Below are positions 1-64,000 of a DNA stretch of 64,000 nucleotides, in pieces (the stretch's first letter is position 1; the number at the start of each line of letters is the position of its first letter). The position numbers and the translations under genes were made by a program. Source of the stretch: Pseudomonas sp. AOB-7 (GTDB lineage: Bacteria > Pseudomonadota > Gammaproteobacteria > Pseudomonadales > Pseudomonadaceae); assembly GCF_003696305.1 (NCBI RefSeq), contig NZ_RFFK01000009.1:62001-126000 (forward strand), read 5' to 3'. The notes below the pieces were generated by a model. It did not search any database. It was not told the origin of the DNA and was given only the letters and a program-made list of their open reading frames with translations.

Positions 1-696
1 CTCGATCGACAGATATCGTTTCGCCAGTTCCAGTTCCTCCTTCCAGGGCACCAGACTGCCGGGCTTGGCCAGGCTGGCGCGAAACAGGTCGGACAGATCC
101 AGCACCGCCTGTTCGGCCTTGAGCGGGTCGACCGCCACCAGGCTGGCGATGCTGTTCAGGCTGTTGAACAGAAAATGCGGGCGGATGCGCGCCTGCAGCG
201 ATTCGATGCGCGCGCGCAGCTCGGCCTGCTCCTGCCGCCGCCATTGGCTCTGCAGGTAGAAATAGCGTAGCAGCAGCGCGGACATGATCAGGCCGATCAA
301 TGCATGGCGCAGATAAAGGTTGACCTCGCCGCTGCGCGGCAGCGGCCCGCCCAGCTCGTAGTAGTCGGCCACCGCCGTGCAGCCCAGGGTCAGCAGCACC
401 ACCAGGGCGCAGCACAGGCCGCCGGCCAGCGCCGGACGCCTGCGCGCCAGCAGCGGCCGCAGGCGGCACAGCAGCGCCGCCGAAAGCAGCACGATCCACT
501 GCACGAACAGCGAGGTCAGCGCCAGGCGCACCCAGTCGAAGCCGGGCAGCATCGGCTCGGACAGCACCAGCACCAGCACCAGCAGCTCGGCCAGCAGCAC
601 CATGCTCAGCAGCGCTTCCGGCTGGCACAGTTCGGGAACGAAGAAGTCGTCGGCAGACGCGTTGTGGTTGTTCTTGGCAGGGACTTGTTTTGGCAT
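1..696 (-). CDS. algZ: Sensor histidine kinase AlgZ/FimS, N-terminal part (runs off the window)
   Basis: The first 232 residues are visible, from an ATG at 694-696; the C-terminal ATPase part lies outside the window. Four hydrophobic segments (about residues 28-46, 58-77, 92-108, 128-147) are followed by the LytS/YehU-type phospho-acceptor box RPHFLFNSLNS with His174. This is the membrane histidine kinase that pairs with AlgR to control twitching motility and alginate in Pseudomonas. It is divergent from argH, as in P. aeruginosa, with about 245 bp between the two starts for both promoters. The family assignment is firm; the exact partner is inferred, because algR would be outside the window. 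Confidence 0.93.
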   Translation of the reverse strand, partial: MPKQVPAKNNHNASADDFFVPELCQPEALLSMVLLAELLVLVLVLSEPMLPGFDWVRLALTSLFVQWIVLLSAALLCRLRPLLARRRPALAGGLCCALVVLLTLGCTAVADYYELGGPLPRSGEVNLYLRHALIGLIMSALLLRYFYLQSQWRRQEQAELRARIESLQARIRPHFLFNSLNSIASLVAVDPLKAEQAVLDLSDLFRASLAKPGSLVPWKEELELAKRYLSIE

Positions 697-941
697 CGAC
701 GCAGTTTCCGTGTCGCCCGGCGGGCCGGCAAGCCAGACGGCTCCGGCCGGGCAAAATAAAGCACCGAAATGCCGCCGCCGCGACAAAATTGTGAAGCAGC
801 CGACAGCGCCGACGCCTGCCGGGCGGCAAACGCGGCGCGGCGAAAGGGCCGCCGACCCTGTTATTATCGGCGCACTTTGTCCGCCATGCCGGCCGCCGCA
901 CGCGGCCCGCCCGATCCAGAGCCCGAACCAGAGCACGTGCC

Positions 942-2336
942 ATGAGCAGCGAAAAAACCAACCAATCCTGGGGCGGCCGCTTCAGCGAGCCCGTCGACGC
1001 CTTCGTCGCCCGCTTCACCGCCTCGGTCGAATTCGACAAGCGCCTGTATCGCCACGACATCATGGGCTCCATCGCCCACGCCAGCATGCTGGCCAAGGTC
1101 GGCGTGCTCACCGATGCCGAGCGCGATGCGATCATCGACGGCCTGAAGCAGATCCAGGCCGAGATCGAGGCCGGCCAGTTCGACTGGCGCGTCGACCTGG
1201 AAGACGTGCACATGAATATCGAGGCGCGCCTGACCGACCGCATCGGCGTCACCGGCAAGAAGCTGCACACCGGGCGCTCGCGCAACGACCAGGTGGCCAC
1301 CGATATCCGCCTGTGGCTGCGCGACGAGATCGACCTGATCCTCGCCGAGATCACCCGCCTGCAGCGGGGCCTGCTGGGTCTGGCCGAAGCCGAGGCGGAC
1401 ACCATCATGCCCGGCTTCACCCACCTGCAGACCGCCCAGCCGGTGACCTTCGGCCACCACCTGCTGGCCTGGTTCGAGATGCTGTCGCGCGACTACGAGC
1501 GCCTGGTGGACTGCCGCAAGCGCACCAACCGCATGCCCCTGGGCAGCGCCGCGCTGGCCGGCACCACCTACCCGATCCAGCGCGAGATCACCGCACAGTT
1601 GCTGGGTTTCGACGCCGTTGGCGGCAACTCCCTGGACGGCGTGTCGGATCGCGACTTCGCCATCGAATTCTGTGCCGCCGCCTCCCTGGCGATGATGCAC
1701 CTGTCGCGCTTCTCCGAAGAGCTGGTGCTGTGGACCAGCGCGCAGTTCCAGTTCATCGACCTGCCGGACCGTTTCTGCACTGGCAGCTCGATCATGCCGC
1801 AGAAGAAAAACCCCGACGTACCGGAGCTGGTACGCGGCAAGAGCGGCCGGGTGTTCGGCGCGCTGATGGGCCTGCTGACCCTGATGAAAGGCCAGCCGCT
1901 GGCCTACAACAAGGACAACCAGGAAGACAAGGAACCGCTGTTCGACGCCGCCGACACCCTGCGCGATTCGCTGCGAGCCTTCGCCGACATGGTCCCGGCG
2001 ATCAAACCCAAGCGCGCGATCATGCGCGAGGCGGCGCTGCGCGGCTTCTCCACCGCCACCGACCTGGCCGACTACCTGGTGCGCAAGGGCCTGCCGTTCC
2101 GCGACTGCCACGAGATCGTCGGGCATGCGGTGAAATACGGCGTGGACAGCGGCAAGGACCTGGCCGAGATGAGCCTGGACGAGCTGCGCCAGTTCAGCGG
2201 CGAGATCGAGCAGGACGTGTTCGCCGTGCTGACCCTGGAAGGCTCGGTCAATGCCCGCGACCATATCGGCGGCACCGCGCCGAACCAGGTGCGCGCCGCC
2301 GTGGTGCGTGGCCGCGAGCTGCTGGCGGCACGCTGA
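942..2336 (+). CDS. argH: Argininosuccinate lyase
   Basis: 464 residues, the normal length for the family. It cleaves argininosuccinate to arginine and fumarate, the last step of arginine biosynthesis, in the cytosol. The fumarase/aspartase superfamily signature [12 protein letters not shown] is at residues 281-292, and [12 protein letters not shown], a substrate-binding segment, is near residues 108-119. The ATG follows a gap of about 245 bp after the divergent algZ start. A hairpin follows the stop codon at 2353-2384. Confidence 0.98.
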
Positions 2337-2352
2337 ACGAGCAGCGCAACGA

Positions 2353-2384
2353 GCCTGCCTTTTCTCCAGCAGAGAAAGGCAGGC
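2353..2384. terminator. Stem-loop after argH
   Basis: Inverted repeat GCCTGCCT-TTTCTC / GAGAA-AGGCAGGC around the loop CAGCA, with one bulged T. It lies 16 bp after the argH stop. There is no run of T after it on the plus strand, so it may stabilise or attenuate the transcript rather than terminate it. Confidence 0.5.
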
Positions 2385-2415
2385 GGCACGCAACACCTAG
2401 CGGAGAATCCCTCGC

Positions 2416-2691
2416 ATGAGCGACCACGACGACAACGAAGAAGACTTCGCCGAAGCCACCCTGGTCCAGGCTATCGAGAACCAGTTGGAAGCCGGCGAGC
2501 CGGCCGCCGCGCAGGCGGTGTACAACAAGCTCAGCCTGGTCGGCTATGCGCGCGAGGAAATCCTCCAGCTGATGGCCCTGGTGCTGGCCCACGAGGTCGA
2601 CGCCATGCTGCGCGACGACCGCCCGTTCGATGCCGCCTGGTACGAGCAGGCCCTGCGCGCCCTGCCGGAGCTGCCCGAGCAGCAGGACTGA
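2416..2691 (+). CDS. Small acidic conserved hypothetical protein
   Basis: 91 residues, beginning with an acidic stretch (MSDHDDNEEDF). The rest reads as amphipathic helices with Ala/Leu/Glu periodicity. There is no signal peptide, membrane segment or metal motif. I recognise it only as a protein of unknown function found downstream of argH in Pseudomonas. The codon use and start (GGAGAATCCCTCGC before ATG) fit a real gene. It lies 79 bp after argH and could be co-transcribed by read-through of the hairpin. Confidence 0.75.
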   Translation: MSDHDDNEEDFAEATLVQAIENQLEAGEPAAAQAVYNKLSLVGYAREEILQLMALVLAHEVDAMLRDDRPFDAAWYEQALRALPELPEQQD

Positions 2692-2795
2692 ATGCGGCGA
2701 AGGTCGCACAGGCGAGCGCGCAAAACCCTCACTACACTGCACAGACCCAAGCCCGGCAGTCGCGTCGGCCTTATAACAACAAGAGCGGAGTCGCC

Positions 2796-3047
2796 ATGAA
2801 ATCCTTTACCCCCGAACTGATCGACGAGCTGGAAATCCTCGCCCTGTACAACCTGGACAATCACCAGGAGGGGCTCAAGGTGCACAACAACGCCTCGTTC
2901 AAGGCCCAGGGCGCCATCACCCGCCTGCATGAGAAGGGCCTGGTCAGCCAGGCCGACGGTGGCTACCTGACCAGCCTGGGCATCGATGCCGCCGAACACG
3001 CGCAGAGCCTGCTGACCATTCTCAGCACCAGCAAGACGCCCGCTTAA
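2796..3047 (+). CDS. TIGR02647 family small protein
   Basis: 83 residues starting MKSFTPELIDELEILALYNL. It matches my memory of the TIGR02647 family, short soluble proteins of unknown function in Pseudomonas and relatives. It is predicted all-alpha with no signal peptide. A GAGCGGAG ribosome site precedes the ATG by a few bases. It sits just upstream of cyaA, as in P. aeruginosa. Function unknown; the family name is given from memory. Confidence 0.75.
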   Translation: MKSFTPELIDELEILALYNLDNHQEGLKVHNNASFKAQGAITRLHEKGLVSQADGGYLTSLGIDAAEHAQSLLTILSTSKTPA

Positions 3048-3163
3048 GCAAGATCCTTCGCCCGCCGCCCTACACTATCGGCCCCGGCGGGCGATATAGC
3101 GTCAGGCACTGCAGTGGATGCGCGCCGCTGATAGGCTTGCACCATTCCCCGTAGAGCTCGAGC

Positions 3164-6022
3164 ATGACGCGCACCCTGGAAATTCGCCCGGACATCGACG
3201 ACGGCATCGACCGCAAGGTGCTGGCGCAGCTGCGCGCGCGCTTCCTGCAGATCAACCAGGGCCGCCTGCAGCGCGCGCGGCAGGGCCTGTCGACGCGCCA
3301 GCAGCTGGTGCTCAAGCTGCTGCCGCTGCTGCTGCACGTCAACCATCCGCTGCTGCCGGGCTATGTCTGCGCCAGCACGCCGGCCGGCCTGAGCGGCTTC
3401 GAGCCGGACGACGAGGTGCTCGCCGAAGTCCAGCGCCTGACCCGCTCCTTCGTCTACAAGCCGCGCCGTGGCCAGGGCGCCGCGCCGCTGCACGGCCTGT
3501 TCCTAATGGGCAGCCTGGGCACAGTGGCGCAGGCCGAGCAGAGCGACATGGACCTGTGGCTGTGCCACGCGCCGACCCTCAGCGCCCGGGAACTGCAGGA
3601 CCTGCGCAAGAAGTGCGACCAGCTGGAGAGCTGGGCCGCCACCCAGGGCGCCGAGGTGCACCTGTTCCTGGTCGACCCGCAGCGCTTCGCCCAGGGCGCG
3701 CGCGAGGCGCAGCTGAGCTCCGACGACTGCGGCACCACCCAGCACTACCTGCTGCTCGACGAGTTCTACCGCACGGCGATCTGGCTCGGCGGACGCACGC
3801 CGATCTGGTGGCTGGTGCCGGTCTACGAAGAGCCGCGCTACCACGACTACTGCCGCACCCTGCTGAGCAAGCGCTTCGTGCGCGCCGAGGACGTGCTCGA
3901 CCTCGGCCACCTGGCGTACATCCCGCCGGAGGAGTTCATCGGCGCCGGCATGTGGCAGCTGTACAAGGGCATCGAGTCGCCCTACAAGTCGGTGCTCAAG
4001 CTGCTGCTCACCGAGGTCTACGCCAGCGAGCACCCCAGGGTAGAGTGCCTGTCGCTGCGCTTCAAGCAGGCGGTGTTCGAGGGCCGCCTCGACCTCGACG
4101 AGCTCGACCCCTATATCGTCGTCTACCGGCGCCTGGAGGAGTACCTCGGCGCGCGCGGTGACCGCGAGCGCCTGGAGCTGATTCGCCGCTGCCTGTACCT
4201 GAAGGTGAACAAAAAGATCAGCCGGCCGCCGACCCGCGGCCGCACCAAGAGCTGGCAGCGCCTGCTGCTCGAACGCCTGACCGGCGAGTGGGGCTGGGAT
4301 GCGCGCCAGCTCAGCCTGCTCGACAGCCGCAGCCAGTGGAAGGTGCGCCAGGTCGGCGCCGAGCGGCGCGTGCTGGTCAACGAACTGACCTACAGCTACC
4401 GCTTCCTCTCCCAGTTCGCCCGCAGCGCACAGACCGGCAGCTCGCTGAACAACCGCGACCTCAACGTGCTCGGCCGACGCCTGTACGCCGCCTTCGAGCG
4501 CAAGGCCGGCAAGGTCGAGTTCATCAACCCGGGCATCGCCCCGGACCTGGCCGAGGACACCCTGACCCTGGTGCGCCACCCCAGCCCGGAATCGCCCGAG
4601 GAACATCAGTGGGCGCTGTTCAACGGCAGCCTGGGCACCCAGGAATGGCCCGACTTCGCCCCGCTGAAGCGCGCCCGCGAGCTGATCGAACTGCTCGCCT
4701 GGTGCCACCGCAACGGCGTGATCGACGCCAGCACGCGGCTGTCGCTGCACCCGGGCAACAGCGATCTCAGCGAGTTCGAGCTGTCCAACCTGATCACCAG
4801 CCTGCAGCAGGCCTTCCCCCTGCCGCTGCCCAGCGTGCCGGAGGCCGCCCTGCTGCGCGCCAGCCGCCCCAGCCAGGTGCTGCTGCTGGTCAACGTCGGC
4901 GTCGACCCGCTGCCGCAGCACAGCCAGATGAACGTGCACATGACCAGCGGGCGCACCGACGCCCTGGGTTATTCCGGGGTGCGCGAGAACCTGGTACTGA
5001 CCCTCGACCAGATCGTGCTCAACAGCTGGAACGAGTTGCAGGTCAGCCGCTACGACGGCGCCGACGCCCTGCTCGACTGCCTGCGCGACCTGCTCAACAG
5101 CCTGCCGTCGGACGGCGCGCAGCCCCAGGTGCAGGTGCGCTGCTTCTGCCGCAACCGCGCGACGGCCATCGCCGAGCGGGTCGAGGAGCTGCTGCGCGAC
5201 CTGCTCGCCACCTACGCCGAGGGCCGCCAGGCGCGCTACCTGGTGCAGATCCGCCAGCACTACCACGTGCTGCAGCTGACCCCGGGCCAGGTCAGCCATG
5301 CCGTGCTGGGCGATTTGCCGGCGCTGCTCGACCACCTCGGCGGCGAGCAGGAGCTGTACAGCCCGCTGCACCTGGACCGCCACGCGCTGGACGGCGATGA
5401 CCTGGCGCTGATCCTGCCGATGGGCCGGCCGCAGTGCATCCAGCTGTTCTATCGCCTGCACGAGAGCACCGGCGACGCCGAGCTGACCCTGCTCGACGAA
5501 TACAACGCGCTGTGGCGCCGGCGCCTGCCGTTTCGCGACGAACAGAGCCTGCTCACCCCGCTGCAGCGCTTCCTGCAGTCGCTGCTGTACCGGCGCAACG
5601 CCATGCTGCCGCTGGACAGTGGCGATGCCGGGCCGGCGCTGGAAATCCTCTACTACCAGCTGCTGCCCGCCGCGCCGCTGCGCGCCCAGCGCCTGGAACG
5701 CCGGCCGCCGCCGCAGGCGCCGGTCAGCCACCCGTTCTACGACGTGCAGGCGATCCTCGAGCCGGGCGACGGCCGCCAGCCGCACGTCACCCTGTACTGC
5801 AACCACCGCGAGTTTTCCGAGCTGGAGTACGGCCGCGAGCTGTACCGCGCCGTGGCCCGGCATATCCTCGCCCAGCGCGCCGGCGGCGAGCGCTACCCCT
5901 GCTACATCACCGACCTCGACCTGTCCGCCCTGCTCGCCAGCCAGCAGGCGCAGACCGTGCACTACCTGCGCTACAAGAGCGAACTGGAGGATGCGCTGAA
6001 CGCGGCGCTGCAGAGCGCCTGA
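3164..6022 (+). CDS. cyaA: Class I adenylate cyclase
   Basis: 952 residues, the usual size of gammaproteobacterial class I adenylate cyclases, which make cAMP from ATP for Vfr/CRP signalling. The N-terminal catalytic half carries the nucleotidyltransferase-like motif MGSLGT...DMDLW at about residues 115-128, whose Asp residues bind metal. GTTQHYLLLDEFYRTAIWLGG follows near residues 189-210. The C-terminal half is the regulatory region. The ATG at 3164 is 116 bp after the previous gene. The stop is only 7 bp from the convergent rnk stop. Confidence 0.97.
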   Translation: MTRTLEIRPDIDDGIDRKVLAQLRARFLQINQGRLQRARQGLSTRQQLVLKLLPLLLHVNHPLLPGYVCASTPAGLSGFEPDDEVLAEVQRLTRSFVYKPRRGQGAAPLHGLFLMGSLGTVAQAEQSDMDLWLCHAPTLSARELQDLRKKCDQLESWAATQGAEVHLFLVDPQRFAQGAREAQLSSDDCGTTQHYLLLDEFYRTAIWLGGRTPIWWLVPVYEEPRYHDYCRTLLSKRFVRAEDVLDLGHLAYIPPEEFIGAGMWQLYKGIESPYKSVLKLLLTEVYASEHPRVECLSLRFKQAVFEGRLDLDELDPYIVVYRRLEEYLGARGDRERLELIRRCLYLKVNKKISRPPTRGRTKSWQRLLLERLTGEWGWDARQLSLLDSRSQWKVRQVGAERRVLVNELTYSYRFLSQFARSAQTGSSLNNRDLNVLGRRLYAAFERKAGKVEFINPGIAPDLAEDTLTLVRHPSPESPEEHQWALFNGSLGTQEWPDFAPLKRARELIELLAWCHRNGVIDASTRLSLHPGNSDLSEFELSNLITSLQQAFPLPLPSVPEAALLRASRPSQVLLLVNVGVDPLPQHSQMNVHMTSGRTDALGYSGVRENLVLTLDQIVLNSWNELQVSRYDGADALLDCLRDLLNSLPSDGAQPQVQVRCFCRNRATAIAERVEELLRDLLATYAEGRQARYLVQIRQHYHVLQLTPGQVSHAVLGDLPALLDHLGGEQELYSPLHLDRHALDGDDLALILPMGRPQCIQLFYRLHESTGDAELTLLDEYNALWRRRLPFRDEQSLLTPLQRFLQSLLYRRNAMLPLDSGDAGPALEILYYQLLPAAPLRAQRLERRPPPQAPVSHPFYDVQAILEPGDGRQPHVTLYCNHREFSELEYGRELYRAVARHILAQRAGGERYPCYITDLDLSALLASQQAQTVHYLRYKSELEDALNAALQSA

Positions 6023-6029
6023 GCCGGCG

Positions 6030-6455
6030 TCAGGAGGCCGAGGCCGGCGCCTGGGCGTATTCGCCCGCGGCCTCCGGCTGGTATTCCACCGCCAGCAGGG
6101 TCAGCTTGAGCAGCTTGCCGCCAGGCGCCGGCCAGTCGATATGCTGCCCGACGGACAGGCCGAGCAGGGCGCAGCCGATCGGCGCGAGGATGCTGACGGT
6201 GCCCTCGCCGCCGGCGTCCTGCGGGTAGACCAGGGTCAGGTGGTAATCCTTGCCGCTGCTCTCCTCGCGGCAGTGCACGCGCGAGTTCATGGTCACCACG
6301 CCGGCCGGCACCTCGTCGTGCCCGACCACCTCGGCACGATCCAGCTCGGCCTGCAGCGCGGTGGCGCCGGGGCCGAAATCCTCCAGGCTGTCGAGCAGAC
6401 GCTCGAGGCGCTGCAGGTCGAGACGGGTAATGGTGATAGCGGGCGTGTTGCTCAT
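6030..6455 (-). CDS. rnk: Nucleoside diphosphate kinase regulator Rnk
   Basis: 141 residues. The C-terminal half (MNSRVHC...HLTLVYPQDA...VSILAPIGCALLGL) is the GreA/GreB-like domain that binds RNA polymerase; the N-terminal part is a short helical region. Rnk was described as a regulator of nucleoside diphosphate kinase levels and alginate in P. aeruginosa. The gene lies tail to tail with cyaA (7 bp apart). A strong hairpin at 6495-6520 separates its start side from the next minus-strand gene. Confidence 0.93.
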   Translation of the reverse strand: MSNTPAITITRLDLQRLERLLDSLEDFGPGATALQAELDRAEVVGHDEVPAGVVTMNSRVHCREESSGKDYHLTLVYPQDAGGEGTVSILAPIGCALLGLSVGQHIDWPAPGGKLLKLTLLAVEYQPEAAGEYAQAPASAS

Positions 6456-6494
6456 GATGGCGGCCTGACTCCTCGTGCTGGGCGCAGAAAAAGC

Positions 6495-6520
6495 AAAACC
6501 CCGCCCGAAGGCGGGGTTTT
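6495..6520. terminator. Rho-independent terminator upstream of rnk
   Basis: Perfect 11-bp stem AAAACCCCGCC / GGCGGGGTTTT with a CGAA tetraloop. In the minus direction it ends transcription from the cyaY/DUF1289 pair before rnk. Confidence 0.85.
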
Positions 6521-6574
6521 GCGAAACCTTAGACCGACCCTAACACAGCCGGGCAAATAAACAAGACCGCCCGG

Positions 6575-6781
6575 TCAGGGCGCCGCCTTGCGCTGGCGCA
6601 GGCGCTGTTCGGCCTCGCGGCAGATCTGCCGGCGCCGGGCGTCGTCGGCCGCGCCCCAGTCGAGGATGTCCTGCAGGGTGCGACCGCAGCCGAGGCAGAC
6701 GTCGCCGCCGTCCAGGCAACACTGGCGCCGGCAGGGCGAGGCCAACGGCGCGGTGTCGCGCGAGCCGGGCTCAGAGCTCAT
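6575..6781 (-). CDS. DUF1289 family cysteine-motif protein
   Basis: 68 residues. It has the DUF1289 pattern CCLDGGDVCLGCGRTLQDILDW, with Cys residues probably binding a metal, followed by a basic helical tail. Function is unknown in the family. I chose the ATG at 6779-6781, which gives an 11-bp overlap with the 3' end of cyaY, so the two are translationally coupled. An in-frame upstream ATG would run through most of cyaY in a frame with unnatural composition. Confidence 0.82.
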   Translation of the reverse strand: MSSEPGSRDTAPLASPCRRQCCLDGGDVCLGCGRTLQDILDWGAADDARRRQICREAEQRLRQRKAAP

Positions 6782-7103
6782 CGAACTCCAGCTCGGTGCC
6801 GCACTGCTCGAGGGTGATGCGCACCAGCATCTCGCCCAGCTGCTCGTCGCTGCTGTCGCAGATCCAGCGCTCGCTGGCTTCATCGAAGTCGAAGTGGAAG
6901 CCGCCGGAACGCGCCGCCAGCCACAGCTGACGGATCGGCTCCTGACGGCTGAAGATCAGTTGGCTGCCGTTGTCGAAACGCACGGTGAGCACGCCGCCGC
7001 TGTTCTCCAGGTCGACGTCCAGACCGCTGTCGTCAAAGATGTCTTCCACCGCCTGCTGGGTGGCATCGACCAGGTCGTGGAAGCGGGCTTCGCTCAGGCT
7101 CAT
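6771..7103 (-). CDS. cyaY: Frataxin-like iron protein CyaY
   Basis: 110 residues, typical for bacterial frataxin. It has the acidic N-terminal helix (SEARFHDLVDATQQAVEDIFDD) and the beta-sheet motif SGGVLTVRFDNGSQLIFSRQEPIRQLWLAARSGG (given in part). CyaY binds iron and modulates iron-sulfur cluster assembly on IscS/IscU. The start MSLSEARF follows a GAGGACACCCCG leader. The in-frame reading open further upstream has no family similarity. It overlaps the DUF1289 gene. Confidence 0.95.
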   Translation of the reverse strand: MSLSEARFHDLVDATQQAVEDIFDDSGLDVDLENSGGVLTVRFDNGSQLIFSRQEPIRQLWLAARSGGFHFDFDEASERWICDSSDEQLGEMLVRITLEQCGTELEFDEL

Positions 7104-7171
7104 CGGGGTGTCCTCACAAGGTGCAGCGACTGCAGAAAAATAGGCGAAAACGCCAGACCGGGGTAGCCGGC

Positions 7172-8209
7172 CTAGCCAAGAAGGTGGCGACGGTACTCGC
7201 CCGGACTCCCTCCCGTCCAGCGGCGAAAGGCGCGCGCCAGCGAACCGGGCTCGCTGAAGCCGACCAGGAAGGCGATTTCCGCCAGCCCCAGCGCCGGGTC
7301 GCGCAGGTAGTGCAGCGCCAGTTGCTGGCGCGTCTCGTCGACCAGCTGACTGAACGACAGGCCGCCTTCGCGCAGGCGCCGCTGCAGGGTGCGCGGGCTG
7401 AGCGCCAGGGCGCTGGCGATGGCCTCCAGATCCGGCCCCTGCTCGGGCAGCTGGCGCGCCAGCTCCAGGCGCGCCCGATCCAGCACGCTGTGACCCTGGC
7501 GCAACTCGCCGAGCAGGCGGTCGGCGTAGGCGTCGAGCATCAGCCGCACCTGGGCGTCGGCCTGGCCCAGCGGCACCGCCAGCAGGCGCTTGGGGAACAC
7601 CAGGGCGTTGTCGGCCTGGCCGAACAGCACCGGGCAACGGAAGATCCGCTCGTGCTCGGAGGTATCGGCCGGCGCCGGGTGCTGGAAGCGCACCTCGCTG
7701 GGCGGGATGTCCAGGCCGCTGATCCAGCGGCCGAAGCTGACCCAACCGGCCAGGGTCTCCTCGCTGAGCTGGCGTTGCTGCTGCGCCAGCAGCGGCTGCC
7801 AGCTGTGCGCCACCAACGGCTCGCCACCGGGGCGCGGCGGCTCGTCGTCGAGGCCGACCAGGCCCAGGTTGCCGACTAGAGCGGCATAACGCGCCTGGCG
7901 ATGCAGGGCATCGGCCAGGGTCGCGCAACTCATGATCAGGTAGCCGAGCACGCCGTAGTAGCCGGGCCGCACCGCCTCGCCCAGGTGCAGGCCGAGGCAG
8001 TCGTCGCCGCTTAGCCGCACGCCTTCGCCGAGCAGGTTCAGGTAGGCGCTGGCGGCGATGCGCTGGTCGCGCTGGCCGAGCACTTCGGGGGCCAGCTGGG
8101 CATGGGCGAGCAGCGCCGCAGGGGCTATGCCCTGGCGTTGCAGGTGATCGACCAGGCCCTGCAGGTAGGCGACCGAGACCGAACTGGCCAGTGGGGCGGG
8201 ATTGTCCAT
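7172..8209 (-). CDS. AraC family transcriptional regulator (arabinose-binding-domain type)
   Basis: 345 residues. The N-terminal part, about 1-200, resembles the AraC-binding-like domain of OruR/ArgR-type Pseudomonas regulators (LGLHLGEAVRPGYYGVLGYLIMSC). The C-terminal AraC helix-turn-helix pair includes ALSPRTLQRRL and AEIAFLVGFSEPGSLARAFRRWTG. I chose the ATG at 8207-8209, which has AAGGAG 5 bp upstream. It sits between cyaY and lptM, which are neighbours in P. aeruginosa, so it may be a lineage-specific insertion. Its target is unknown. Confidence 0.9.
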   Translation of the reverse strand: MDNPAPLASSVSVAYLQGLVDHLQRQGIAPAALLAHAQLAPEVLGQRDQRIAASAYLNLLGEGVRLSGDDCLGLHLGEAVRPGYYGVLGYLIMSCATLADALHRQARYAALVGNLGLVGLDDEPPRPGGEPLVAHSWQPLLAQQQRQLSEETLAGWVSFGRWISGLDIPPSEVRFQHPAPADTSEHERIFRCPVLFGQADNALVFPKRLLAVPLGQADAQVRLMLDAYADRLLGELRQGHSVLDRARLELARQLPEQGPDLEAIASALALSPRTLQRRLREGGLSFSQLVDETRQQLALHYLRDPALGLAEIAFLVGFSEPGSLARAFRRWTGGSPGEYRRHLLG

Positions 8210-8387
8210 CGAGGCTCCTTGGGCTTGCCCCATGCTAACCCAGGCGTCGGCAAACGCCGCGCAAGCTGGCGCCAGGGCCACGCGCAGATTGAGCCAGCCC
8301 CCGCCAGGCGGGCGCCTGGCGCATAGGCAAGGGGGCGGGGGGTCGGTATACTCCGGCGCAATTCACGCTTATTTCAAGGACCGCCCC

Positions 8388-8513
8388 ATGAAGCGACTGA
8401 CCCTCGCGCTCCTCGCCGCCGTCTGCCTGCTGGCCGGCTGCGGACAGAAAGGCCCGCTGTACCTGCCGGGCGACGAAAACGCCGGTAACAGCCGAGACCG
8501 TTTCGAACTCTGA
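8388..8513 (+). CDS. lptM: Lipoprotein LptM (LppL)
   Basis: 41 residues, with a lipoprotein signal peptide and a lipobox LLAGC giving Cys18, followed by GQKGPLYLP, the hallmark of LptM/YifL. The E. coli homologue helps mature the LptD/LptE LPS translocon in the outer membrane. It is followed 11 bp later by lysA, the conserved lptM-lysA-dapF order of gammaproteobacteria. A TATACT -10-like box lies at 8347-8352. Confidence 0.92.
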   Translation: MKRLTLALLAAVCLLAGCGQKGPLYLPGDENAGNSRDRFEL

Positions 8514-8524
8514 AGGAGCACCCC

Positions 8525-9772
8525 ATGGAAGCCTTTACCTACCGCGACGGCGAGCTGTTCGCGGAAGGTGTCGCCCTGTCCGCGCTGGCCCAGCGCTTCG
8601 GCACACCGACCTACGTCTACTCGCGCGCCCATATCGAGGCGCAGTACCGCGCCTATGCCGATGCCCTGGCCGGCCTGCCGCACCTGGTCTGCTTCGCCGT
8701 CAAGGCCAACTCCAACCTCGGCGTGCTGAACGTGCTGGCGCGCCTCGGCGCCGGTTTCGACATCGTCTCCAGCGGTGAACTGGAGCGCGTCCTGGCCGCC
8801 GGCGGCGAACCCAGCCGCATCGTCTTCTCCGGCGTCGGCAAGAGCCGCGACGACATGCGCCGCGCCCTGGAAGTGGGCGTGCACTGCTTCAACGTCGAAT
8901 CCAGCGTCGAGCTGGAACGCCTGCACAAGGTGGCGTCCGAACTGGGCGTCAAGGCGCCGGTGTCGCTGAGGGTCAACCCGGACGTGGACGCCGGCACTCA
9001 CCCCTACATCTCCACCGGCCTCAAGGAAAACAAGTTCGGCATCGACATCGAGCAGGCCGAGGTGGTCTACGCCCGCGCCGCCGAACTGGCGAACCTGGAA
9101 GTGATCGGCGTCGACTGCCATATCGGCTCGCAGCTGACCACCCTCGAGCCCTTCCTCGATGCCCTGGATCGCCTGCTGCTGCTGGTCGACAAGCTGGCCG
9201 ACCGCGGCATCCACATCCGTCACCTGGACCTGGGCGGCGGCCTCGGCGTGCAGTACCGCGACGAGCAGCCGCCGCTGGCCGGCGACTACATCAAGGCCGT
9301 GCGCGAACGCATCAAGGGCCGCGACCAGGCCCTGGTGTTCGAGCCGGGCCGTTTCATCGTGGCCAACGCCGGCGTGCTGCTGACCCAGGTGGAATACCTC
9401 AAGCACACCGAGCACAAGGACTTCGCCATCGTCGATGCGGCGATGAACGACCTGATTCGCCCGGCGCTGTACCAGGCCTGGATGGACGTCTCGCCGGTGC
9501 AGCCGCGCGCCGGTGAGCCGCGCAACTACGACCTGGTCGGGCCGATCTGCGAGACCGGCGACTTCCTCGCCAAGGATCGCCAGCTGGTGCTGGCCGAAGG
9601 CGACCTGCTGGCGGTGCGTTCGGCCGGTGCCTACGGCTTCGTCATGAGCTCCAACTACAACACCCGCGGCCGCGCCGCCGAGGTGCTGGTGGATGGCGAG
9701 CAGGCCTATGAAGTGCGTCGGCGCGAGACCGTCCAAGAGCTCTATGCCGGCGAAAGCCTGCTGCCGGCCTGA
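8525..9772 (+). CDS. lysA: Diaminopimelate decarboxylase
   Basis: 415 residues. It is a fold type III PLP enzyme that decarboxylates meso-diaminopimelate to L-lysine, the last step of lysine synthesis. The PLP lysine is Lys60 in [13 protein letters not shown]. The phosphate-binding glycine segment [12 protein letters not shown] and the C-terminal dimer-interface motif [14 protein letters not shown] are present. GGAGCACCCC precedes the ATG. It is in an operon with lptM and dapF. Confidence 0.98.
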
Positions 9773-9782
9773 GGGCGACGCC

Positions 9783-10613
9783 ATGCTATTGCGCTTTACC
9801 AAGATGCACGGCCTGGGCAACGACTTCATGGTCCTCGACCTGATCAGTCAGCACGCCCACGTGCAGCCCAAGCACGCCAAGCAATGGGGCGACCGCCACA
9901 CCGGCGTCGGCTTCGATCAGTTGCTGATCGTCGAGCCGCCGAGCCACCCGGACGTCGACTTCCGTTATCGCATTTTCAACTCCGACGGCTCGGAAGTGGA
10001 GCAGTGCGGCAACGGCGCGCGCTGCTTCGCCCGCTTCGTGCTGGACAAGCGCCTGACCACCAAGAAGGTGATCCGCGTCGAGACCAAGAGCGGCGTGATC
10101 GAGCTGCGCGTACAGAACGACGGCCAGGTCTGCGTCAACATGGGCGCGCCGCGCCTGGAGCCGGCGCAGGTGCCGTTCCAGGCCGAACAGGCGGCGCTGA
10201 ACTACAAGGTCGAGGTGGACGGCGAGACGGTCGAGCTGGCCGCATTGTCCATGGGCAACCCGCACGCCGTGTTGCGCGTCGACAGCGTCGACGACGCGCC
10301 GGTGCGTGAGCTGGGGCCGAAGCTGGAACATCACTCGCGCTTCCCGCAGCGGGTCAACGTCGGCTTCCTCCAGGTGCAGGACCGCCAGCATGCGCGCCTG
10401 CGCGTGTGGGAACGCGGCGCCGGAGAGACCCTGGCCTGCGGCACCGGCGCCTGCGCCGCGGCGGTCGCGGCGATCCGCCAGGGCTGGATGGATTCGCCGC
10501 TGCAGCTGGAACTGCCGGGCGGCAAGCTGTCCATCGAGTGGGCAGGCGAAGGGCAGCCGGTTATGATGACCGGGCCCGCTGCGCGCGTATACGAAGGACA
10601 GGTTCGCCTATGA
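9783..10613 (+). CDS. dapF: Diaminopimelate epimerase
   Basis: 276 residues, the family length, from the ATG at 9783, which is 10 bp after lysA. It interconverts LL- and meso-diaminopimelate for lysine and peptidoglycan synthesis. The two catalytic cysteines are in [14 protein letters not shown] and [23 protein letters not shown] at the N-terminus is diagnostic. The stop overlaps the next start as ATGA (10610-10613), so translation of the DUF484 gene is coupled. Confidence 0.98.
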
Positions 10614-11308
10614 CAGACCAGCAGGATTGCCCCAAGCCGCTCGACTCGGAAACGGTCGCCGCCTACCTGCGCCTGCATCCGGAGTTCTTCATCGACCATG
10701 AGGAACTCATTCCCGAGCTGCGTATTCCGCACCAGCCCGGCAACGCCGTGTCGCTGGTCGAACGCCAGGTCAAGCTGCTGCGCGAACGCAACATCGAGAT
10801 GCGCCACCGCCTCGGCCAGCTGATGGACGTGGCGCGCGACAACGACCGCCTGTTCGACAAGACCCGCCGCCTGGTGCTCGACCTGCTCGACGCCGGCAGC
10901 CTGGAAGAGGTGGTCGGCGCGGTGGAAGACAGCCTGCGCCACGAGTTTCAGGTGCCATTCGTCGGCCTGATCCTGTTCAGCGACAACAAGCTGCCGGTAG
11001 GCCGCTCGGCCACCCTGGCCGAAGCGCATGCGCAGATCGGCGGCCTGCTCAGCGGCGGCAAGACCGTCTGCGGCGTGCTGCGTCCGCACGAGCTGGAGTT
11101 CCTCTTCGGCAAGGACGACGCTGCCCGGGTCGGCTCGGCCGCCGTGGTTTCGCTCAGCCATCAGGGGCTGCACGGCGTGCTGGCCATCGGCAGTGTCGAT
11201 CCGCAACACTACAAAAGCTCGCTCGGCACCCTGTTCCTCGGCTATATCGCCGAAGTGCTGGCGCGCGTGCTGCCCGGCTTCGCCACGCCGCTGCGCTCGG
11301 TACGCTAA
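10610..11308 (+). CDS. DUF484 family GAF-like protein
   Basis: 232 residues. The N-terminus, [26 protein letters not shown], is the DUF484 signature. A predicted coiled-coil (residues about 50-85) leads to a GAF-like domain. Function is unknown, but the gene is conserved between dapF and xerC in Pseudomonas and enterics, where it is called yigA. Start and dapF stop overlap by 4 bp. Unlike the usual close packing, 140 bp with a palindromic repeat separates it from xerC here. Confidence 0.93.
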
Positions 11309-11319
11309 CGACTGTCGTC

Positions 11320-11448
11320 GGATGGGTTGAGCGGCGCACTATCCATCATGGCTCGATAGATCGCCCGATGGTTACGCGCCGCGCGAGTGGCGCCACGCCC
11401 TCAACTCTGGTGTCTGGCGCCGCGAACCCATCCTACGAGGCTTGAAGC
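11320..11448. repeat. Palindromic repeat between the DUF484 gene and xerC
   Basis: The ends are inverted: GGATGGGTT...GCGGCGC (11320-11337) pairs with GCGCCGC...AACCCATCC (11417-11433). Right after it, 11440-11454, GCTTGAA is repeated in tandem (GCTTGAAGCTTGAAGCTTGC). Nothing in it codes. GGATGGGTT/AACCCATCC palindromes are a familiar kind of short Pseudomonas intergenic repeat. It interrupts an otherwise overlapping operon and runs into the xerC start. Confidence 0.75.
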
Positions 11449-12351
11449 TTGAAGCTTGCAGCTGACCTTGACGCCTACCTCGAATACCTGCGTCGCGAGC
11501 GCCAGGTGTCGCTGCACACCCTCGACGGCTACCGCCGCGACCTCGGCAAGGTGCAGGCCTTCTGCGAGGCGGAGGGGTTGGCCGACTGGGCCGCGCTGGA
11601 TACCCGCGAGCTGCGCCGCCTGGTCGCTCGCCTGCACCAGCAGGGCCTGGCCAGCCGCAGCCTGGCGCGCCTGCTCTCGGCCACCCGCGGCCTGTACCAG
11701 TACCTGCTGCGCGAAGGCCTGTGCCGTCACGACCCGGCCGCCGGCCTCAGCCCGCCCAAGCGCGAACGGCGCCTGCCGCGCACCCTCGATGCCGACCGCA
11801 GCGCCCAGCTGCTCGACGGCGCGGTGGAGGACGACTTCATCGCCCGCCGCGACCAGGCCATGCTCGAGCTGTTCTATTCCTCCGGCCTGCGCCTGTCCGA
11901 GCTGGTCGGCCTGGACCTCGACGGCCTCGACCTGGCCGCCGGCCTGGTGCGGGTGCGCGGCAAGGGCAACAAGGTGCGCGAGCTGCCGGTCGGCCGTATG
12001 GCGCGCCAGGCGCTGGAGCAGTGGCTGGCGCTGCGCAAACTGGCGAATCCCGGCGACGGCGCGGTGTTCGTCAGCCAGCAGGGCCGCCGCCTCGGCGCTC
12101 GCGCGGTGCAGCTACGGGTGCGCCAGGCCGGCGTGCGCGAGCTGGGCCAGCACCTGCACCCGCACATGCTGCGCCACAGCTTCGCCAGCCATATGCTGGA
12201 GTCGTCGCAGGACCTGCGCGCGGTGCAGGAGCTGCTCGGCCACGCCGATATCGCCACCACGCAGATCTACACCCACCTGGACTTCCAGCACCTGGCCAAG
12301 GTCTACGACCAGGCCCATCCGCGCGCCAAGCGCAAAGGCGGTTCCGCATGA
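11449..12351 (+). CDS. xerC: Tyrosine recombinase XerC
   Basis: 300 residues. With XerD it resolves chromosome dimers at dif. The SAM-like N-terminal core-binding domain ([26 protein letters not shown], given in part) precedes the catalytic domain. That domain has Arg in [12 protein letters not shown], Lys in [20 protein letters not shown] (H-x-x-R), [10 protein letters not shown] and the Tyr nucleophile in QIYTHLDF. The only start after the upstream in-frame stop (11443) is TTG at 11449, at the edge of a repeat. Its stop overlaps the next ATG. Confidence 0.96.
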
Positions 12352-13040
12352 GCATTGAGCTGATCACCTTCGACCTCGACGACACCCTGTGGGACGTGAC
12401 CCCGGTGATGCAGGACGCCGAGGCCGCCCTGCGCAACTGGCTGGCGCTGCACGCGCCGCGCCTGGGCGCAGTGCCGGTGGAACACCTGTGGCAGATCCGC
12501 AGCGGCCTGCTGAGCGCCGAGCCGATGCTCAAGCACCGCCTCAGCGAACTGCGCCGGCGCATCCTCCTGCATGCCCTGGAAGGCGCCGGCTACAGCCATG
12601 GCGAAGCCCTGGCGCTGGCCGAGGCGGGGTTCCAGGTGTTTCTCAACGCGCGCCACCAGGTCGAACTGTTCGCCGAGGTGCACCCCACGCTGGAAGCCCT
12701 GGCCGAGCGTTACCAGCTCGGTGTGATCACCAACGGCAACGCCGACGTGCGCCGCCTGGGGCTATCGGAATACTTCCGCTTCGCCCTCTGCGCCGAGGAG
12801 CTGGGGGTGGGCAAGCCCGACCCCAAACCCTTCCGCGAGGCGCTCAGGCGCGCCGGGGTGGCGGCCGAGCGGGCGGTGCATATCGGCGACCACCCCAGCG
12901 ACGATATCGCCGGCGCCCAGGCTGCCGGCCTGCGTGCGATCTGGTTCAACCCGCAGGGGCTGAGCTGGCAGGCCGAGACCACGCCGGACGCGCAGATCGC
13001 CAGCCTGGCCGAACTGCCGGCGCTGCTCGCTAGCTGGTAA
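12348..13040 (+). CDS. HAD superfamily hydrolase (YigB type)
   Basis: 230 residues. Motif I is FDLDDTLWD (nucleophile Asp), motif II is GVITNGNAD, and motifs III/IV are KPDPKPF...[13 protein letters not shown]. This is the YigB-like phosphatase conserved after xerC; the E. coli homologue dephosphorylates FMN and small phosphates. The ATG overlaps the xerC stop (ATGA), so it is the last gene of the dapF operon. The substrate here is inferred only. Confidence 0.92.
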
Positions 13041-13064
13041 GCCGTAGCCCGGGCCGGGCACAAA

Positions 13065-13087
13065 AAACCCGCCACAGGGGCGGGTTT
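13065..13087. terminator. Bidirectional terminator between the HAD gene and sutA
   Basis: Stem AAACCCGCC / GGCGGGTTT, loop ACAGG, preceded by an A-run, so it can end both the plus-strand operon and the minus-strand sutA transcript. Confidence 0.85.
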
Positions 13088-13104
13088 CGTGCAGCGTGCC
13101 GTCC

Positions 13105-13425
13105 TCAGATAGGGCGGCTGCCATATTTGCTGTCGGGCTTCTTGGGCGGGTCGGCGACCACGTTGGGCTCCACCTCCTGCACCTTGCCGCCACGGGCGAG
13201 GAAATCTTCCATCGCCTTGGCCAACGCGTCGCGCTCTTTCTGCTTGGCTTCGATGCTCGGCAGCTCGTCGACTTCGACGGCCTTGGCCTTGCTCTTCTTG
13301 CCGCCGGCTACGACTTCGCCGTCGCCCTCGTCGCCGCTGTCGCCGTCGTCGGCAGCCGCCAGCTCCTCACCGTCGTCCTCGTCGGCCCCTTCCAGGTCGT
13401 CTTGTTCCAGGTCTTCGTCGCTCAT
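13105..13425 (-). CDS. sutA: RNA polymerase-associated regulator SutA
   Basis: 106 residues. A long acidic disordered N-terminus (SDEDLEQDDLEGADEDDGEE) is followed by a central helix (LPSIEAKQKERDALAKAMED) and a Lys/Pro tail ending GSRPI, exactly the layout of P. aeruginosa SutA, which binds RNA polymerase in slow-growing cells and favours rRNA transcription. I chose the ATG at 13423-13425, which has GAGGT upstream; an in-frame ATG four codons earlier lacks one. Confidence 0.9.
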   Translation of the reverse strand: MSDEDLEQDDLEGADEDDGEELAAADDGDSGDEGDGEVVAGGKKSKAKAVEVDELPSIEAKQKERDALAKAMEDFLARGGKVQEVEPNVVADPPKKPDSKYGSRPI

Positions 13426-13502
13426 GTTCAACCTCATGACTTGCGAAAAGCAGGTTAGTTATAGCCCAGTCGCGCAGGCTTCACTGCCCGACCGGAAAAA
13501 AT

Positions 13503-13928
13503 TCAAATGACCTCGCCTTGCCAGGTCGCCAGCACCCGCCGGGCGCCGCCATGGTCGCGGTGCTCGCCGAGGTAGATGCCCTGCCAGCTGCCCAGCGCTA
13601 GGCGCCCGTTCTGTATCGGCAGCTGCAGCTGACAGCCCAGCAGGCTGGCCTTGAAGTGCGCCGGCAGGTCGTCCGGGCCTTCGTCGTCGTGTTCGTAGCC
13701 GCCCTCACCCTGCGGCACCAGGCGGTTGAAGAAACGCTCGAAATCGCGGCGCACCGCGGGGTCGGCGTTCTCGTTGACGCTCAGCGACGCCGAGGTGTGC
13801 TGCAGCCACAGATGCAACAGACCGACGCGCAGCTGCGCCAGTTCCGGCAAGGCGGCCAGCAGTTCGTCGGTCACCAGGTGGAAACCGCGACTGCGCGGAC
13901 GCAGGCTGACGGTGCGTTGCTGCCACAT
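13503..13928 (-). CDS. YjbQ / UPF0047 family protein (secondary thiamine-phosphate synthase-like)
   Basis: 141 residues, the family length. [18 protein letters not shown], with HTSAS, is the UPF0047 signature, and [13 protein letters not shown]-like [17 protein letters not shown] holds the conserved C-terminal His. E. coli YjbQ has weak thiamine-phosphate synthase activity; the true role is unsettled. It lies upstream of sutA on the same strand with 65 bp between, as in P. aeruginosa. Confidence 0.9.
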
Positions 13929-13986
13929 CCGACTCTCGCTCCCGATGGCTTCAGCGCGCGCATTCTAGCGCGCCGTCAGAAAAAAC

Positions 13987-14010
13987 AAAGGGCGCCCGAA
14001 GGCGCCCTTT
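13987..14010. terminator. Terminator after amtB
   Basis: 10-bp perfect stem AAAGGGCGCC / GGCGCCCTTT with a CGAA tetraloop, 17 bp past the amtB stop in the minus direction and followed there by a T-rich stretch. Confidence 0.85.
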
Positions 14011-14026
14011 GCGATTACCGGGAAAA

Positions 14027-15277
14027 TCACTTGTTGGTGAATTCCGGGTAGGCCTCCATACCGCACTCGGCGATATCCACGCCCTCGTACTCTTCCTCTT
14101 CGCTGACGCGCAGGCCGATCACCGCCTTGATGATGCTCCAGACGATCAGGCTGGCGATGAAGACCCAGGCGAAGATGCTGGCGATACCCAGCAGCTGGGC
14201 GCCCAGCGAGGCGTCGCCGTTGGTCAGGCACACCGCCAATAGGCCCCAGATGCCGACCACGCCGTGCACCGAGATGGCGCCGACCGGGTCGTCGATCTTC
14301 AGCTTGTCCAGGCCGAGGATGGAGAACACCACCAGCACGCCGCCGACGCCGCCGATCAGGGTCGCCTGCAGACCGCTCGGGGTCAGGGGTTCGGCGGTGA
14401 TGGCCACCAGGCCGGCCAGGGCGCCGTTCAGCGCCATGGTCAAGTCGGACTTGCCGAACAGGATGCGCGCCACGATCATCGCCGCGATCAGGCCACCGGC
14501 GGCGGCCATGTTGGTGTTGACGAACACCTGGGCCACGGCGTTGGCGTCTTCGATGGTGCTCATCTTCAGCTGCGAGCCGCCGTTGAAGCCGAACCAGCCC
14601 ATCCACAGGATGAAGGTGCCGAGGGTGGCCAGCGGCAGGTTGCAGCCGGGGATGGCGTTGACCTGGCCACCCGAGCCGTACTTGCCCTTACGCGCACCGA
14701 GCAGCAGCACGCCAGCCAGGGCCGCCGAAGCGCCGGCCATGTGCACCACGCCGGAGCCGGCGAAGTCGAGGAAGCCGGCTTCGTTGAGGAAGCCCGAGCC
14801 CCACTTCCAGAAGCCCTGCACCGGGTAGATGAAACCGGTCATGACCACCGCGAAGGCGAGGAAGGCCCACAGCTTCATGCGCTCGGCCACCGCACCGGAG
14901 ACGATCGACATGCAGGTCGCGGCGAACACCACCTGGAAGAAGAAGTCGGAACGGGCCGAGTAGTAAGGCGCATCGTCGCCACCGGCGAGTACCGAGTCGA
15001 CGCTGTTCTCGTCGCCGATCAAAAAGCCCAGGCTCGGCAGGATGCCGCCTTCCGGGCTGGAGTACATGATGTGGTAGCCGATCACCAGGTACATCACGCT
15101 GGCCACCGCGTACAGGGCGATGTTCTTGGTGAGGATCTCGGTGGTGTTCTTGGCGCGGACCAGGCCGGATTCGAGCATGGCGAAGCCTGCCGCCATCCAC
15201 ATCACCAGGGCACCGCAGATCAGAAAGTAGAAGGTATCGAAGCCGTACTGCAATGCAGTCAATGCTGTGTTGTCCAT
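14027..15277 (-). CDS. amtB: Ammonium transporter (Amt family)
   Basis: 416 residues and about 11 membrane segments. The two pore histidines are likely in VVHMAGASAALAG and SVHGVVGIWGLL. It carries ammonium across the inner membrane and is normally gated by GlnK. It lacks the cleaved signal peptide and the APVLNSGDTAW-type N-terminus of the usual Pseudomonas glnK-linked AmtB. Instead it starts MDNTALTALQYGFDTFYFL, as in the second Amt subtype seen in some Pseudomonas. The start has AAGAGGTG upstream. It lies 324 bp downstream of glnK. Confidence 0.95.
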   Translation of the reverse strand: MDNTALTALQYGFDTFYFLICGALVMWMAAGFAMLESGLVRAKNTTEILTKNIALYAVASVMYLVIGYHIMYSSPEGGILPSLGFLIGDENSVDSVLAGGDDAPYYSARSDFFFQVVFAATCMSIVSGAVAERMKLWAFLAFAVVMTGFIYPVQGFWKWGSGFLNEAGFLDFAGSGVVHMAGASAALAGVLLLGARKGKYGSGGQVNAIPGCNLPLATLGTFILWMGWFGFNGGSQLKMSTIEDANAVAQVFVNTNMAAAGGLIAAMIVARILFGKSDLTMALNGALAGLVAITAEPLTPSGLQATLIGGVGGVLVVFSILGLDKLKIDDPVGAISVHGVVGIWGLLAVCLTNGDASLGAQLLGIASIFAWVFIASLIVWSIIKAVIGLRVSEEEEYEGVDIAECGMEAYPEFTNK

Positions 15278-15355
15278 TTTTCACCTCTTGCCGGCGCTTA
15301 TTGTGCGCTGTTCGGTTAAGACGCCCGGGTTGGCTCCGGACGCGTTCCGTATGCT

Positions 15356-15568
15356 TTACAGGTAGTTGCCACGCTCTATCTGGATCGCTGAACCCCCTGC
15401 ACCGCAAGGCGACCAGGCGTTCCCATCACGGAGCGCGAAACCTGCGAGGGTCAGGCACAGCGGGGCGGCGAGGACTTCGCCGACTCCGGCATTCGTCGTC
15501 GACAGCGGCGCGGGACCGCCAATCGAGGGCAAAAGGGCTCCTAGCCCTGCGAAAGTTCGCAGAGTCAT
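15356..15568 (-). pseudogene. Probable relic of a first amtB gene (signal-peptide end only)
   Basis: A 70-codon reading frame with a strong AGGAG ribosome site starts MTLRTFAGLGALLPSI. From memory this closely resembles the signal peptide of the typical Pseudomonas AmtB (MTLRK.AGLGALLSLV). After about 16 residues the similarity ends; the rest (GGPAPLSTTNAGVGEV...RGNYL) has no Amt features and no membrane segment. It sits 34 bp after glnK, where amtB normally starts. The best reading is a deletion scar of an ancestral amtB1, leaving its translation start. A functional leader peptide is an alternative. Confidence 0.5.
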
Positions 15569-15601
15569 GGGTTTACTCCTGGGGCGTGGGGTTCGGAGGT
15601 T

Positions 15602-15991
<390 letters not shown>

Positions 15992-16099
15992 TCAAGTCTA
16001 AGCGCAGTGTCTGGCTTTTGTAATGCACCGACCGCCCAGCCTGGCGTGGCCGATACCCACCAACCGCTCCCGACGAAACACTCCCCCGCTCCGTCCGAC

Positions 16100-16120
16100 G
16101 CACCGGTACTGCATCGGTGC
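16100..16120. promoter_or_regulatory. Inverted repeat upstream of glnK
   Basis: GCACCG - 9 bp - CGGTGC, 160-180 bp upstream of the glnK start, the distance expected for an NtrC enhancer. The half-sites resemble NtrC GCACC/GGTGC, but the spacing is wider than the usual 17-bp site. The rest of the 409-bp gap between glnK and ubiK shows no gene. Confidence 0.3.
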
Positions 16121-16349
16121 ATGAGTCGCTAGGCCCTAAGCAGAAAGCTTGCCAGCTCCCATAAAAGCGCCGTGATTCAGGGTTTTACCTGCAGCCTGAT
16201 GCAACCGGGGCGAGGCCGCGGCGGCACTTACGCACAATATTGGTGCGCCATGCGCGCCGGCCGTGCGCAAAAATCGTGCAGCTGACGGGACGACGTCCCG
16301 CCGTCGACCGCGTGCTACACTGCCCGCCGTCTGTACTCGGAACCCGCCC

Positions 16350-16610
16350 ATGCTGCCGCCCAAAGCCCTGCTCGACACCCTCAGTAGCCACGCCTCGCGT
16401 CTGTTCAGCGGCGACAGCCCGCTACCGCGCGCGGAGCTGGAGGCCCAGTTCAAGGCCCTGCTGCAGAGCGGCTTCGGCAAGCTCGAGCTGGTCAGCCGCG
16501 AGGAGTTCGACAGCCAGATGGTGGTATTGGCCCGCACCCGCGCGCGCCTGGAGGCGCTGGAAGCCAAGGTTGCCGAGCTGGAAGCCAAGCTGAACCCACC
16601 CACCGACTGA
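16350..16610 (+). CDS. ubiK: Ubiquinone biosynthesis accessory factor UbiK (BMFP family)
   Basis: 86 residues. The N-terminal amphipathic helix (ALLDTLSSHASRLF) is followed by a C-terminal coiled coil with heptads (ARTRARLEALEAKVAELEAKL), as in the BMFP/YqiC family. E. coli UbiK supports aerobic ubiquinone synthesis with UbiJ and binds membranes. The ATG at 16350 was chosen because the family begins at MLPPK.LLD. It is next to comM, as in other Pseudomonas. Confidence 0.9.
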   Translation: MLPPKALLDTLSSHASRLFSGDSPLPRAELEAQFKALLQSGFGKLELVSREEFDSQMVVLARTRARLEALEAKVAELEAKLNPPTD

Positions 16611-16644
16611 TCCAACAGAAGGTGGGACCGATCAAGGAGCGATC

Positions 16645-18138
<1,494 letters not shown>

Positions 18139-18148
18139 GACACCGTCG

Positions 18149-19066
18149 CTACAACCGCTCCACCTCGGGCAGGCGCATCGCCGCCACCTCTGCCAGCAGG
18201 TAGTCGCGCAGCCGTTGCAGGCGCGCCTGGGCGCGGTGCGCCTTGGGCCACACCAGATAGTAGCTGGAGCCGCTGTAGACCGCCTGCCGCCAGGGCAGGC
18301 CGAGGCGGCCGGCATTCACGTCCTCGGCCATCAGCAGCAGATCGCCGATGGACACCCCATAGCCGCGCGCCGCCGCGACTATGCCCAGTTCGAGCATGTC
18401 GAACAGCTGGCCGCTCTTCAGCGGAATCCGCTCGGCCAGCCCGGTGACCTGCAGCCATTGGCGCCAGTCGCGCCGGTCCGGGGTCGGGTGCAATTGTTCG
18501 GCGGCCTGCAGCCGCGCCAGCGGCCAGGGGCCGGCGGCGACATCGGCGGCGGCGCAGACCGGGATCAGCCATTCCTCGAACAGCAGCACGCTGTCCCACT
18601 CCTCCGGGAACTGGCCGTCGGCCAGCAGCACCGCGCAGTCGAAGGGTTCGTGGCGAAAATCCACCTTGTCCACGTCCATCCAGGCGCTGGTCAGCTGCAC
18701 CTCGCTGTCCGGGTAGGCCAGGCGAAAGTGCGACAGGCGCGCCAGCAGCCAGCGCATGGTCAGGGTCGAGGGCGCCTTCAGGCGCAGCACGCTGTCGTCG
18801 GCACGCAGCGCGGAGCAGGCCCGCTCCAGCGCATCGAAGCCGTCGCGCAGGCCGGGCAGCAGGGCGCGCGCCGGGTCGGTCAGCTGCAGGCTGCGACCAC
18901 GGCGCTCGAACAGCCGGCAGGCGAAATGTTCCTCGAGGGTACGGATATGCCGGCTCACCGCACTCTGGGTAATGGCCAGTTCCTCGGCGGCGCGGGTAAA
19001 GGAGGCATGCCGCGCCGCCGCCTCGAAGGCGCGCAGGGCGTAGAGCGGCGGCAGACGCCGGTTCAT
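18149..19066 (-). CDS. LysR family transcriptional regulator (GcvA-like)
   Basis: 305 residues. The N-terminal winged HTH is LYALRAFEAAARHASFTRAAEELAITQSAVSRHI (given in part), typical of the GcvA/AmpR branch, followed by a periplasmic-binding-like effector domain. It is divergent from the MATE exporter gene with 139 bp between, a position that suggests control of that gene; this is an inference from layout only. A LysR gene next to a MATE gene is also found at this place in P. aeruginosa. Confidence 0.93.
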   Translation of the reverse strand: MNRRLPPLYALRAFEAAARHASFTRAAEELAITQSAVSRHIRTLEEHFACRLFERRGRSLQLTDPARALLPGLRDGFDALERACSALRADDSVLRLKAPSTLTMRWLLARLSHFRLAYPDSEVQLTSAWMDVDKVDFRHEPFDCAVLLADGQFPEEWDSVLLFEEWLIPVCAAADVAAGPWPLARLQAAEQLHPTPDRRDWRQWLQVTGLAERIPLKSGQLFDMLELGIVAAARGYGVSIGDLLLMAEDVNAGRLGLPWRQAVYSGSSYYLVWPKAHRAQARLQRLRDYLLAEVAAMRLPEVERL

Positions 19067-19205
19067 CGCGTCAAACCATGATTTTTAATCATGCCTGGCA
19101 TGGCTATTTTCCTTTTGTGGGCAACTCGCTCAACCCAGAGAATAACTGTCATTGCTTATCCTCAGACAGTCTGGGGAGGCCTATCCTGCCGAAGTTTTAC
19201 TCATC

Positions 19206-20591
19206 ATGAAGAATTCCCTTGGCCATGAGCTAGGCGCGCTGCTGCGCCTGGCCGGCCCACTGATCTCCGCCCAGCTGGCCCACGCGCTGATGATCTTCAC
19301 CGACACGCTGATGATGGCGATGCTCGGCCCGCAGCAACTAGCCGGCGGCGCGCTGGGCGCTACCTGCTACTTCATCTTCTCGATCTTCTGCACCGGGGTG
19401 ATCGCCGCGGTGGGCAGCTTGGTCGCCATCCGCCACGGCGCCGGCGACCCGAGCGGCGTCGCCCGCCTGCTGCACAACGGCCTGTGGCTGGCCCTGCTGC
19501 TGGGCATGGTCAGCGCGCTGTGCCTCAACGGCCTGGGCCCGCTGCTGCCGCACCTGGGCCAGGCGCCTGACGCCGCGGGCCTGGCCATGGAGTTTCTGCG
19601 CCCGTTGTCGCTGGCCCTGCCCGGCTACCTGTGCTTCATGGCCTTGCGCGGTTTCACCAGTGCCATCGGCCATCCCGGCCCGGTGATGGCCATCAGCATC
19701 GTCGGCACGGCGGCCAACTTCGTCATCAACTATGCGCTGATCCAGGGCTGGTTCGGCCTGCCCAGCCTGGGCCTGGGCGGTATCGGCATGACCACCGCGC
19801 TGGTCAGCAGCGGCATGGCCCTGGCGTTGGCGCTGTATATCCTGCTCGCGCCCCACTACCGCCTGTACAAGCTGCGCAGCGGCCTGGGCCGTCCGCAGCG
19901 CGCGGAGATGCGCGCCCTGCTGCGCCTGGGCCTGCCCATCGGCGGCACCTACGCCGCCGAGCAGGGCCTGTTCACCTTCGCCACCCTGTGCATGGGCGCG
20001 CTGGGCAGCGTGCAGCTGGCGGCGCACCAGATCGCCATGCAGACCGTGGCACTGGCCTTTATCGTGCCGCAGGGGCTGTCCTACGCGGTGACCTTCCGCG
20101 TCGGCCTGCACTACGGCGCCGGGCGCCTGCCGCTGTCGCGCCTCAGCGGCCATCTGGGCATGGCCCTGGGGGCGGCGTTGATGCTGCTGTTCGCCCTGCT
20201 GTTCTGGCTGCTGCCGGAATGGATCATCGGTCTGTTCCTCGACCGCCACGACCCGGCCTTCGCCGAGATCGTCACCCTGGCGGTGAGCCTGCTGGCGATT
20301 GCCGCCTGGTTCGAACTGTTCGACGGTTTGCAGAGCATCGCCATGGGCGCGATCCGCGGGCTGAACGACGGCCGCACCACCTTGCTGATCGGTCTGAGTG
20401 GCTACTGGTGCGTCGGGGCGCCGCTGGCCTGGCTGCTGGCCTTCGTGCTCGGCTGGGGCGCCGCCGGCGTCTGGTGGGGCCTCGCGGCCGGCCTGGCGGT
20501 GACGGCGAGCGGCCTGGTGCTGGGCTTTCAGTGGAAGACGGCACGCTTGCAGCAGGCGGACCGGGTAACAGGCGAAGCCTGCCTGTCGTAA
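19206..20591 (+). CDS. MATE family efflux transporter (NorM-like)
   Basis: 461 residues and 12 predicted membrane helices. The N-terminal region LAGPLISAQLAHALMIFTDTLMMAMLG carries the conserved MATE pattern, repeated in the second half (GLPIGGTYAAEQGLFTFATL). It is probably an Na+ or H+ antiporter exporting cationic drugs or dyes across the inner membrane. I chose the ATG at 19206 because the earlier in-frame start adds unrelated residues. It converges on an EAL gene 16 bp away. Confidence 0.94.
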   Translation: MKNSLGHELGALLRLAGPLISAQLAHALMIFTDTLMMAMLGPQQLAGGALGATCYFIFSIFCTGVIAAVGSLVAIRHGAGDPSGVARLLHNGLWLALLLGMVSALCLNGLGPLLPHLGQAPDAAGLAMEFLRPLSLALPGYLCFMALRGFTSAIGHPGPVMAISIVGTAANFVINYALIQGWFGLPSLGLGGIGMTTALVSSGMALALALYILLAPHYRLYKLRSGLGRPQRAEMRALLRLGLPIGGTYAAEQGLFTFATLCMGALGSVQLAAHQIAMQTVALAFIVPQGLSYAVTFRVGLHYGAGRLPLSRLSGHLGMALGAALMLLFALLFWLLPEWIIGLFLDRHDPAFAEIVTLAVSLLAIAAWFELFDGLQSIAMGAIRGLNDGRTTLLIGLSGYWCVGAPLAWLLAFVLGWGAAGVWWGLAAGLAVTASGLVLGFQWKTARLQQADRVTGEACLS

Positions 20592-20607
20592 TGGCGCAGC
20601 CTGCGCG

Positions 20608-22281
20608 TTAGGACGGCGTTACCGACAACAGCGGCTGGCGCTGACCGAACACCAGAAAGCGTGCCAGCTCGGCCAGCGGCACGGCCTTGCTGATCAGGTA
20701 GCCCTGCACCTGGTCGCAACCGAACTGGCGCAGCATGTCCAGCTGTTCGATGTTCTCCACCCCTTCGGCGACCACCTCGAGGTTGAGGTTGTGCGCCAGG
20801 TTGATCATCGCCCGCACCAGCTGGCGATTCTCGGCGCGCTCACCCATGCCGCCGACGAAGCTCTTGTCGATCTTCAGCAGGGTGATCGGCAGGTTGTTGA
20901 GGTGAACGAAGGAGGAGAAGCCGGTACCGAAGTCGTCCAGCGAGAAGCGCACGCCGAGCCGCCCCAGGGCCAGCATGGTCTGCTGCACCTGGTCGCTGCG
21001 GCGCATCACCGCGGTCTCGGTCAGCTCGAACTCCAGCCACTGCGCGTCCACCCCGCGCTCCTCGATCAGCCGGCTGAGGGTCGGCAGCAGCTGGCTGTCC
21101 TGGAACTGGCGGAACGACAGGTTGATCGCCATGTGCAGCGCCGGCAGGCCGCGCCCGCGCAGCCACTGCATGTCGCGCAGGGCGCGGGAGATCACCCAGT
21201 AGCCGAGCGGCACGATCAGCCCGGTTTCCTCGGCCAGCGGCACGAACTCGTTGGGCGCCAGCAGGCCGCGCTCGCCGTGCTGCCAGCGCACCAGCGCCTC
21301 CAGGCCGACGATGCGCCCGCTCTGCAGGCACAGCCGCGGCTGGTAGTGCAGCTCCAGCTCGTCGCGGCGCAGGGCGCGGCGCAGCTCGCCTTCCAGATCG
21401 GCCTGGCTGCGCGCGCTGCGGTTGATGCGCTCGTCGTAGACGTGGAACACGCAGCCCTGCTGACTCTTGGCCTGCTGCATGGCGATGTGCGCGTGCCACA
21501 GCAGCGGGTCGGCGCCCTCTCCGGCGCGGGCATGGGCCAGGCCCAGGCTGCAGCCGATCAGCAGGCTCTCGCCGTCGACCCAGTAGGGTTCGGCCAGCAC
21601 CTCGGTGATGCGCTCGGCCAGGCGCTCGGCGCGCTGCGGGTCGCGGCGGGTGTCGAGGAGCAGGGCGAACTCGTCGCTGCCCAGGCGCGCAAGCTGGTCG
21701 CAGGGCTGCAGCAGGCTCTTCAGGCGCGCCACCACCTGCAGGATCAGGCGGTCGCCGGCCTGGTAGCCGAGGGCGTCGTTGGCGTGGCGGAAGTTGTCCA
21801 GGTCGAGATGGCCGAGCACCAGGCCGCGTCCGCCGCACTCGGCCAGGCGCGCGGCGAGCAGGGTCTGGAAGCCCTGGCGGTTGGCGATGCCGGTCAGCGG
21901 GTCCTGCTCGGCCAGGCGCTGCAGGGTCTGCTTGAGGTTGCCCTGCTCGCGCACGTAACGCAGGCAGCGGCGCAGCACGTCGACACTGAAGGCGCCGGCC
22001 ACCAGCCAGTCGCAGACCCCGACGGGCTCCTCGGCCGGCTCGGCCTCCAGCAGCAGCACGAGCGGCACGCTGCAACTGTCGGCGGGCGGTCGGCAGTCGG
22101 GGGTGCAGAACACCAGGCCCTGGCCGCCGTCCTCGAACAGGTTGCTGGCCGCCGCCCAGGACGGCGCGGTGATCAGCCCCGGGACGGTGCCCAGAGCGTC
22201 GATGGTCCGGCGCAGACGCGCCGACCACTCACCTGAGGCGGTCAGCAGTAACAGTCGCATGGGCTCGACGGAATCGGACAC
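20608..22281 (-). CDS. Degenerate-GGDEF / EAL phosphodiesterase, ProE-like (copy 1)
   Basis: 557 residues from a GTG (22279-22281); an in-frame ATG seven codons later is possible. An N-terminal receiver-like region without a clear acceptor Asp (1-125) precedes a GGDEF domain whose active site reads GSDEF instead of GGDEF. The EAL domain is intact: LEALVRW, NLSFRQFQD, ELTETAVM, LDDFGTGFSSF, KIDKSFV, VVAEGVEN. It probably degrades c-di-GMP, with the GGDEF domain serving a regulatory role. P. aeruginosa ProE (PA5295) has this architecture and position. Copy 2 lies directly upstream. Confidence 0.92.
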   Translation of the reverse strand: MSDSVEPMRLLLLTASGEWSARLRRTIDALGTVPGLITAPSWAAASNLFEDGGQGLVFCTPDCRPPADSCSVPLVLLLEAEPAEEPVGVCDWLVAGAFSVDVLRRCLRYVREQGNLKQTLQRLAEQDPLTGIANRQGFQTLLAARLAECGGRGLVLGHLDLDNFRHANDALGYQAGDRLILQVVARLKSLLQPCDQLARLGSDEFALLLDTRRDPQRAERLAERITEVLAEPYWVDGESLLIGCSLGLAHARAGEGADPLLWHAHIAMQQAKSQQGCVFHVYDERINRSARSQADLEGELRRALRRDELELHYQPRLCLQSGRIVGLEALVRWQHGERGLLAPNEFVPLAEETGLIVPLGYWVISRALRDMQWLRGRGLPALHMAINLSFRQFQDSQLLPTLSRLIEERGVDAQWLEFELTETAVMRRSDQVQQTMLALGRLGVRFSLDDFGTGFSSFVHLNNLPITLLKIDKSFVGGMGERAENRQLVRAMINLAHNLNLEVVAEGVENIEQLDMLRQFGCDQVQGYLISKAVPLAELARFLVFGQRQPLLSVTPS

Positions 22282-22501
22282 TGGGCTTCCCCGGACAGTG
22301 GCGTGCCGCCGGCGGCGGTCACTGCCGCGCCAGATCCCGGCGCTGATTGTCTCGACGCATCCCGCGCCGATGTGCGGTCAAGACACCGACACTGTGCCGA
22401 CAAGCTAACCAAGTACGCGCCCGCTCACCAGCGCCTCACGCGGAACTGTGAGTGAGTTCAGATTCTGGCGCTGGAGTGCGCGCTAGAGCCCGTGCTGGGG
22501 C

Positions 22502-24163
22502 TCAGGCGGAAATCGACTGAGGACGGCTGGCGCGGGCGATGCGACCGAGCAGGAACTGCCGCAGCTCGGCCAGCGGCAGCGCCTTGCTGATCAGGTAGCC
22601 CTGGCCCTGGTCGCAGCCGAACTGGCGCAACAGCTCCAGTTCGGCCTCGGTCTCCACGCCCTCGGCGACCACTTCCAGGCCCAGGTTGCGCGCCAGGTTG
22701 ATCATGGCGTTGACCAGCCGGCACTGCTCGCCGCGTACGGCCATGCCGGAAACGAAGCTCTTGTCCAGCTTGAGCAGGGTGATCGGCAGGCTGGCCAGGT
22801 GGACGAAGGAGGAGAAGCCGGTGCCGAAGTCGTCGAGGGAGAAACGCACGCCAAGCTCGCCCAGCGTGCGCATAGTGTCCAGCACGTAGTCGCTGCGACG
22901 CATCACCGCGGTCTCGGTCAGCTCGAACTCGAGCCAGCCGCCATCCACCCCGCAGCGCTCGATCAGTCGCTGCACCGTGGGCAGCAGCTGGCTGTCCTGG
23001 AACTGGCTGAACGACAGGTTGACCGCCATGTGCACCGGCAGGCGCTCCTGCATCAGCCACTCCAGATCGCGCAGGGCCCGCGCCACCACCCAGTAGCCGA
23101 GCGGAATGATCAGGCCGCTCTGCTCCGCCAGGGGAATGAAGTGCTGCGGGTAGAGCAGGCCGCGACTCGGGTGGCGCCAGCGCACCAGCGCCTCGAGGCC
23201 GACGATGGCGCCACTGGCCAGGTTCATCCGCGGCTGATAATGCAGCTCCAGCTCGTCGCGGCGCAGCGCCTGGCGCAACTCCGCCTCGAGGTCGGCGATA
23301 TTGCGCGCGTCGCTCGAGGTGCGTTCGTCGTACAGGTGGTAGGTGCAGCCCTCGCGCCCCTTGGCCTGCTGCATGGCCATGTGCGCGTGCCACAGCAGCG
23401 GGTCGGCGTCCTCGCCTGCACGGCAGTAGGCCAGGCCCAGGCTGCAGCCCAGGGTCAGGCTCTCGCCGTTGATCCAGTAGGGCTCGGCCAGCGACTCCAT
23501 CAGCGCCTGGGCCATGGGTTCGACGCGCTTGGCCGAGCGGCTAACGTCCAGCAGCAGAGCGAATTCGTCGCTGCCCACCCGCGCCAGGCCGTCACCGGGC
23601 TCGAGCAGCAACTTGATGCGCTCGGTGACCTGCTGGATCAGCTGGTCGCCGGCCTGGTGACCGAGGCTATCGTTGGCATGGCTGAAGTTGTCCAGATCCA
23701 GATAGCCGAGCAACAGACCGCGGCCACGGTTGTACTGCAGACGTTTGCGCAGCAGGCTCTGGAAACCCTGGCGATTGGCGATGCCGGTGAGCGGATCGCG
23801 CTCGGCCAGGGTTTGCAGAGCCTGACGCTGTCGGCTGTACTCCAGACAGCGGCGCAACACCTCGCCGGTCAGGCTGTCGCGGGCCAGCCAGTCCTGGGCG
23901 TCACGCGGCGCCTCGAGCGGCGGGCGGTCGAGCAGCAGGATGGGGGGGAGCGGGCAATGCTCGGCGGCGGGCTGGCACTGCGGCGTGCAGAACAGCAGAT
24001 CCGGCAGGTGCTGGCGGTACAGGCGCTCGGCGTCGTGCCAACTGCTGGCGGCGAACAACCAGACCGGCTCGGGCAACTCGCCCAGCAAGGCATCGAGCAG
24101 AGCGACCCAATGGTCGTCCGTCGTCAGCACCAGCAGCCGCCTGAACTCGCTTTGGCAGGACAC
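22502..24163 (-). CDS. Degenerate-GGDEF / EAL phosphodiesterase, ProE-like (copy 2)
   Basis: 553 residues with the same layout as the gene downstream: receiver-like N-terminus, GGDEF domain with GSDEF at the active site, and a complete EAL domain (GLEALVRW, NLSFSQFQD, ELTETAVM, LDDFGTGFSSF, KLDKSFV, VVAEGVET). Long stretches match copy 1 residue by residue, especially in the EAL half, while the first 125 residues differ strongly. The pair is a tandem duplication in the same direction with 220 bp between. An AT-rich promoter region lies upstream at about 24180-24250. Confidence 0.92.
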   Translation of the reverse strand: MSCQSEFRRLLVLTTDDHWVALLDALLGELPEPVWLFAASSWHDAERLYRQHLPDLLFCTPQCQPAAEHCPLPPILLLDRPPLEAPRDAQDWLARDSLTGEVLRRCLEYSRQRQALQTLAERDPLTGIANRQGFQSLLRKRLQYNRGRGLLLGYLDLDNFSHANDSLGHQAGDQLIQQVTERIKLLLEPGDGLARVGSDEFALLLDVSRSAKRVEPMAQALMESLAEPYWINGESLTLGCSLGLAYCRAGEDADPLLWHAHMAMQQAKGREGCTYHLYDERTSSDARNIADLEAELRQALRRDELELHYQPRMNLASGAIVGLEALVRWRHPSRGLLYPQHFIPLAEQSGLIIPLGYWVVARALRDLEWLMQERLPVHMAVNLSFSQFQDSQLLPTVQRLIERCGVDGGWLEFELTETAVMRRSDYVLDTMRTLGELGVRFSLDDFGTGFSSFVHLASLPITLLKLDKSFVSGMAVRGEQCRLVNAMINLARNLGLEVVAEGVETEAELELLRQFGCDQGQGYLISKALPLAELRQFLLGRIARASRPQSISA

Positions 24164-24340
24164 GATACCTCCGCAGCACGCTTTTAATAAACCACTTTAA
24201 CTTATAGCCGCATTTCGCTAATTAGGCGCAAGAATCTACTCACCTATTTGCAACGCTGCAAGGCCGCTCGGCGGCGCCGCGGTCAAGCCGGGTGCATCCT
24301 GCTAGAATCGCCGGCCATTCATCCGCTGCCCCGTACCCCC

Positions 24341-26350
24341 ATGTCCCGACTGAACCCCCGGCAACAAGAGGCCGTGAACTACGTCGGCGGCCCGCTTCTG
24401 GTGCTCGCCGGTGCCGGTTCCGGCAAGACCAGCGTGATCACGCGCAAGATCGCCCACCTGGTGCAGAACTGCGGCATCCAGGCCCGTCATATCGTCGCCA
24501 TGACCTTCACCAACAAGGCCGCGCGCGAGATGAAGGAGCGCGTCGGCAGCCTGCTCAAGGGCGCCGAGGCGCGCGGCCTGACCGTGTCCACCTTCCACAA
24601 CCTGGGCATGAACATCATCCGCAAGGAATATGCGCGCCTGGGCTACAAGCCCGGCTTCTCGATCTTCGACGACGGCGACATCAAGGCGCTGCTGTCGGAC
24701 ATCATGCAGAAGGAGTACGCCGGCGACGACGGCGCCGACGAGGTGAAGAACCTCATCGACAGCTGGAAGAACGACCTGATCCTGCCCGACGAGGCCCTGG
24801 CCAAGGCGCGCGGGCCCAAGGAGCAGACCGCCGCCATCGTCTACCTGCACTACCAGCGCACGCTCAAGGCGTACAACGCCGTGGACTTCAACGACCTGAT
24901 CCTGCTGCCGGTCAAGCTCTTTCAGGAGCACGCCGACATCCTGGAAAAATGGCAGAACCGCATCCGCTACCTGCTGGTGGACGAATACCAGGACACCAAC
25001 GCCAGCCAGTACCTGCTGGTCAAGCTGCTGGTGGGCATGCGCAACCAGTTCACCGTGGTCGGCGACGACGACCAGTCGATCTACGCCTGGCGCGGCGCGC
25101 GCCCGGAAAACCTGATGCTGCTCAAGGAGGACTACCCCTCGCTGAAGGTGGTGATGCTGGAGCAGAACTACCGCTCCACCAGCCGCATCCTCAAATGCGC
25201 CAACGTGCTGATTGCCAACAACCCGCACGTGTTCGAGAAACAGCTGTGGTCGGAGATGGGCGTGGGCGACGAGATCCGCGTGATCCGCACGCGCAACGAG
25301 GACGCCGAGTGCGAGCGGGTGGCGCTGGAGATCCTCACCGAGCACCTGCGCACCCAGCGCCCCTACAGCGACTTCGCCATCCTCTACCGCGGCAACTACC
25401 AGGCCAAGCTGATGGAGCTGAAGCTGCAGCACCACCAGATTCCCTACCGCCTGTCCGGCGGCACCAGCTTCTTCGCCCGCCAGGAGGTGAAGGACCTGAT
25501 GAGCTACTTCCGCCTGCTGGTCAACCCGGACGACGACAACGCCTTCCTGCGGGTGATCAACGTGCCGCGCCGCGAGATCGGCTCGACCACCCTGGAAAAG
25601 CTCGGCAACTACGCCAGCCAGCGCGGCATCAGCATGTACGCCGCCGCCGACGAGATCGGCCTGGGCGAACAGCTCGACAGCCGCTACACCGAGCGCCTGG
25701 CACGCTTCAAGCGCTGGATGGACGGTGTGCGCCAGCAGTGCGCGCAGAACGACCCGATCGCCGCGATCCGCAGCATGGTGATGGACATCGACTACGAGAA
25801 CTGGCTGCGGCAGAACGCCTCCAGCGACAAGGTGACCGACGCGCGCATGGGCAACGTCTGGTTCCTCGTCGATGCGCTGAAGAACACCCTGGAGCGCGAC
25901 GAAGACGGCGACATGACCATCGAGGACGCCATCGGCAAGCTGGTGCTGCGCGACATGCTCGAGCGCCAGCAGGAAGAGGAAGAAGGCGCCGAGGGCGTGC
26001 AGATGATGACCATGCACGCCTCCAAGGGCCTGGAATTCCCCTCGGTGTACATCATCGGCTTCGAGGAGGAGATCCTCCCGCACCGCTCCAGCATCGAGGC
26101 CGACACCATCGAGGAGGAGCGACGCCTGGCCTACGTCGGCATCACCCGTGCCAAGCGCAACCTGGCGCTGACCTTCGCCGCCAAGCGCAAGCAGTACGGC
26201 GAGGTGATCGACTGCTCGCCGAGTCGCTTCCTCGACGAACTGCCGCCCGAGGATCTGGTCTGGGAAGGCCAGGAGGAGGCGCCGGTGGAGATCAAGACCG
26301 CGCGCGGCAACGACGCGCTAGCCAATATGCGCGCGCTGCTTAGAAAATGA
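24341..26350 (+). CDS. rep: ATP-dependent DNA helicase Rep
   Basis: 669 residues, the normal Rep length. It is a superfamily 1A 3'-5' helicase that helps replication forks pass obstacles. Walker A AGAGSGKTSVITRK is near residues 22-35. Walker B is LLVDEYQDTN, motif III is VVGDDDQSIYAWRGA, motif IV is LEQNYRS, motif V is MTMHASKGLEFPSV and motif VI is VGITRAKRNLAL. The ATG at 24341 gives the canonical MSRLNPRQQEAV start. A GTAGCCCGGATGCAATCC-type repeat follows before xpt. Confidence 0.97.
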   Translation: MSRLNPRQQEAVNYVGGPLLVLAGAGSGKTSVITRKIAHLVQNCGIQARHIVAMTFTNKAAREMKERVGSLLKGAEARGLTVSTFHNLGMNIIRKEYARLGYKPGFSIFDDGDIKALLSDIMQKEYAGDDGADEVKNLIDSWKNDLILPDEALAKARGPKEQTAAIVYLHYQRTLKAYNAVDFNDLILLPVKLFQEHADILEKWQNRIRYLLVDEYQDTNASQYLLVKLLVGMRNQFTVVGDDDQSIYAWRGARPENLMLLKEDYPSLKVVMLEQNYRSTSRILKCANVLIANNPHVFEKQLWSEMGVGDEIRVIRTRNEDAECERVALEILTEHLRTQRPYSDFAILYRGNYQAKLMELKLQHHQIPYRLSGGTSFFARQEVKDLMSYFRLLVNPDDDNAFLRVINVPRREIGSTTLEKLGNYASQRGISMYAAADEIGLGEQLDSRYTERLARFKRWMDGVRQQCAQNDPIAAIRSMVMDIDYENWLRQNASSDKVTDARMGNVWFLVDALKNTLERDEDGDMTIEDAIGKLVLRDMLERQQEEEEGAEGVQMMTMHASKGLEFPSVYIIGFEEEILPHRSSIEADTIEEERRLAYVGITRAKRNLALTFAAKRKQYGEVIDCSPSRFLDELPPEDLVWEGQEEAPVEIKTARGNDALANMRALLRK

Positions 26351-27040
<690 letters not shown>

Positions 27041-27103
27041 ACCGTAGGGTGCGCACCCGGCAACCGAGCGCCAGCGGTGCGCACGGCCTAGCCTGCGGAC
27101 ATA

Positions 27104-27132
27104 AAAAAACCGCCTGCAAGAGGCGGTTTTTT
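27104..27132. terminator. Bidirectional terminator between xpt and the cytochrome c5 gene
   Basis: Perfect stem AAAAAACCGCCT / AGGCGGTTTTTT with loop GCAAG: a T-tract on both strands, serving convergent genes. Confidence 0.92.
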
Positions 27133-27147
27133 ATCGAGCGCCGGGTC

Positions 27148-27567
27148 TTACAGACCGGACATCTTCTTGATCGCGTCGCGCAGCTCGTCGTCGGAGCAGT
27201 CGGCGCAGGTGCCTTTCGGCGGCATGGCGTTGATGCCGGAGATGGCCTTGGCCAGGATGCCGTCGAGGCCGCCCTGGTGGTCGGCGCGCTCTTTCCAGGC
27301 GGCGGTGTCGCCGATCTTCGGCGCGCCCAGCACGCCGGCGCCATGGCAGGCGTTGCAATGCTTGGCGATGATGTCGTCGGTGCTGCGCGCGCCGCCGGCG
27401 GCCACCGCAACGGCGCCGACGCCCTTGCATTCTTCGCCCATGATGCACACTTCGCCGACCGGCTTGAGGCGTTCGGCGATGGCTTCATCGGTCGTGGCCT
27501 GAGCAGTCACTGCCCACAGGGCCAATACGGCAGCCGGTGCCACCAGCATTTTCTTCATCAGATTCAC
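27148..27567 (-). CDS. cycB: Cytochrome c5 (periplasmic mono-haem c-type)
   Basis: 139 residues from a GTG with GAGGG 7 bp upstream. A signal peptide (to about residue 24, ending ...AVTAQA) exports it. The haem-binding CNACH is at 71-75, the distal ligand is probably Met115 in AMPPKG, and a second pair Cys121/Cys124 (CADC) is typical of cytochrome c5, which carries electrons to terminal oxidases. An extra Cys41/Cys47 pair before the haem site is notable. It is the usual neighbour of xpt in Pseudomonas. Confidence 0.93.
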   Translation of the reverse strand: MNLMKKMLVAPAAVLALWAVTAQATTDEAIAERLKPVGEVCIMGEECKGVGAVAVAAGGARSTDDIIAKHCNACHGAGVLGAPKIGDTAAWKERADHQGGLDGILAKAISGINAMPPKGTCADCSDDELRDAIKKMSGL

Positions 27568-27680
27568 GGTACACCCTCTTCGTGGCTAGTCACGCCCGCG
27601 GCCACGGTTTCGCGAGCGGGCGACAGTATAACGGCAAGCCGCCCGGGCCGAAACAACCCAGATTGTCGCAGGGTTATTGA

Positions 27681-28229
27681 TCAGAAATTCGCCGGTGTGG
27701 TGGCGCTGATCAGCCGCGCCGGCGCGTCGAAGGGGTTGCGGAAGCGGTGCGGCTTGCTGCTCTCGAAGTAGTAGCTGTCGCCCGGCTCGAGGATGAACAC
27801 CTCGCTGCCCACGGTCAGTTCCAGCTTGCCTTCCACCAGCATGCCGGCCTCCTCGCCCTCGTGGGCGTACATCTCGTCGCCGGTGTCGGCGCCGACCGGG
27901 TAGGTCTCGTCGAGGAAGGCGATGGCACGGCTCGGATGGGCCTTGCCGATCAGCTTCATGGTGATGGCGCCGCTGCAGATATCGGTCAGTTCGGAGGCCC
28001 GGTAGACCACCTGGGCCTGGTTCTCCTGCTCCAGGTCGAGGGAGAAGAACTCCACCAGCGACATGGGGATGCCGCCGAGCACCTTCTTCAGCGAGCTGAT
28101 CGAAGGGCTCACGCTGTTCTTCTCGATCATCGAGATGGTGCTGTTGGTGACCCCCGCACGCTTGGCGAGTTCACGTTGGGAAAGGCCTTTGAGCTTACGA
28201 ATCGATTGCAGTCGAACGCCGACGTCCAA
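27681..28229 (-). CDS. pauR: Polyamine catabolism repressor PauR (XRE-cupin)
   Basis: 182 residues. N-terminal helix-turn-helix, LSQRELAKRAGVTNSTISMIEKN (in part, residues about 16-40), and C-terminal cupin domain (residues about 110-175, EGEEAGMLVEGKLELTVG). It is the PuuR/PauR type, which represses the gamma-glutamylpolyamine genes until a polyamine is bound. P. aeruginosa PauR is also found beside cycB and dadX. Its likely targets in this window are the PauB-like oxidase, kauB and itself; I could not define a shared operator. Confidence 0.9.
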   Translation of the reverse strand: MDVGVRLQSIRKLKGLSQRELAKRAGVTNSTISMIEKNSVSPSISSLKKVLGGIPMSLVEFFSLDLEQENQAQVVYRASELTDICSGAITMKLIGKAHPSRAIAFLDETYPVGADTGDEMYAHEGEEAGMLVEGKLELTVGSEVFILEPGDSYYFESSKPHRFRNPFDAPARLISATTPANF

Positions 28230-28328
28230 TGCTGGTGTCCCCCCTGGGGCAGATGCGGAAAAAGTGTCCGTATCATGGCACAGCGTTCGGAATTTACAAC
28301 ACTGGCGTTCGCGCTCGCCTACACCGCC

Positions 28329-28476
28329 CCCGTTAGAGCCTATGCAAAGGCTCGCGAGCTAGAGCCATGCAAGGCATAAACAGGCGAGGAAGCGGAGTTT
28401 ACGAGTTGTAAATGAGCATTCCGAGCCTGTTTTTAACGCAGCAGGGCCGACGCGCAGCAGCCTTTGAACAGGCTCT
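28329..28476 (-). ncRNA. Structured 3'-end element A, downstream of dadX
   Basis: 148 bp of nested inverted repeats; orientation is given as the dadX transcript. Outer 18-bp ends at 28335-28352 and 28459-28476 pair with two mismatches, and the right one overlaps the dadX stop. Inner stems are AAACAGGC/GCCTGTTT (28378-28385 with 28425-28432), GGAA/TTCC, and a top hairpin TTTAC/GTAAA (28398-28412). Between the last two lies the internal loop GCGGAG / TGAGCA. Related to the elements at 40205-40335 and 45555-45695. Whether it acts as RNA or as mobile DNA is unknown. Confidence 0.55.
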
Positions 28477-29552
28477 CAGCCGCCGAGATAAAGCAGCGGC
28501 GCCCGGCGCACATTGCAGAACAGCTGGTAGGGAATGCTGCCGGCGGCCAGGGCCACGTCGCTGGCCAGCACCTGCTTGCCCCACAGCTCCACGCGGCTGC
28601 CGAGGCCGGCTTGCGGCAGGTCGGTGAGATCGACGGTGAGCATGTCCATCGACACCCGGCCGATCAGCCGGGTCAGCTGGCCGTCCACCGCCACCGGCGT
28701 GCCGGTCGGCGCGTGGCGCGGATAGCCGTCGGCATAGCCCATGGCGACCACGCCGACGCGGGTCGGTCGCTCGCTGACGAAGCGCGCGCCGTAACCCACC
28801 GGCTCGCCGGCCGGCAGTTCGCGCAGGCTGATGACCTTCGACTCCAGGGTCATCACCGGCTTGAGCCGCGCCGCCTGCGCCTGGGCCTGCTCGAAGGGGG
28901 TGGCGCCGTACAGCATGATGCCGGGGCGCACCCAGTCGCTGGGCACCTGTGGCCAGCCGAGCACGGCCGGCGAGTTGCGCAGGCTGACCTCGGCGGCCAG
29001 GCCCTCGCGGGCCTGCTGGAACAGCGCCAGCTGTTCGGCGGTGCGCGGGCAGTCGGGCTCGTCGGCACGGGCGAAGTGGCTCATCAGCACGATCTTGCTC
29101 ACCTTGCCGCTGGCCAGCAGCCGGCGGTAGGCCGCCTGGTAGTCGGCCGGGTGCAGGCCGACGCGGTGCATGCCCGAGTCCAGCTTGAGCCAGACATTCA
29201 ATGGCGTGCCCAGACTCGCCTGCTCGATGGCCTCGACCTGCCACAGCGCGTGGACCACGCACCACAGCTGGTGCTGCTCGATCAGCGCCAGCTCGGCCGC
29301 CTCGAAGAAGCCCTCCAGCAGCAGGATCGGCGCGCGGATGCCGGCCTCGCGCAGGGCCAGCGCCTCCTCGATGCAGGCCACGGCGAAGCCGTCGGCCTCG
29401 CGCTCCAGGGCCTGGGCGCAGCGCACCGCACCGTGCCCGTAGGCATCGGCCTTGACCACGGCGAGGGCGCGGGCGCCGCCGCTCAGTTCGCGGGCCAGTT
29501 GGTAATTGTGACGCAGGGCGTCGAGGTCGATCAGGGCACGGGCGGGACGCAT
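28476..29552 (-). CDS. dadX: Catabolic alanine racemase
   Basis: 358 residues, fold type III PLP enzyme. The PLP lysine is in [13 protein letters not shown] near residue 34, and the catalytic Tyr is in PVGYGARF. It interconverts L- and D-alanine so that DadA can oxidise the D form. The genomic position downstream of dadA and ridA identifies it as DadX rather than the biosynthetic Alr. A terminator and a REP arm now separate it from ridA. Its stop codon overlaps structured element A. Confidence 0.95.
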
Positions 29553-29597
29553 GGTTCGCGGTCTCTCGATGCTTCGCCGAGGCGAGGTGTTTGGCGC

Positions 29598-29618
29598 AGC
29601 CCGGATGCCATCCGGGCT
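29598..29618. repeat. Short CCCGGATG palindrome upstream of dadX
   Basis: AGCCCGGATGCCATCCGGGCT is a perfect palindrome, one compact copy of the CCCGGATGC repeat family, 46 bp upstream of the dadX start. Confidence 0.85.
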
Positions 29619-29632
29619 ACGCGCTACCAGTC

Positions 29633-29659
29633 AAAAAAAGCCCGGCGGGACAGCCGGGC
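29633..29659 (-). terminator. Rho-independent terminator between ridA and dadX
   Basis: In the minus direction: stem GCCCGGC / GCCGGGC, loop TGTCCC, followed by TTTTTTT. It lies after the ridA stop and before the dadX start, so most dadA-ridA transcripts should end here. Confidence 0.88.
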
Positions 29660-29730
29660 GAAAAGCCAACACAAAAAATTCCGGGAGAAATTTTTGACGT
29701 CGCTCCACGACGGTCCGGAGGGTGGCCGCC

Positions 29731-30081
29731 TTAGAGGGCCGCCACCACCATCATCTCCACTAGCACCTCGGGCTTGTACATCCTCGCCTCAACGCACGCG
29801 CGCGCCGGCGCGGCACCTTCGGCGACCCAGGCGTCGTACTCGGCGTTGAGGCCGTCGTAGTGGGCGTCCATGTCCTTGAGGTAGATGGTCACGGAGAGAA
29901 TCTTGCTCTTGTCGCTGCCGGCCTCGGCCAGCATGCGGTCGATATTGGCCAGGGTCTCGCGGGTCTGCTGGCGGATGTCGCCGCTGTAGTCGTCGGCCAG
30001 CTGGCCGGCGAGGTAGACGGTGCCGTTGTGGATCACCACTTCGCTGTAGCGTTTTTCCACATGCAGGCGCTGGATCGACAT
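29731..30081 (-). CDS. RidA family reactive-intermediate deaminase
   Basis: 116 residues. YjgF/RidA fold: VIHNGTVYLAGQLADD, a central NIDRMLAEAG helix, and the C-terminal ARACVEARMYKPEVLVEMMVVA with the conserved Arg. It hydrolyses enamines/imines such as 2-aminoacrylate or the imine released by DadA. Placed 38 bp after dadA, the P. aeruginosa order dadA-PA5303-dadX. Function is inferred from family and context. Confidence 0.94.
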   Translation of the reverse strand: MSIQRLHVEKRYSEVVIHNGTVYLAGQLADDYSGDIRQQTRETLANIDRMLAEAGSDKSKILSVTIYLKDMDAHYDGLNAEYDAWVAEGAAPARACVEARMYKPEVLVEMMVVAAL

Positions 30082-30119
30082 AGGGGTAAAGCTCCTTGGA
30101 TTACGGGACGCGCAGGCTA

Positions 30120-31418
30120 TCAGGTGCGCAGCGGCTGCGGCGCGGCCTCGAGCTCGCGGGCCTTGCCCGAGTAACGCGAGATATCCAGGCCTTCGGCGCT
30201 GATCTGCGGGCGCTTGTTGCCGATCAGATCCGCCAGCAGGCGACCGGAGCCGCAGGCCATGGTCCAGCCCAGGGTGCCGTGGCCGGTATTAAGGAACAGG
30301 TTGCGGTAGGCGCTGGCGCCGACGATCGGCGTGCCGTCCGGGGTGGCCGGGCGCAGACCGGTCCAGAACTCGGCCTGCTTGAGGTCGCCGCCCTCGGGGT
30401 AGAGGTCGGCGGTGATCATTTCCAGGGTGGCGCGACGCTTGGGGTTGAGGCTCAGGTCGAACCCGGCGATCTCGGCCATGCCGCCAACGCGGATGCGGCC
30501 GTCGAAACGGGTGATCGCCACCTTGTAGGTCTCGTCGAGGATGGTCGAGGTCGGCGCCATCTCGGCGTTGGTGATCGGCACGGTCAGCGAGTAGCCCTTG
30601 AGCGGGTAGACCGGCGCGCGCACGCCCAGCGGTTTGAGCAGCTGCGGGCTGTAGCTGCCCAGCGCCAGGACATAACGGTCGGCGGTTTCCAGCTTGCCGT
30701 CGATCCACACGCCGTTGATGCGGTCGCCGACGGCGTCCAGGCGCTGGATGTTCTGCCCGAAGCGGAATTCCACCCCCAGCTTGATGCACATTTCGGCCAG
30801 CTTGGTGGTGAACATCTGGCAGTCGCCGGTCTGGTCGTTGGGCAGGCGCAGGGCGCCGGCCAGCTTGTGCTTGACCCCGGCCAGGGCCGGTTCGACGCGG
30901 GCGATGGCGTCGCGGTCGAGCAGCTCGAAGGGCACGCCGGAGGCTTCCAGCACGGCGATGTCCTTGGCCGCGGCATCGACCTGGGCCTGGGTGCGGAACA
31001 GCTGGGTGGTGCCGAGCTGGCGACCTTCGTAGGCGATGCCGGTCTCGGCGCGCAGCTCGTCGAGGCAGTCGCGGCTGTACTCGGACAGGCGCACCATGCG
31101 CTCCTTGTTCACCGCATAGCGGCTGGCGGTGCAGTTGCGCAGCATCTGCGCCATCCACAGGTACTGGTCGATATCGCCGGTGGCCTTGATCGCCAGCGGG
31201 GCGTGCTTCTGCAGCAGCCACTTGATGGCCTTGAGCGGGATGCCCGGGGCGGCCCAGGGCGAGGCGTAGCCGGGGGAGACCTGGCCGGCGTTGGCGAAGC
31301 TGGTTTCCAGGGCCGGGCCGTTCTGGCGGTCGACCACCACCACCTCGAAGCCCTGACGGGCCAGGTAGTACGCACTGGCGGTACCGATCACACCACTGCC
31401 GAGAACCAGAACACGCAT
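30120..31418 (-). CDS. dadA: D-amino acid dehydrogenase, small subunit
   Basis: 432 residues, the family length, from the ATG at 31416-31418 with GGGAGAAAAGC upstream. The FAD-binding Rossmann motif [21 protein letters not shown] is at residues 2-22, and the C-terminal FAD contact is [16 protein letters not shown]. It oxidises D-alanine and other D-amino acids to oxo acids and ammonia at the inner membrane, passing electrons to quinone. It is divergent from lrp (dadR), with 156 bp between. Confidence 0.97.
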
Positions 31419-31574
31419 GCTTTTCTCCCCGCCGCGCCAGGGCACGGACGTCCAAGACCAGAGTTGTCGTTGGGGCGCAGTATAGGGAGAGCCGTGCAGT
31501 GCTTTTCACCATATACACAGCTATATTTGGCGAGAATTCTTGGCAAAAATCGCTTTTACAGAGGCGGATTCTCC
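31419..31574. promoter_or_regulatory. Divergent dadA / lrp control region
   Basis: 156 bp between the two starts, much richer in A/T than the genes (31490-31570). It contains the near-palindrome TGGCGAGAATTCTTGGCA. Lrp-type proteins bind such loosely palindromic A/T-rich DNA, and P. aeruginosa DadR controls dadA from this gap; the exact site here is inferred. Confidence 0.45.
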
Positions 31575-32063
31575 ATGAGAACCCAGCATCAGAGTCGTCG
31601 CGAACTGGACAAGATCGACCGCAACATCCTCCGCATCCTGCAGGAGGACGGGCGCATCAGCTTCACCGAACTGGGCGAGCGGGTGGGCCTGTCCACCACC
31701 CCCTGCACCGAGCGCGTACGCCGCCTGGAGCGCGAGGGGATCATCATGGGCTACCACGCCCGGCTCAATCCGCAGCACCTCAAGGCCAACCTGCTGGTGT
31801 TCGTCGAGATCAGCCTGGACTACAAGTCCGGCGACACCTTCGAGGAATTCCGCCGCGCCGTGCTCAAGCTGCCGCACGTGCTCGAATGCCACCTGGTGTC
31901 CGGCGACTTCGATTACCTGGTCAAGGCGCGGATCAACGAGATGGCCAGCTACCGCAAGCTGCTCGGCGACATCCTGCTCAAGCTGCCGCACGTGCGCGAG
32001 TCGAAGAGCTATATCGTCATGGAAGAGGTGAAGGAGTCGCTGGCGCTGCCTGTGCCGGAATAA
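31575..32063 (+). CDS. lrp: Lrp/AsnC family regulator (DadR)
   Basis: 162 residues. HTH of the Lrp type: LDKIDRNILRILQEDGRISFTELGERVGLSTTPCTERV (given in part), then the RAM/ligand domain with VLECHLVSGDFDYLVKAR and KESLALPVPE at the end. It is divergent from dadA, matching P. aeruginosa PA5308, where the protein activates dadAX in response to alanine. The ATG at 31575 follows GAGGCGG. Confidence 0.95.
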   Translation: MRTQHQSRRELDKIDRNILRILQEDGRISFTELGERVGLSTTPCTERVRRLEREGIIMGYHARLNPQHLKANLLVFVEISLDYKSGDTFEEFRRAVLKLPHVLECHLVSGDFDYLVKARINEMASYRKLLGDILLKLPHVRESKSYIVMEEVKESLALPVPE

Positions 32064-32170
32064 GGCGGCGACAAGCTGCAAGCGACAAGCCCCAAGTTGA
32101 AAAACAAGCTGGATGGAAAACCGCGAAGCGTTTTCCACCATGGTCGTGCAACACGTTAGAGCCCCTATTG

Positions 32171-32273
32171 GTGGATAAGCTTCGCGTTATCCACCCTACT
32201 AGCTGGTGCAAAGGCCCGTAGGGTGGGCTTTAGCCCACCAACGACGGTCAGCGTGGGCTAAAGCCCACCCTAC
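32171..32273. repeat. Two palindromic repeats downstream of lrp
   Basis: GTGGATAAGCTTCGCGTTATCCAC (32171-32194, arms GTGGATAA/TTATCCAC) is followed by an inverted pair GTAGGGTGGGCTTTAGCCCACC ... GGGCTAAAGCCCACCCTAC (32218-32273; only parts quoted). A second GGGCTAAAGCC copy is at 34313-34358. The 254 bp from the lrp stop to the YkgJ gene contain only such repeats. Confidence 0.88.
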
Positions 32274-32317
32274 AAGAGCCTCTGGCGGGTCGTGGCGATC
32301 AGGTGGTGCACCTGGCT

Positions 32318-32671
32318 CTACACCAGCCGCTGGCGAGTGCTGGCGATCAGCCGGTGCACCTGGCGCTCCACCGCCGGCTCGATCGGCTGCTCGGGGCCGC
32401 GACCGTGCGGACAGGGCAGGTTCGGCGTGGTGCCGAACAACCGGCAGATCAGCGGGCGTTGCTCGTAGACCTGGCAGCCCTGCGGCCCCAGATGCACGCA
32501 GTTGTAGGCGGCCAGCGCCGCGTCGTGTTCGGCCTCGCTCTTCACCGGCAGCCGCGCCAGTTCCTCCGAGGAGGCGGTGACCGGCCCGCAGCAGTCGTGG
32601 CAGCCGGGCACGCAGGCGAAGCGCGGGATCTGCCGGCGCAGGTGGTCGATCTTGCGGTCGGTGCAGCTCAT
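32318..32671 (-). CDS. YkgJ family cysteine cluster protein
   Basis: 117 residues with eight or more cysteines in the YkgJ pattern: C20-x3-C24-x2-C27-C28 (CVPGCHDCC), then CVHLGPQGCQVYEQRPLICRLFG and PCPHG. The family probably binds a metal or Fe-S cluster; function unknown. The ATG is at 32669-32671. It stands alone between repeats, divergent from the PauB-like gene. Confidence 0.9.
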   Translation of the reverse strand: MSCTDRKIDHLRRQIPRFACVPGCHDCCGPVTASSEELARLPVKSEAEHDAALAAYNCVHLGPQGCQVYEQRPLICRLFGTTPNLPCPHGRGPEQPIEPAVERQVHRLIASTRQRLV

Positions 32672-32726
32672 GCTCGGGCATCCGGAAAACGATGCCGGCA
32701 GTGTACTGCGCCGCGCGGGCCGGTGC

Positions 32727-32787
32727 TGCAGGAGCGACTGCAGCCGCGAATCGGCGCGTCATGGTAGCGGCTAAGGCCGCTCCTGCA
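32727..32787. repeat. TGCAGGAGCG inverted repeat
   Basis: TGCAGGAGCG ... CGCTCCTGCA with inner GCGGC/GCCGC pairing. It is the same family as TGTAGGAGC...GCTCCTACA at 59326-59389. It lies between the YkgJ start and the PauB-like start. Confidence 0.8.
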
Positions 32788-32877
32788 TTGATTTTTCCGG
32801 CGGCCCCCTTGGCGTCATGCAGATTCCGCGCTTATGCTGCGTTGAATTTTCCACACACAAAAATCAGGATTTCACAC

Positions 32878-34191
32878 ATGAACGCCCGCGTTCACCAGCC
32901 GGTTCACGGCCCCCAGCACGCCGCCTCCTACTACGCCGCCAGCGTCAATCGCCAGCTCGCCTACCCGCCTTTGGGCGGCGAGCTGCAGGTGGACGTGTGC
33001 ATAGTCGGCGGCGGCTATTCCGGCCTGAACACCGCCATCGAGCTGGCGCGCAAGGGCCTGACGGTGGCGCTGCTGGAGGCGCGCAAGATCGGCTGGGGCG
33101 CCAGCGGGCGCAACGGCGGCCAGCTGATCCGCGGCGTCGGCCACGGCGTCGAGCAGTTCGCGAACGTGATCGGCCGGGATGGGGTGCGTGAGCTCAAGCT
33201 GATGGGCCTGGAGGCGGTGGAGCTGGTGCGCCGGCGCGTCGAAGAGTTCCAGATCGACTGCGACCTGACCTGGGGCTACTGCGACCTGGCCAACAAGCCC
33301 GAGCACCTGGCCGGTTTCGCCGAGGACAAGGCCGAGCTGGAGAGCCTCGGCTACCGCCACCAGCTGCGCCTGCTGCAGCCGGAGCAGATGCACGAGGTGG
33401 TCGGCTCCGACAACTATGTCGGCGGCATGATCGACATGGGCTCGGGTCACCTGCACCCGCTCAACCTGGCCCTGGGCGAAGCGGCGGCGGCCGCGAGCCT
33501 GGGCGTGCAGCTGTTCGAGGACTCGCCGGTGACGCGCATCGACTACGGCCGCGAGCTGCGCGTGCACACCGCCCGCGGCCAGGTGCGCGCCAAGTACCTG
33601 GTGCTGGCCTGCAACGCCTATATCAACGGCCTGGAACCGACCCTGAGCGGCAAGGTGCTGCCGGCCGGCAGCTACGTGATCGCCACCGAGCCGCTGTCCG
33701 AGGCCCAGGCGCGTTCGATCATTCCGCAGAACATGGCCCTGTGCGACCAGCGCGTGGCGCTGGACTACTACCGCCTCTCGGCCGACCGGCGCCTGCTGTT
33801 CGGCGGTGCCTGCCACTATTCCGGGCGCGATCCGGCGGACATCGCCGCCTATATGCGGCCGAAGATGCTCAAGGTCTTCCCGCAGCTGACCGACGTGCGC
33901 ATCGACTACCAGTGGGGCGGCATGATCGGCATCGGCGCCAACCGCCTGCCGCAGATCGGCCGGCTCAAGGATCAGGCCAACGTGTTCCACGCCCAGGCCT
34001 ACGCCGGCCACGGGGTCAACGCCACCCACCTGGCCGGCAAGCTGCTCGCCGAGGCCATCGCCGGCCAGGAGAGCCGCGGCTTCGAGCTGTTCGCCAAGGT
34101 GCCGCACATGACCTTCCCCGGCGGCAAGTACCTGCGCTCGCCGCTGCTGGCCCTCGGCATGGCCTGGCATCGGTTGAAGGAATTGCTGTAG
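32878..34191 (+). CDS. FAD-dependent gamma-glutamylpolyamine oxidoreductase (PauB/PuuB-like)
   Basis: 437 residues. After a YYAASVN segment typical of PuuB-like oxidases comes the FAD motif VDVCIVGGGYSGLNTAIELARKG (in part) near residues 37-60; the C-terminal FAD contact is QAYAGHGVNATHLAGK. The family oxidises gamma-glutamyl-putrescine (and similar) to the aldehyde. Position after dadA-lrp corresponds to P. aeruginosa PA5309 (pauB4). The ATG at 32878 is preceded by AGGATTTCACAC. Confidence 0.88.
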   Translation: MNARVHQPVHGPQHAASYYAASVNRQLAYPPLGGELQVDVCIVGGGYSGLNTAIELARKGLTVALLEARKIGWGASGRNGGQLIRGVGHGVEQFANVIGRDGVRELKLMGLEAVELVRRRVEEFQIDCDLTWGYCDLANKPEHLAGFAEDKAELESLGYRHQLRLLQPEQMHEVVGSDNYVGGMIDMGSGHLHPLNLALGEAAAAASLGVQLFEDSPVTRIDYGRELRVHTARGQVRAKYLVLACNAYINGLEPTLSGKVLPAGSYVIATEPLSEAQARSIIPQNMALCDQRVALDYYRLSADRRLLFGGACHYSGRDPADIAAYMRPKMLKVFPQLTDVRIDYQWGGMIGIGANRLPQIGRLKDQANVFHAQAYAGHGVNATHLAGKLLAEAIAGQESRGFELFAKVPHMTFPGGKYLRSPLLALGMAWHRLKELL

Positions 34192-34519
34192 GTCGGCGCC
34201 TGGCCCGGATGCCATCCGGGACGGCCGAGGATGTCCCCGGATTGCAGCCGGGCTACAGGGGCGCGCTGGAAGCGCCGGCTGGCCGGCGTAGGATGCGCCG
34301 GACGGCGATCCGCTTTAGCCCAGGCCAACCACCGCTGGTGGGCTAAAGCCCACCCTACGGCCTCTGCCCACCAACACTTAACGCAGACATAGCCTCAGGG
34401 AGGGGGAGCCAACGAGCTTTGTGCTCATTGCCCACCCTCTGCCCCATCCCCTCTCCCGTAAGCGGAGAGGGGTGACGAGGCCGATTCTTCTGTGCACGAC
34501 ATTAGGCCCGGCTCGCCCC
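34192..34519. repeat. Repeat-filled spacer after the PauB-like gene
   Basis: 328 bp without a gene. It holds a CCCGGATGC palindrome (34203-34257), a TTTAGCCCA...TGGGCTAAA palindrome ending CACCCTAC (34313-34358), and further on a GGAGAGGGG-type arm near 34450-34472. The three families placed side by side suggest repeated insertion at a tolerant site. Confidence 0.8.
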
Positions 34520-35845
34520 CTAGGCCGCCAGCTCGGCGGCGCGCTGGCTGTAGCGCCGGGCCACGCCGTTGTGCGGCTTGGCCTGCAGGCGTTCGGCCGC
34601 CAGCGCCCGACCCAGGGCCAGCTGGCCGCCGCGCAGGGCCGCCTCCAGCAGGGTCAGGTCGAGCAGGTCACGCTGCGCGTGGCTGCCGCCGAAGCGCTGG
34701 GCGATGGAGCGGATCGGCCGCAGCAGCTCGACGCAGCGGCGGTACTCGCCCTGGCCGAACGCCTGCAGCGCCAGGCACAGCGGCTGACCGACCTCGGCGG
34801 TGAAACGCCGGTTGTCGGCATCGCCGTGCAGGGCCCGGTGCTGCGCGGCGAGCAGCGCCGCGGCGGCCTCGTCGCGGCCGGCACCGACGAAGGCCATCAT
34901 CGCGTGGGCATCGTTAAAGGCGTACTGGCCGGCCGTGGCCAGCGGCGCCCAGCCGTCGGCCACCGCCTGCCAGCGCGAGCCCAGCTCGACGCCCTGCAGG
35001 TGCAGGCGCCAGAGCAGCGCGGCGGCGTCCACCAGATCCAGCACCAGGCTCGAACGGGCGCCGAAGATCGGCCCGTCGAACAGCGCCAGCGCCTCGTCGA
35101 CCTCGCCCAGATCCAGGTAGTAGAGCGCCAGATGCCACCAGTTGTGGCCCTGGAAGAAACTGTCGCCGGTCCAGTGCTGCTGGTTGCCGCGCATCCAGGC
35201 GATGCCCTCGCGCTGGCGGTTCTGCATCTCCAGCACATGGGCCACGGCGTGCTGCGCCCAGCCGTCGCGCGGCTGCAGCTCCACCGCGCTGCGCCCGGTG
35301 GCCTCGGCCGCGGCGTAGTCGCCGTTCTCCTCCAGGCCGAAGGCGTACATGCCGAGCAGCGCGTGGTAGCCGGGCATGCCCATCCGCCAGTGCGGCAGGG
35401 CACGGGCGATGCGGTCGCGCAGCATGCGCGAGTGGCCGCTGAAGAAGTCCACCTGGTGCCCGGCCTGCAGGGCCAGGATGTCCTGCGGCGCCTCGATGGC
35501 GACGTCTTCGAGGATCAGCCCGGCGCGGCTCCAGTGGCCGTCGAGCAGCGCCGCGATGGCGGCCAGGTGGCCGCGCTCGCGGGCATCGGCCGGCAGGCCC
35601 TGGGCCTGCTGCAGGCACTGCCGCGCCACCGCCAGGCCCTCGGGCTCGGTGCCCAGCAGGTGCAGGTAGGCACGCAGGACATGGGCCATGACGAAGTCCG
35701 GACGCAGCGCCAGGGCCGCCTCGACCGCGGCGAGCGGATCGCCGGCATAGCACTGGAACTGGGCCAGCCCCCTTTCGTAGTGTTCCAGGCTGTGCGGGTC
35801 GGCGCCGCTCAGGCTCAGGCCCAGGTTGTCGCGCAGGCTGTTCAT
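34520..35845 (-). CDS. TTC38-like tetratricopeptide repeat protein
   Basis: 441 residues, no signal peptide. It is helical throughout, with TPR-like repeats (GDPLAAVEAALALRPDFVMAHVLRAYL; LGEVDEALALFDG). The segment EENGDYAAAEATGRSAVELQPRDGWAQHAVAHVLEM (in part) and WHLALYYLDLGE are typical of the TTC38 family, shared by bacteria and animals and without a known function. Divergent from an AraC gene (151 bp between starts), suggesting that regulator controls it. Confidence 0.85.
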   Translation of the reverse strand: MNSLRDNLGLSLSGADPHSLEHYERGLAQFQCYAGDPLAAVEAALALRPDFVMAHVLRAYLHLLGTEPEGLAVARQCLQQAQGLPADARERGHLAAIAALLDGHWSRAGLILEDVAIEAPQDILALQAGHQVDFFSGHSRMLRDRIARALPHWRMGMPGYHALLGMYAFGLEENGDYAAAEATGRSAVELQPRDGWAQHAVAHVLEMQNRQREGIAWMRGNQQHWTGDSFFQGHNWWHLALYYLDLGEVDEALALFDGPIFGARSSLVLDLVDAAALLWRLHLQGVELGSRWQAVADGWAPLATAGQYAFNDAHAMMAFVGAGRDEAAAALLAAQHRALHGDADNRRFTAEVGQPLCLALQAFGQGEYRRCVELLRPIRSIAQRFGGSHAQRDLLDLTLLEAALRGGQLALGRALAAERLQAKPHNGVARRYSQRAAELAA

Positions 35846-35996
35846 GGCTGTCCTCTGCTGGTTGTGTACCGGTCATCGCGGACGCCGCCGACTGCCGGGC
35901 TGCGGCTTCACACCGGTGCTACGGTAAGAGGGACCGGGAGGGACGGATATAGCCCGGCCGCCGTCATTCTTGATCCAGCCGCCGCCCGGAGGATCA

Positions 35997-36956
35997 ATGG
36001 ACGCACTCTCTCACGTGCTCGCCGCCGTCCACCTGTCGGCCGGGGCCTTCCTGCACGCCGAATTCAGCGCGCCCTGGTGCATCCGCGCCCAGGTCAACGC
36101 CGAGGACTGCCGCCTGGCCGGCACCCAGCCGGCGCACCTGATGGCCTATCACTACGTGCTCGACGGACGGTTGCTGCTGGGGATAGACGACGCCCCGCTG
36201 CTGCCGCTGGAAGCCGGCGAGATCGTCCTGCTGCCGCGCAACGACCCACACCTGCTGGCCAGTGCCAGCGGGCTGCCGGCGCGGGTGATCGACCACCTGA
36301 TCCAGTCGCCTGCTCAGGGCAACGGCCTGGCCAGCCTGCGTCACGGCGGCGGTGGCGCCAGGACCCACCTGATCTGCGGCTTCCTCGGCTGCGCGGTGCC
36401 GGACAACCCGCTGGTGCAGACCCTGCCCAGCGTGCTCAAGCTGCAGGTCGGCAACAGCCCCGGTGGCGCCTGGATCGAGCAGGCCTTCCGCCTCGCCGCG
36501 GTGGAAAGCGCCGGCCAGCGCCAGGGCGCCGGCACGGCACTGAACAAGCTGGCCGAGCTGCTGTTTATCGAGGCGGTGCGGCGTTACCTGGAAGCGCTGC
36601 CGAGCGACCGCCACGGCTGGCTCGCCGGCCTGTGCGACCCGCAGGTGGGCAAGGCCCTGGCGCTGCTGCACCGGCAACCGGCCGAACACTGGACCACCGA
36701 GGCCCTGGCCCGCGCCGTGGGCCTGTCGCGCTCGGCCTTCGCCGAACGCTTCAGCCGCCTGATCGGCCAGCCGCCGATCCGCTACCTGGCGCACTGGCGC
36801 CTGCAACTGGCCGCCGCCCAGCTGCGCGAAGGGCGCAGCCTGGCGCAGATCGCCTACGACATCGGCTACGGTTCGGAGGCCGCGCTCAACCGCGCCTTCC
36901 GCCAGCACTACGGGCAGCCGCCCGGTAGCTGGCGCAAGGAGCATGCCGCGGCCTGA
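35997..36956 (+). CDS. AraC family transcriptional regulator with cupin-type sensor domain
   Basis: 319 residues. The N-terminal AraC_N cupin (residues about 5-190: FSAPWCIRAQV, LEAGEIVLLPRNDPHLLAS) and C-terminal AraC HTH (WTTEALARAVGLSRSAFAERFSRLIGQPPIRYL, in part; AQIAYDIGYGSEAALNRAFRQHYG). The start ATG at 35997 has GGAGGATCA upstream. Divergent from the TTC38-like gene; no other candidate target is adjacent. Confidence 0.92.
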   Translation: MDALSHVLAAVHLSAGAFLHAEFSAPWCIRAQVNAEDCRLAGTQPAHLMAYHYVLDGRLLLGIDDAPLLPLEAGEIVLLPRNDPHLLASASGLPARVIDHLIQSPAQGNGLASLRHGGGGARTHLICGFLGCAVPDNPLVQTLPSVLKLQVGNSPGGAWIEQAFRLAAVESAGQRQGAGTALNKLAELLFIEAVRRYLEALPSDRHGWLAGLCDPQVGKALALLHRQPAEHWTTEALARAVGLSRSAFAERFSRLIGQPPIRYLAHWRLQLAAAQLREGRSLAQIAYDIGYGSEAALNRAFRQHYGQPPGSWRKEHAAA

Positions 36957-36960
36957 GGCG

Positions 36961-37182
36961 CTACAGCCGCCAGAACGGCAGGCGCGCCTCGCGCTCGGCC
37001 TCGGCGCGGCTCAGGCCGATATCGGCGAGCTGGCGCTCGTTCAGCCGCAGCAGGGCGCGGCGGGTTTGCAGGCGGCGCCAGAACGCCGGCCAGTCGCGGC
37101 CGAAATGACGCAGCGCGCCCGTCGCCTGTGGCGGCGCAGCCCGCCGCGCCCTGTCGATACCTATCTCGCTGAAGCCGTTCAT
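36961..37182 (-). CDS. DUF1127 small arginine-rich protein
   Basis: 73 residues. The C-terminal WRRLQTRRALLRLNERQLADIGLSR (in part) is the DUF1127 core; the basic first half may contact RNA or protein. In alphaproteobacteria the family has been tied to RNA and phosphate metabolism; in Pseudomonas the role is unknown. It converges on the AraC gene (4 bp) and diverges from the MocR gene, whose promoter region holds a direct repeat. Confidence 0.85.
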   Translation of the reverse strand: MNGFSEIGIDRARRAAPPQATGALRHFGRDWPAFWRRLQTRRALLRLNERQLADIGLSRAEAEREARLPFWRL

Positions 37183-37276
37183 CGCCTTCTCCTGCAGCCA
37201 GTGCCCATGGGAGCTCAGGATGACCCGGGGAGAAAAGCCATGACAGATTCAATAAAACCTTATTTACTCCATACAG

Positions 37277-37313
37277 TTTTCGCCGAATCCCGGCTGAATC
37301 GGAATTTTCGCCG
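37277..37313. promoter_or_regulatory. Direct repeat, candidate MocR operator
   Basis: TTTTCGCCG occurs at 37277-37285 and again at 37305-37313, 28 bp apart, between the divergent DUF1127 and MocR genes, in an A/T-rich stretch (37240-37310). MocR regulators commonly bind spaced direct repeats, so autoregulation and control of the DUF1127 gene are plausible. Confidence 0.4.
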
Positions 37314-37355
37314 GCATCTGTACCGGTCGCTGCATTCCTGAACGAGGCAACTGTC

Positions 37356-38777
37356 ATGACCCTCTACCTCAATCTGGCCGAACTGCTCGGCGCGCGCATC
37401 GAGCAGGGCCTGTACCGTCCCGGCGACCGCCTGCCCTCGGTACGCAGCCTCAGCCAGGAGCACGGCGTCAGCCTGAGCACTGTGCAGCAGGCCTACCGCC
37501 ATCTGGAGGATCAGGGCCTGGCCACGCCGCGGCCGAAGTCCGGCTACTTCGTCCCGGCCGAGCGCCAGGTGCCGGCGCTGCCGCAGGTCAGCCGGGCGGC
37601 GCAGCGGCCGGTGGAGGTGTCGCAGTGGGATCACGTGCTGGCGCTGATCAGCAGCTCGCCGCAGCGCGAGCTGCTGCAGCTCGGCCGTGGCCGTCCGGAT
37701 ATCGGCAGCCCGACGCTGAAACCGCTGCTGCGCATGCTGGCGCGCCAGGCCCGGCGCCAGGACCCGGAGGTGCTGACCTACGGCGACATCCGTGGCGATC
37801 TGCGCCTGCGCGAGCAGATCGCGCGGCTGCTGCTCGATTCCGGCTGCCGCATCCCCGCCGAGGACCTGGTGATCACCACCGGCTGCCACGAGGCGCTGTC
37901 GGCGGCGATCCGCGCCATCTGCCAGCCCGGCGACATAGTCGCGGTGGACTCGCCGAGCTTCCACGGGGTGATGCAGGCGCTCAAGGGCTTCGGCATGAAG
38001 GCCCTGGAGCTGCCCACCGACCCGCTCACCGGGATCAACCTCGAGGCCCTGGAGATGGCCCTGGAGCAGTGGCCGATCAAGGCCATCCAGCTGACCCCGA
38101 ACTGCAACAACCCGCTCGGCTACATCATGCCCGAGGCCAACAAGCGTGCCCTGCTGCAGCTGGCGCAGCGCCACGACGTGGCGATCATCGAGGACGACGT
38201 GTACGGCGAGCTGGCCTACGCCTACCCGCGCCCGCGCACCATCAAGTCCTATGACGAGGACGGTCGCGTGCTGCTCTGCAGCTCCTTCTCCAAGACCCTG
38301 GCGCCGGGCCTGCGGGTCGGTTGGATCGCCCCCGGGCGCTACCTGGAGCAGGTGCTGCACATGAAGTACCTGGGCACCGGCAGTACCGCCCAGCTGCCGC
38401 AGCTGGCGCTGGCCGAGTTCCTCGAGGCCGGCCACTACGAGCCGCACCTGCGGCGCATGCGCGCCCAGTACCTGCGCAGCCGCGACCTGATGGTGGACGG
38501 GGTGTGCCGCTACTTTCCGGCCGGCACCCGCGCCAGCCGGCCGCAGGGCAGCTTCATGCTGTGGGTGGAGATGCCCAGCGGCTTCGACAGCCAGCGGCTC
38601 AACCGCGCGCTGCTGCCGCACAAGATCCAGGTGGCGCCGGGCAGCATCTTTTCCGCCGCCGGCAAGTACCGCAACTGCATCCGCCTGAACTACGCCGAGC
38701 CGCCCAGCGTGGCCATCGAGGCGGCCGTGCGCCAGGTCGGCGCGACCATCGCCGAGCTGCTCGCCGAAGCCCCCTGA
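37356..38777 (+). CDS. MocR family regulator (GntR HTH - aminotransferase fold)
   Basis: 473 residues. N-terminal GntR winged helix, GDRLPSVRSLSQEHGVSLSTVQQAYRHLEDQG (in part, residues about 24-55), linked to a fold type I aminotransferase-like domain; the PLP lysine lies in SSFSKTLAPGLRVGW and the pyridine-binding region in VITTGCHEALSAAI. Such proteins sense PLP or an amino compound and act as activators or repressors. It converges on the MFS gene with 1 bp between. Confidence 0.93.
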   Translation: MTLYLNLAELLGARIEQGLYRPGDRLPSVRSLSQEHGVSLSTVQQAYRHLEDQGLATPRPKSGYFVPAERQVPALPQVSRAAQRPVEVSQWDHVLALISSSPQRELLQLGRGRPDIGSPTLKPLLRMLARQARRQDPEVLTYGDIRGDLRLREQIARLLLDSGCRIPAEDLVITTGCHEALSAAIRAICQPGDIVAVDSPSFHGVMQALKGFGMKALELPTDPLTGINLEALEMALEQWPIKAIQLTPNCNNPLGYIMPEANKRALLQLAQRHDVAIIEDDVYGELAYAYPRPRTIKSYDEDGRVLLCSSFSKTLAPGLRVGWIAPGRYLEQVLHMKYLGTGSTAQLPQLALAEFLEAGHYEPHLRRMRAQYLRSRDLMVDGVCRYFPAGTRASRPQGSFMLWVEMPSGFDSQRLNRALLPHKIQVAPGSIFSAAGKYRNCIRLNYAEPPSVAIEAAVRQVGATIAELLAEAP

Positions 38778-38778
38778 A

Positions 38779-39951
38779 TCAGCGCGGGGCGGCCCCCGGC
38801 ATGGCCTCGTTGCCCGTTTCGACCTCGCTGAAGGCACCGCGGCGCCAGGCCAGGACGATGAACACCAGCGCGCCGAGGGCCATCAGCAGCGGCAGCGCGT
38901 GGCCGCTCAGCCACTGGCTGGCGGCGCCGGTGGACAGCGGCCCGAGCAGGCAGCCGACGCCCCACAGCAGGGCGATATGGGCATTGGCGCGCACCAGCGC
39001 ATCGTCGCGGTAGCGCTGGCCGACCAGGATCAGCGACAGGGTGTAGAGGCCGCCGGCGCTGGCGCCGAAGCTGAGCAGCAGCGGCCAGATCAGCGGCGTG
39101 TGCAGCGCCGCCGGGATGCACAGGCTGGAGCCGAGCAGTATCACCCCGCAGGCGCGCATCAGCGCCTGCCGCGGCACGCGGTCGGCCAGCCAGCCGATCG
39201 GCAGCTGCAGCGCGGCGTCGCCCACCACCACGGTGCTGACCATGATCAGCGCCATCTGCTGGGCGAAGCCCTCGCGCAGCAGGTAGACCGGCAGCAGGGT
39301 CAGCACCATGGCCTCGAACGCGGCGAACAGCACCACCGCCCAGGCAATCGCCGGCAACTTGCGGCAGAACAGCCCCAGGCCCTTGCCCGAGGCGCTGTGG
39401 GCATCCACCGCCGGCGCTCCCGTGCGGCCGATCAGCAGCAGGCTGCCGGCCACCAGCAGGCTGGCGGAGACCCAGAAGCCGCGGTCGCTGGCGGTGCCCA
39501 GGGCGGTCAGCAGCAGCGGCCCGCACAGCTGGCTCAAGGCGAAGCCGGTGCCGTACAGCGCCACCAGGCGGCCGCGCAGGCGATCTTCCACCAGTTGGTT
39601 GATCCAGCTCTCGCCGAGCACGAAGACCACGGTCAGCGACACGCCGATCAGCAGGCGCAGCAGCAGCCACAGCGGGTAGCTCGGCCACACCGCCAGCAGG
39701 CTGACCGACACCGCGCTGGCCAGCAGGCACAGGCGCAGCGTCTGCGGCGAGCCAAACCAGCCGGCCAGGCGGCCGGTCAGGCGCGCGCCGAGCAGCACGC
39801 CGATGGCCGGCATCGCCGCCATCACGCCGATGGCGAAGGGCCCGTAGCCCCAGGCCTCGAGACGCAGGGACACCAGCGGCAGGGTCACCCCCAGCGCCAG
39901 GCCGACTATCACCACCGCCGCACTGACGGCGAAATAGGTCATCCAGTTCAT
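38779..39951 (-). CDS. MFS transporter (YcaD-like)
   Basis: 390 residues and about 12 membrane helices. LVALYGTGFALSQLCGPLLL and LGESWINQLVEDRLRGRLVALYG (in part) resemble YcaD/UMF-type MFS carriers. Substrate unknown. I prefer the ATG at 39949-39951 with GGAG upstream over an ATG six codons earlier. A 13-bp perfect hairpin lies in its leader at 40014-40042. A MocR-MFS pair resembles P. aeruginosa PA5283-PA5282, but here it lies far from xerC. Confidence 0.9.
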   Translation of the reverse strand: MNWMTYFAVSAAVVIVGLALGVTLPLVSLRLEAWGYGPFAIGVMAAMPAIGVLLGARLTGRLAGWFGSPQTLRLCLLASAVSVSLLAVWPSYPLWLLLRLLIGVSLTVVFVLGESWINQLVEDRLRGRLVALYGTGFALSQLCGPLLLTALGTASDRGFWVSASLLVAGSLLLIGRTGAPAVDAHSASGKGLGLFCRKLPAIAWAVVLFAAFEAMVLTLLPVYLLREGFAQQMALIMVSTVVVGDAALQLPIGWLADRVPRQALMRACGVILLGSSLCIPAALHTPLIWPLLLSFGASAGGLYTLSLILVGQRYRDDALVRANAHIALLWGVGCLLGPLSTGAASQWLSGHALPLLMALGALVFIVLAWRRGAFSEVETGNEAMPGAAPR

Positions 39952-40013
39952 CGTTCCACTCCAGTCCATGGCGCGCGCGGCGCCGGTCGCAGTGCCCGGC
40001 GCGCAAATGCAAG

Positions 40014-40042
40014 GCGGCCGGGTTCCAGGGGAACCCGGCCGC
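40014..40042 (-). terminator. 13-bp perfect hairpin in the MFS leader
   Basis: GCGGCCGGGTTCC / GGAACCCGGCCGC around a 3-nt loop, 63 bp upstream of the MFS start and 294 bp after the kauB stop. There is no T-tract, so it is either a rho-dependent or transcript-protecting hairpin for kauB or an attenuating structure in the MFS leader. Confidence 0.5.
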
Positions 40043-40204
40043 AGGTGTGGCTCGCAGGGAGCCGGCCCCTCAGTTCGGGGGCTGACCTAAAGGGAGAACA
40101 GAAACGCTCTCCCCACAAACAGATTTTCGGCCAAATCCAGCGCCGAAAAAGATCTTCTGGGCTAAGGCCAGAACCAACGACCAACGGGAGTAACAGCCGA
40201 AGGC

Positions 40205-40335
40205 TGGCCCGAAGGGTGAGCGTCAGCGAATCAGGCGCCCCGGAGCTTTTAAGCGCAGCGTACTGCAGTACGTGAGCATTAAAAGCGAGGACGCAACGCC
40301 GTATGGCCGACGACCAGGAGATCGTCCCGCTACCG
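40205..40335 (-). ncRNA. Structured 3'-end element B, downstream of kauB
   Basis: Begins next to the kauB stop (40336). Stem GCTTTTAA/TTAAAAGC (40245-40252 with 40279-40286), top palindrome CGTACTGCAGTACG (40259-40272), and between them the internal loop GCGCAG / TGAGCA, nearly identical to element A. In kauB orientation it is preceded by CGTCGGCC-T-C-GCGTT, also present in element A. The far end is less certain. Confidence 0.5.
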
Positions 40336-41829
40336 TTAGAGTTTGATCCAGGTGGCCTTCAGCTCGGTGTACTTGTCGAAGGCGTGCAGCGACTTGTCGC
40401 GGCCGTTGCCGGACTGCTTGAAGCCGCCGAACGGCGCAGTCATGTCGCCGCCGTCGTACTGGTTGATCCACACGCTGCCGGCGCGCAGGGCCTTGCCCAC
40501 CAGGTGGGCGCGCGACAGGCTGCTGGTCCACACCGCCGCGGCCAGGCCGTAAACGGTGTCGTTGGCGATGGCCACCGCTTCCTCCTCGCTGTCGAAGCCG
40601 ATCACCGACAGCACCGGGCCGAAGATTTCCTCCTTGGCGATGCGCATGGCGTTGCTCACGCCGTCGAAGATGGTCGGCTCGACGTAGGTGCCGCCGGTTT
40701 CTTCCATCACCCGCTTGCCGCCGGCCACCAGCTTGGCGCCGTCGTCGTGGCCGGCCTGGATGTAGCCCAGCACGTTGTTCAGCTGGGTGGTGTCGACCAG
40801 GGCGCCGACGTTGGTCGCCGGGTCCAGCGGGTTGCCCGGCTTCCAGGCCTTGATCGCCTCGACCACCATGGGCACGAACCTGTCCTTGATCGAGTTCTCC
40901 ACCAGCAGGCGCGAGCCGGCGGTGCACACCTCGCCCTGGTTGAAGGCGATGGCGCTGGCGGCGGCCTCGGCGGCGGCCTGCAGGTCCGGGGCGTCGGCGA
41001 AGACGATGTTCGGGCTCTTGCCGCCGGCCTCCAGCCAGACGCGCTTCATGTTCGACTCGCCGGCGTAGATCATCAGCTGCTTGGCGATCTTGGTCGAACC
41101 GGTGAATACCAGGGTGTCGACGTCCATGTGCAGGGCGAGCGCTTTACCGACCGTGTGGCCGAAGCCCGGCAGCACGTTGAACACCCCGGCCGGGATGCCG
41201 GCCTCGATGGCCAGCTGGGCGATGCGGATGGCGGTCAGCGGCGATTTTTCCGACGGCTTGAGCACCACCGAGTTGCCGGTGGACAGCGCCGGGCCGAGCT
41301 TCCAGCAGGTCATCAGCAGGGGAAAGTTCCACGGCACGATGGCGGCGACCACGCCGACCGGCTCGCGGGTCACCAGGCCCAGCTGGTCGTGGCTGGTGGC
41401 GGCCACTTCGTCGTAGATCTTGTCGATCGCCTCGCCGCTCCAGCGCAGGGCGTTGGCGGCGCTGGCGACGTCGATGCTCAGCGAGTCGCTGATCGGCTTG
41501 CCCATGTCCAGGGTTTCCAGCAGGGCCAGCTCCTCGCCGTGCTGCTCGATCAGCTCGGCGAAGCGGATCATCACCTGCTTGCGCTTGGCCGGCGCCAGGC
41601 GCGACCAGGCGCCGGAGTCGAAGGCGGCACGGGCATCACGCACGGCGATCTCGGCGTCGGCGGCGTCGCAGCTGGCGACCAGGCCGAGCAGACGGCCGTC
41701 CACCGGGCTGATGCACTCGAAGGTGGCGCCGGACTCCGCCGGGCGGTATTGGCCGTGGACGAAGGCGCGGGTTTCGATGGTCAGGGTCTTGGCGCGCTGT
41801 TCCCAGTCGGCACGAGTCAGGCTAGTCAT
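40336..41829 (-). CDS. kauB: Gamma-glutamyl-aminobutyraldehyde / 4-guanidinobutyraldehyde dehydrogenase (KauB, PauC)
   Basis: 497 residues, ALDH superfamily. The nucleophile Cys is in NQGEVCTAGSRLL, the general base Glu in WLEAGGKSPNIVFADAP, and the Rossmann motif is FTGSTKIAKQLM. In P. aeruginosa this enzyme (PA5312) oxidises aldehydes from polyamines and arginine-derived 4-guanidinobutyraldehyde with NAD+. The ATG is at 41827-41829 with AGAGGATGCC upstream. It is divergent from the aminotransferase gene, with an A/T-rich 226-bp shared promoter region. Confidence 0.94.
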   Translation of the reverse strand: MTSLTRADWEQRAKTLTIETRAFVHGQYRPAESGATFECISPVDGRLLGLVASCDAADAEIAVRDARAAFDSGAWSRLAPAKRKQVMIRFAELIEQHGEELALLETLDMGKPISDSLSIDVASAANALRWSGEAIDKIYDEVAATSHDQLGLVTREPVGVVAAIVPWNFPLLMTCWKLGPALSTGNSVVLKPSEKSPLTAIRIAQLAIEAGIPAGVFNVLPGFGHTVGKALALHMDVDTLVFTGSTKIAKQLMIYAGESNMKRVWLEAGGKSPNIVFADAPDLQAAAEAAASAIAFNQGEVCTAGSRLLVENSIKDRFVPMVVEAIKAWKPGNPLDPATNVGALVDTTQLNNVLGYIQAGHDDGAKLVAGGKRVMEETGGTYVEPTIFDGVSNAMRIAKEEIFGPVLSVIGFDSEEEAVAIANDTVYGLAAAVWTSSLSRAHLVGKALRAGSVWINQYDGGDMTAPFGGFKQSGNGRDKSLHAFDKYTELKATWIKL

Positions 41830-42055
41830 TCCGGCATCCTCTAGGGGTGAAGGTGGCGCCTCGCCGAGGCGCGCACTGTAAATAATTCTGCAAGGCCAGC
41901 GAAGTGGCCAAATCCTGTGCGCCACACTAAACCAGAGGGCTGCACCTTTTCAATATTTTTGACAAAGGCCAGGAAAACCCCCTTGTCATGTTCGTTTTAT
42001 TAAACATAGACTGCCGCCACGCGCACCCTCCTCACCTCGCGCTTCGGTAGCTGAC

Positions 42056-43372
42056 ATGACAATAGACAACACCCGGCTCGACGATTTCTGGATGCCCTTT
42101 ACCGCCAATCGCCAGTTCAAGGCCAAGCCGCGCCTGCTGGAAAGCGCCGAGGGCATGTACTTCACCGCCAGCGACGGGCGCCAGGTTCTGGACGGCACCG
42201 CCGGGCTGTGGTGCTGCAACGCCGGCCATGGCCGGCGCGAGATCACCGAGGCGGTGAGCCGGCAGATCGCCAAGCTGGATTTCGCCCCGACCTTCCAGAT
42301 GGGCCACCCGCTGCCGTTCGAGCTGGCCAGCCGCCTGGCGGCGATCGCCCCGGCCGGGCTGAACAAGGTGTTCTTCACCAACTCCGGCTCCGAGTCGGCC
42401 GACACCGCGCTGAAAATCGCCCTGGCCTACCAGCGCGCCATCGGCCAGAGCAGCCGCACCCGCCTGATCGGCCGCGAGCTGGGCTATCACGGCGTCGGCT
42501 TCGGCGGCATCTCGGTCGGCGGCATGGTCAACAACCGCCGCGCCTTCCCCCTGCAGCTGCCGGGCGTCGACCACCTGCCGCACACCCTGGACCTCGCCCG
42601 CAACGCCTTCAGCCGCGGCCTGCCCGAGTTCGGCGTGGACAAGGCCGAGGAGCTGGAGCGCCTGGTGACCCTGCACGGCGCGGAGAACATCGCCGCGGTG
42701 ATAGTCGAGCCGATGTCCGGCTCGGCCGGCGTGGTGCTGCCGCCGGTGGGCTACCTGCAGCGCCTGCGCGAGATCACCCGCAAGCACGGCATCCTGCTGA
42801 TCTTCGACGAGGTGATCACCGGTTTCGGCCGCGTCGGCCAGGCCTTCGCCGCGCAGCGCTGGGGCGTCACCCCGGACATCATCACCTGCGCCAAGGGCCT
42901 GACCAACGGCGCCATCCCCATGGGCGCGGTGCTGGTCGATGAAAAAATCCATGACGCCTTCATGCAGGGCCCGGACGGCATCGAGCTGTTCCACGGCTAC
43001 ACCTACTCCGGCCATCCGGTGGCCTGCGCCGCCGCCCTGGCGACCCTGGAGATCTACCAGAACGAGCGTCTGTTCGAACAGGCCATCGAGCTGGAAGGCT
43101 ACTGGCAGGACGGCCTGCACAGCCTGCGCGAGCTGCCCAACGTCATCGACATCCGCGCCGTCGGCCTGGTCGGCGGCGTGCAGCTGGCGCCGAGCGAGGC
43201 CGGTGCCGGCAAGCGCGGCTACCAGGTGTTCGAGCGCTGCTACCAGGACGACCTGCTGGTGCGGGTGACCGGCGACACCATCGCCCTGTCGCCGCCGCTG
43301 ATCGTCGAGAAGGCGCATATCGACAGCCTGGTGGAGAAGCTCGCCGACGCCATCCGCCAGGCCGCCCACTGA
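42056..43372 (+). CDS. Omega-amino acid--pyruvate aminotransferase (PA5313-like)
   Basis: 438 residues, class III aminotransferase. The start, DDFWMPFTANRQFKAKPRL, is typical of beta-alanine:pyruvate transaminases. The PLP lysine is in ITCAKGLTNGAIPMGAV, and DEVITGFGRVG is the conserved DEV motif. It probably moves the amino group of beta-alanine, GABA-like or related amines to pyruvate. Divergent from kauB and 23 bp before a cupin gene, as in PA5312-PA5314 of P. aeruginosa. The true donor is not determined by sequence. Confidence 0.92.
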   Translation: MTIDNTRLDDFWMPFTANRQFKAKPRLLESAEGMYFTASDGRQVLDGTAGLWCCNAGHGRREITEAVSRQIAKLDFAPTFQMGHPLPFELASRLAAIAPAGLNKVFFTNSGSESADTALKIALAYQRAIGQSSRTRLIGRELGYHGVGFGGISVGGMVNNRRAFPLQLPGVDHLPHTLDLARNAFSRGLPEFGVDKAEELERLVTLHGAENIAAVIVEPMSGSAGVVLPPVGYLQRLREITRKHGILLIFDEVITGFGRVGQAFAAQRWGVTPDIITCAKGLTNGAIPMGAVLVDEKIHDAFMQGPDGIELFHGYTYSGHPVACAAALATLEIYQNERLFEQAIELEGYWQDGLHSLRELPNVIDIRAVGLVGGVQLAPSEAGAGKRGYQVFERCYQDDLLVRVTGDTIALSPPLIVEKAHIDSLVEKLADAIRQAAH

Positions 43373-43395
43373 CCCCCACCCACGGAAAGCAGAAG

Positions 43396-43758
43396 ATGAA
43401 AATCGAGCAGATCCTCGACTTCGCCCAGGCCGCCACCGCCGCCGAACACTACCGCCCGGCGCCGGAGAAAGTGCTCAAGGGCGACCCCGAGCAGAGCGTG
43501 CGCAACCACTACGCCAGCCCCTGCGGCCAGTTCAACGCCGGCATCTGGGAGGGCGCGGTGGGCCAGTGGACGGTGAACTACACCGAGCACGAATACTGCG
43601 AGATTCTCCAGGGCGTGTCGGTACTGCGCGACGCCGAGGGCAACGCCAAGACCGTGCGCGCCGGCGACCGCTTCGTCATTCCCGCCGGCTTCTCCGGCAC
43701 CTGGGAAGTGCTGGAAACCTGCCGCAAGGTCTACGTGATCTTCGAGCAGGCCAAGTAA
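43396..43758 (+). CDS. Cupin domain protein (PA5314-like)
   Basis: 120 residues. A single cupin_3 domain: SPCGQFNAGIWEGAVGQWTVNYTEHEYCEILQG (in part) and AGDRFVIPAGFSGTWEVLE. The first metal-motif is reduced (one clear His, in EHEYCEI), so metal binding is uncertain. Similar proteins often occur with amine catabolism genes. It lies 23 bp after the aminotransferase, likely one operon. A terminator follows at 43785. Confidence 0.9.
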   Translation: MKIEQILDFAQAATAAEHYRPAPEKVLKGDPEQSVRNHYASPCGQFNAGIWEGAVGQWTVNYTEHEYCEILQGVSVLRDAEGNAKTVRAGDRFVIPAGFSGTWEVLETCRKVYVIFEQAK

Positions 43759-43784
43759 GGATTCCTGTTGCTTGTCACCCTTTG

Positions 43785-43807
43785 GCCCGCCTCGTGCGGG
43801 CTTTTTT
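43785..43807 (+). terminator. Rho-independent terminator after the cupin gene
   Basis: Stem GCCCGC / GCGGGC, loop CTCGT, then TTTTTT, 26 bp past the stop codon. Confidence 0.92.
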
Positions 43808-43943
43808 ATCCGTGGAGAAAATGCCCCGGATCGTGCGAGGGGCTTTAGCCGCGATGCTTGCGGAGCCGAGGGACCTGCAGCCGGATGCAATCCGGGAACG
43901 CCCCCGCGCCAGGCACCGGGCCTGGGGAAGCGCTGCAATAGCC

Positions 43944-44057
43944 GTCATTCCCGCGCAGGCGGGACAGCAGCTTTATCGCTGAACAGCGCTTGCGCTGGCC
44001 CGAAGGGGAATAACCCAGAACCTGCAGTCCCTGGGCTCCCGCCTGCGCGGGAGTGAC
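43944..44057. repeat. MITE-like 114-bp inverted-repeat unit
   Basis: Ends GTCATTCCCGCGCAGGCGGG and its inverse (GTCACTCCC... version) match at 20 of 21 positions, with about 72 bp between. No coding capacity. The surrounding 402-bp gap (43759-44160) holds also a CCCGGATGCAATCCGGG palindrome (43881-43898) and terminators at each end, but no gene. Confidence 0.75.
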
Positions 44058-44109
44058 GATAAATGGCTTTTTCAGAACTTCCCCAGGGGTTGCGGGAGCC
44101 CCAAACAAG

Positions 44110-44131
44110 AAGACCCGCTTGCGCGGGTCTT
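44110..44131 (-). terminator. Terminator after gabT
   Basis: AAGACCCGC / GCGGGTCTT with a 4-nt loop, 30 bp past the gabT stop in the minus direction, followed by CTTGTTT. Confidence 0.75.
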
Positions 44132-44160
44132 GGGTACAGCATCCGGACGGCGTGGAAACG

Positions 44161-45441
44161 TCAGGCCAGCTCGTCGAAGCACTCGGCGATGATCGCCAGG
44201 CCCTTGTCCAGCTGGGCGTCCGGCGCGGTCACCGGCACCAGCACGCGCAGCACGTTGCCGTAGGTGCCGCAGGACAGCAGGATCAGGCCCTTCTCGCGGG
44301 CCTTGGCGACCACCTGCCCGGTCAGCGCGGCGTTCGGCTTGGCGAGGTCGCCGTTCTCGAACAGCTCGACGGCGATCATCGAACCCAGCGCGCGCACGTC
44401 GCCGATGGCCTTGTGCTTGGCGGCGATGGCCTTGAGTCCGGTGACCAGGCGTTCGCCGACCGCCTTGGAGCGATCCAGCAGCTTCTCCTCCTCGAACACC
44501 TCCATCACCGCCAGGGCCGCGGCGCAGGCGATCGGGCTGCCGGCATAGGTGCCGCCCAGGCCGCCCGGGGCGATGGCGTCCATGTACTCGGCCTTGCCGC
44601 ACACCCCAGCCAGCGGGAAGCCGCCGGCGATGGACTTGGCGAAGGTGGTCAGGTCGGCGGCCACGCCCATCTGCTCCATGGCGAAGAAGGTGCCGGTACG
44701 CCCGGCGCCGGTCTGCACCTCGTCGGCGATCAAGAGGATGCCGTGCTGATCACAAAGGGCCCTGAGGCGCTGCATAAATTCCTTCGGCGCGACGTAGAAA
44801 CCGCCCTCGCCCTGCACCGGCTCGATGATGATCGCGGCGATGTCGCGCGGCTCGGCATCGTTCTTGAAGACGCGCTCGATGCTGGCCATGGCGTCGTCGA
44901 CACTGACGCCGTGCAGCGCGCAGGGATACTGGGCGCGGAACACGCCGCCGGGCATCAGGCCCATGCCGGCTGAGTAGGGGTTGACCTTGCCGGTCAGGCT
45001 CAGGGTCATCATGGTGCGGCCGTGGTAGCCACCGGTGAAGGCGATCACCCCGGCGCGGCCAGTGGCGGCGCGGGCGATCTTCACCGCGTTCTCCACCGCC
45101 TCGGAGCCGGTGGTGACCAGCAGGGTCTTCTTGGCGAAGTCGCCCGGCACCCGCGCGGCGACCTTCTCCGCCACTTCCACGTAGGGTTCGTAGGCCAGCA
45201 CCTGGAAGCAGGTGTGGGTCAGCTTGGTCAGCTGCTCCTGCACCGCGGCGATGATCTTCGGGTGCAGGTGACCGGTGTTGAGCACGGCGATGCCGCCGGC
45301 GAAGTCGATGAATTCGCGACCCTCGACGTCGGTCACGGTGGCGTTTTCCGCCTTGGCGGCGAAGATCGGGTGGATCTGCCCCACGCCACGCGGAACGGCG
45401 GCGGTGCGGCGTTGCATAAGGGATTCGTTGGTCTTGCTCAT
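44161..45441 (-). CDS. gabT: 4-aminobutyrate aminotransferase
   Basis: 426 residues, the length of bacterial GabT. It moves the amino group of GABA to 2-oxoglutarate, yielding succinate semialdehyde. The PLP lysine is in TTFAKSIAGGFPLAG; ADEVQTGAGRTG and FTGGYHGRTMM are family motifs. The ATG at 45439-45441 has GAGGACACC upstream. Downstream of gabD on the same strand, but separated by 254 bp containing element C, unusual for a gabDT pair. Confidence 0.97.
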   Translation of the reverse strand: MSKTNESLMQRRTAAVPRGVGQIHPIFAAKAENATVTDVEGREFIDFAGGIAVLNTGHLHPKIIAAVQEQLTKLTHTCFQVLAYEPYVEVAEKVAARVPGDFAKKTLLVTTGSEAVENAVKIARAATGRAGVIAFTGGYHGRTMMTLSLTGKVNPYSAGMGLMPGGVFRAQYPCALHGVSVDDAMASIERVFKNDAEPRDIAAIIIEPVQGEGGFYVAPKEFMQRLRALCDQHGILLIADEVQTGAGRTGTFFAMEQMGVAADLTTFAKSIAGGFPLAGVCGKAEYMDAIAPGGLGGTYAGSPIACAAALAVMEVFEEEKLLDRSKAVGERLVTGLKAIAAKHKAIGDVRALGSMIAVELFENGDLAKPNAALTGQVVAKAREKGLILLSCGTYGNVLRVLVPVTAPDAQLDKGLAIIAECFDELA

Positions 45442-45554
45442 GGTGTCCTCATGGCCGTCATCGCGGCGCAGGTGAAGGATGAAACGCCCCCGGGTTGGCC
45501 AGGGCAGCATGCGATGATCGACTGCCGCGGCCGCGGGGGCTCGGTGAATTCGGG

Positions 45555-45695
45555 CCCGTTACAGCCTAGAGCAAAGCGCTAGGCGCGTAGCGAGCGATGG
45601 CCGGGCCAGACGGCGGAACCGGGAAAGTGCAGTTGGCCGTGGCCAACGAGCATTTTCCCGGTTCCGCCGTCTGGCCCGGCCGAGCGCAGCAGCGA
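45555..45695 (-). ncRNA. Structured 3'-end element C, between gabD and gabT
   Basis: Begins directly after the gabD stop. A 28-bp perfect inverted repeat (45599-45626 with 45654-45681) encloses a 7-bp hairpin GTTGGCC-GT-GGCCAAC (45632-45647); between them is the internal loop GTGCA / GAGCAT. The flank at 45555-45575 (CCCGTTACAGCCTAGAGCAAAG) resembles the matching flank of element A (CCCGTTAGAGCCTATGCAAAG). As read in gabD mRNA it starts CGCTGCTGCGCTCGGCC, also shared with A. Confidence 0.6.
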
Positions 45696-47147
45696 TTAGA
45701 TGCCGCCCAGGCACATATATTTGATCTCGAGGTAATCCTCGATCCCGTACTTGGAGCCTTCGCGGCCCAGTCCCGAGGCCTTGACCCCGCCGAACGGCGC
45801 CACTTCGTTGGAGATCAGCCCGGTGTTGATGCCGACCATGCCGTACTCCAGCGCCTCGGCCACGCGGAACACGCGGCCCAGGTCGCGGGCATAGAAGTAG
45901 GAGGCCAGGCCGAACTCGGTATCGTTGGCCATGGCGATCACCTCGACCTCGTCCTTGAAGCGGAACAGCGGCGCCAGCGGGCCGAAGGTCTCTTCCTTGG
46001 CCACCGCGGCGGTCTTCGGCACGTCGAGCAGGATGGTCGGCTCGAAGAAGGTGCCACCGAGTGCGTGCGGCTTGCCGCCCAGGGCCAGCTTGGCGCCTTT
46101 GCCTACGGCGTCCTCGATGTGTTCCTGCACCTTGGCCACGGCCTTGCCGTCGATCAGCGGGCCGGTGGTGGTGCCGTCTTCCAGACCGTTGCCGATCTTC
46201 AGTTTGCCCACGGCGGTGATCAGCTTCTCGGCGAAGGCATCGTAGACGCCGTCCTGCACATAGATGCGGTTGGCGCAGACGCAGGTCTGGCCGTTGTTGC
46301 GGTACTTGGAGATCAGCGCGCCTTCCACCGCGGCGTCCAGGTCGGCGTCGTCGAAGACGATGAACGGCGCGTTGCCGCCCAGCTCCAGCGACACCTTCTT
46401 GATGTCCTGGGCGCATTCGGCCATCAGCTGGCGACCGATCTCGGTCGAGCCGGTGAAGGAGAGCTTGCGCACGATGGGGTTGCTGGTCAGCTCGCCACCC
46501 ACTTCGCCGGCGCTGCCGGTGACCACGCTGAGCACACCTTTCGGGATGCCGGCGCGCTCGGCCAGCTCGACCAGGGCCAGGGCGGAGAACGGCGTCTGCG
46601 AGGCCGGCTTGATCACCATGGTGCAGCCGGCGGCCAGGGCCGGGCCGGCCTTGCGGGTGATCATCGCGGCGGGGAAGTTCCACGGGGTGATGGCCGCGGT
46701 GACGCCGATCGGCTGCTTGATCACGATCAGGCGCTTGTCCGGCTGGTGGCCGGGGATCACATCGCCGTAGACACGCTTGGCTTCCTCGGCGAACCACTCG
46801 ATAAAGGAGGCGGCATAGGCGATCTCGCCCTTGGCCTCGGCCAGCGGCTTGCCCTGCTCCAGGGTCATCAGGCGACCGAGGTCATCCTGGTTCTCCATCA
46901 GCAACTCGAACCAGCGGCGCAGCTTGTTCGCCCGCTCCTTGGCGGTCAGCGCGCGCCAGGCCGGCAGCGCCTTCTCGGCGGCCTCGACGGCGCGACGGGT
47001 CTCGGCGCGGCCCATCTTCGGCACGTGGCCGATGATCTCGCCGGTGGCAGGGTTGTTCACCGCGATGGTCTGGCCGCTGTCGGCGTCCAGCCACTGGCCG
47101 TCGATATAGGCCTGCTGGCGGAACAGCTGGGTGTCTTTCAGTTGCAT
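45696..47147 (-). CDS. gabD: Succinate-semialdehyde dehydrogenase (NADP+)
   Basis: 483 residues, the GabD length. It oxidises succinate semialdehyde to succinate. Catalytic Cys is in NNGQTCVCANRIYV, general base Glu in VSLELGGNAPFIVFDDAD, cofactor loop FTGSTEIGRQLM. The ATG at 47145-47147 has AAGGAGACTGCC upstream. A 7-bp-arm palindrome lies 142 bp upstream. Last codon is followed at once by element C. Confidence 0.97.
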   Translation of the reverse strand: MQLKDTQLFRQQAYIDGQWLDADSGQTIAVNNPATGEIIGHVPKMGRAETRRAVEAAEKALPAWRALTAKERANKLRRWFELLMENQDDLGRLMTLEQGKPLAEAKGEIAYAASFIEWFAEEAKRVYGDVIPGHQPDKRLIVIKQPIGVTAAITPWNFPAAMITRKAGPALAAGCTMVIKPASQTPFSALALVELAERAGIPKGVLSVVTGSAGEVGGELTSNPIVRKLSFTGSTEIGRQLMAECAQDIKKVSLELGGNAPFIVFDDADLDAAVEGALISKYRNNGQTCVCANRIYVQDGVYDAFAEKLITAVGKLKIGNGLEDGTTTGPLIDGKAVAKVQEHIEDAVGKGAKLALGGKPHALGGTFFEPTILLDVPKTAAVAKEETFGPLAPLFRFKDEVEVIAMANDTEFGLASYFYARDLGRVFRVAEALEYGMVGINTGLISNEVAPFGGVKASGLGREGSKYGIEDYLEIKYMCLGGI

Positions 47148-47288
47148 GGCAGTCTCCTTCAGTCCCGACACCCAGGCGTCGGCGTGTGCTCGTTGGAGTC
47201 GTGGGCAAGGCCCGGAAAGCGCCGCAGGCGCCTGTCGCAAGGATTCAGAGCCGCCGCCAGGCCGGTTGTTCCGGATAAGCCAGCAGCC

Positions 47289-47306
47289 CGTTTGAAATCT
47301 CAAACG
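47289..47306. promoter_or_regulatory. Palindrome upstream of gabD
   Basis: CGTTTGA-AATC-TCAAACG, perfect 7-bp arms, about 142-159 bp before the gabD start in otherwise non-coding DNA. It looks like a dimeric operator; the protein is unknown. Confidence 0.4.
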
Positions 47307-47439
47307 AATCCTAGGGTCGAAGGGGGTAAAGGGCAAGAGCCTGTTCGAAAAAATTAACGAAATATTCAACGCCATGATGCGCCGGCACAGGCACCGACGG
47401 CTTCTGCACCTGCGTTCGATATCGCGAACGGGGCGGGCA

Positions 47440-47468
47440 TGGACGCCCAAGGCCGAGATGCGTATGAT
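47440..47468 (+). promoter_or_regulatory. Promoter of tRNA-Arg
   Basis: TGGACG, 17 bp, TATGAT: a sigma-70 type pair ending 13 bp before the mature tRNA. The G/C-rich stretch after the -10 is a common stringent discriminator. Confidence 0.65.
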
Positions 47469-47481
47469 TGCGCCCCGCAAC

Positions 47482-47558
47482 GCATCCGTAGCTCAGCTGG
47501 ATAGAGTACTGCCCTCCGAAGGCAGGGGTCGTGGGTTCGAATCCCGCCGGATGCGCCA
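47482..47558 (+). tRNA. tRNA-Arg (anticodon CCG)
   Basis: 77 nt with encoded CCA. Acceptor GCATCCG pairs with CGGATGC; D-arm GCTCAGCTGGATAGAGT; anticodon stem CTGCC/GGCAG with loop CTCCGAA, giving CCG; T-loop GGTTCGAATCC. It reads CGG codons. Confidence 0.98.
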
Positions 47559-47564
47559 GATACC

Positions 47565-47594
47565 AAAGGCCCCAGGTGCAAACCTGGGGCCTTT
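47565..47594 (+). terminator. Terminator after tRNA-Arg
   Basis: AAAGGCCCCAGGT / ACCTGGGGCCTTT with a GCAA loop, followed by TCTTTT. It may also end the minus-strand HD-GYP/LuxR transcript. Confidence 0.9.
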
Positions 47595-47625
47595 TCTTTT
47601 GTTCGGGCGGCGGCTCCACAGGGGC

Positions 47626-49056
47626 TCAGATCACTCCCAGGGTCAGCGCCTTCAGCGTCGCGGCGGCGCGGGTCGAGCACTGCAGCTTGCGGAACAGGCT
47701 CTCGACGTGGGTGCGCACCGTGCTCGGGCTGATGCCCAGGTCGCGCGCCACTTCCTTGTTGCTCGCCCCGGCGCTGATGCGCCGCAGAATTTGCGTCTCG
47801 CGTTCGCTCAAGAGGCCGTTGCCCGCCCTGGCAGCCATTGGCCGTTGCTCGCCACGCGCCGCGGCGATCACCGCCTGGCAGGCAAGCGGGTCGAAGCGGC
47901 CCCGCTGCGCCTCGTCCTGCAACAACCGCGCGGCCTGTTCCTCGCTGAACGCCGGGCGCCAGGGGCGTGCGCCACGCAGCGCCTGCCAGGCCAGGCTGGC
48001 GGCCAGCAGGCGGTGCTCGGCCTGCAGGGCATCGCCGGCGAGGGCGCGAAAATAGCCGCTGCCATCGAGCCGCTCGTAGGCATGCGCGGCCAACTGGCCC
48101 GCTTCGCCCAGGCCGCCAGTCTGGGCGCAGGCGCGCTGGGTCCAGTAGGGCACCAGGCGTACCTGCTCCAGGTCACCGGCGAGCAGCGGCCCCGGCAGGT
48201 TCCAGATGCGGTTGGCCACCGAGGCGCGGCCGATGCCGTGGAGCAGCGCCGCCCGGCCCAGGCGCTCGACGCCCGCCTCCGCCAGCCCCCAGAGCCGCGC
48301 CGCCGCACGCGCCAGTTCGGCGGCCTGGCGCGAGTAGCCGGCCAGCCAGGGCAACTTGAGGTCGATCACGTCGCCCACCAGGGTCAGCGAGACCTGCGGC
48401 CCGCTGTCGGGCGCCACGGCCTCGGGCTCGCGCAGCGCCTCAAGCCAGTCCCGCGCATGACGCGTGAGTTCGCCGGCCAGCGCGGCCGGGTAGAGGCGAT
48501 CACCCTGGCCGTCGATCCACTCAAGCGCGGCGTCCAGTCCGTGCACGCGGGAGAGGATCTCCAGGTCGCCGGCCAACACCACCTGATAGACCACCTCCGG
48601 CACCTCGGGATGGCGCAAGCCGGCGGGGCGGCCCTGGCCGTCGAACTGTTCGAACACGTGGCGCAGGCCCTGCTCCACGGCCGTGTCGAGGCCGAGGGTG
48701 CGGGCGATATCGCCGGCGACCTCGCAGTGCACCTGGGCCAGCGGCGTGGTGCGCAGCATGGCGCGTTGCCCCGCCGCATCCAGGGTTTGCGCGAGCATGG
48801 CGCGGCGCCCGCCAACGTCGTCGCCGAGCAAATGCATGAAGCCCTCGGCGTTGGCCGTGCAGCCCGACCAGCGCAGCAATGCCACCTGGCGGGCGGCATC
48901 CGCCTGCGCCCGATCGCCACCGCAGGCCTGCACCAGCCATTGCGCCAGGCGTGCGGTGCGGCGCGACTGGTCGATGGGCTGGCCCATGCTCAGATCGCCG
49001 ACCATGGCCAGCGCCAGCATGGCGTCCTGCAGCGCGACGCCCTCAGTCTCCTGCAT
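47626..49056 (-). CDS. HD-GYP-like domain protein with C-terminal LuxR DNA-binding domain
   Basis: 476 residues. A helical N-terminal half (MGQPIDQSRRTARLAQWL) precedes an HD-GYP-like domain with HGIGR at 273-277 and HAYERLDGSGYF at 325-336. A LuxR-type HTH ends the protein (LLSERETQILRRISAGASNKEVARDLGISPSTVRTHVE, in part). The metal-binding HD pair reads HG and GYP reads GYF, so c-di-GMP hydrolysis may be lost and the domain may act as a sensor. Divergent from the alpha/beta hydrolase gene (116 bp between starts). Confidence 0.9.
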   Translation of the reverse strand: MQETEGVALQDAMLALAMVGDLSMGQPIDQSRRTARLAQWLVQACGGDRAQADAARQVALLRWSGCTANAEGFMHLLGDDVGGRRAMLAQTLDAAGQRAMLRTTPLAQVHCEVAGDIARTLGLDTAVEQGLRHVFEQFDGQGRPAGLRHPEVPEVVYQVVLAGDLEILSRVHGLDAALEWIDGQGDRLYPAALAGELTRHARDWLEALREPEAVAPDSGPQVSLTLVGDVIDLKLPWLAGYSRQAAELARAAARLWGLAEAGVERLGRAALLHGIGRASVANRIWNLPGPLLAGDLEQVRLVPYWTQRACAQTGGLGEAGQLAAHAYERLDGSGYFRALAGDALQAEHRLLAASLAWQALRGARPWRPAFSEEQAARLLQDEAQRGRFDPLACQAVIAAARGEQRPMAARAGNGLLSERETQILRRISAGASNKEVARDLGISPSTVRTHVESLFRKLQCSTRAAATLKALTLGVI

Positions 49057-49172
49057 CTTGGTTCCCCACTCCCGCTCTGCTCATTTTCGCGCCGCCCTCG
49101 GATAAACGACCGATACCGGGGCCGACGAGCCCGCCCGACACTGGCGTCTCCCACTACTCAGGAGAATCCGCC

Positions 49173-49949
49173 ATGCACCTACCCAAGCCCCTCGCCCTGG
49201 CCCTGGCCCTATCCGCCACGCTGCTGAGCGCCGCCAGCCAGGCCGCCACCGCCCAGCCCGCGGTGGTCATCGTCCACGGCGCCTTCGCCGACGGCTCCGA
49301 CTGGGCCAAGGTCGTGCCGCTGCTGCAGAACCGGGGGATCGCCGTCACCGTGGTGCAGAACCCGCTGACCTCGCTGGCCGACGACGTCGCCGCCACCCAA
49401 CGCGTGCTGAACAATCAGGACGGCGACGTGGTGCTGGTCGGCCACTCCTGGGGCGGCACGGTAATCAGCCAGGCCGGCACCGACGACAAGGTGCGCGGGC
49501 TGGTCTACGTCGCCGCCTTCGCACCCAATCCCGGCCAGTCCAGCGGAGAGCTCTATGGTGGCTATCCCACCGCGCCGGGTTCCAGCCAGATCGCCGCCGA
49601 CAAGAACGGCTATCTGTACCTGACCGCGCAGGGCATGGCCAACGATTTCGCCCAGGATCTGCCACGCGAACAGACCGCGGTGATGAGCGCCACCCAGGGC
49701 CCGATCCGCGCCGCCGCCTTCGAGGAGCGCACCAGCGTCGCCGCCTGGCAGCAGAAGCCGTCCTGGTACATCGTCGCCAGCGACGACCGCATGATCGTGC
49801 CGCAGATGCAGCGCGACTTCGCCAAAAAGATCGGCGCTCAGACCACCGAGCTCGCCGCCAGCCACGTACCGCAGCAATCGCGCCCCGAGGACGTGGCCAA
49901 GGTGATACTCCAGGCGGTGCAGGAGAGCCAGGCGCGAGCCGGCAAGTAA
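49173..49949 (+). CDS. Secreted alpha/beta hydrolase
   Basis: 258 residues with a cleavable signal peptide (about 1-25, LALSATLLSAASQA). Oxyanion region VIVHGAFADGSDW, nucleophile elbow LVGHSWGGTV (Ser), acid Asp in VASDDRMIVP, His in AASHVPQQSRPEDV. This branch (PF12697-like, EstC/salicylate-esterase type) has many uncharacterised periplasmic members. GGAGAATCCGCC precedes the ATG. Divergent from the HD-GYP/LuxR regulator, which may control it. Confidence 0.92.
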   Translation: MHLPKPLALALALSATLLSAASQAATAQPAVVIVHGAFADGSDWAKVVPLLQNRGIAVTVVQNPLTSLADDVAATQRVLNNQDGDVVLVGHSWGGTVISQAGTDDKVRGLVYVAAFAPNPGQSSGELYGGYPTAPGSSQIAADKNGYLYLTAQGMANDFAQDLPREQTAVMSATQGPIRAAAFEERTSVAAWQQKPSWYIVASDDRMIVPQMQRDFAKKIGAQTTELAASHVPQQSRPEDVAKVILQAVQESQARAGK

Positions 49950-50042
49950 CACCTGCCGCAACGGGCAGGACGCGCGCCAGCGATGGCGCGCGCCTTGCCC
50001 ATGCCTGGGGGCGACTAGCCTCCGCGCAGCGGCGTATCTCGA

Positions 50043-50648
50043 TCAGGCCGGCGCGCTGGCCAGCATCGAGGGACGTTGGGCAAAGGCCTGCTGGAACCGG
50101 CTCAGCGCCGGATGCGCGGCGCGCCAGTCGAGATCGGCGAAACGGAAATCCAGATAGCCCAGGGCGCAGGCCACGCCGATCTGCGCCAGATCGACGGGGC
50201 CCTGCAGCCGGTCGGCCTGGCGCTCCAGCTCGGCCAGGGCGCGCTGCACCTTGCCCAGTTGCCCCTCCAGCCAGGCCTGCGACTGCTGCTCGGCTTGGCG
50301 CACGGCCTTTTCGTAACGCGCCAGCAGCGCGGCGTCCATCAGCCCGTCGGCCAGCGCCGCCAGGCGCAGCACTGGCCAGCGCGTATCGTCCTGCGGCAGC
50401 AGCCGGGCGCCGCCGTGCAGGGTGTCGAGGTACTCGCAGATCACCCGGCTGTCGTACAACGCCTCGCCGTCGTCGCTCAGCAGCACCGGGATCTTGCCCA
50501 GCGGGTTGAGCGCGTTGACCCGCTCGTTGAGGGTGGTCGGCAGCACGGCGGTGTCGAGCAGCTCGATGCGCGCCAGCAGCCCGGTCTCGAAGGCCAGCAC
50601 GCGAACCTTGCGGGCGAAGGGGGAGGCGGCGGCATAGATCAGTTGCAT
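50043..50648 (-). CDS. Glutathione S-transferase family protein
   Basis: 201 residues. The N-terminal thioredoxin-like domain (MQLIYAAASPFARKVRVLAFE, with Ser9 as the likely glutathione-activating residue, then NPLGKIPVLLSDDGEALYDSRVICEYLD in part) and a helical C-terminal domain. Substrate unknown. The ATG is at 50646-50648. Convergent with the hydrolase gene and 44 bp downstream of the diguanylate cyclase gene. Confidence 0.93.
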   Translation of the reverse strand: MQLIYAAASPFARKVRVLAFETGLLARIELLDTAVLPTTLNERVNALNPLGKIPVLLSDDGEALYDSRVICEYLDTLHGGARLLPQDDTRWPVLRLAALADGLMDAALLARYEKAVRQAEQQSQAWLEGQLGKVQRALAELERQADRLQGPVDLAQIGVACALGYLDFRFADLDWRAAHPALSRFQQAFAQRPSMLASAPA

Positions 50649-50692
50649 GTTTCTACTCTCCTCATGGGACTCGGCACATCTGACGGCGAGCT

Positions 50693-51667
50693 CTAGCCGG
50701 AACCAGGCACCTGCTCGGGCAACGATTGGCCCTGCACCGGCGCCATTTCCAGGCGATCGCGGCCGCGCTGCTTGGCGCGGTAGAGCAGCTTGTCCACCGC
50801 GTTGAGGAAGTCCACCGCGCGGTCCTGGGCCTCGGGCACCGTGGTGCCGACGCCGAGGCTGATGGTCAGCAGCGGCGCCACCGTGGATTTCTCGTGGGGG
50901 ATGCGCCGCTGGCGCACCAGCTGGCGGCAGCGTTCGGCGATATGACGGGCGGCGGCGGCGTCGGTTTCCGGCAGCACCAGGACGAATTCCTCGCCGCCGA
51001 AACGCCCGACGAAATCCCGCGGCCGGCTGGCGGCGCCGCTCAGCGCCTGGCCGACGCTCTTCAGGCAGTCGTCGCCCTGGATATGCCCGTAGTGGTCGTT
51101 GTACTGCTTGAAGTGGTCGATATCCAGCAGGATCAGCGACAGCGGCTGGCGGGTACGCTGGGCATTGGCCCATTCGCTGGCCAGCACCGAGTCGAACATG
51201 CGCCGGTTGGCCACGCCGGTCAGGCCGTCCTTGTAGGAGAGCTCTTCGAGCTGCTGCTGCAGGCTGAGCAGCTGCTGCTCGGTCTGCTTGCGCTCGCTGA
51301 TGTCGAACATGAAGCCGATCAGCGAATCCACCTCGCCCTTGTCGTCGCGCACCACGTGCACCACGTCGCGGATCCACACGTAATCGCCTGCGGCGGTCAG
51401 CGCACGGTAGTCGGCCTCGTGGTCGACGCCGTTCTGCGACTGCGACACGCAGAAGGCCACCACCTGCTCGCGGTCCTCCGGGTGCATGCGCGCCGCCCAG
51501 TCCTCGGCGCTGACCCAGCTGGACTGCGCCCAGCCCAGCAGGCTTTCGATCTGCGGGCCGATGTAGGCGAAGGTCATGGTCTTCCAGTCGATCTTCCAGG
51601 GGATCGCCTTGGTCGATTCGAGCAGGGCCTTGTAGACCGCACTGTCGGTCTCGATGGCTTGGTTCAC
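50693..51667 (-). CDS. PAS-GGDEF diguanylate cyclase
   Basis: 324 residues from a GTG at 51665-51667 with GGAGGATTGCCC upstream. A PAS/PAC sensor (about 10-140; WKIDWKTMTFAYIGPQIESLLGW, ending DISERKQTEQQL) is joined by a coiled coil to a GGDEF domain with the active site GRFGGEEFVLVLP. The inhibitory site RPRD lies five residues before GGEEF, so c-di-GMP synthesis with product feedback is expected. No membrane segment. Confidence 0.93.
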   Translation of the reverse strand: MNQAIETDSAVYKALLESTKAIPWKIDWKTMTFAYIGPQIESLLGWAQSSWVSAEDWAARMHPEDREQVVAFCVSQSQNGVDHEADYRALTAAGDYVWIRDVVHVVRDDKGEVDSLIGFMFDISERKQTEQQLLSLQQQLEELSYKDGLTGVANRRMFDSVLASEWANAQRTRQPLSLILLDIDHFKQYNDHYGHIQGDDCLKSVGQALSGAASRPRDFVGRFGGEEFVLVLPETDAAAARHIAERCRQLVRQRRIPHEKSTVAPLLTISLGVGTTVPEAQDRAVDFLNAVDKLLYRAKQRGRDRLEMAPVQGQSLPEQVPGSG

Positions 51668-51776
51668 GGGCAATCCTCCAGCGGCGGATACGGCTGCCCG
51701 TTCCTTATACACCAGGCGACGTTACTCACGACAAGCGCCAGGGTCCAGCCGCTGCGCCAGGTCGCGCAGAACCGAG

Positions 51777-52550
51777 CTAGCCCCACCCCTCCAGGCGCAT
51801 GGTGGCGCGCACCAGGCGCTGCTCTTCCTGCTCGATCTCCTGCAGGTTGTCGCGGATGCTGTGGATATGGTCGCGCGCGGCGCGCTGCGCCTGTTCCGGC
51901 AGGCGCTCGATCACCGCGTGATACAGCCGCGAGTGCTGGCGGTCGATCTGCCGTTTCTGCGCCGGGCGGTGGTAGAGGTTGTTCACCGAGGCGAACACCG
52001 TGCTGAGCATCAGGTCGGTCAACGACTGCAGGGTGTGCACCAGCACCGGGTTGTGCGAGGCCTCGCAGATGGCCAGGTGGAAGGCGTGGTCGAGGCGCGC
52101 GTGCTCGCGCGGATCGACCGGGCTGTCCTGGGTATGGGCGGCGAGCATTTCCTCGTAACGCCGGGTCAGCAACACGAAATCCGCCTCGGTGCCGCGCAGC
52201 GCCGCCAGGCGCGCCGACTCGCCCTCGAGCAGGCCGCGCACTTCCAGCAGATCGTAGAGGGTGCGCGGCTGCGAGTTGAACAGGTGCATCAGCGGGCTGG
52301 CGTCGCGCTCGCCGCTGAGCTTGGCCACCCGCGAGTCGCGGCCCTGGGCGGTGTCGATGATGCCGCGCCCGCGCAGCACCTTGAGCCCCTCGCGCAGCGC
52401 CGAACGGGAGATGCCCAGCTTCTCGCACAGGCGCCGCTCCGACGGCAGCGGCTGGCCCACCTTGAGCACGCCGTCGACGATCAGCCGCTCGATGCGCTCG
52501 GCCACCACGTCGCTGACCTGGCGCCGCGCCGCGCCCTGTTGCCCGTCCAT
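51777..52550 (-). CDS. glcC: Glycolate operon regulator GlcC (GntR/FadR family)
   Basis: 257 residues. Winged HTH QVSDVVAERIERLIVDGVLKVGQPLPSERRLCEKLGISRSALREGL (in part, residues 12-57), then an FCD ligand domain (ARLDHAFHLAICEASHNPVLVHTL). It activates the glc operon on glycolate. The start at 52548-52550 has GGTGG upstream. Divergent from glcD; three palindromes lie between the genes. Confidence 0.95.
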   Translation of the reverse strand: MDGQQGAARRQVSDVVAERIERLIVDGVLKVGQPLPSERRLCEKLGISRSALREGLKVLRGRGIIDTAQGRDSRVAKLSGERDASPLMHLFNSQPRTLYDLLEVRGLLEGESARLAALRGTEADFVLLTRRYEEMLAAHTQDSPVDPREHARLDHAFHLAICEASHNPVLVHTLQSLTDLMLSTVFASVNNLYHRPAQKRQIDRQHSRLYHAVIERLPEQAQRAARDHIHSIRDNLQEIEQEEQRLVRATMRLEGWG

Positions 52551-52568
52551 TCGCCACCTCCACCACAC

Positions 52569-52688
52569 TGGTCGTACCAATTTCTAAGGGCCACCTTAGA
52601 TCGCGCGCCCGCCCAGAGGCAAGCCGCGATGGATAAGACCTTAGGCCAATCCAGGGCAAAGGCCTGGCGCAAGAAACTGGTCCTACCA
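52569..52688. promoter_or_regulatory. glcC-glcD operator region
   Basis: TGGTCGTACCA (52569-52579) and TGGTCCTACCA (52678-52688) match the TGGTnnnACCA core bound by FadR-type GntR proteins, 99 bp apart. Between them, TCTAAGG-GCCA-CCTTAGA (52583-52600) is a further perfect 7-bp-arm palindrome. GlcC is the obvious binder for the first pair. Confidence 0.7.
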
Positions 52689-52790
52689 GCGCCCAAGAAG
52701 ATGGACGCAGGGACAAGGCCGACCTAAACATGCGGCCCATGGTCGCAGCCTGACCCTTGATAACAATTACGTTCCCGAATCGAGCCTGCC

Positions 52791-54290
52791 ATGAGCATTC
52801 TGTACGACGAGCGCATCGACGGCGCGCTGCCCAAGGTCGACAAGGCCGCCCTGCTGGCGGAATTGCGCCAGCGCCTGCCCGACCTCGACATCCTGCACAC
52901 CACCGAAGACCTCACGCCCTACGAGTGCGACGGCCTGTCCGCCTACCGCACCACGCCCATGCTGGTGGTGCTGCCCGAACGCATCGAGCAGGTGCAGCAG
53001 CTGCTGCAGCTCTGCCACGCCCGCGGCGTGCCGGTGGTGGCACGCGGCGCCGGCACCGGCCTGTCCGGCGGCGCGCTGCCGCTGGAGCAGGGCATCCTGC
53101 TGGTGATGGCGCGCTTCAACCAGATTCTCGAGATCAACCGCGAAGGCCGCTTCGCCCGCGTGCAGCCGGGCGTGCGTAACCTGGCGATCTCCCAGGCGGC
53201 GGCGCCCTTCGATCTGTACTACGCGCCGGACCCCTCGTCGCAGATCGCCTGCTCCATCGGCGGCAACGTCGCCGAGAACGCCGGCGGCGTGCACTGCCTG
53301 AAGTACGGCCTGACCGTGCACAACCTGCTCAAGGTCGAGATTCTCACCGTCGAGGGCGAGTTCATGACCCTCGGCAGCGACGCCCTGGACGCCCCCGGTT
53401 TCGACCTGCTGGCGCTGTTCACCGGCTCCGAGGGCATGCTCGGCATCGTCACCGAAGTCACCGTCAAGCTGCTGCCCAAGCCGCAGGTGGCCAAGGTGCT
53501 GCTGGCGGCCTTCGACTCGGTGGAAAAGGCCGGCCGCGCAGTGGGCGACATCATCGCCGCCGGCATCATTCCCGGCGGCCTGGAGATGATGGACAACCTG
53601 GCGATCCGCGCCGCGGAAGACTTTATCCACGCCGGCTACCCGGTGGAGGCCGAGGCCATCCTGCTGTGCGAGCTGGATGGCGTCGAAGCCGACGTGGCCG
53701 ACGACTGCGAGCGGGTGCGCGCGGTGCTGACGAAGGCCGGCGCCACCGAAGTGCGCCAGGCCCGCGACGAGGCCGAGCGGGTGAAGTTCTGGGCCGGGCG
53801 CAAGAACGCCTTCCCCGCGGTCGGGCGCATCTCGCCGGACTACTACTGCATGGACGGCACCATCCCGCGCCGCGAGCTGCCCGGGGTGCTGCGCGGCATC
53901 GCCGAACTGTCCGAAGAGTACGGCCTGCGCGTGGCCAACGTGTTCCACGCCGGCGACGGCAACATGCACCCCCTGATCCTCTTCGATGCCAACGTGCCCG
54001 GCGAGCTGGAGCGGGCCGAGGCCATCGGCGGCAAGATCCTCGAACTCTGCGTCAAGGTCGGCGGCAGCATCACCGGTGAGCACGGTGTCGGCCGCGAGAA
54101 GATCAACCAGATGTGCGCGCAGTTCAACAGCGACGAAATCACCCTGTTCCATGCGGTGAAGGCGGCGTTCGACCCGGCCGGCCTGCTCAACCCGGGCAAG
54201 AACATTCCCACCCTGCACCGCTGCGCCGAGTTCGGCGCCATGCACGTGCACCACGGCCAACTGCCCTTCCCGGAACTGGAGCGTTTCTGA
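52791..54290 (+). CDS. glcD: Glycolate oxidase subunit GlcD (FAD-linked)
   Basis: 499 residues, the family length. FAD_binding_4 domain with VVARGAGTGLSGGALPLEQGI, ACSIGGNVAENAGGVHCLKYG and GSEGMLGIVTEVTVKLLPKP (in parts), and a C-terminal FAD-oxidase domain with HAGDGNMHP and TGEHGVGREK. With GlcE and GlcF it oxidises glycolate to glyoxylate at the membrane. Start 241 bp from glcC. The stop overlaps the glcE start (TGATG). Confidence 0.97.
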   Translation: MSILYDERIDGALPKVDKAALLAELRQRLPDLDILHTTEDLTPYECDGLSAYRTTPMLVVLPERIEQVQQLLQLCHARGVPVVARGAGTGLSGGALPLEQGILLVMARFNQILEINREGRFARVQPGVRNLAISQAAAPFDLYYAPDPSSQIACSIGGNVAENAGGVHCLKYGLTVHNLLKVEILTVEGEFMTLGSDALDAPGFDLLALFTGSEGMLGIVTEVTVKLLPKPQVAKVLLAAFDSVEKAGRAVGDIIAAGIIPGGLEMMDNLAIRAAEDFIHAGYPVEAEAILLCELDGVEADVADDCERVRAVLTKAGATEVRQARDEAERVKFWAGRKNAFPAVGRISPDYYCMDGTIPRRELPGVLRGIAELSEEYGLRVANVFHAGDGNMHPLILFDANVPGELERAEAIGGKILELCVKVGGSITGEHGVGREKINQMCAQFNSDEITLFHAVKAAFDPAGLLNPGKNIPTLHRCAEFGAMHVHHGQLPFPELERF

Positions 54291-55345
54291 TGTCGCATGA
54301 TTTCGACGCCAGCGCCGCGCTGCTGGAACAGGTCAACCACGCGCTGAACAGCGCCACCGTGCTGCGCATCCAGGGCAGCGCCAGCAAGGCCCATCTCGGC
54401 CGCGCCACCGCCGGCGAGGTGCTGGATACCCGCAGCCATCGCGGCATCGTCAGCTACGACCCGACCGAGCTGGTGCTCACCGCCCGCGCCGGCACCCCGC
54501 TCGCCGAGATCGAGGCGGCGCTGGAGGCCAACAACCAGATGCTGCCGTGCGAACCGCCGCACCTGGGCGATGGCGCCACCCTGGGCGGCATGGTCGCCGC
54601 CGGGCTGTCCGGCCCGCGCCGGCCCTGGGCCGGTTCGGTGCGCGACCAGGTGCTCGGCACCCGGGTGATCACCGGTCAGGGCAAGCTGCTGCGCTTCGGC
54701 GGCGAGGTGATGAAGAACGTCGCCGGCTACGACCTGTCGCGCCTGCTGGCCGGCAGCTTCGGCTGCCTCGGCCTGCTCACCGAGGTGTCGCTCAAGGTGC
54801 TGCCCAAGCCGCGCCAGGCGCTCAGCCTGCGCCTGGAAGTGGACGCCCTGCACGCGCTGAACAAGCTCGCCGAATGGGGCCAGCAGCCGCTGCCGATCAG
54901 CGCCGCCAGCCACGACGGTGCGGCGCTGCACCTGCGCCTGGAAGGCGGCGAGGGCTCGGTGCAGGCTGCGCGCCAGCGCCTCGGCGGCGAGGAAATCGAC
55001 AACGGCTACTGGCAGCAGCTGCGCGAACAGCGCCTGCCGTTCTTCGCCGGCGAAGGCACCCTGTGGCGCCTGTCGCTGCCGGCCAACAGCGGCCTGCTCG
55101 ACCTGCCCGGGCGCCAGCTGATCGACTGGGGCGGCGCCCAGCGCTGGCTCAAGTCCGACGCCGATGGCGCGCTGATCCAGCGCGTGCTGGCCAAGCTCGG
55201 CGGCCACGCCACCTGCTTCGCCGCAGGAGCCGAACAACCCTTCCAGCCGCTGGCCGCGCCGCTGCTGCGCTACCAGCGTCAGCTCAAGCAACAGCTCGAC
55301 CCCCAGGGCATCTTCAACCCTGGCCGCATGTACGCCGAGGTATAA
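54290..55345 (+). CDS. glcE: Glycolate oxidase subunit GlcE
   Basis: 351 residues. A shorter FAD_binding_4 protein: VLRIQGSASKAHLGR, LGGMVAAGLSGPRRPWAGSVRDQVLG (in part) and MKNVAGYDLSRLLAGSFGCLG. It pairs with GlcD; both are needed for activity in E. coli. The ATG at 54290 shares one base with the glcD stop; glcF follows after 3 bp, so glcDEF is one tightly coupled unit. Confidence 0.96.
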   Translation: MSHDFDASAALLEQVNHALNSATVLRIQGSASKAHLGRATAGEVLDTRSHRGIVSYDPTELVLTARAGTPLAEIEAALEANNQMLPCEPPHLGDGATLGGMVAAGLSGPRRPWAGSVRDQVLGTRVITGQGKLLRFGGEVMKNVAGYDLSRLLAGSFGCLGLLTEVSLKVLPKPRQALSLRLEVDALHALNKLAEWGQQPLPISAASHDGAALHLRLEGGEGSVQAARQRLGGEEIDNGYWQQLREQRLPFFAGEGTLWRLSLPANSGLLDLPGRQLIDWGGAQRWLKSDADGALIQRVLAKLGGHATCFAAGAEQPFQPLAAPLLRYQRQLKQQLDPQGIFNPGRMYAEV

Positions 55346-55348
55346 GCC

Positions 55349-56566
55349 GTGCAGACCAACCTGAGTGAACAAGCCAAGCGTCTGCCGCGCGCCGAGGAAG
55401 CCGAGCGGGTGCTGCGCTCCTGCGTGCATTGCGGTTTCTGCAACGCCACCTGCCCGACCTACCAGCTGCTCGGCGACGAGCTGGACGGCCCGCGCGGGCG
55501 TATCTACCTGATCAAGCAGATGCTCGAAGGCGGCGAAGTGACCGCCAAGACCCAGCAGCATCTGGACCGCTGCCTGACCTGCCGCAACTGCGAAACCACC
55601 TGCCCGTCCGGCGTGCAGTACCACAACCTGCTGGATATCGGCCGCGAACTGGTCGAACAGGCGGTGCCGCGCCCGCTGAGCGAGCGCCTGCTGCGCCAGG
55701 GCCTGCGCGCCGTGGTGCCGCGCCCGACGCTGTTCAAGGCGCTGACCCAGACCGGCCTGGCCCTGCGCCCGCTGCTGCCGACCACGCTCAAGGCCAAGCT
55801 GCCACGCCAGATTCGCCCGGCCAAGCCACGGCCGACCGTGCAGCATGCGCGCCGCGTACTGATGCTCGAAGGCTGCGTGCAACCGGGGCTGTCGCCCAAC
55901 ACCAACGCCGCCACCGCGCGCGTGCTCGATCGCCTCGGCATCAGCGTCACGCCGATCCGCGAGGCCGGCTGCTGCGGCGCCGTGGACTACCACCTCAACG
56001 CCCAGGAGGCGGGCCTGCAGCGCGCGCGGCAGAACATCGACGCCTGGTGGCCGGCCATCGAAGCCGGCGCCGAAGCCATAGTACAGACCGCCAGCGGCTG
56101 CGGCGCCTTCGTCAAGGACTACGGCCATCTGCTCGCCGGCGATCCGGCCTATGCGACCAAGGCGGCGCGGGTCAGCGCCCTGGCCAAGGATCTGGTCGAG
56201 GTGCTGCAGGGCGAAGCACTGGAAAAGCTGCAGGTACGCGCGCAGCAGCGCCTGGCCTTCCACTGCCCCTGCACCCTGCAGCATGCGCAGAAGCTCGGCG
56301 GCGCCGTGGAAGGTGTGCTGAGCCGCCTCGGCTTCGGCCTCACCGCCGTGCCGGACGGCCACCTGTGCTGCGGCTCGGCCGGCACCTATTCGCTGACCCA
56401 GCCGGAGCTGTCGCGGCAGCTGCGCGACAACAAGCTCAACGCCCTGGAGAGCGGTCAGCCCGATGCCATCGTCACCGCCAATATAGGCTGCCAGACCCAC
56501 CTGGACGGCGCCGGGCGCACGCCAGTGCGGCACTGGATCGAGCTGGTCGAAGAGGCCATGCACTGA
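55349..56566 (+). CDS. glcF: Glycolate oxidase iron-sulfur subunit GlcF
   Basis: 405 residues from a GTG. Two 4Fe-4S motifs: C25-x2-C28-x2-C31-x3-C35 and C75-x2-C78-x2-C81-x3-C85. Two CCG-type domains follow (GCVQPGLSPNTNAATARVLDRLG and AGCCGAVDYH; CCGSAGTYSLTQPELS, given in parts). It carries electrons from GlcDE to the quinone pool. Followed by a REP palindrome before glcG. Confidence 0.97.
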   Translation: MQTNLSEQAKRLPRAEEAERVLRSCVHCGFCNATCPTYQLLGDELDGPRGRIYLIKQMLEGGEVTAKTQQHLDRCLTCRNCETTCPSGVQYHNLLDIGRELVEQAVPRPLSERLLRQGLRAVVPRPTLFKALTQTGLALRPLLPTTLKAKLPRQIRPAKPRPTVQHARRVLMLEGCVQPGLSPNTNAATARVLDRLGISVTPIREAGCCGAVDYHLNAQEAGLQRARQNIDAWWPAIEAGAEAIVQTASGCGAFVKDYGHLLAGDPAYATKAARVSALAKDLVEVLQGEALEKLQVRAQQRLAFHCPCTLQHAQKLGGAVEGVLSRLGFGLTAVPDGHLCCGSAGTYSLTQPELSRQLRDNKLNALESGQPDAIVTANIGCQTHLDGAGRTPVRHWIELVEEAMH

Positions 56567-56570
56567 TCGC

Positions 56571-56632
56571 CGTAGCCCGGATGCAATCCGGGACAACGAA
56601 CGCCGCAAATCCCGGATTGCCTCCGGGCTACG
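56571..56632. repeat. REP-like palindrome between glcF and glcG
   Basis: CGTAGCCCGGATGCAATCC and the inverted CGGATTGCCTCCGGGCTACG across about 20 bp. It starts 5 bp after the glcF stop and ends 24 bp before the glcG start, inside the operon. Confidence 0.88.
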
Positions 56633-56655
56633 AAACCACGAATACGAGGTATGCC

Positions 56656-57054
56656 ATGCAACACAAAGCCGTACTCAGCCAGAACGAAGTCGCCCTGATC
56701 ATCCAGGCGGCCCGCAGCGAAGCGCAGCAACAGGGCTGGGCCGTGGCCATCGCCGTGGTCGACGACGGCGGCCACCCGCTGGCGCTGGAACGCCTCGACG
56801 GCTGCGCGCCGATCGGCGCCTACATCGCCACCGAAAAGGCGCGCAGCGCCGCCCTCGGCCGCCGCGAAACCAAGGGCTACGAGGACATGGTCAACGGCGG
56901 CCGCAGCGCCTTCCTCAGCGCACCGCTGATCACCTCGCTGGAAGGCGGCGTGCCGGTGCTGGTGGACGGCCAGGTAGTCGGCGCCGTCGGCGTGTCGGGG
57001 GTCAAGGCCGAACAGGACGCGCAGGTGGCCAAGGCGGGTATCGCGGCGCTGTAA
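56656..57054 (+). CDS. glcG: GlcG / HbpS-like heme-binding family protein
   Basis: 132 residues. DUF336 (GlcG/HbpS) fold: WAVAIAVVDDGGHPLALERLDG, AYIATEKARSAALGRRETKGYED (in part) and VGAVGVSGVKAEQDAQVAKAG. Members can bind haem or cobalamin; the role in glycolate use is unclear. GAGGTATGCC precedes the ATG at 56656; a second ATG 5 bp earlier is out of frame. Confidence 0.94.
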   Translation: MQHKAVLSQNEVALIIQAARSEAQQQGWAVAIAVVDDGGHPLALERLDGCAPIGAYIATEKARSAALGRRETKGYEDMVNGGRSAFLSAPLITSLEGGVPVLVDGQVVGAVGVSGVKAEQDAQVAKAGIAAL

Positions 57055-57132
57055 GCCGCGCGCCGTTTCTTCCCGCCAGACGAATTTCACAGGCATCCCA
57101 GACAACCCGGATGCAGACAGGAGAACAGCAAA

Positions 57133-59310
57133 ATGACCGAACGCGTGCAATGTCAGCGCCTGCAGGTGGCCGCCGAACTCAAGCAGTTCATCGAAAGCGA
57201 AGTGCTGCCCGGCAGCGGTATCGAAGCAGCGGCCTTCTGGAGCGGCTTCGACGCCCTGGTGCACGACCTGGCGCCGCGTAACCGCGCGCTGCTGGCCGAA
57301 CGCGACCGCCTGCAGACCGAGCTGGATACCTGGCATCGCGCCAACCCCGGCCCGATCCGCGACATGGCCGCCTACCGCGCCTTCCTCGAGTCCATCGGCT
57401 ACCTGCTGCCGCAGCCGGAGAAGGTCAAGGTCAGTACCGCCAAGGTCGACAGCGAGATCGCCAGCCAGGCCGGCCCGCAGCTGGTGGTGCCGGTGATGAA
57501 CGCGCGCTACGCGCTGAATGCCGCCAACGCCCGCTGGGGCTCGCTGTACGACGCGCTGTACGGCACCGATGCGATCAGTGAAGCGGGTGGCGCCAGCAAG
57601 GGCCCGGGCTACAACGAAGTGCGCGGCGCCAAGGTGATCGCCTTCGCCCGCGCCTTCCTCGACCAGGCGGCGCCGCTGGCCAAGGGCTCGCACGCCGACG
57701 CCCGCGCCTATGCCGTGGTTGCCGGCCAGTTGCAGGTGACCCTCGGCAGCGGCGCGCAGAGCGCCCTGGCCCAGCCGGAGAAGTTCGTCGGCTACCAGGG
57801 CGAGGCGGCCACGCCGAGCGCCGTGCTGCTGAAGAATCACGGCCTGCATTTCGAGATCCAGATCGACGCCAGCAGCCCCATCGGCCGCAGCGACGCCGCC
57901 GGGGTCAAGGACGTGCTGATGGAAGCGGCGCTGTCGACCATCATGGACTGCGAGGACTCGGTGGCCGCCGTCGACGCCGCCGACAAGGTGCTGGTCTACC
58001 GCAACTGGCTGGGCCTGATGAAGGGCGACCTGGCCGAGGAGCTGGACAAGGGCGGCAAGCGCATCGTCCGTCGCCTCAACCCGGATCGGGTCTATACCGC
58101 CGCCGACGGCAGCGAGCTGTGCCTGCACGGCCGCTCGCTGCTGTTCGTGCGCAACGTCGGCCACCTGATGAGCAACCCGGCGATCCTCGATGGCGAAGGC
58201 CAGGAGATCCCCGAGGGCATTCTCGACGCGGTGGTCACCAGCCTGATCGCCCTGCACGACCTGCAGCGCCGCGGCAACTCGCGCAGCGGCAGCGTCTATA
58301 TCGTCAAGCCGAAGATGCACGGCCCGTTCGAGGTGGCCTTCGCCAACGAGCTGTTCGGCCGCGTCGAGCAGTTGCTGGGCATGCCGGTCGATACCCTGAA
58401 GATGGGCATCATGGACGAGGAGCGGCGTACCAGCGTCAACCTCAAGGCCTGCATCGAAGCCGCCAGCGCACGGGTGGCCTTTATCAACACCGGCTTCCTC
58501 GACCGCACCGGCGACGAGATGCATACGGCGATGGAGGCCGGCGCCATGCTGCGCAAGGGCGACATGAAATCCAGCGCCTGGATCGCCGCCTACGAGCGCA
58601 ACAACGTGCTGGTCGGCCTGGCCTGCGGGCTGCGCGGCAAGGCGCAGATCGGCAAGGGCATGTGGGCCATGCCGGACCTGATGGCGGCCATGCTCGAGCA
58701 GAAGATCGGCCACCCCAAGGCCGGCGCCAACACCGCCTGGGTGCCGTCGCCGACCGCCGCCGTGCTGCACGCCCTGCACTACCACCAGGTGGACGTGCAG
58801 GCGGTGCAACGCGAGCTGGAGCTGATCGACCTGGCCGAGCAGCGCGACGGCCTGCTGAACGACCTGCTCAGCGTGCCGGTCAGCGCCGAGCGGCCGTGGA
58901 GCGCCAGCGACATCCAGCAGGAACTGGACAACAACTGCCAGGGCATCCTCGGTTACGTGGTGCGCTGGGTCGAGCAGGGCGTCGGCTGCTCCAAGGTGCC
59001 GGATATCCACAACGTCGGCCTGATGGAAGACCGCGCCACCCTGCGCATCTCGGCTCAGCACATCGCCAACTGGCTACACCACGGCGTGGTCGGCGAAGCC
59101 CAGGTGCGCGAGGCGCTGCAGCGCATGGCCCAGGTGGTCGACGGGCAGAACGCCGGCGACGCCGCCTACCGGCCGATGGCGCCGAACTTCGACCGCTCCC
59201 ACGCCTTCCGCGCCGCCTGCGACCTGGTGTTCAAGGGCCGCGAGCAGCCGTCCGGCTACACCGAGCCGCTGCTGCATGCCTGGCGCCTGCGCTTTAAAGA
59301 GGAGGTTTGA
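57133..59310 (+). CDS. glcB: Malate synthase G
   Basis: 725 residues, the length of the G isoform. It condenses glyoxylate with acetyl-CoA to malate. [29 protein letters not shown] (in part) holds metal and substrate contacts; [31 protein letters not shown] with the glyoxylate-binding region, and [14 protein letters not shown] are family motifs. It closes the glycolate route beside glcDEFG. AGGAGAACAGCAAA precedes the ATG. Confidence 0.98.
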
Positions 59311-59615
59311 GCATCTCATCGATCATGTAGGAGCGGCGCCCCGCCGCGAAGCTGGAGAAAAGCTTCGCCCCCGGGGCGGGGCTCCTACACAAGCGGGTTA
59401 ACAACCGTGGATGGCTCTTGACGCCTCCACGGAGCAGTAGCAAGCCCTGACGGCTCCTGGCCGTCGGGGCTTTCGAGCATGAGCGCGGCGGCGGGCGATC
59501 CCCCTCGCCGCAGCTCCCGGAAGGGTCGGTGCCGTGGCGCCCGGCCGTTCCAGATGCGTGGCGCCGGGTCATCCCCGGAAAACTGTGGTTCACAAGAAAA
59601 AGAAGGAACCAACCC
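59311..59615. repeat. Spacer between glcB and glcA with TGTAGGAGC inverted repeat
   Basis: 305 bp without a gene. At 59326-59389 TGTAGGAGCGGCGCCCCG faces CGGGGCGGGGCTCCTACA around a GAAGCTGGAGAAAAGCTTC hairpin, a well-formed stem. It is the same family as 32727-32787. The remainder is G/C-rich with no clear promoter. Confidence 0.75.
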
Positions 59616-61316
59616 ATGAGTCAAACGCTGCTGTCCATCCTGGCATTCGTGCCGCTGGTGCTGGCGGGGGTACTGCTGATCGGCTTTCGCTGGCCGGCCA
59701 AGTACGCGATGCCGCTGGTGTTCGTCCTCACCGCCCTGATCGGCCTGACGGCCTGGGACATGTCCCTCAACCGGGTCGTCGCCTCCAGCCTGCAGGGGCT
59801 GATCCTCACCGCCTCGATCCTGTGGATCATCTTCGGCGCCATCCTGCTGCTCAACACCCTCAAGCATTCGGGGGGCATCAGCGCGATCCGCCGCGGCTTC
59901 TCCAACATCACCCCGGATCGCCGGGTGCAGGCGCTGATCGTCGCCTGGCTGTTCGGCTGCTTCATCGAGGGCGCCTCCGGCTTCGGCACCCCGGCCGCGG
60001 TGGCCGCGCCGCTGCTGGTGGCGCTGGGCTTCCCGGCGCTGGCCGCGGTGGTGCTGGGGATGATGGTGCAGTCCACCCCGGTGTCCTTCGGTGCAGTGGG
60101 TACGCCGATCCTGGTGGGCGTCGGCGCCGGCCTGGACAAGACCGGCATCAGCGCCCAGCTGGTGGCCAACGGCAGCGACTGGGAGACCTTCTTCCACCTG
60201 ATCTACTCGCGGGTGGCGATCACCCACGGCCTGATCGGCCTGCTGATGCCGCTGGTCATGGTGATGATCATGACCCGCTTCTTCGGCAAGAATCAGAGCT
60301 GGAAGGAAGGCCTGGCGGTAGCGCCGTTCGCCATCTTCACCGCCTTCGCCTTCTCCCTGCCGTATATGGCCGCCGGGGTGTTCCTCGGCCCCGAGTTCCC
60401 GTCGATGATCGGCGCCCTGGTCGGCCTGGCCATTGTGGTGCCGGCGGCCAAGGCCGGCTTCCTGCTGCCCAAGGAGCAGTGGGACTTCGCCGACCCCAAG
60501 GACTGGCCGAGCGAGTGGATGGGCAAGATCGAGATGAAGCTGGACGACATCGCCGGCAAGACGCCGATCTCGGTGCCCATGGCCTGGGCGCCCTACCTGC
60601 TGCTGGCGGTGTTCCTGGTGATCTCGCGTACTTTCCCTGAAGTGAAGGCGGCCATGATGAGCCTGAGCTTCGGCTGGAAGGACATCCTCGGCGAGACCGG
60701 CGTGTCCGGCACCATCGAGCCGCTGTACCTGCCCGGCGGCATCCTGTGCATGGTGGTGCTGGCCACCTTCTTGCTCCATCGCATGCGTTTCGCCGAGCTC
60801 AGGGCGGCGGTGGGCGAATCGAGCAAGACCCTGCTCGGCGCCGGCTTCGTGCTGATCTTCACCATCCCCATGGTGCGCATCCTGATCAACTCGGGGGTCA
60901 ATGGCAGCGACCTGATGTCGATGCCGGTGGCCATGGCGCAACTGGTGGCCGATAGCGTCGGCGGCGTCTATCCCTTCTTCGCCCCGGCCGTGGGCGCGCT
61001 GGGCGCCTTCATCGCCGGCTCCAACACGGTGTCGAACCTGATGCTGGCGCAGTTCCAGTTCAACACCGCTGGGCTGATCGGGGTATCCGGGGCGATGATG
61101 GTGGCGCTGCAGTCGGTGGGCGCGGCGGCCGGCAACATGATCGCCATCCACAACGTGGTGGCGGCCTCGGCCACCGTCGGCCTGCTCGGGCGCGAGGGCA
61201 TCACCCTGCGCAAGACCATCCTGCCGACCCTCTACTACCTGCTGGCCGCCGGGTCCATCGCGCTGATCGCCATGTACCTCATGCTGATCAGCGACCCGCT
61301 GCATCTGGCCGGCTGA
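59616..61316 (+). CDS. glcA: Glycolate/L-lactate permease (GlcA/LldP family)
   Basis: 566 residues and about 13-14 membrane helices. LctP family motifs: [37 protein letters not shown] and [15 protein letters not shown]. It takes up lactate or glycolate with protons. Placed after glcB, so glycolate uptake is the better guess, but the sequence alone does not separate GlcA from LldP. GAAGGAACCAACCC precedes the ATG at 59616. Confidence 0.9.
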
Positions 61317-61427
61317 GACCCGACTTTGGTTGGCCCGCGCGGGGCGGCATTCGTCGCCCCGCCGCTTGGCGCCTGTCGGCAATTGCGGTAGCGTGCCTCG
61401 CGCAACTGAGATTCGCCTGAGGTTTAT

Positions 61428-61595
61428 ATGAAGAAGTGGCAATGCGTGGTCTGTGGACTGGTATACGACGAGAGCCAGGGCTGGCCTGACGAGGGCATCG
61501 CCGCCGGCACCCGCTGGGAAGACGTGCCGGAAGACTGGCTGTGCCCCGACTGCGGCGTCGGCAAGATGGATTTCGAGATGATCGAGATCGGCTGA
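61428..61595 (+). CDS. rubA: Rubredoxin
   Basis: 55 residues. The Fe(SCys)4 site uses C6-x2-C9 (CVVCG) and C39-x2-C42 (CPDCG); [24 protein letters not shown] between them is the usual rubredoxin core. It carries electrons, in Pseudomonas often to alkane hydroxylase through rubredoxin reductase. GAGGTTTAT precedes the ATG. P. aeruginosa has rubA1-rubA2-rubB near glc; here only one copy is seen and no reductase follows. Confidence 0.95.
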
Positions 61596-61615
61596 GCGCG
61601 CTTCGTTTTCACCGC

Positions 61616-61639
61616 AACGGCGACCCTCGGGTCGCCGTT
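61616..61639. terminator. Terminator between rubA and the M23 gene
   Basis: AACGGCGACCC / GGGTCGCCGTT with a 2-nt loop, then TTTATT on the plus strand. It ends rubA 20 bp after its stop and lies 15 bp beyond the M23 stop. Confidence 0.9.
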
Positions 61640-61654
61640 TTTATTGGCTCGGCG

Positions 61655-62551
61655 CTATTCGCCGCCGACGGCGAAGTTGGGCAGGCTGTCCACCGGCTGG
61701 CGGAAGCTGAAGGGAATCGACTCCACCGCTAGGCCGACGTTGCGCTGCACCACGAAGTGCAGGTGCGGGCCGGTGCTGTTGCCGGTGTTGCCGGAGCGCG
61801 CCAGCAGGCTGCCGGTCTCCACCCGCTGGCCCTCGCGCACGGCCACCGAGCCCTTCATCAGGTGCAGGTAGACGCCCATGGTGCCGTCGTCGTGGAGGAT
61901 GCGCACGAAGTTGCCGGCCGGGTTGTTGCCGCGCCCGCTCTGCTGGTTCTCGGTCTTGACCACCACGCCGCCGCGCGCGGCGACGATCGGCGTGCCTTCG
62001 GGCATGGCGATGTCCATGGCGTAGCGGCCCTTGGGGGTGAAATGGCTGTACTTGCCGCCGGCGCCCTGGGTCAGGCGGAACGGGCCGCCGCGCCAGGGCA
62101 GCGGGTAGCGGTGGATGCTCGGTTGCAGGCGCGGGTCGCCGAGGGCATAGCGCAGCCTGGGCTTATAGCGCAGCGGCAGGCCGGCCTCGCGCGGCGCCAG
62201 GGTGGCCAGGCGGATCTTGCTGCGCGGCGGCAGCACCCAGCGGATCGGCTTGTCCGGCGCACCGACGGCGTTCTCCACCTGTTCCAGGCGCAGCTCGATC
62301 TCCACCGGGGCGTACAGGTCGTTGCGCACCAGCAGGGTCTCGCCGGCCTCGTGCTGCTGGGTCTCCAGCTTCACCTGGTTGTCCAGGCGCTCGACCATGC
62401 GGTCGCGGAACACGAACACCTGGGCGCCTGGCGCCGCCTGGTCGCTATAGGTCACCACGCCGTTCTGGTCGACGTACTTGTAGATGGTCAGGGCAGCGGC
62501 CTGGCCGCTGAGGACCAGCAGGCTGCAGAGGAAAATCAGACGCCCTAGCAT
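61655..62551 (-). CDS. DUF4124 - M23 family peptidase
   Basis: 298 residues from the ATG at 62549-62551. A signal peptide (LIFLCSLLVLSGQAAA) is followed by a DUF4124 module (IYKYVDQNGVVTYSDQAAPGA) and a C-terminal M23 domain (RYAMDIAMPEGTPI, YLHLMKGSV, GNSTGPHLHFVV). The HxH pair is present, but the first zinc ligand position before the Asp is Arg rather than His, so cleavage of peptidoglycan is likely but not certain. Position matches PA5363 of P. aeruginosa. An earlier TTG in frame is possible. Confidence 0.9.
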   Translation of the reverse strand: MLGRLIFLCSLLVLSGQAAALTIYKYVDQNGVVTYSDQAAPGAQVFVFRDRMVERLDNQVKLETQQHEAGETLLVRNDLYAPVEIELRLEQVENAVGAPDKPIRWVLPPRSKIRLATLAPREAGLPLRYKPRLRYALGDPRLQPSIHRYPLPWRGGPFRLTQGAGGKYSHFTPKGRYAMDIAMPEGTPIVAARGGVVVKTENQQSGRGNNPAGNFVRILHDDGTMGVYLHLMKGSVAVREGQRVETGSLLARSGNTGNSTGPHLHFVVQRNVGLAVESIPFSFRQPVDSLPNFAVGGE

Positions 62552-62737
62552 AACGACTCGGGTCTTATGGCTTTTCGATATCTGGGTTAGCAAGGCTAGC
62601 AGCGCCTGCGCGGCCGTGCCAGGCGCCGAGCCTCAGGCTGTGAACCGGCTCACCGCCGTCGGTCGGCCGGGGGCGGGGCGTTTCGGGGCAAGCGCTGCAT
62701 CTTTCCCCGGATCGCATCCGGGCTAGGGGCGGCGGGT

Positions 62738-63640
62738 TCAGGCGCCGGGGACGAAATGCTTCTGCGCGGTGCCGCGGGCGATCAGGCGCGACAGGTAGTC
62801 GAGTTTCTGCGGGTCGCGGTCGACGAAGCGGAAGCTCAGCTGCAGCCACTCGCTGGCAGGCGAAGGCTCCAGCGCCGCCACGGCGTGCAGGTAGCCGTTG
62901 AGCCGCGCGGTCTCGGCCGCCTCGCCCTGCTCCAGGTCGAGCACCGCGCTCTCCAGCACCTGCGGCAGCTGTTCGGTGCGCTTGACCACCAGCAGCGCCT
63001 CCTTGAGGCTCAGCGCCTTGATCACGCAGGCCATGCTGCCGCCCGGCAGGCGCAGCTGGCCCTGGCCGCGGCCGGCCGGCGCCTTGCTCGCGGCCACAGG
63101 CGAGGCGGCCGGGGCAGCCGCCGCAAGCGGTGCGGCAGCCGGCGCGCTGGGCTTGACCACCTCGGCCTTGCCGCCGGTCAGGGCGGCCAGCGAGTCGTTG
63201 GCGAAGGCGCCGCTGCTGAGCATCTTCGGCGGGGCGCTGGCGGCGAGGGCCTGCAGCTTGCCGGCGCGGCTCAGCGCCTTCTTCACCTTGGTCACCAGCT
63301 GCTCGTTGGAGAAGGGCTTGCCGATGTAGTCGGAGACGCCGGCCTGGATCGCCTGCACCACGTTCTCCTTGTCGCCGCGGCTGGTGACCATGATGAAGGG
63401 GGTGGTCTTCAGGCTGTCCTGCTCGCGGCACCAGGTCAGCAGCTCGAGGCCGGACATCTCCGGCATCTCCCAGTCGCAGAGGATCAGGTCGACCGTCTGG
63501 CGGCCCAGCAGCTGCTGGGCCTTGCGCCCGTTGACCGCCTCTTCGATCTGTACGCCGGGGAAGTGATCGCGCAGCCCTTTCTTGACCAGATCACGGATAA
63601 AGGTCGCGTCGTCCACCACCAGCACACTGACTTTGCTCAT
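62738..63640 (-). CDS. Response regulator with receiver domain and PilZ-like C-terminus
   Basis: 300 residues. The receiver domain (1-122) has Asp10/Asp11, phospho-acceptor Asp56 in LILCDWEMPEMSG, VTSRG and GKPFS. An Ala/Pro-rich linker (about 150-190) leads to a C-terminal domain (LPGGSMACVIKALSLKEALLVV...WLQLSFRFVD) with a beta-rich pattern like PilZ but without a clear RxxxR motif. It corresponds to PA5364, next to phoU. Function unknown. GGAGAGGCCG precedes the ATG. Confidence 0.88.
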   Translation of the reverse strand: MSKVSVLVVDDATFIRDLVKKGLRDHFPGVQIEEAVNGRKAQQLLGRQTVDLILCDWEMPEMSGLELLTWCREQDSLKTTPFIMVTSRGDKENVVQAIQAGVSDYIGKPFSNEQLVTKVKKALSRAGKLQALAASAPPKMLSSGAFANDSLAALTGGKAEVVKPSAPAAAPLAAAAPAASPVAASKAPAGRGQGQLRLPGGSMACVIKALSLKEALLVVKRTEQLPQVLESAVLDLEQGEAAETARLNGYLHAVAALEPSPASEWLQLSFRFVDRDPQKLDYLSRLIARGTAQKHFVPGA

Positions 63641-63766
63641 CGGCCTCTCCTGTACGAATGGCGTTAAGCATAGTCATGGCCAGTGGCCAAAGGCCAACGG
63701 AAAAGCGCATAACCCCCGGCGCTAGGGCGCACCGCGACGCCATGCCGTGCGACAACCAGCGCCGGC

Positions 63767-64000
63767 TCAGGCGCCGGGCTTGCCCTCGACCTCTTCGCGC
63801 ATGCGCGTCAGGCCGATATGCCGTACGTCGGTGCCGCGCACCAGGTAGATCACCAGTTCGGCGATGTTGCGCGCGTGGTCGCCGATGCGCTCCAGCGAAC
63901 GCAGCGCCCAGATCACGTTGAGCACGCGGGAGATCGAGCGCGGGTCTTCCATCATGTAGGTGACCAGTTCGCGCAGCGCGGTCTTGTACTCGCGGTCGAC
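63767..64000 (-). CDS. phoU: Phosphate transport regulator PhoU, C-terminal part (runs off the window)
   Basis: The last 77 residues are visible: VDREYKTALRELVTYMMEDP, then SRVLNVIWALRSLERIGDHARNIAELVIYL (in part), the PhoU helix motif with the metal-binding E-R-x-x-D-H. PhoU links the Pst transporter to PhoR and represses the Pho regulon when phosphate is plentiful. The rest of pst-pho would lie to the right. Confidence 0.95.
   Translation of the reverse strand, partial: VDREYKTALRELVTYMMEDPRSISRVLNVIWALRSLERIGDHARNIAELVIYLVRGTDVRHIGLTRMREEVEGKPGA

Follow-up and report, generated by a model that had tools for sequence, protein, structure and literature searches.

The 70-codon frame between glnK and the ammonium transporter gene amtB2 in Pseudomonas sp. 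AOB-7 is the remnant of an amtB1 gene that lost about 1.1 kb by deletion, with a protein sequence that is now free and decaying, and with a leader and first 13 codons that are held at the nucleotide level and probably still at work. By alignment to intact relatives it is a remnant whose two ends are homologous to those of amtB1, which sits in the same place as the intact gene, and from which constraint at the level of the protein is gone. The stump is dead and its start probably alive, either as a translation start or as an RNA control site of the glnK-amtB2 messenger. As a gene loss the relic is ordinary, and it is the unchanging start that merits follow-up.

The relic and its intact counterparts

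The window, as the term is used here, is the whole stretch of 64,000 nucleotides that was analysed. On its minus strand the gene order is glnK, the 70-codon frame and the intact amtB2, and the features of the locus are the following:

15602..15940, minus strand: glnK, PII signal protein, the first gene of the operon (PF00543, E 1.7e-33)
15569..15594, minus strand: relic leader (-26 to -1), which contains the ribosome site AGGAG
15356..15568, minus strand: relic frame of 70 codons from the open reading frame reading, starting MTLRTFAGLGALLPSI
15530..15568, minus strand: start block, the ATG with codons 1-13 of the former amtB1
15545..15564, minus strand: predicted 8-pair hairpin, +5 to +24, from the minimum-energy fold
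15535..15547, minus strand: putative second hairpin (GGGCT-AGG-AGCCC) whose loop region contains GGA
15280..15376, minus strand: 3′ end of the former amtB1 and the old amtB1-amtB2 spacer, from blastn and multiple alignment
14027..15277, minus strand: amtB2, intact Amt transporter of another subtype (PF00909, E 7.7e-103)

The first-pass annotation had described the frame as having a strong ribosome site, and this agrees with our reading of the minus strand, in which AGGAG ends 7 nt ahead of the ATG. The frame lies about 80 nt from amtB2, whose protein has the N-terminus MDNTALTALQYGF, and it has no Pfam match. Upstream of glnK, a sigma-54-like site (TGGCAAGCTTTCTGCTT, 16138-16154, minus strand) and an NtrC-like inverted repeat (approximately 16231-16250, minus strand) were seen by eye.

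Among 398 genomes of the same genus, 60 carried the downstream transporter at E ≤ 1e-150, and all 60 loci were read. A full amtB1 gene of 437 or 438 codons stands between glnK and amtB2 in 45 of the 60 loci, and in 15, the window among them, there is only a glnK-amtB2 spacer of 293-346 nt. All 45 full AmtB1 proteins begin MTLR, the majority with MTLRK[IFV]AGLGAL, which bears out the earlier suggestion that the frame starts like the signal peptide of the usual AmtB. The downstream Amt shares 34% identity with AmtB1, in keeping with the proposal that it is an intact transporter of another subtype. The window genome has two Amt genes, the second of them on another contig and each 34% identical to AmtB1, and no amtB1 was found elsewhere in this assembly of 59 contigs, whose completeness the tool puts at 100%. 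The history that had been put forward, a glnK-amtB1-amtB2 operon from which most of amtB1 was deleted, is supported by these results: species with both transporter genes behind glnK are common, and both ends of the lost gene are found in the spacer.

A second sample, of 398 genomes of the family, contained the relic tail at E ≤ 1e-5 in 15 genomes, seven of them new. These seven added genomes and one contig of P. composti (now Ectopseudomonas composti) share the structure of the other relics, and the total stands at 22 genomes plus the P. composti contig, which by eye looks identical to G912. A scan of named genomes with at least 80 loci gave the first stem with GGG in 11 among the matches listed, and P. 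composti was, by eye, the only one of those 11 listed that continues as a relic. In G170 (locus L340), a second amtB1-like gene, 62% identical, was observed at a locus without glnK and with a start that lacks the block; this is a single case.

Both ends of amtB1 were matched in 14 of the 15 short spacers. The match of the window's relic to the 5′ end of full amtB1 genes covers 15530-15599, and its 3′ match to G206 has 87.8% identity over 98 nt (E 2.5e-24). Over the relatives, the blastn matches of the 3′ end span 98-112 nt with E 2.5e-24 to 1.3e-22, and against some other relatives they reach approximately 15388. Judged by these values, the 3′ likeness to amtB1 is far beyond chance. The earlier description of an amtB-like start that turns into unrelated sequence held for the start and needs correcting for the remainder, the last part being the amtB1 3′ end and the old spacer. 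What is missing between the two ends is the middle of the gene, about 1.1 kb. In one 293-nt spacer (G338, locus L183) the 5′ end is retained, with 82% identity over 78 nt (E 6e-15), and no 3′ end of amtB1 is recognisable (best E 7.1); it represents a second kind of stump, a start block without a recognisable amtB1 3′ end.

The best preserved relic, that of G159, has 76 codons and runs in frame through to the old stop, and its 3′ part opens with CTAGTAATGG, as does the C-terminal tail of full genes at about codon 410. Its middle matches codons 41-53 of the G263 amtB1 (the first membrane helix) at 28 of 37 nt, with none of 200 shuffles as good, and the same stretch of G206 at 26 of 37 nt, with 9 of 200 shuffles as good. 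Among 11 full genes, the best match to this middle fell near codons 41-53 in about six, near nt 616-655 in four and elsewhere in one. Global alignments with cheap gaps spread the matches across the whole gene and were left out. Because the match of the middle is weak and split between gene regions, the alignments make the outer ends of the deletion firm and leave the exact 5′ breakpoint unsettled.

Descent and exchange

The genome G159 groups with the full-amtB1 genomes G206 and G263 (99/91 on the glnK+amtB2 tree and 100/100 on the rpoB tree), and two (glnK+amtB2) or three (rpoB) species with a full amtB1 lie inside the main relic clade. The relic needs four changes on the glnK+amtB2 tree, three of which are forced by the starred branches, and five on the rpoB tree (37 of 38 genomes). 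A single deletion passed on by simple descent is rejected as the whole story by the placement of G159 and by the four to five changes required.

The middle of the G159 relic scored 62-84 against the 13 other relics, with a highest shuffled score of 36, and 29-38 against amtB1, with shuffled maxima of 32-43. Because the relics of the window clade and that of G159 share this middle sequence, which is absent from amtB1, they look like one relic lineage. The tree of the 45 amtB1 genes is discordant with the glnK+amtB2 tree, and amtB1 has likely been exchanged between species. Transfer, regain of amtB1 and an old mini-gene are candidates for the spread of the relic, and these trees fix no single number of amtB1 losses.

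Decay of the tail and constancy of the start

In the main set of 13 relics, from which G159 and G338 were left out, the mean pairwise distance fell from 0.114 in the tail (codon 14 to the stop) through 0.042 in the amtB2 spacer to 0.015 in codons 1-13, and the 26-nt leader had 0.000. The variable columns numbered 74 of 179, 13 of 80, 3 of 39 and 0 of 26, respectively, and rose to 105, 27, 4 and 4 after G159 was added. Within the ungapped tail, 11 of 27, 14 of 26 and 9 of 26 columns varied at codon positions 1, 2 and 3, and the gap runs were of 1, 2, 5 and 11 nt. Because the codon positions vary alike and the gap runs are not multiples of three, we regard the tail as being without coding constraint and the 70-codon frame as not being a conserved protein. 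The 15 relics have frames of 60-76 codons with this unconstrained tail, and not the intact, selected frame in the absence of amtB1-bearing species that the first-pass annotation had set against its own history.

The start frame is open for at least 60 codons in 22 of 22 relics, which are related to one another. When the letters of the tail (codons 14-62) were shuffled, the share of frames that stayed open lay between 22% and 43% for the 15 relics and was 43% for the window, and the openness of the frame is by itself not beyond chance. By our reading of the alignments, the start frame has stayed open through about six indels that lie ahead of the TAGTGA site, but deletions are more numerous than insertions, and this is suggestive at most of selection for an open frame. 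At fourfold sites, the mean distances between the 13 relic genomes were 0.283 in amtB2, 0.286 in comM, 0.159 in rpoB and 0.090 in glnK; the relic tail, at 0.114, is less diverged than the first two and nearer to the last two. The block-tail contrast, drawn inside the same relics, is independent of this yardstick.

Block and leader together had 3 variable columns of 65 versus 74 of 179 in the tail (13 relics, P 2.8e-9), and 3 of 65 versus 84 of 180 (P 4.2e-11) once eight more rows, from seven genomes and one named contig, had been added (21 rows). The leader had 0 of 26 columns substituted over the 21 rows, a count that does not include a 1-nt insertion in the leader of G930 and G837. Compared with the amtB2 spacer the excess was slight (3 of 65 versus 13 of 80, P 0.033). 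Four leader columns are changed in G159, and more of the block is changed in G338. According to our reading, the changes in the three variable block columns would each alter an amino acid, and for this reason the constancy of the block does not lie at the level of the protein. The suggestion that the retained start could still be in use gains support, since only the start region resisted change.

In intact amtB1 genes, too, codon usage and third bases indicate that the block is held at the nucleotide level, rare codons included. Over the starts of the 45 full genes, 40 further starts and 15 relics, ATGACTCTGCG, CGCAGGGCT and GCCCT are invariant; 27 of the further starts came from the first search for relatives and 13 from strong DNA matches, and the latter lean towards conservation because they were picked by DNA match. 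Of the fourfold codons in the 45 full genes, 5 of the 9 inside the block have an unchanging third base, as opposed to 7 of the 183 outside it (P = 4e-5). GGA, CTA and CGA, which elsewhere in amtB1 make up 0.7%, 1.2% and 0.7% of the codons for their amino acids, are present in the block of 42, 30 and 29 of the 45 full genes, respectively.

With up to 3 mismatches allowed, the block pattern occurs in its own genome at one exact place and at three others with 3 mismatches. Across the order, 13 of 293 genomes have it, each of them a member of the window's family, Pseudomonadaceae, and every family row in that order-wide listing carries the pattern; the proposed element is found in all Pseudomonadaceae genomes of this one order sample. 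Nine genomes of the genus had no DNA match. Seven of them have glnK, amtB1 and a recognisable block (in G351 with the first stem broken), and two, G227 and G305, have neither amtB1 nor glnK and are for that reason uninformative on the block.

The mean third-base entropy of the first 13 codons of glnK is 0.11 (five fourfold columns) versus 0.75 in the rest of the gene, and that of amtB2 is 0.86 (two columns) versus 0.98. The start of glnK is as conserved as the block and the start of amtB2 is not, which weakens the uniqueness of the block; because the first 13 codons of glnK itself are equally conserved, the block is possibly an ordinary constrained start. A constrained start may be ordinary for this operon, and what stands out is that a dead gene has a start that keeps its constraint. 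Between relic species, the fourfold sites of glnK were observed to differ far less than those of amtB2 (0.090 versus 0.283), with the first 13 codons nearly fixed.

The 8-pair stem at +5 to +24 has a z of -2.05 for 45 nt and of -1.00 and -0.77 with more flank; some relics do not favour it, and a different fold comes out ahead in several starts. The second hairpin has a probability of 0.11 in the window's fold. The hairpins are compatible with the block, weakly and inconsistently predicted, and their covariation is unusable because the block hardly varies. The hallmark of a leader bound by RsmA/CsrA is GGA in a hairpin loop. Codon 10 is GGA in 42 of the 45 full genes, in 37 of the 40 further starts and in 12 of the 15 relics, the relic count being scored at codon position 2, and the loop fold is not strongly predicted; G324 and G084 read GAA in place of GGA, and G338 reads GAC. 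An intrinsic terminator or attenuator at GGGCTAGGAGCCCTTTT was considered and rejected, as a scan of the strand finds none and the T run is not kept. Position 36 is G in 26 of 40 further starts. No Rfam match reached the gathering score of its family, either for four sources or for window 13900-16400, and no regulatory codon run was seen in the relic frame.

Rival readings and a possible role of the retained start

A small gene unrelated to amtB, with a start that merely resembles a signal peptide, would fit the lack of a Pfam match, yet the relic matches amtB1 with its flanks at both ends, in the right order and at the same place, with E down to 2.5e-24; this reading is refuted by the 3′ match, and we give it next to no credence. 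It is very improbable that the frame encodes a working small membrane protein consisting of signal peptide, one membrane helix and tail and needed in some species. In G159 and G276 the frame runs on to the old stop and includes a hydrophobic stretch, as would be expected of such a protein, and the start frame is open for at least 60 codons in all 22 relics; however, the frames vary in content and length, none of the tail's gap runs is divisible by three, the third codon position is no more variable than the first two, and the hydrophobic stretch is lost from the window's copy.

A wholly dead relic, whose start seems conserved through recent loss or through recombination sharing the glnK side, would agree with the small differences at glnK fourfold sites (0.090 versus 0.283 in amtB2 among the 13 relic genomes) and with the clear exchange or regain of amtB1 and relic. 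Nevertheless, the tail lies between block and amtB2 and has the same history, yet its distance is 0.114 compared with 0.015 in the block and 0.000 in the leader, which leaves the block as an island (3 of 65 versus 74 of 179 columns), and we judge this explanation unlikely.

Remnants of internal deletions keep both ends of a gene, lack its middle and have a drifting tail. The relic shows the same pattern, but its start region varies far less than the remainder of the stump. Bacterial operons can have translated leaders, short frames with a good ribosome site that precede a gene under their possible control. The relic shares the short frame and the ribosome site, but here these come from a dead gene, about 80 nt from amtB2.

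According to the available part of PMC8443478, in P. stutzeri A1501 glnK shares a transcript with both amtB1 and amtB2, and this glnK-amtB1-amtB2 operon has the gene order of the full relatives, whereas amtB1 is cut to a 70-codon stump here. For the same strain, the accessible portion of PMC11332353 reports that Hfq eCLIP gives a peak at the amtB 5′UTR, and amtB and glnK levels that are about twofold higher without hfq, with the amtB concerned unspecified in both cases. This 5′UTR would correspond to the place of the block in intact operons, but Hfq binding is reported there for the A1501 amtB only, and the likeness of the relic is by analogy. The relic and the start block were not described in the titles and abstract starts surveyed; the available parts of PMC8249394 and PMC6606865 yielded nothing on the start block, and a term search of PMC11882435 gave no occurrences.

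We favour a remnant whose start is probably still at work, although the entire glnK-to-amtB2 stretch is less diverged than the fourfold sites of amtB2 or comM, which speaks against it. A deletion took the middle of amtB1 from a former glnK-amtB1-amtB2 operon and left the start and the last codons. In the mechanism proposed, the relic start of the glnK-amtB2 messenger may still engage ribosomes, and possibly also Hfq or another RNA regulator of that kind. Translation of the short frame, whatever its sequence, would keep the spacer covered and could tune either the amount of messenger that reaches amtB2 or the stability of the glnK part.

The usual partner of GlnK is AmtB, and in relic species GlnK sits beside another Amt subtype. 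Tentatively, the start of amtB1 may have outlived its gene as a nucleotide-level control element of the glnK-amtB messenger, acting on glnK or on the next transporter and hence not being lost with amtB1. Relics of gene loss are common; the one described here amounts to a natural experiment that separates the constraint on the AmtB1 protein from the constraint on the start of its messenger, and it singles out about 65 nt of the glnK-amtB messenger as probably important in their own right.
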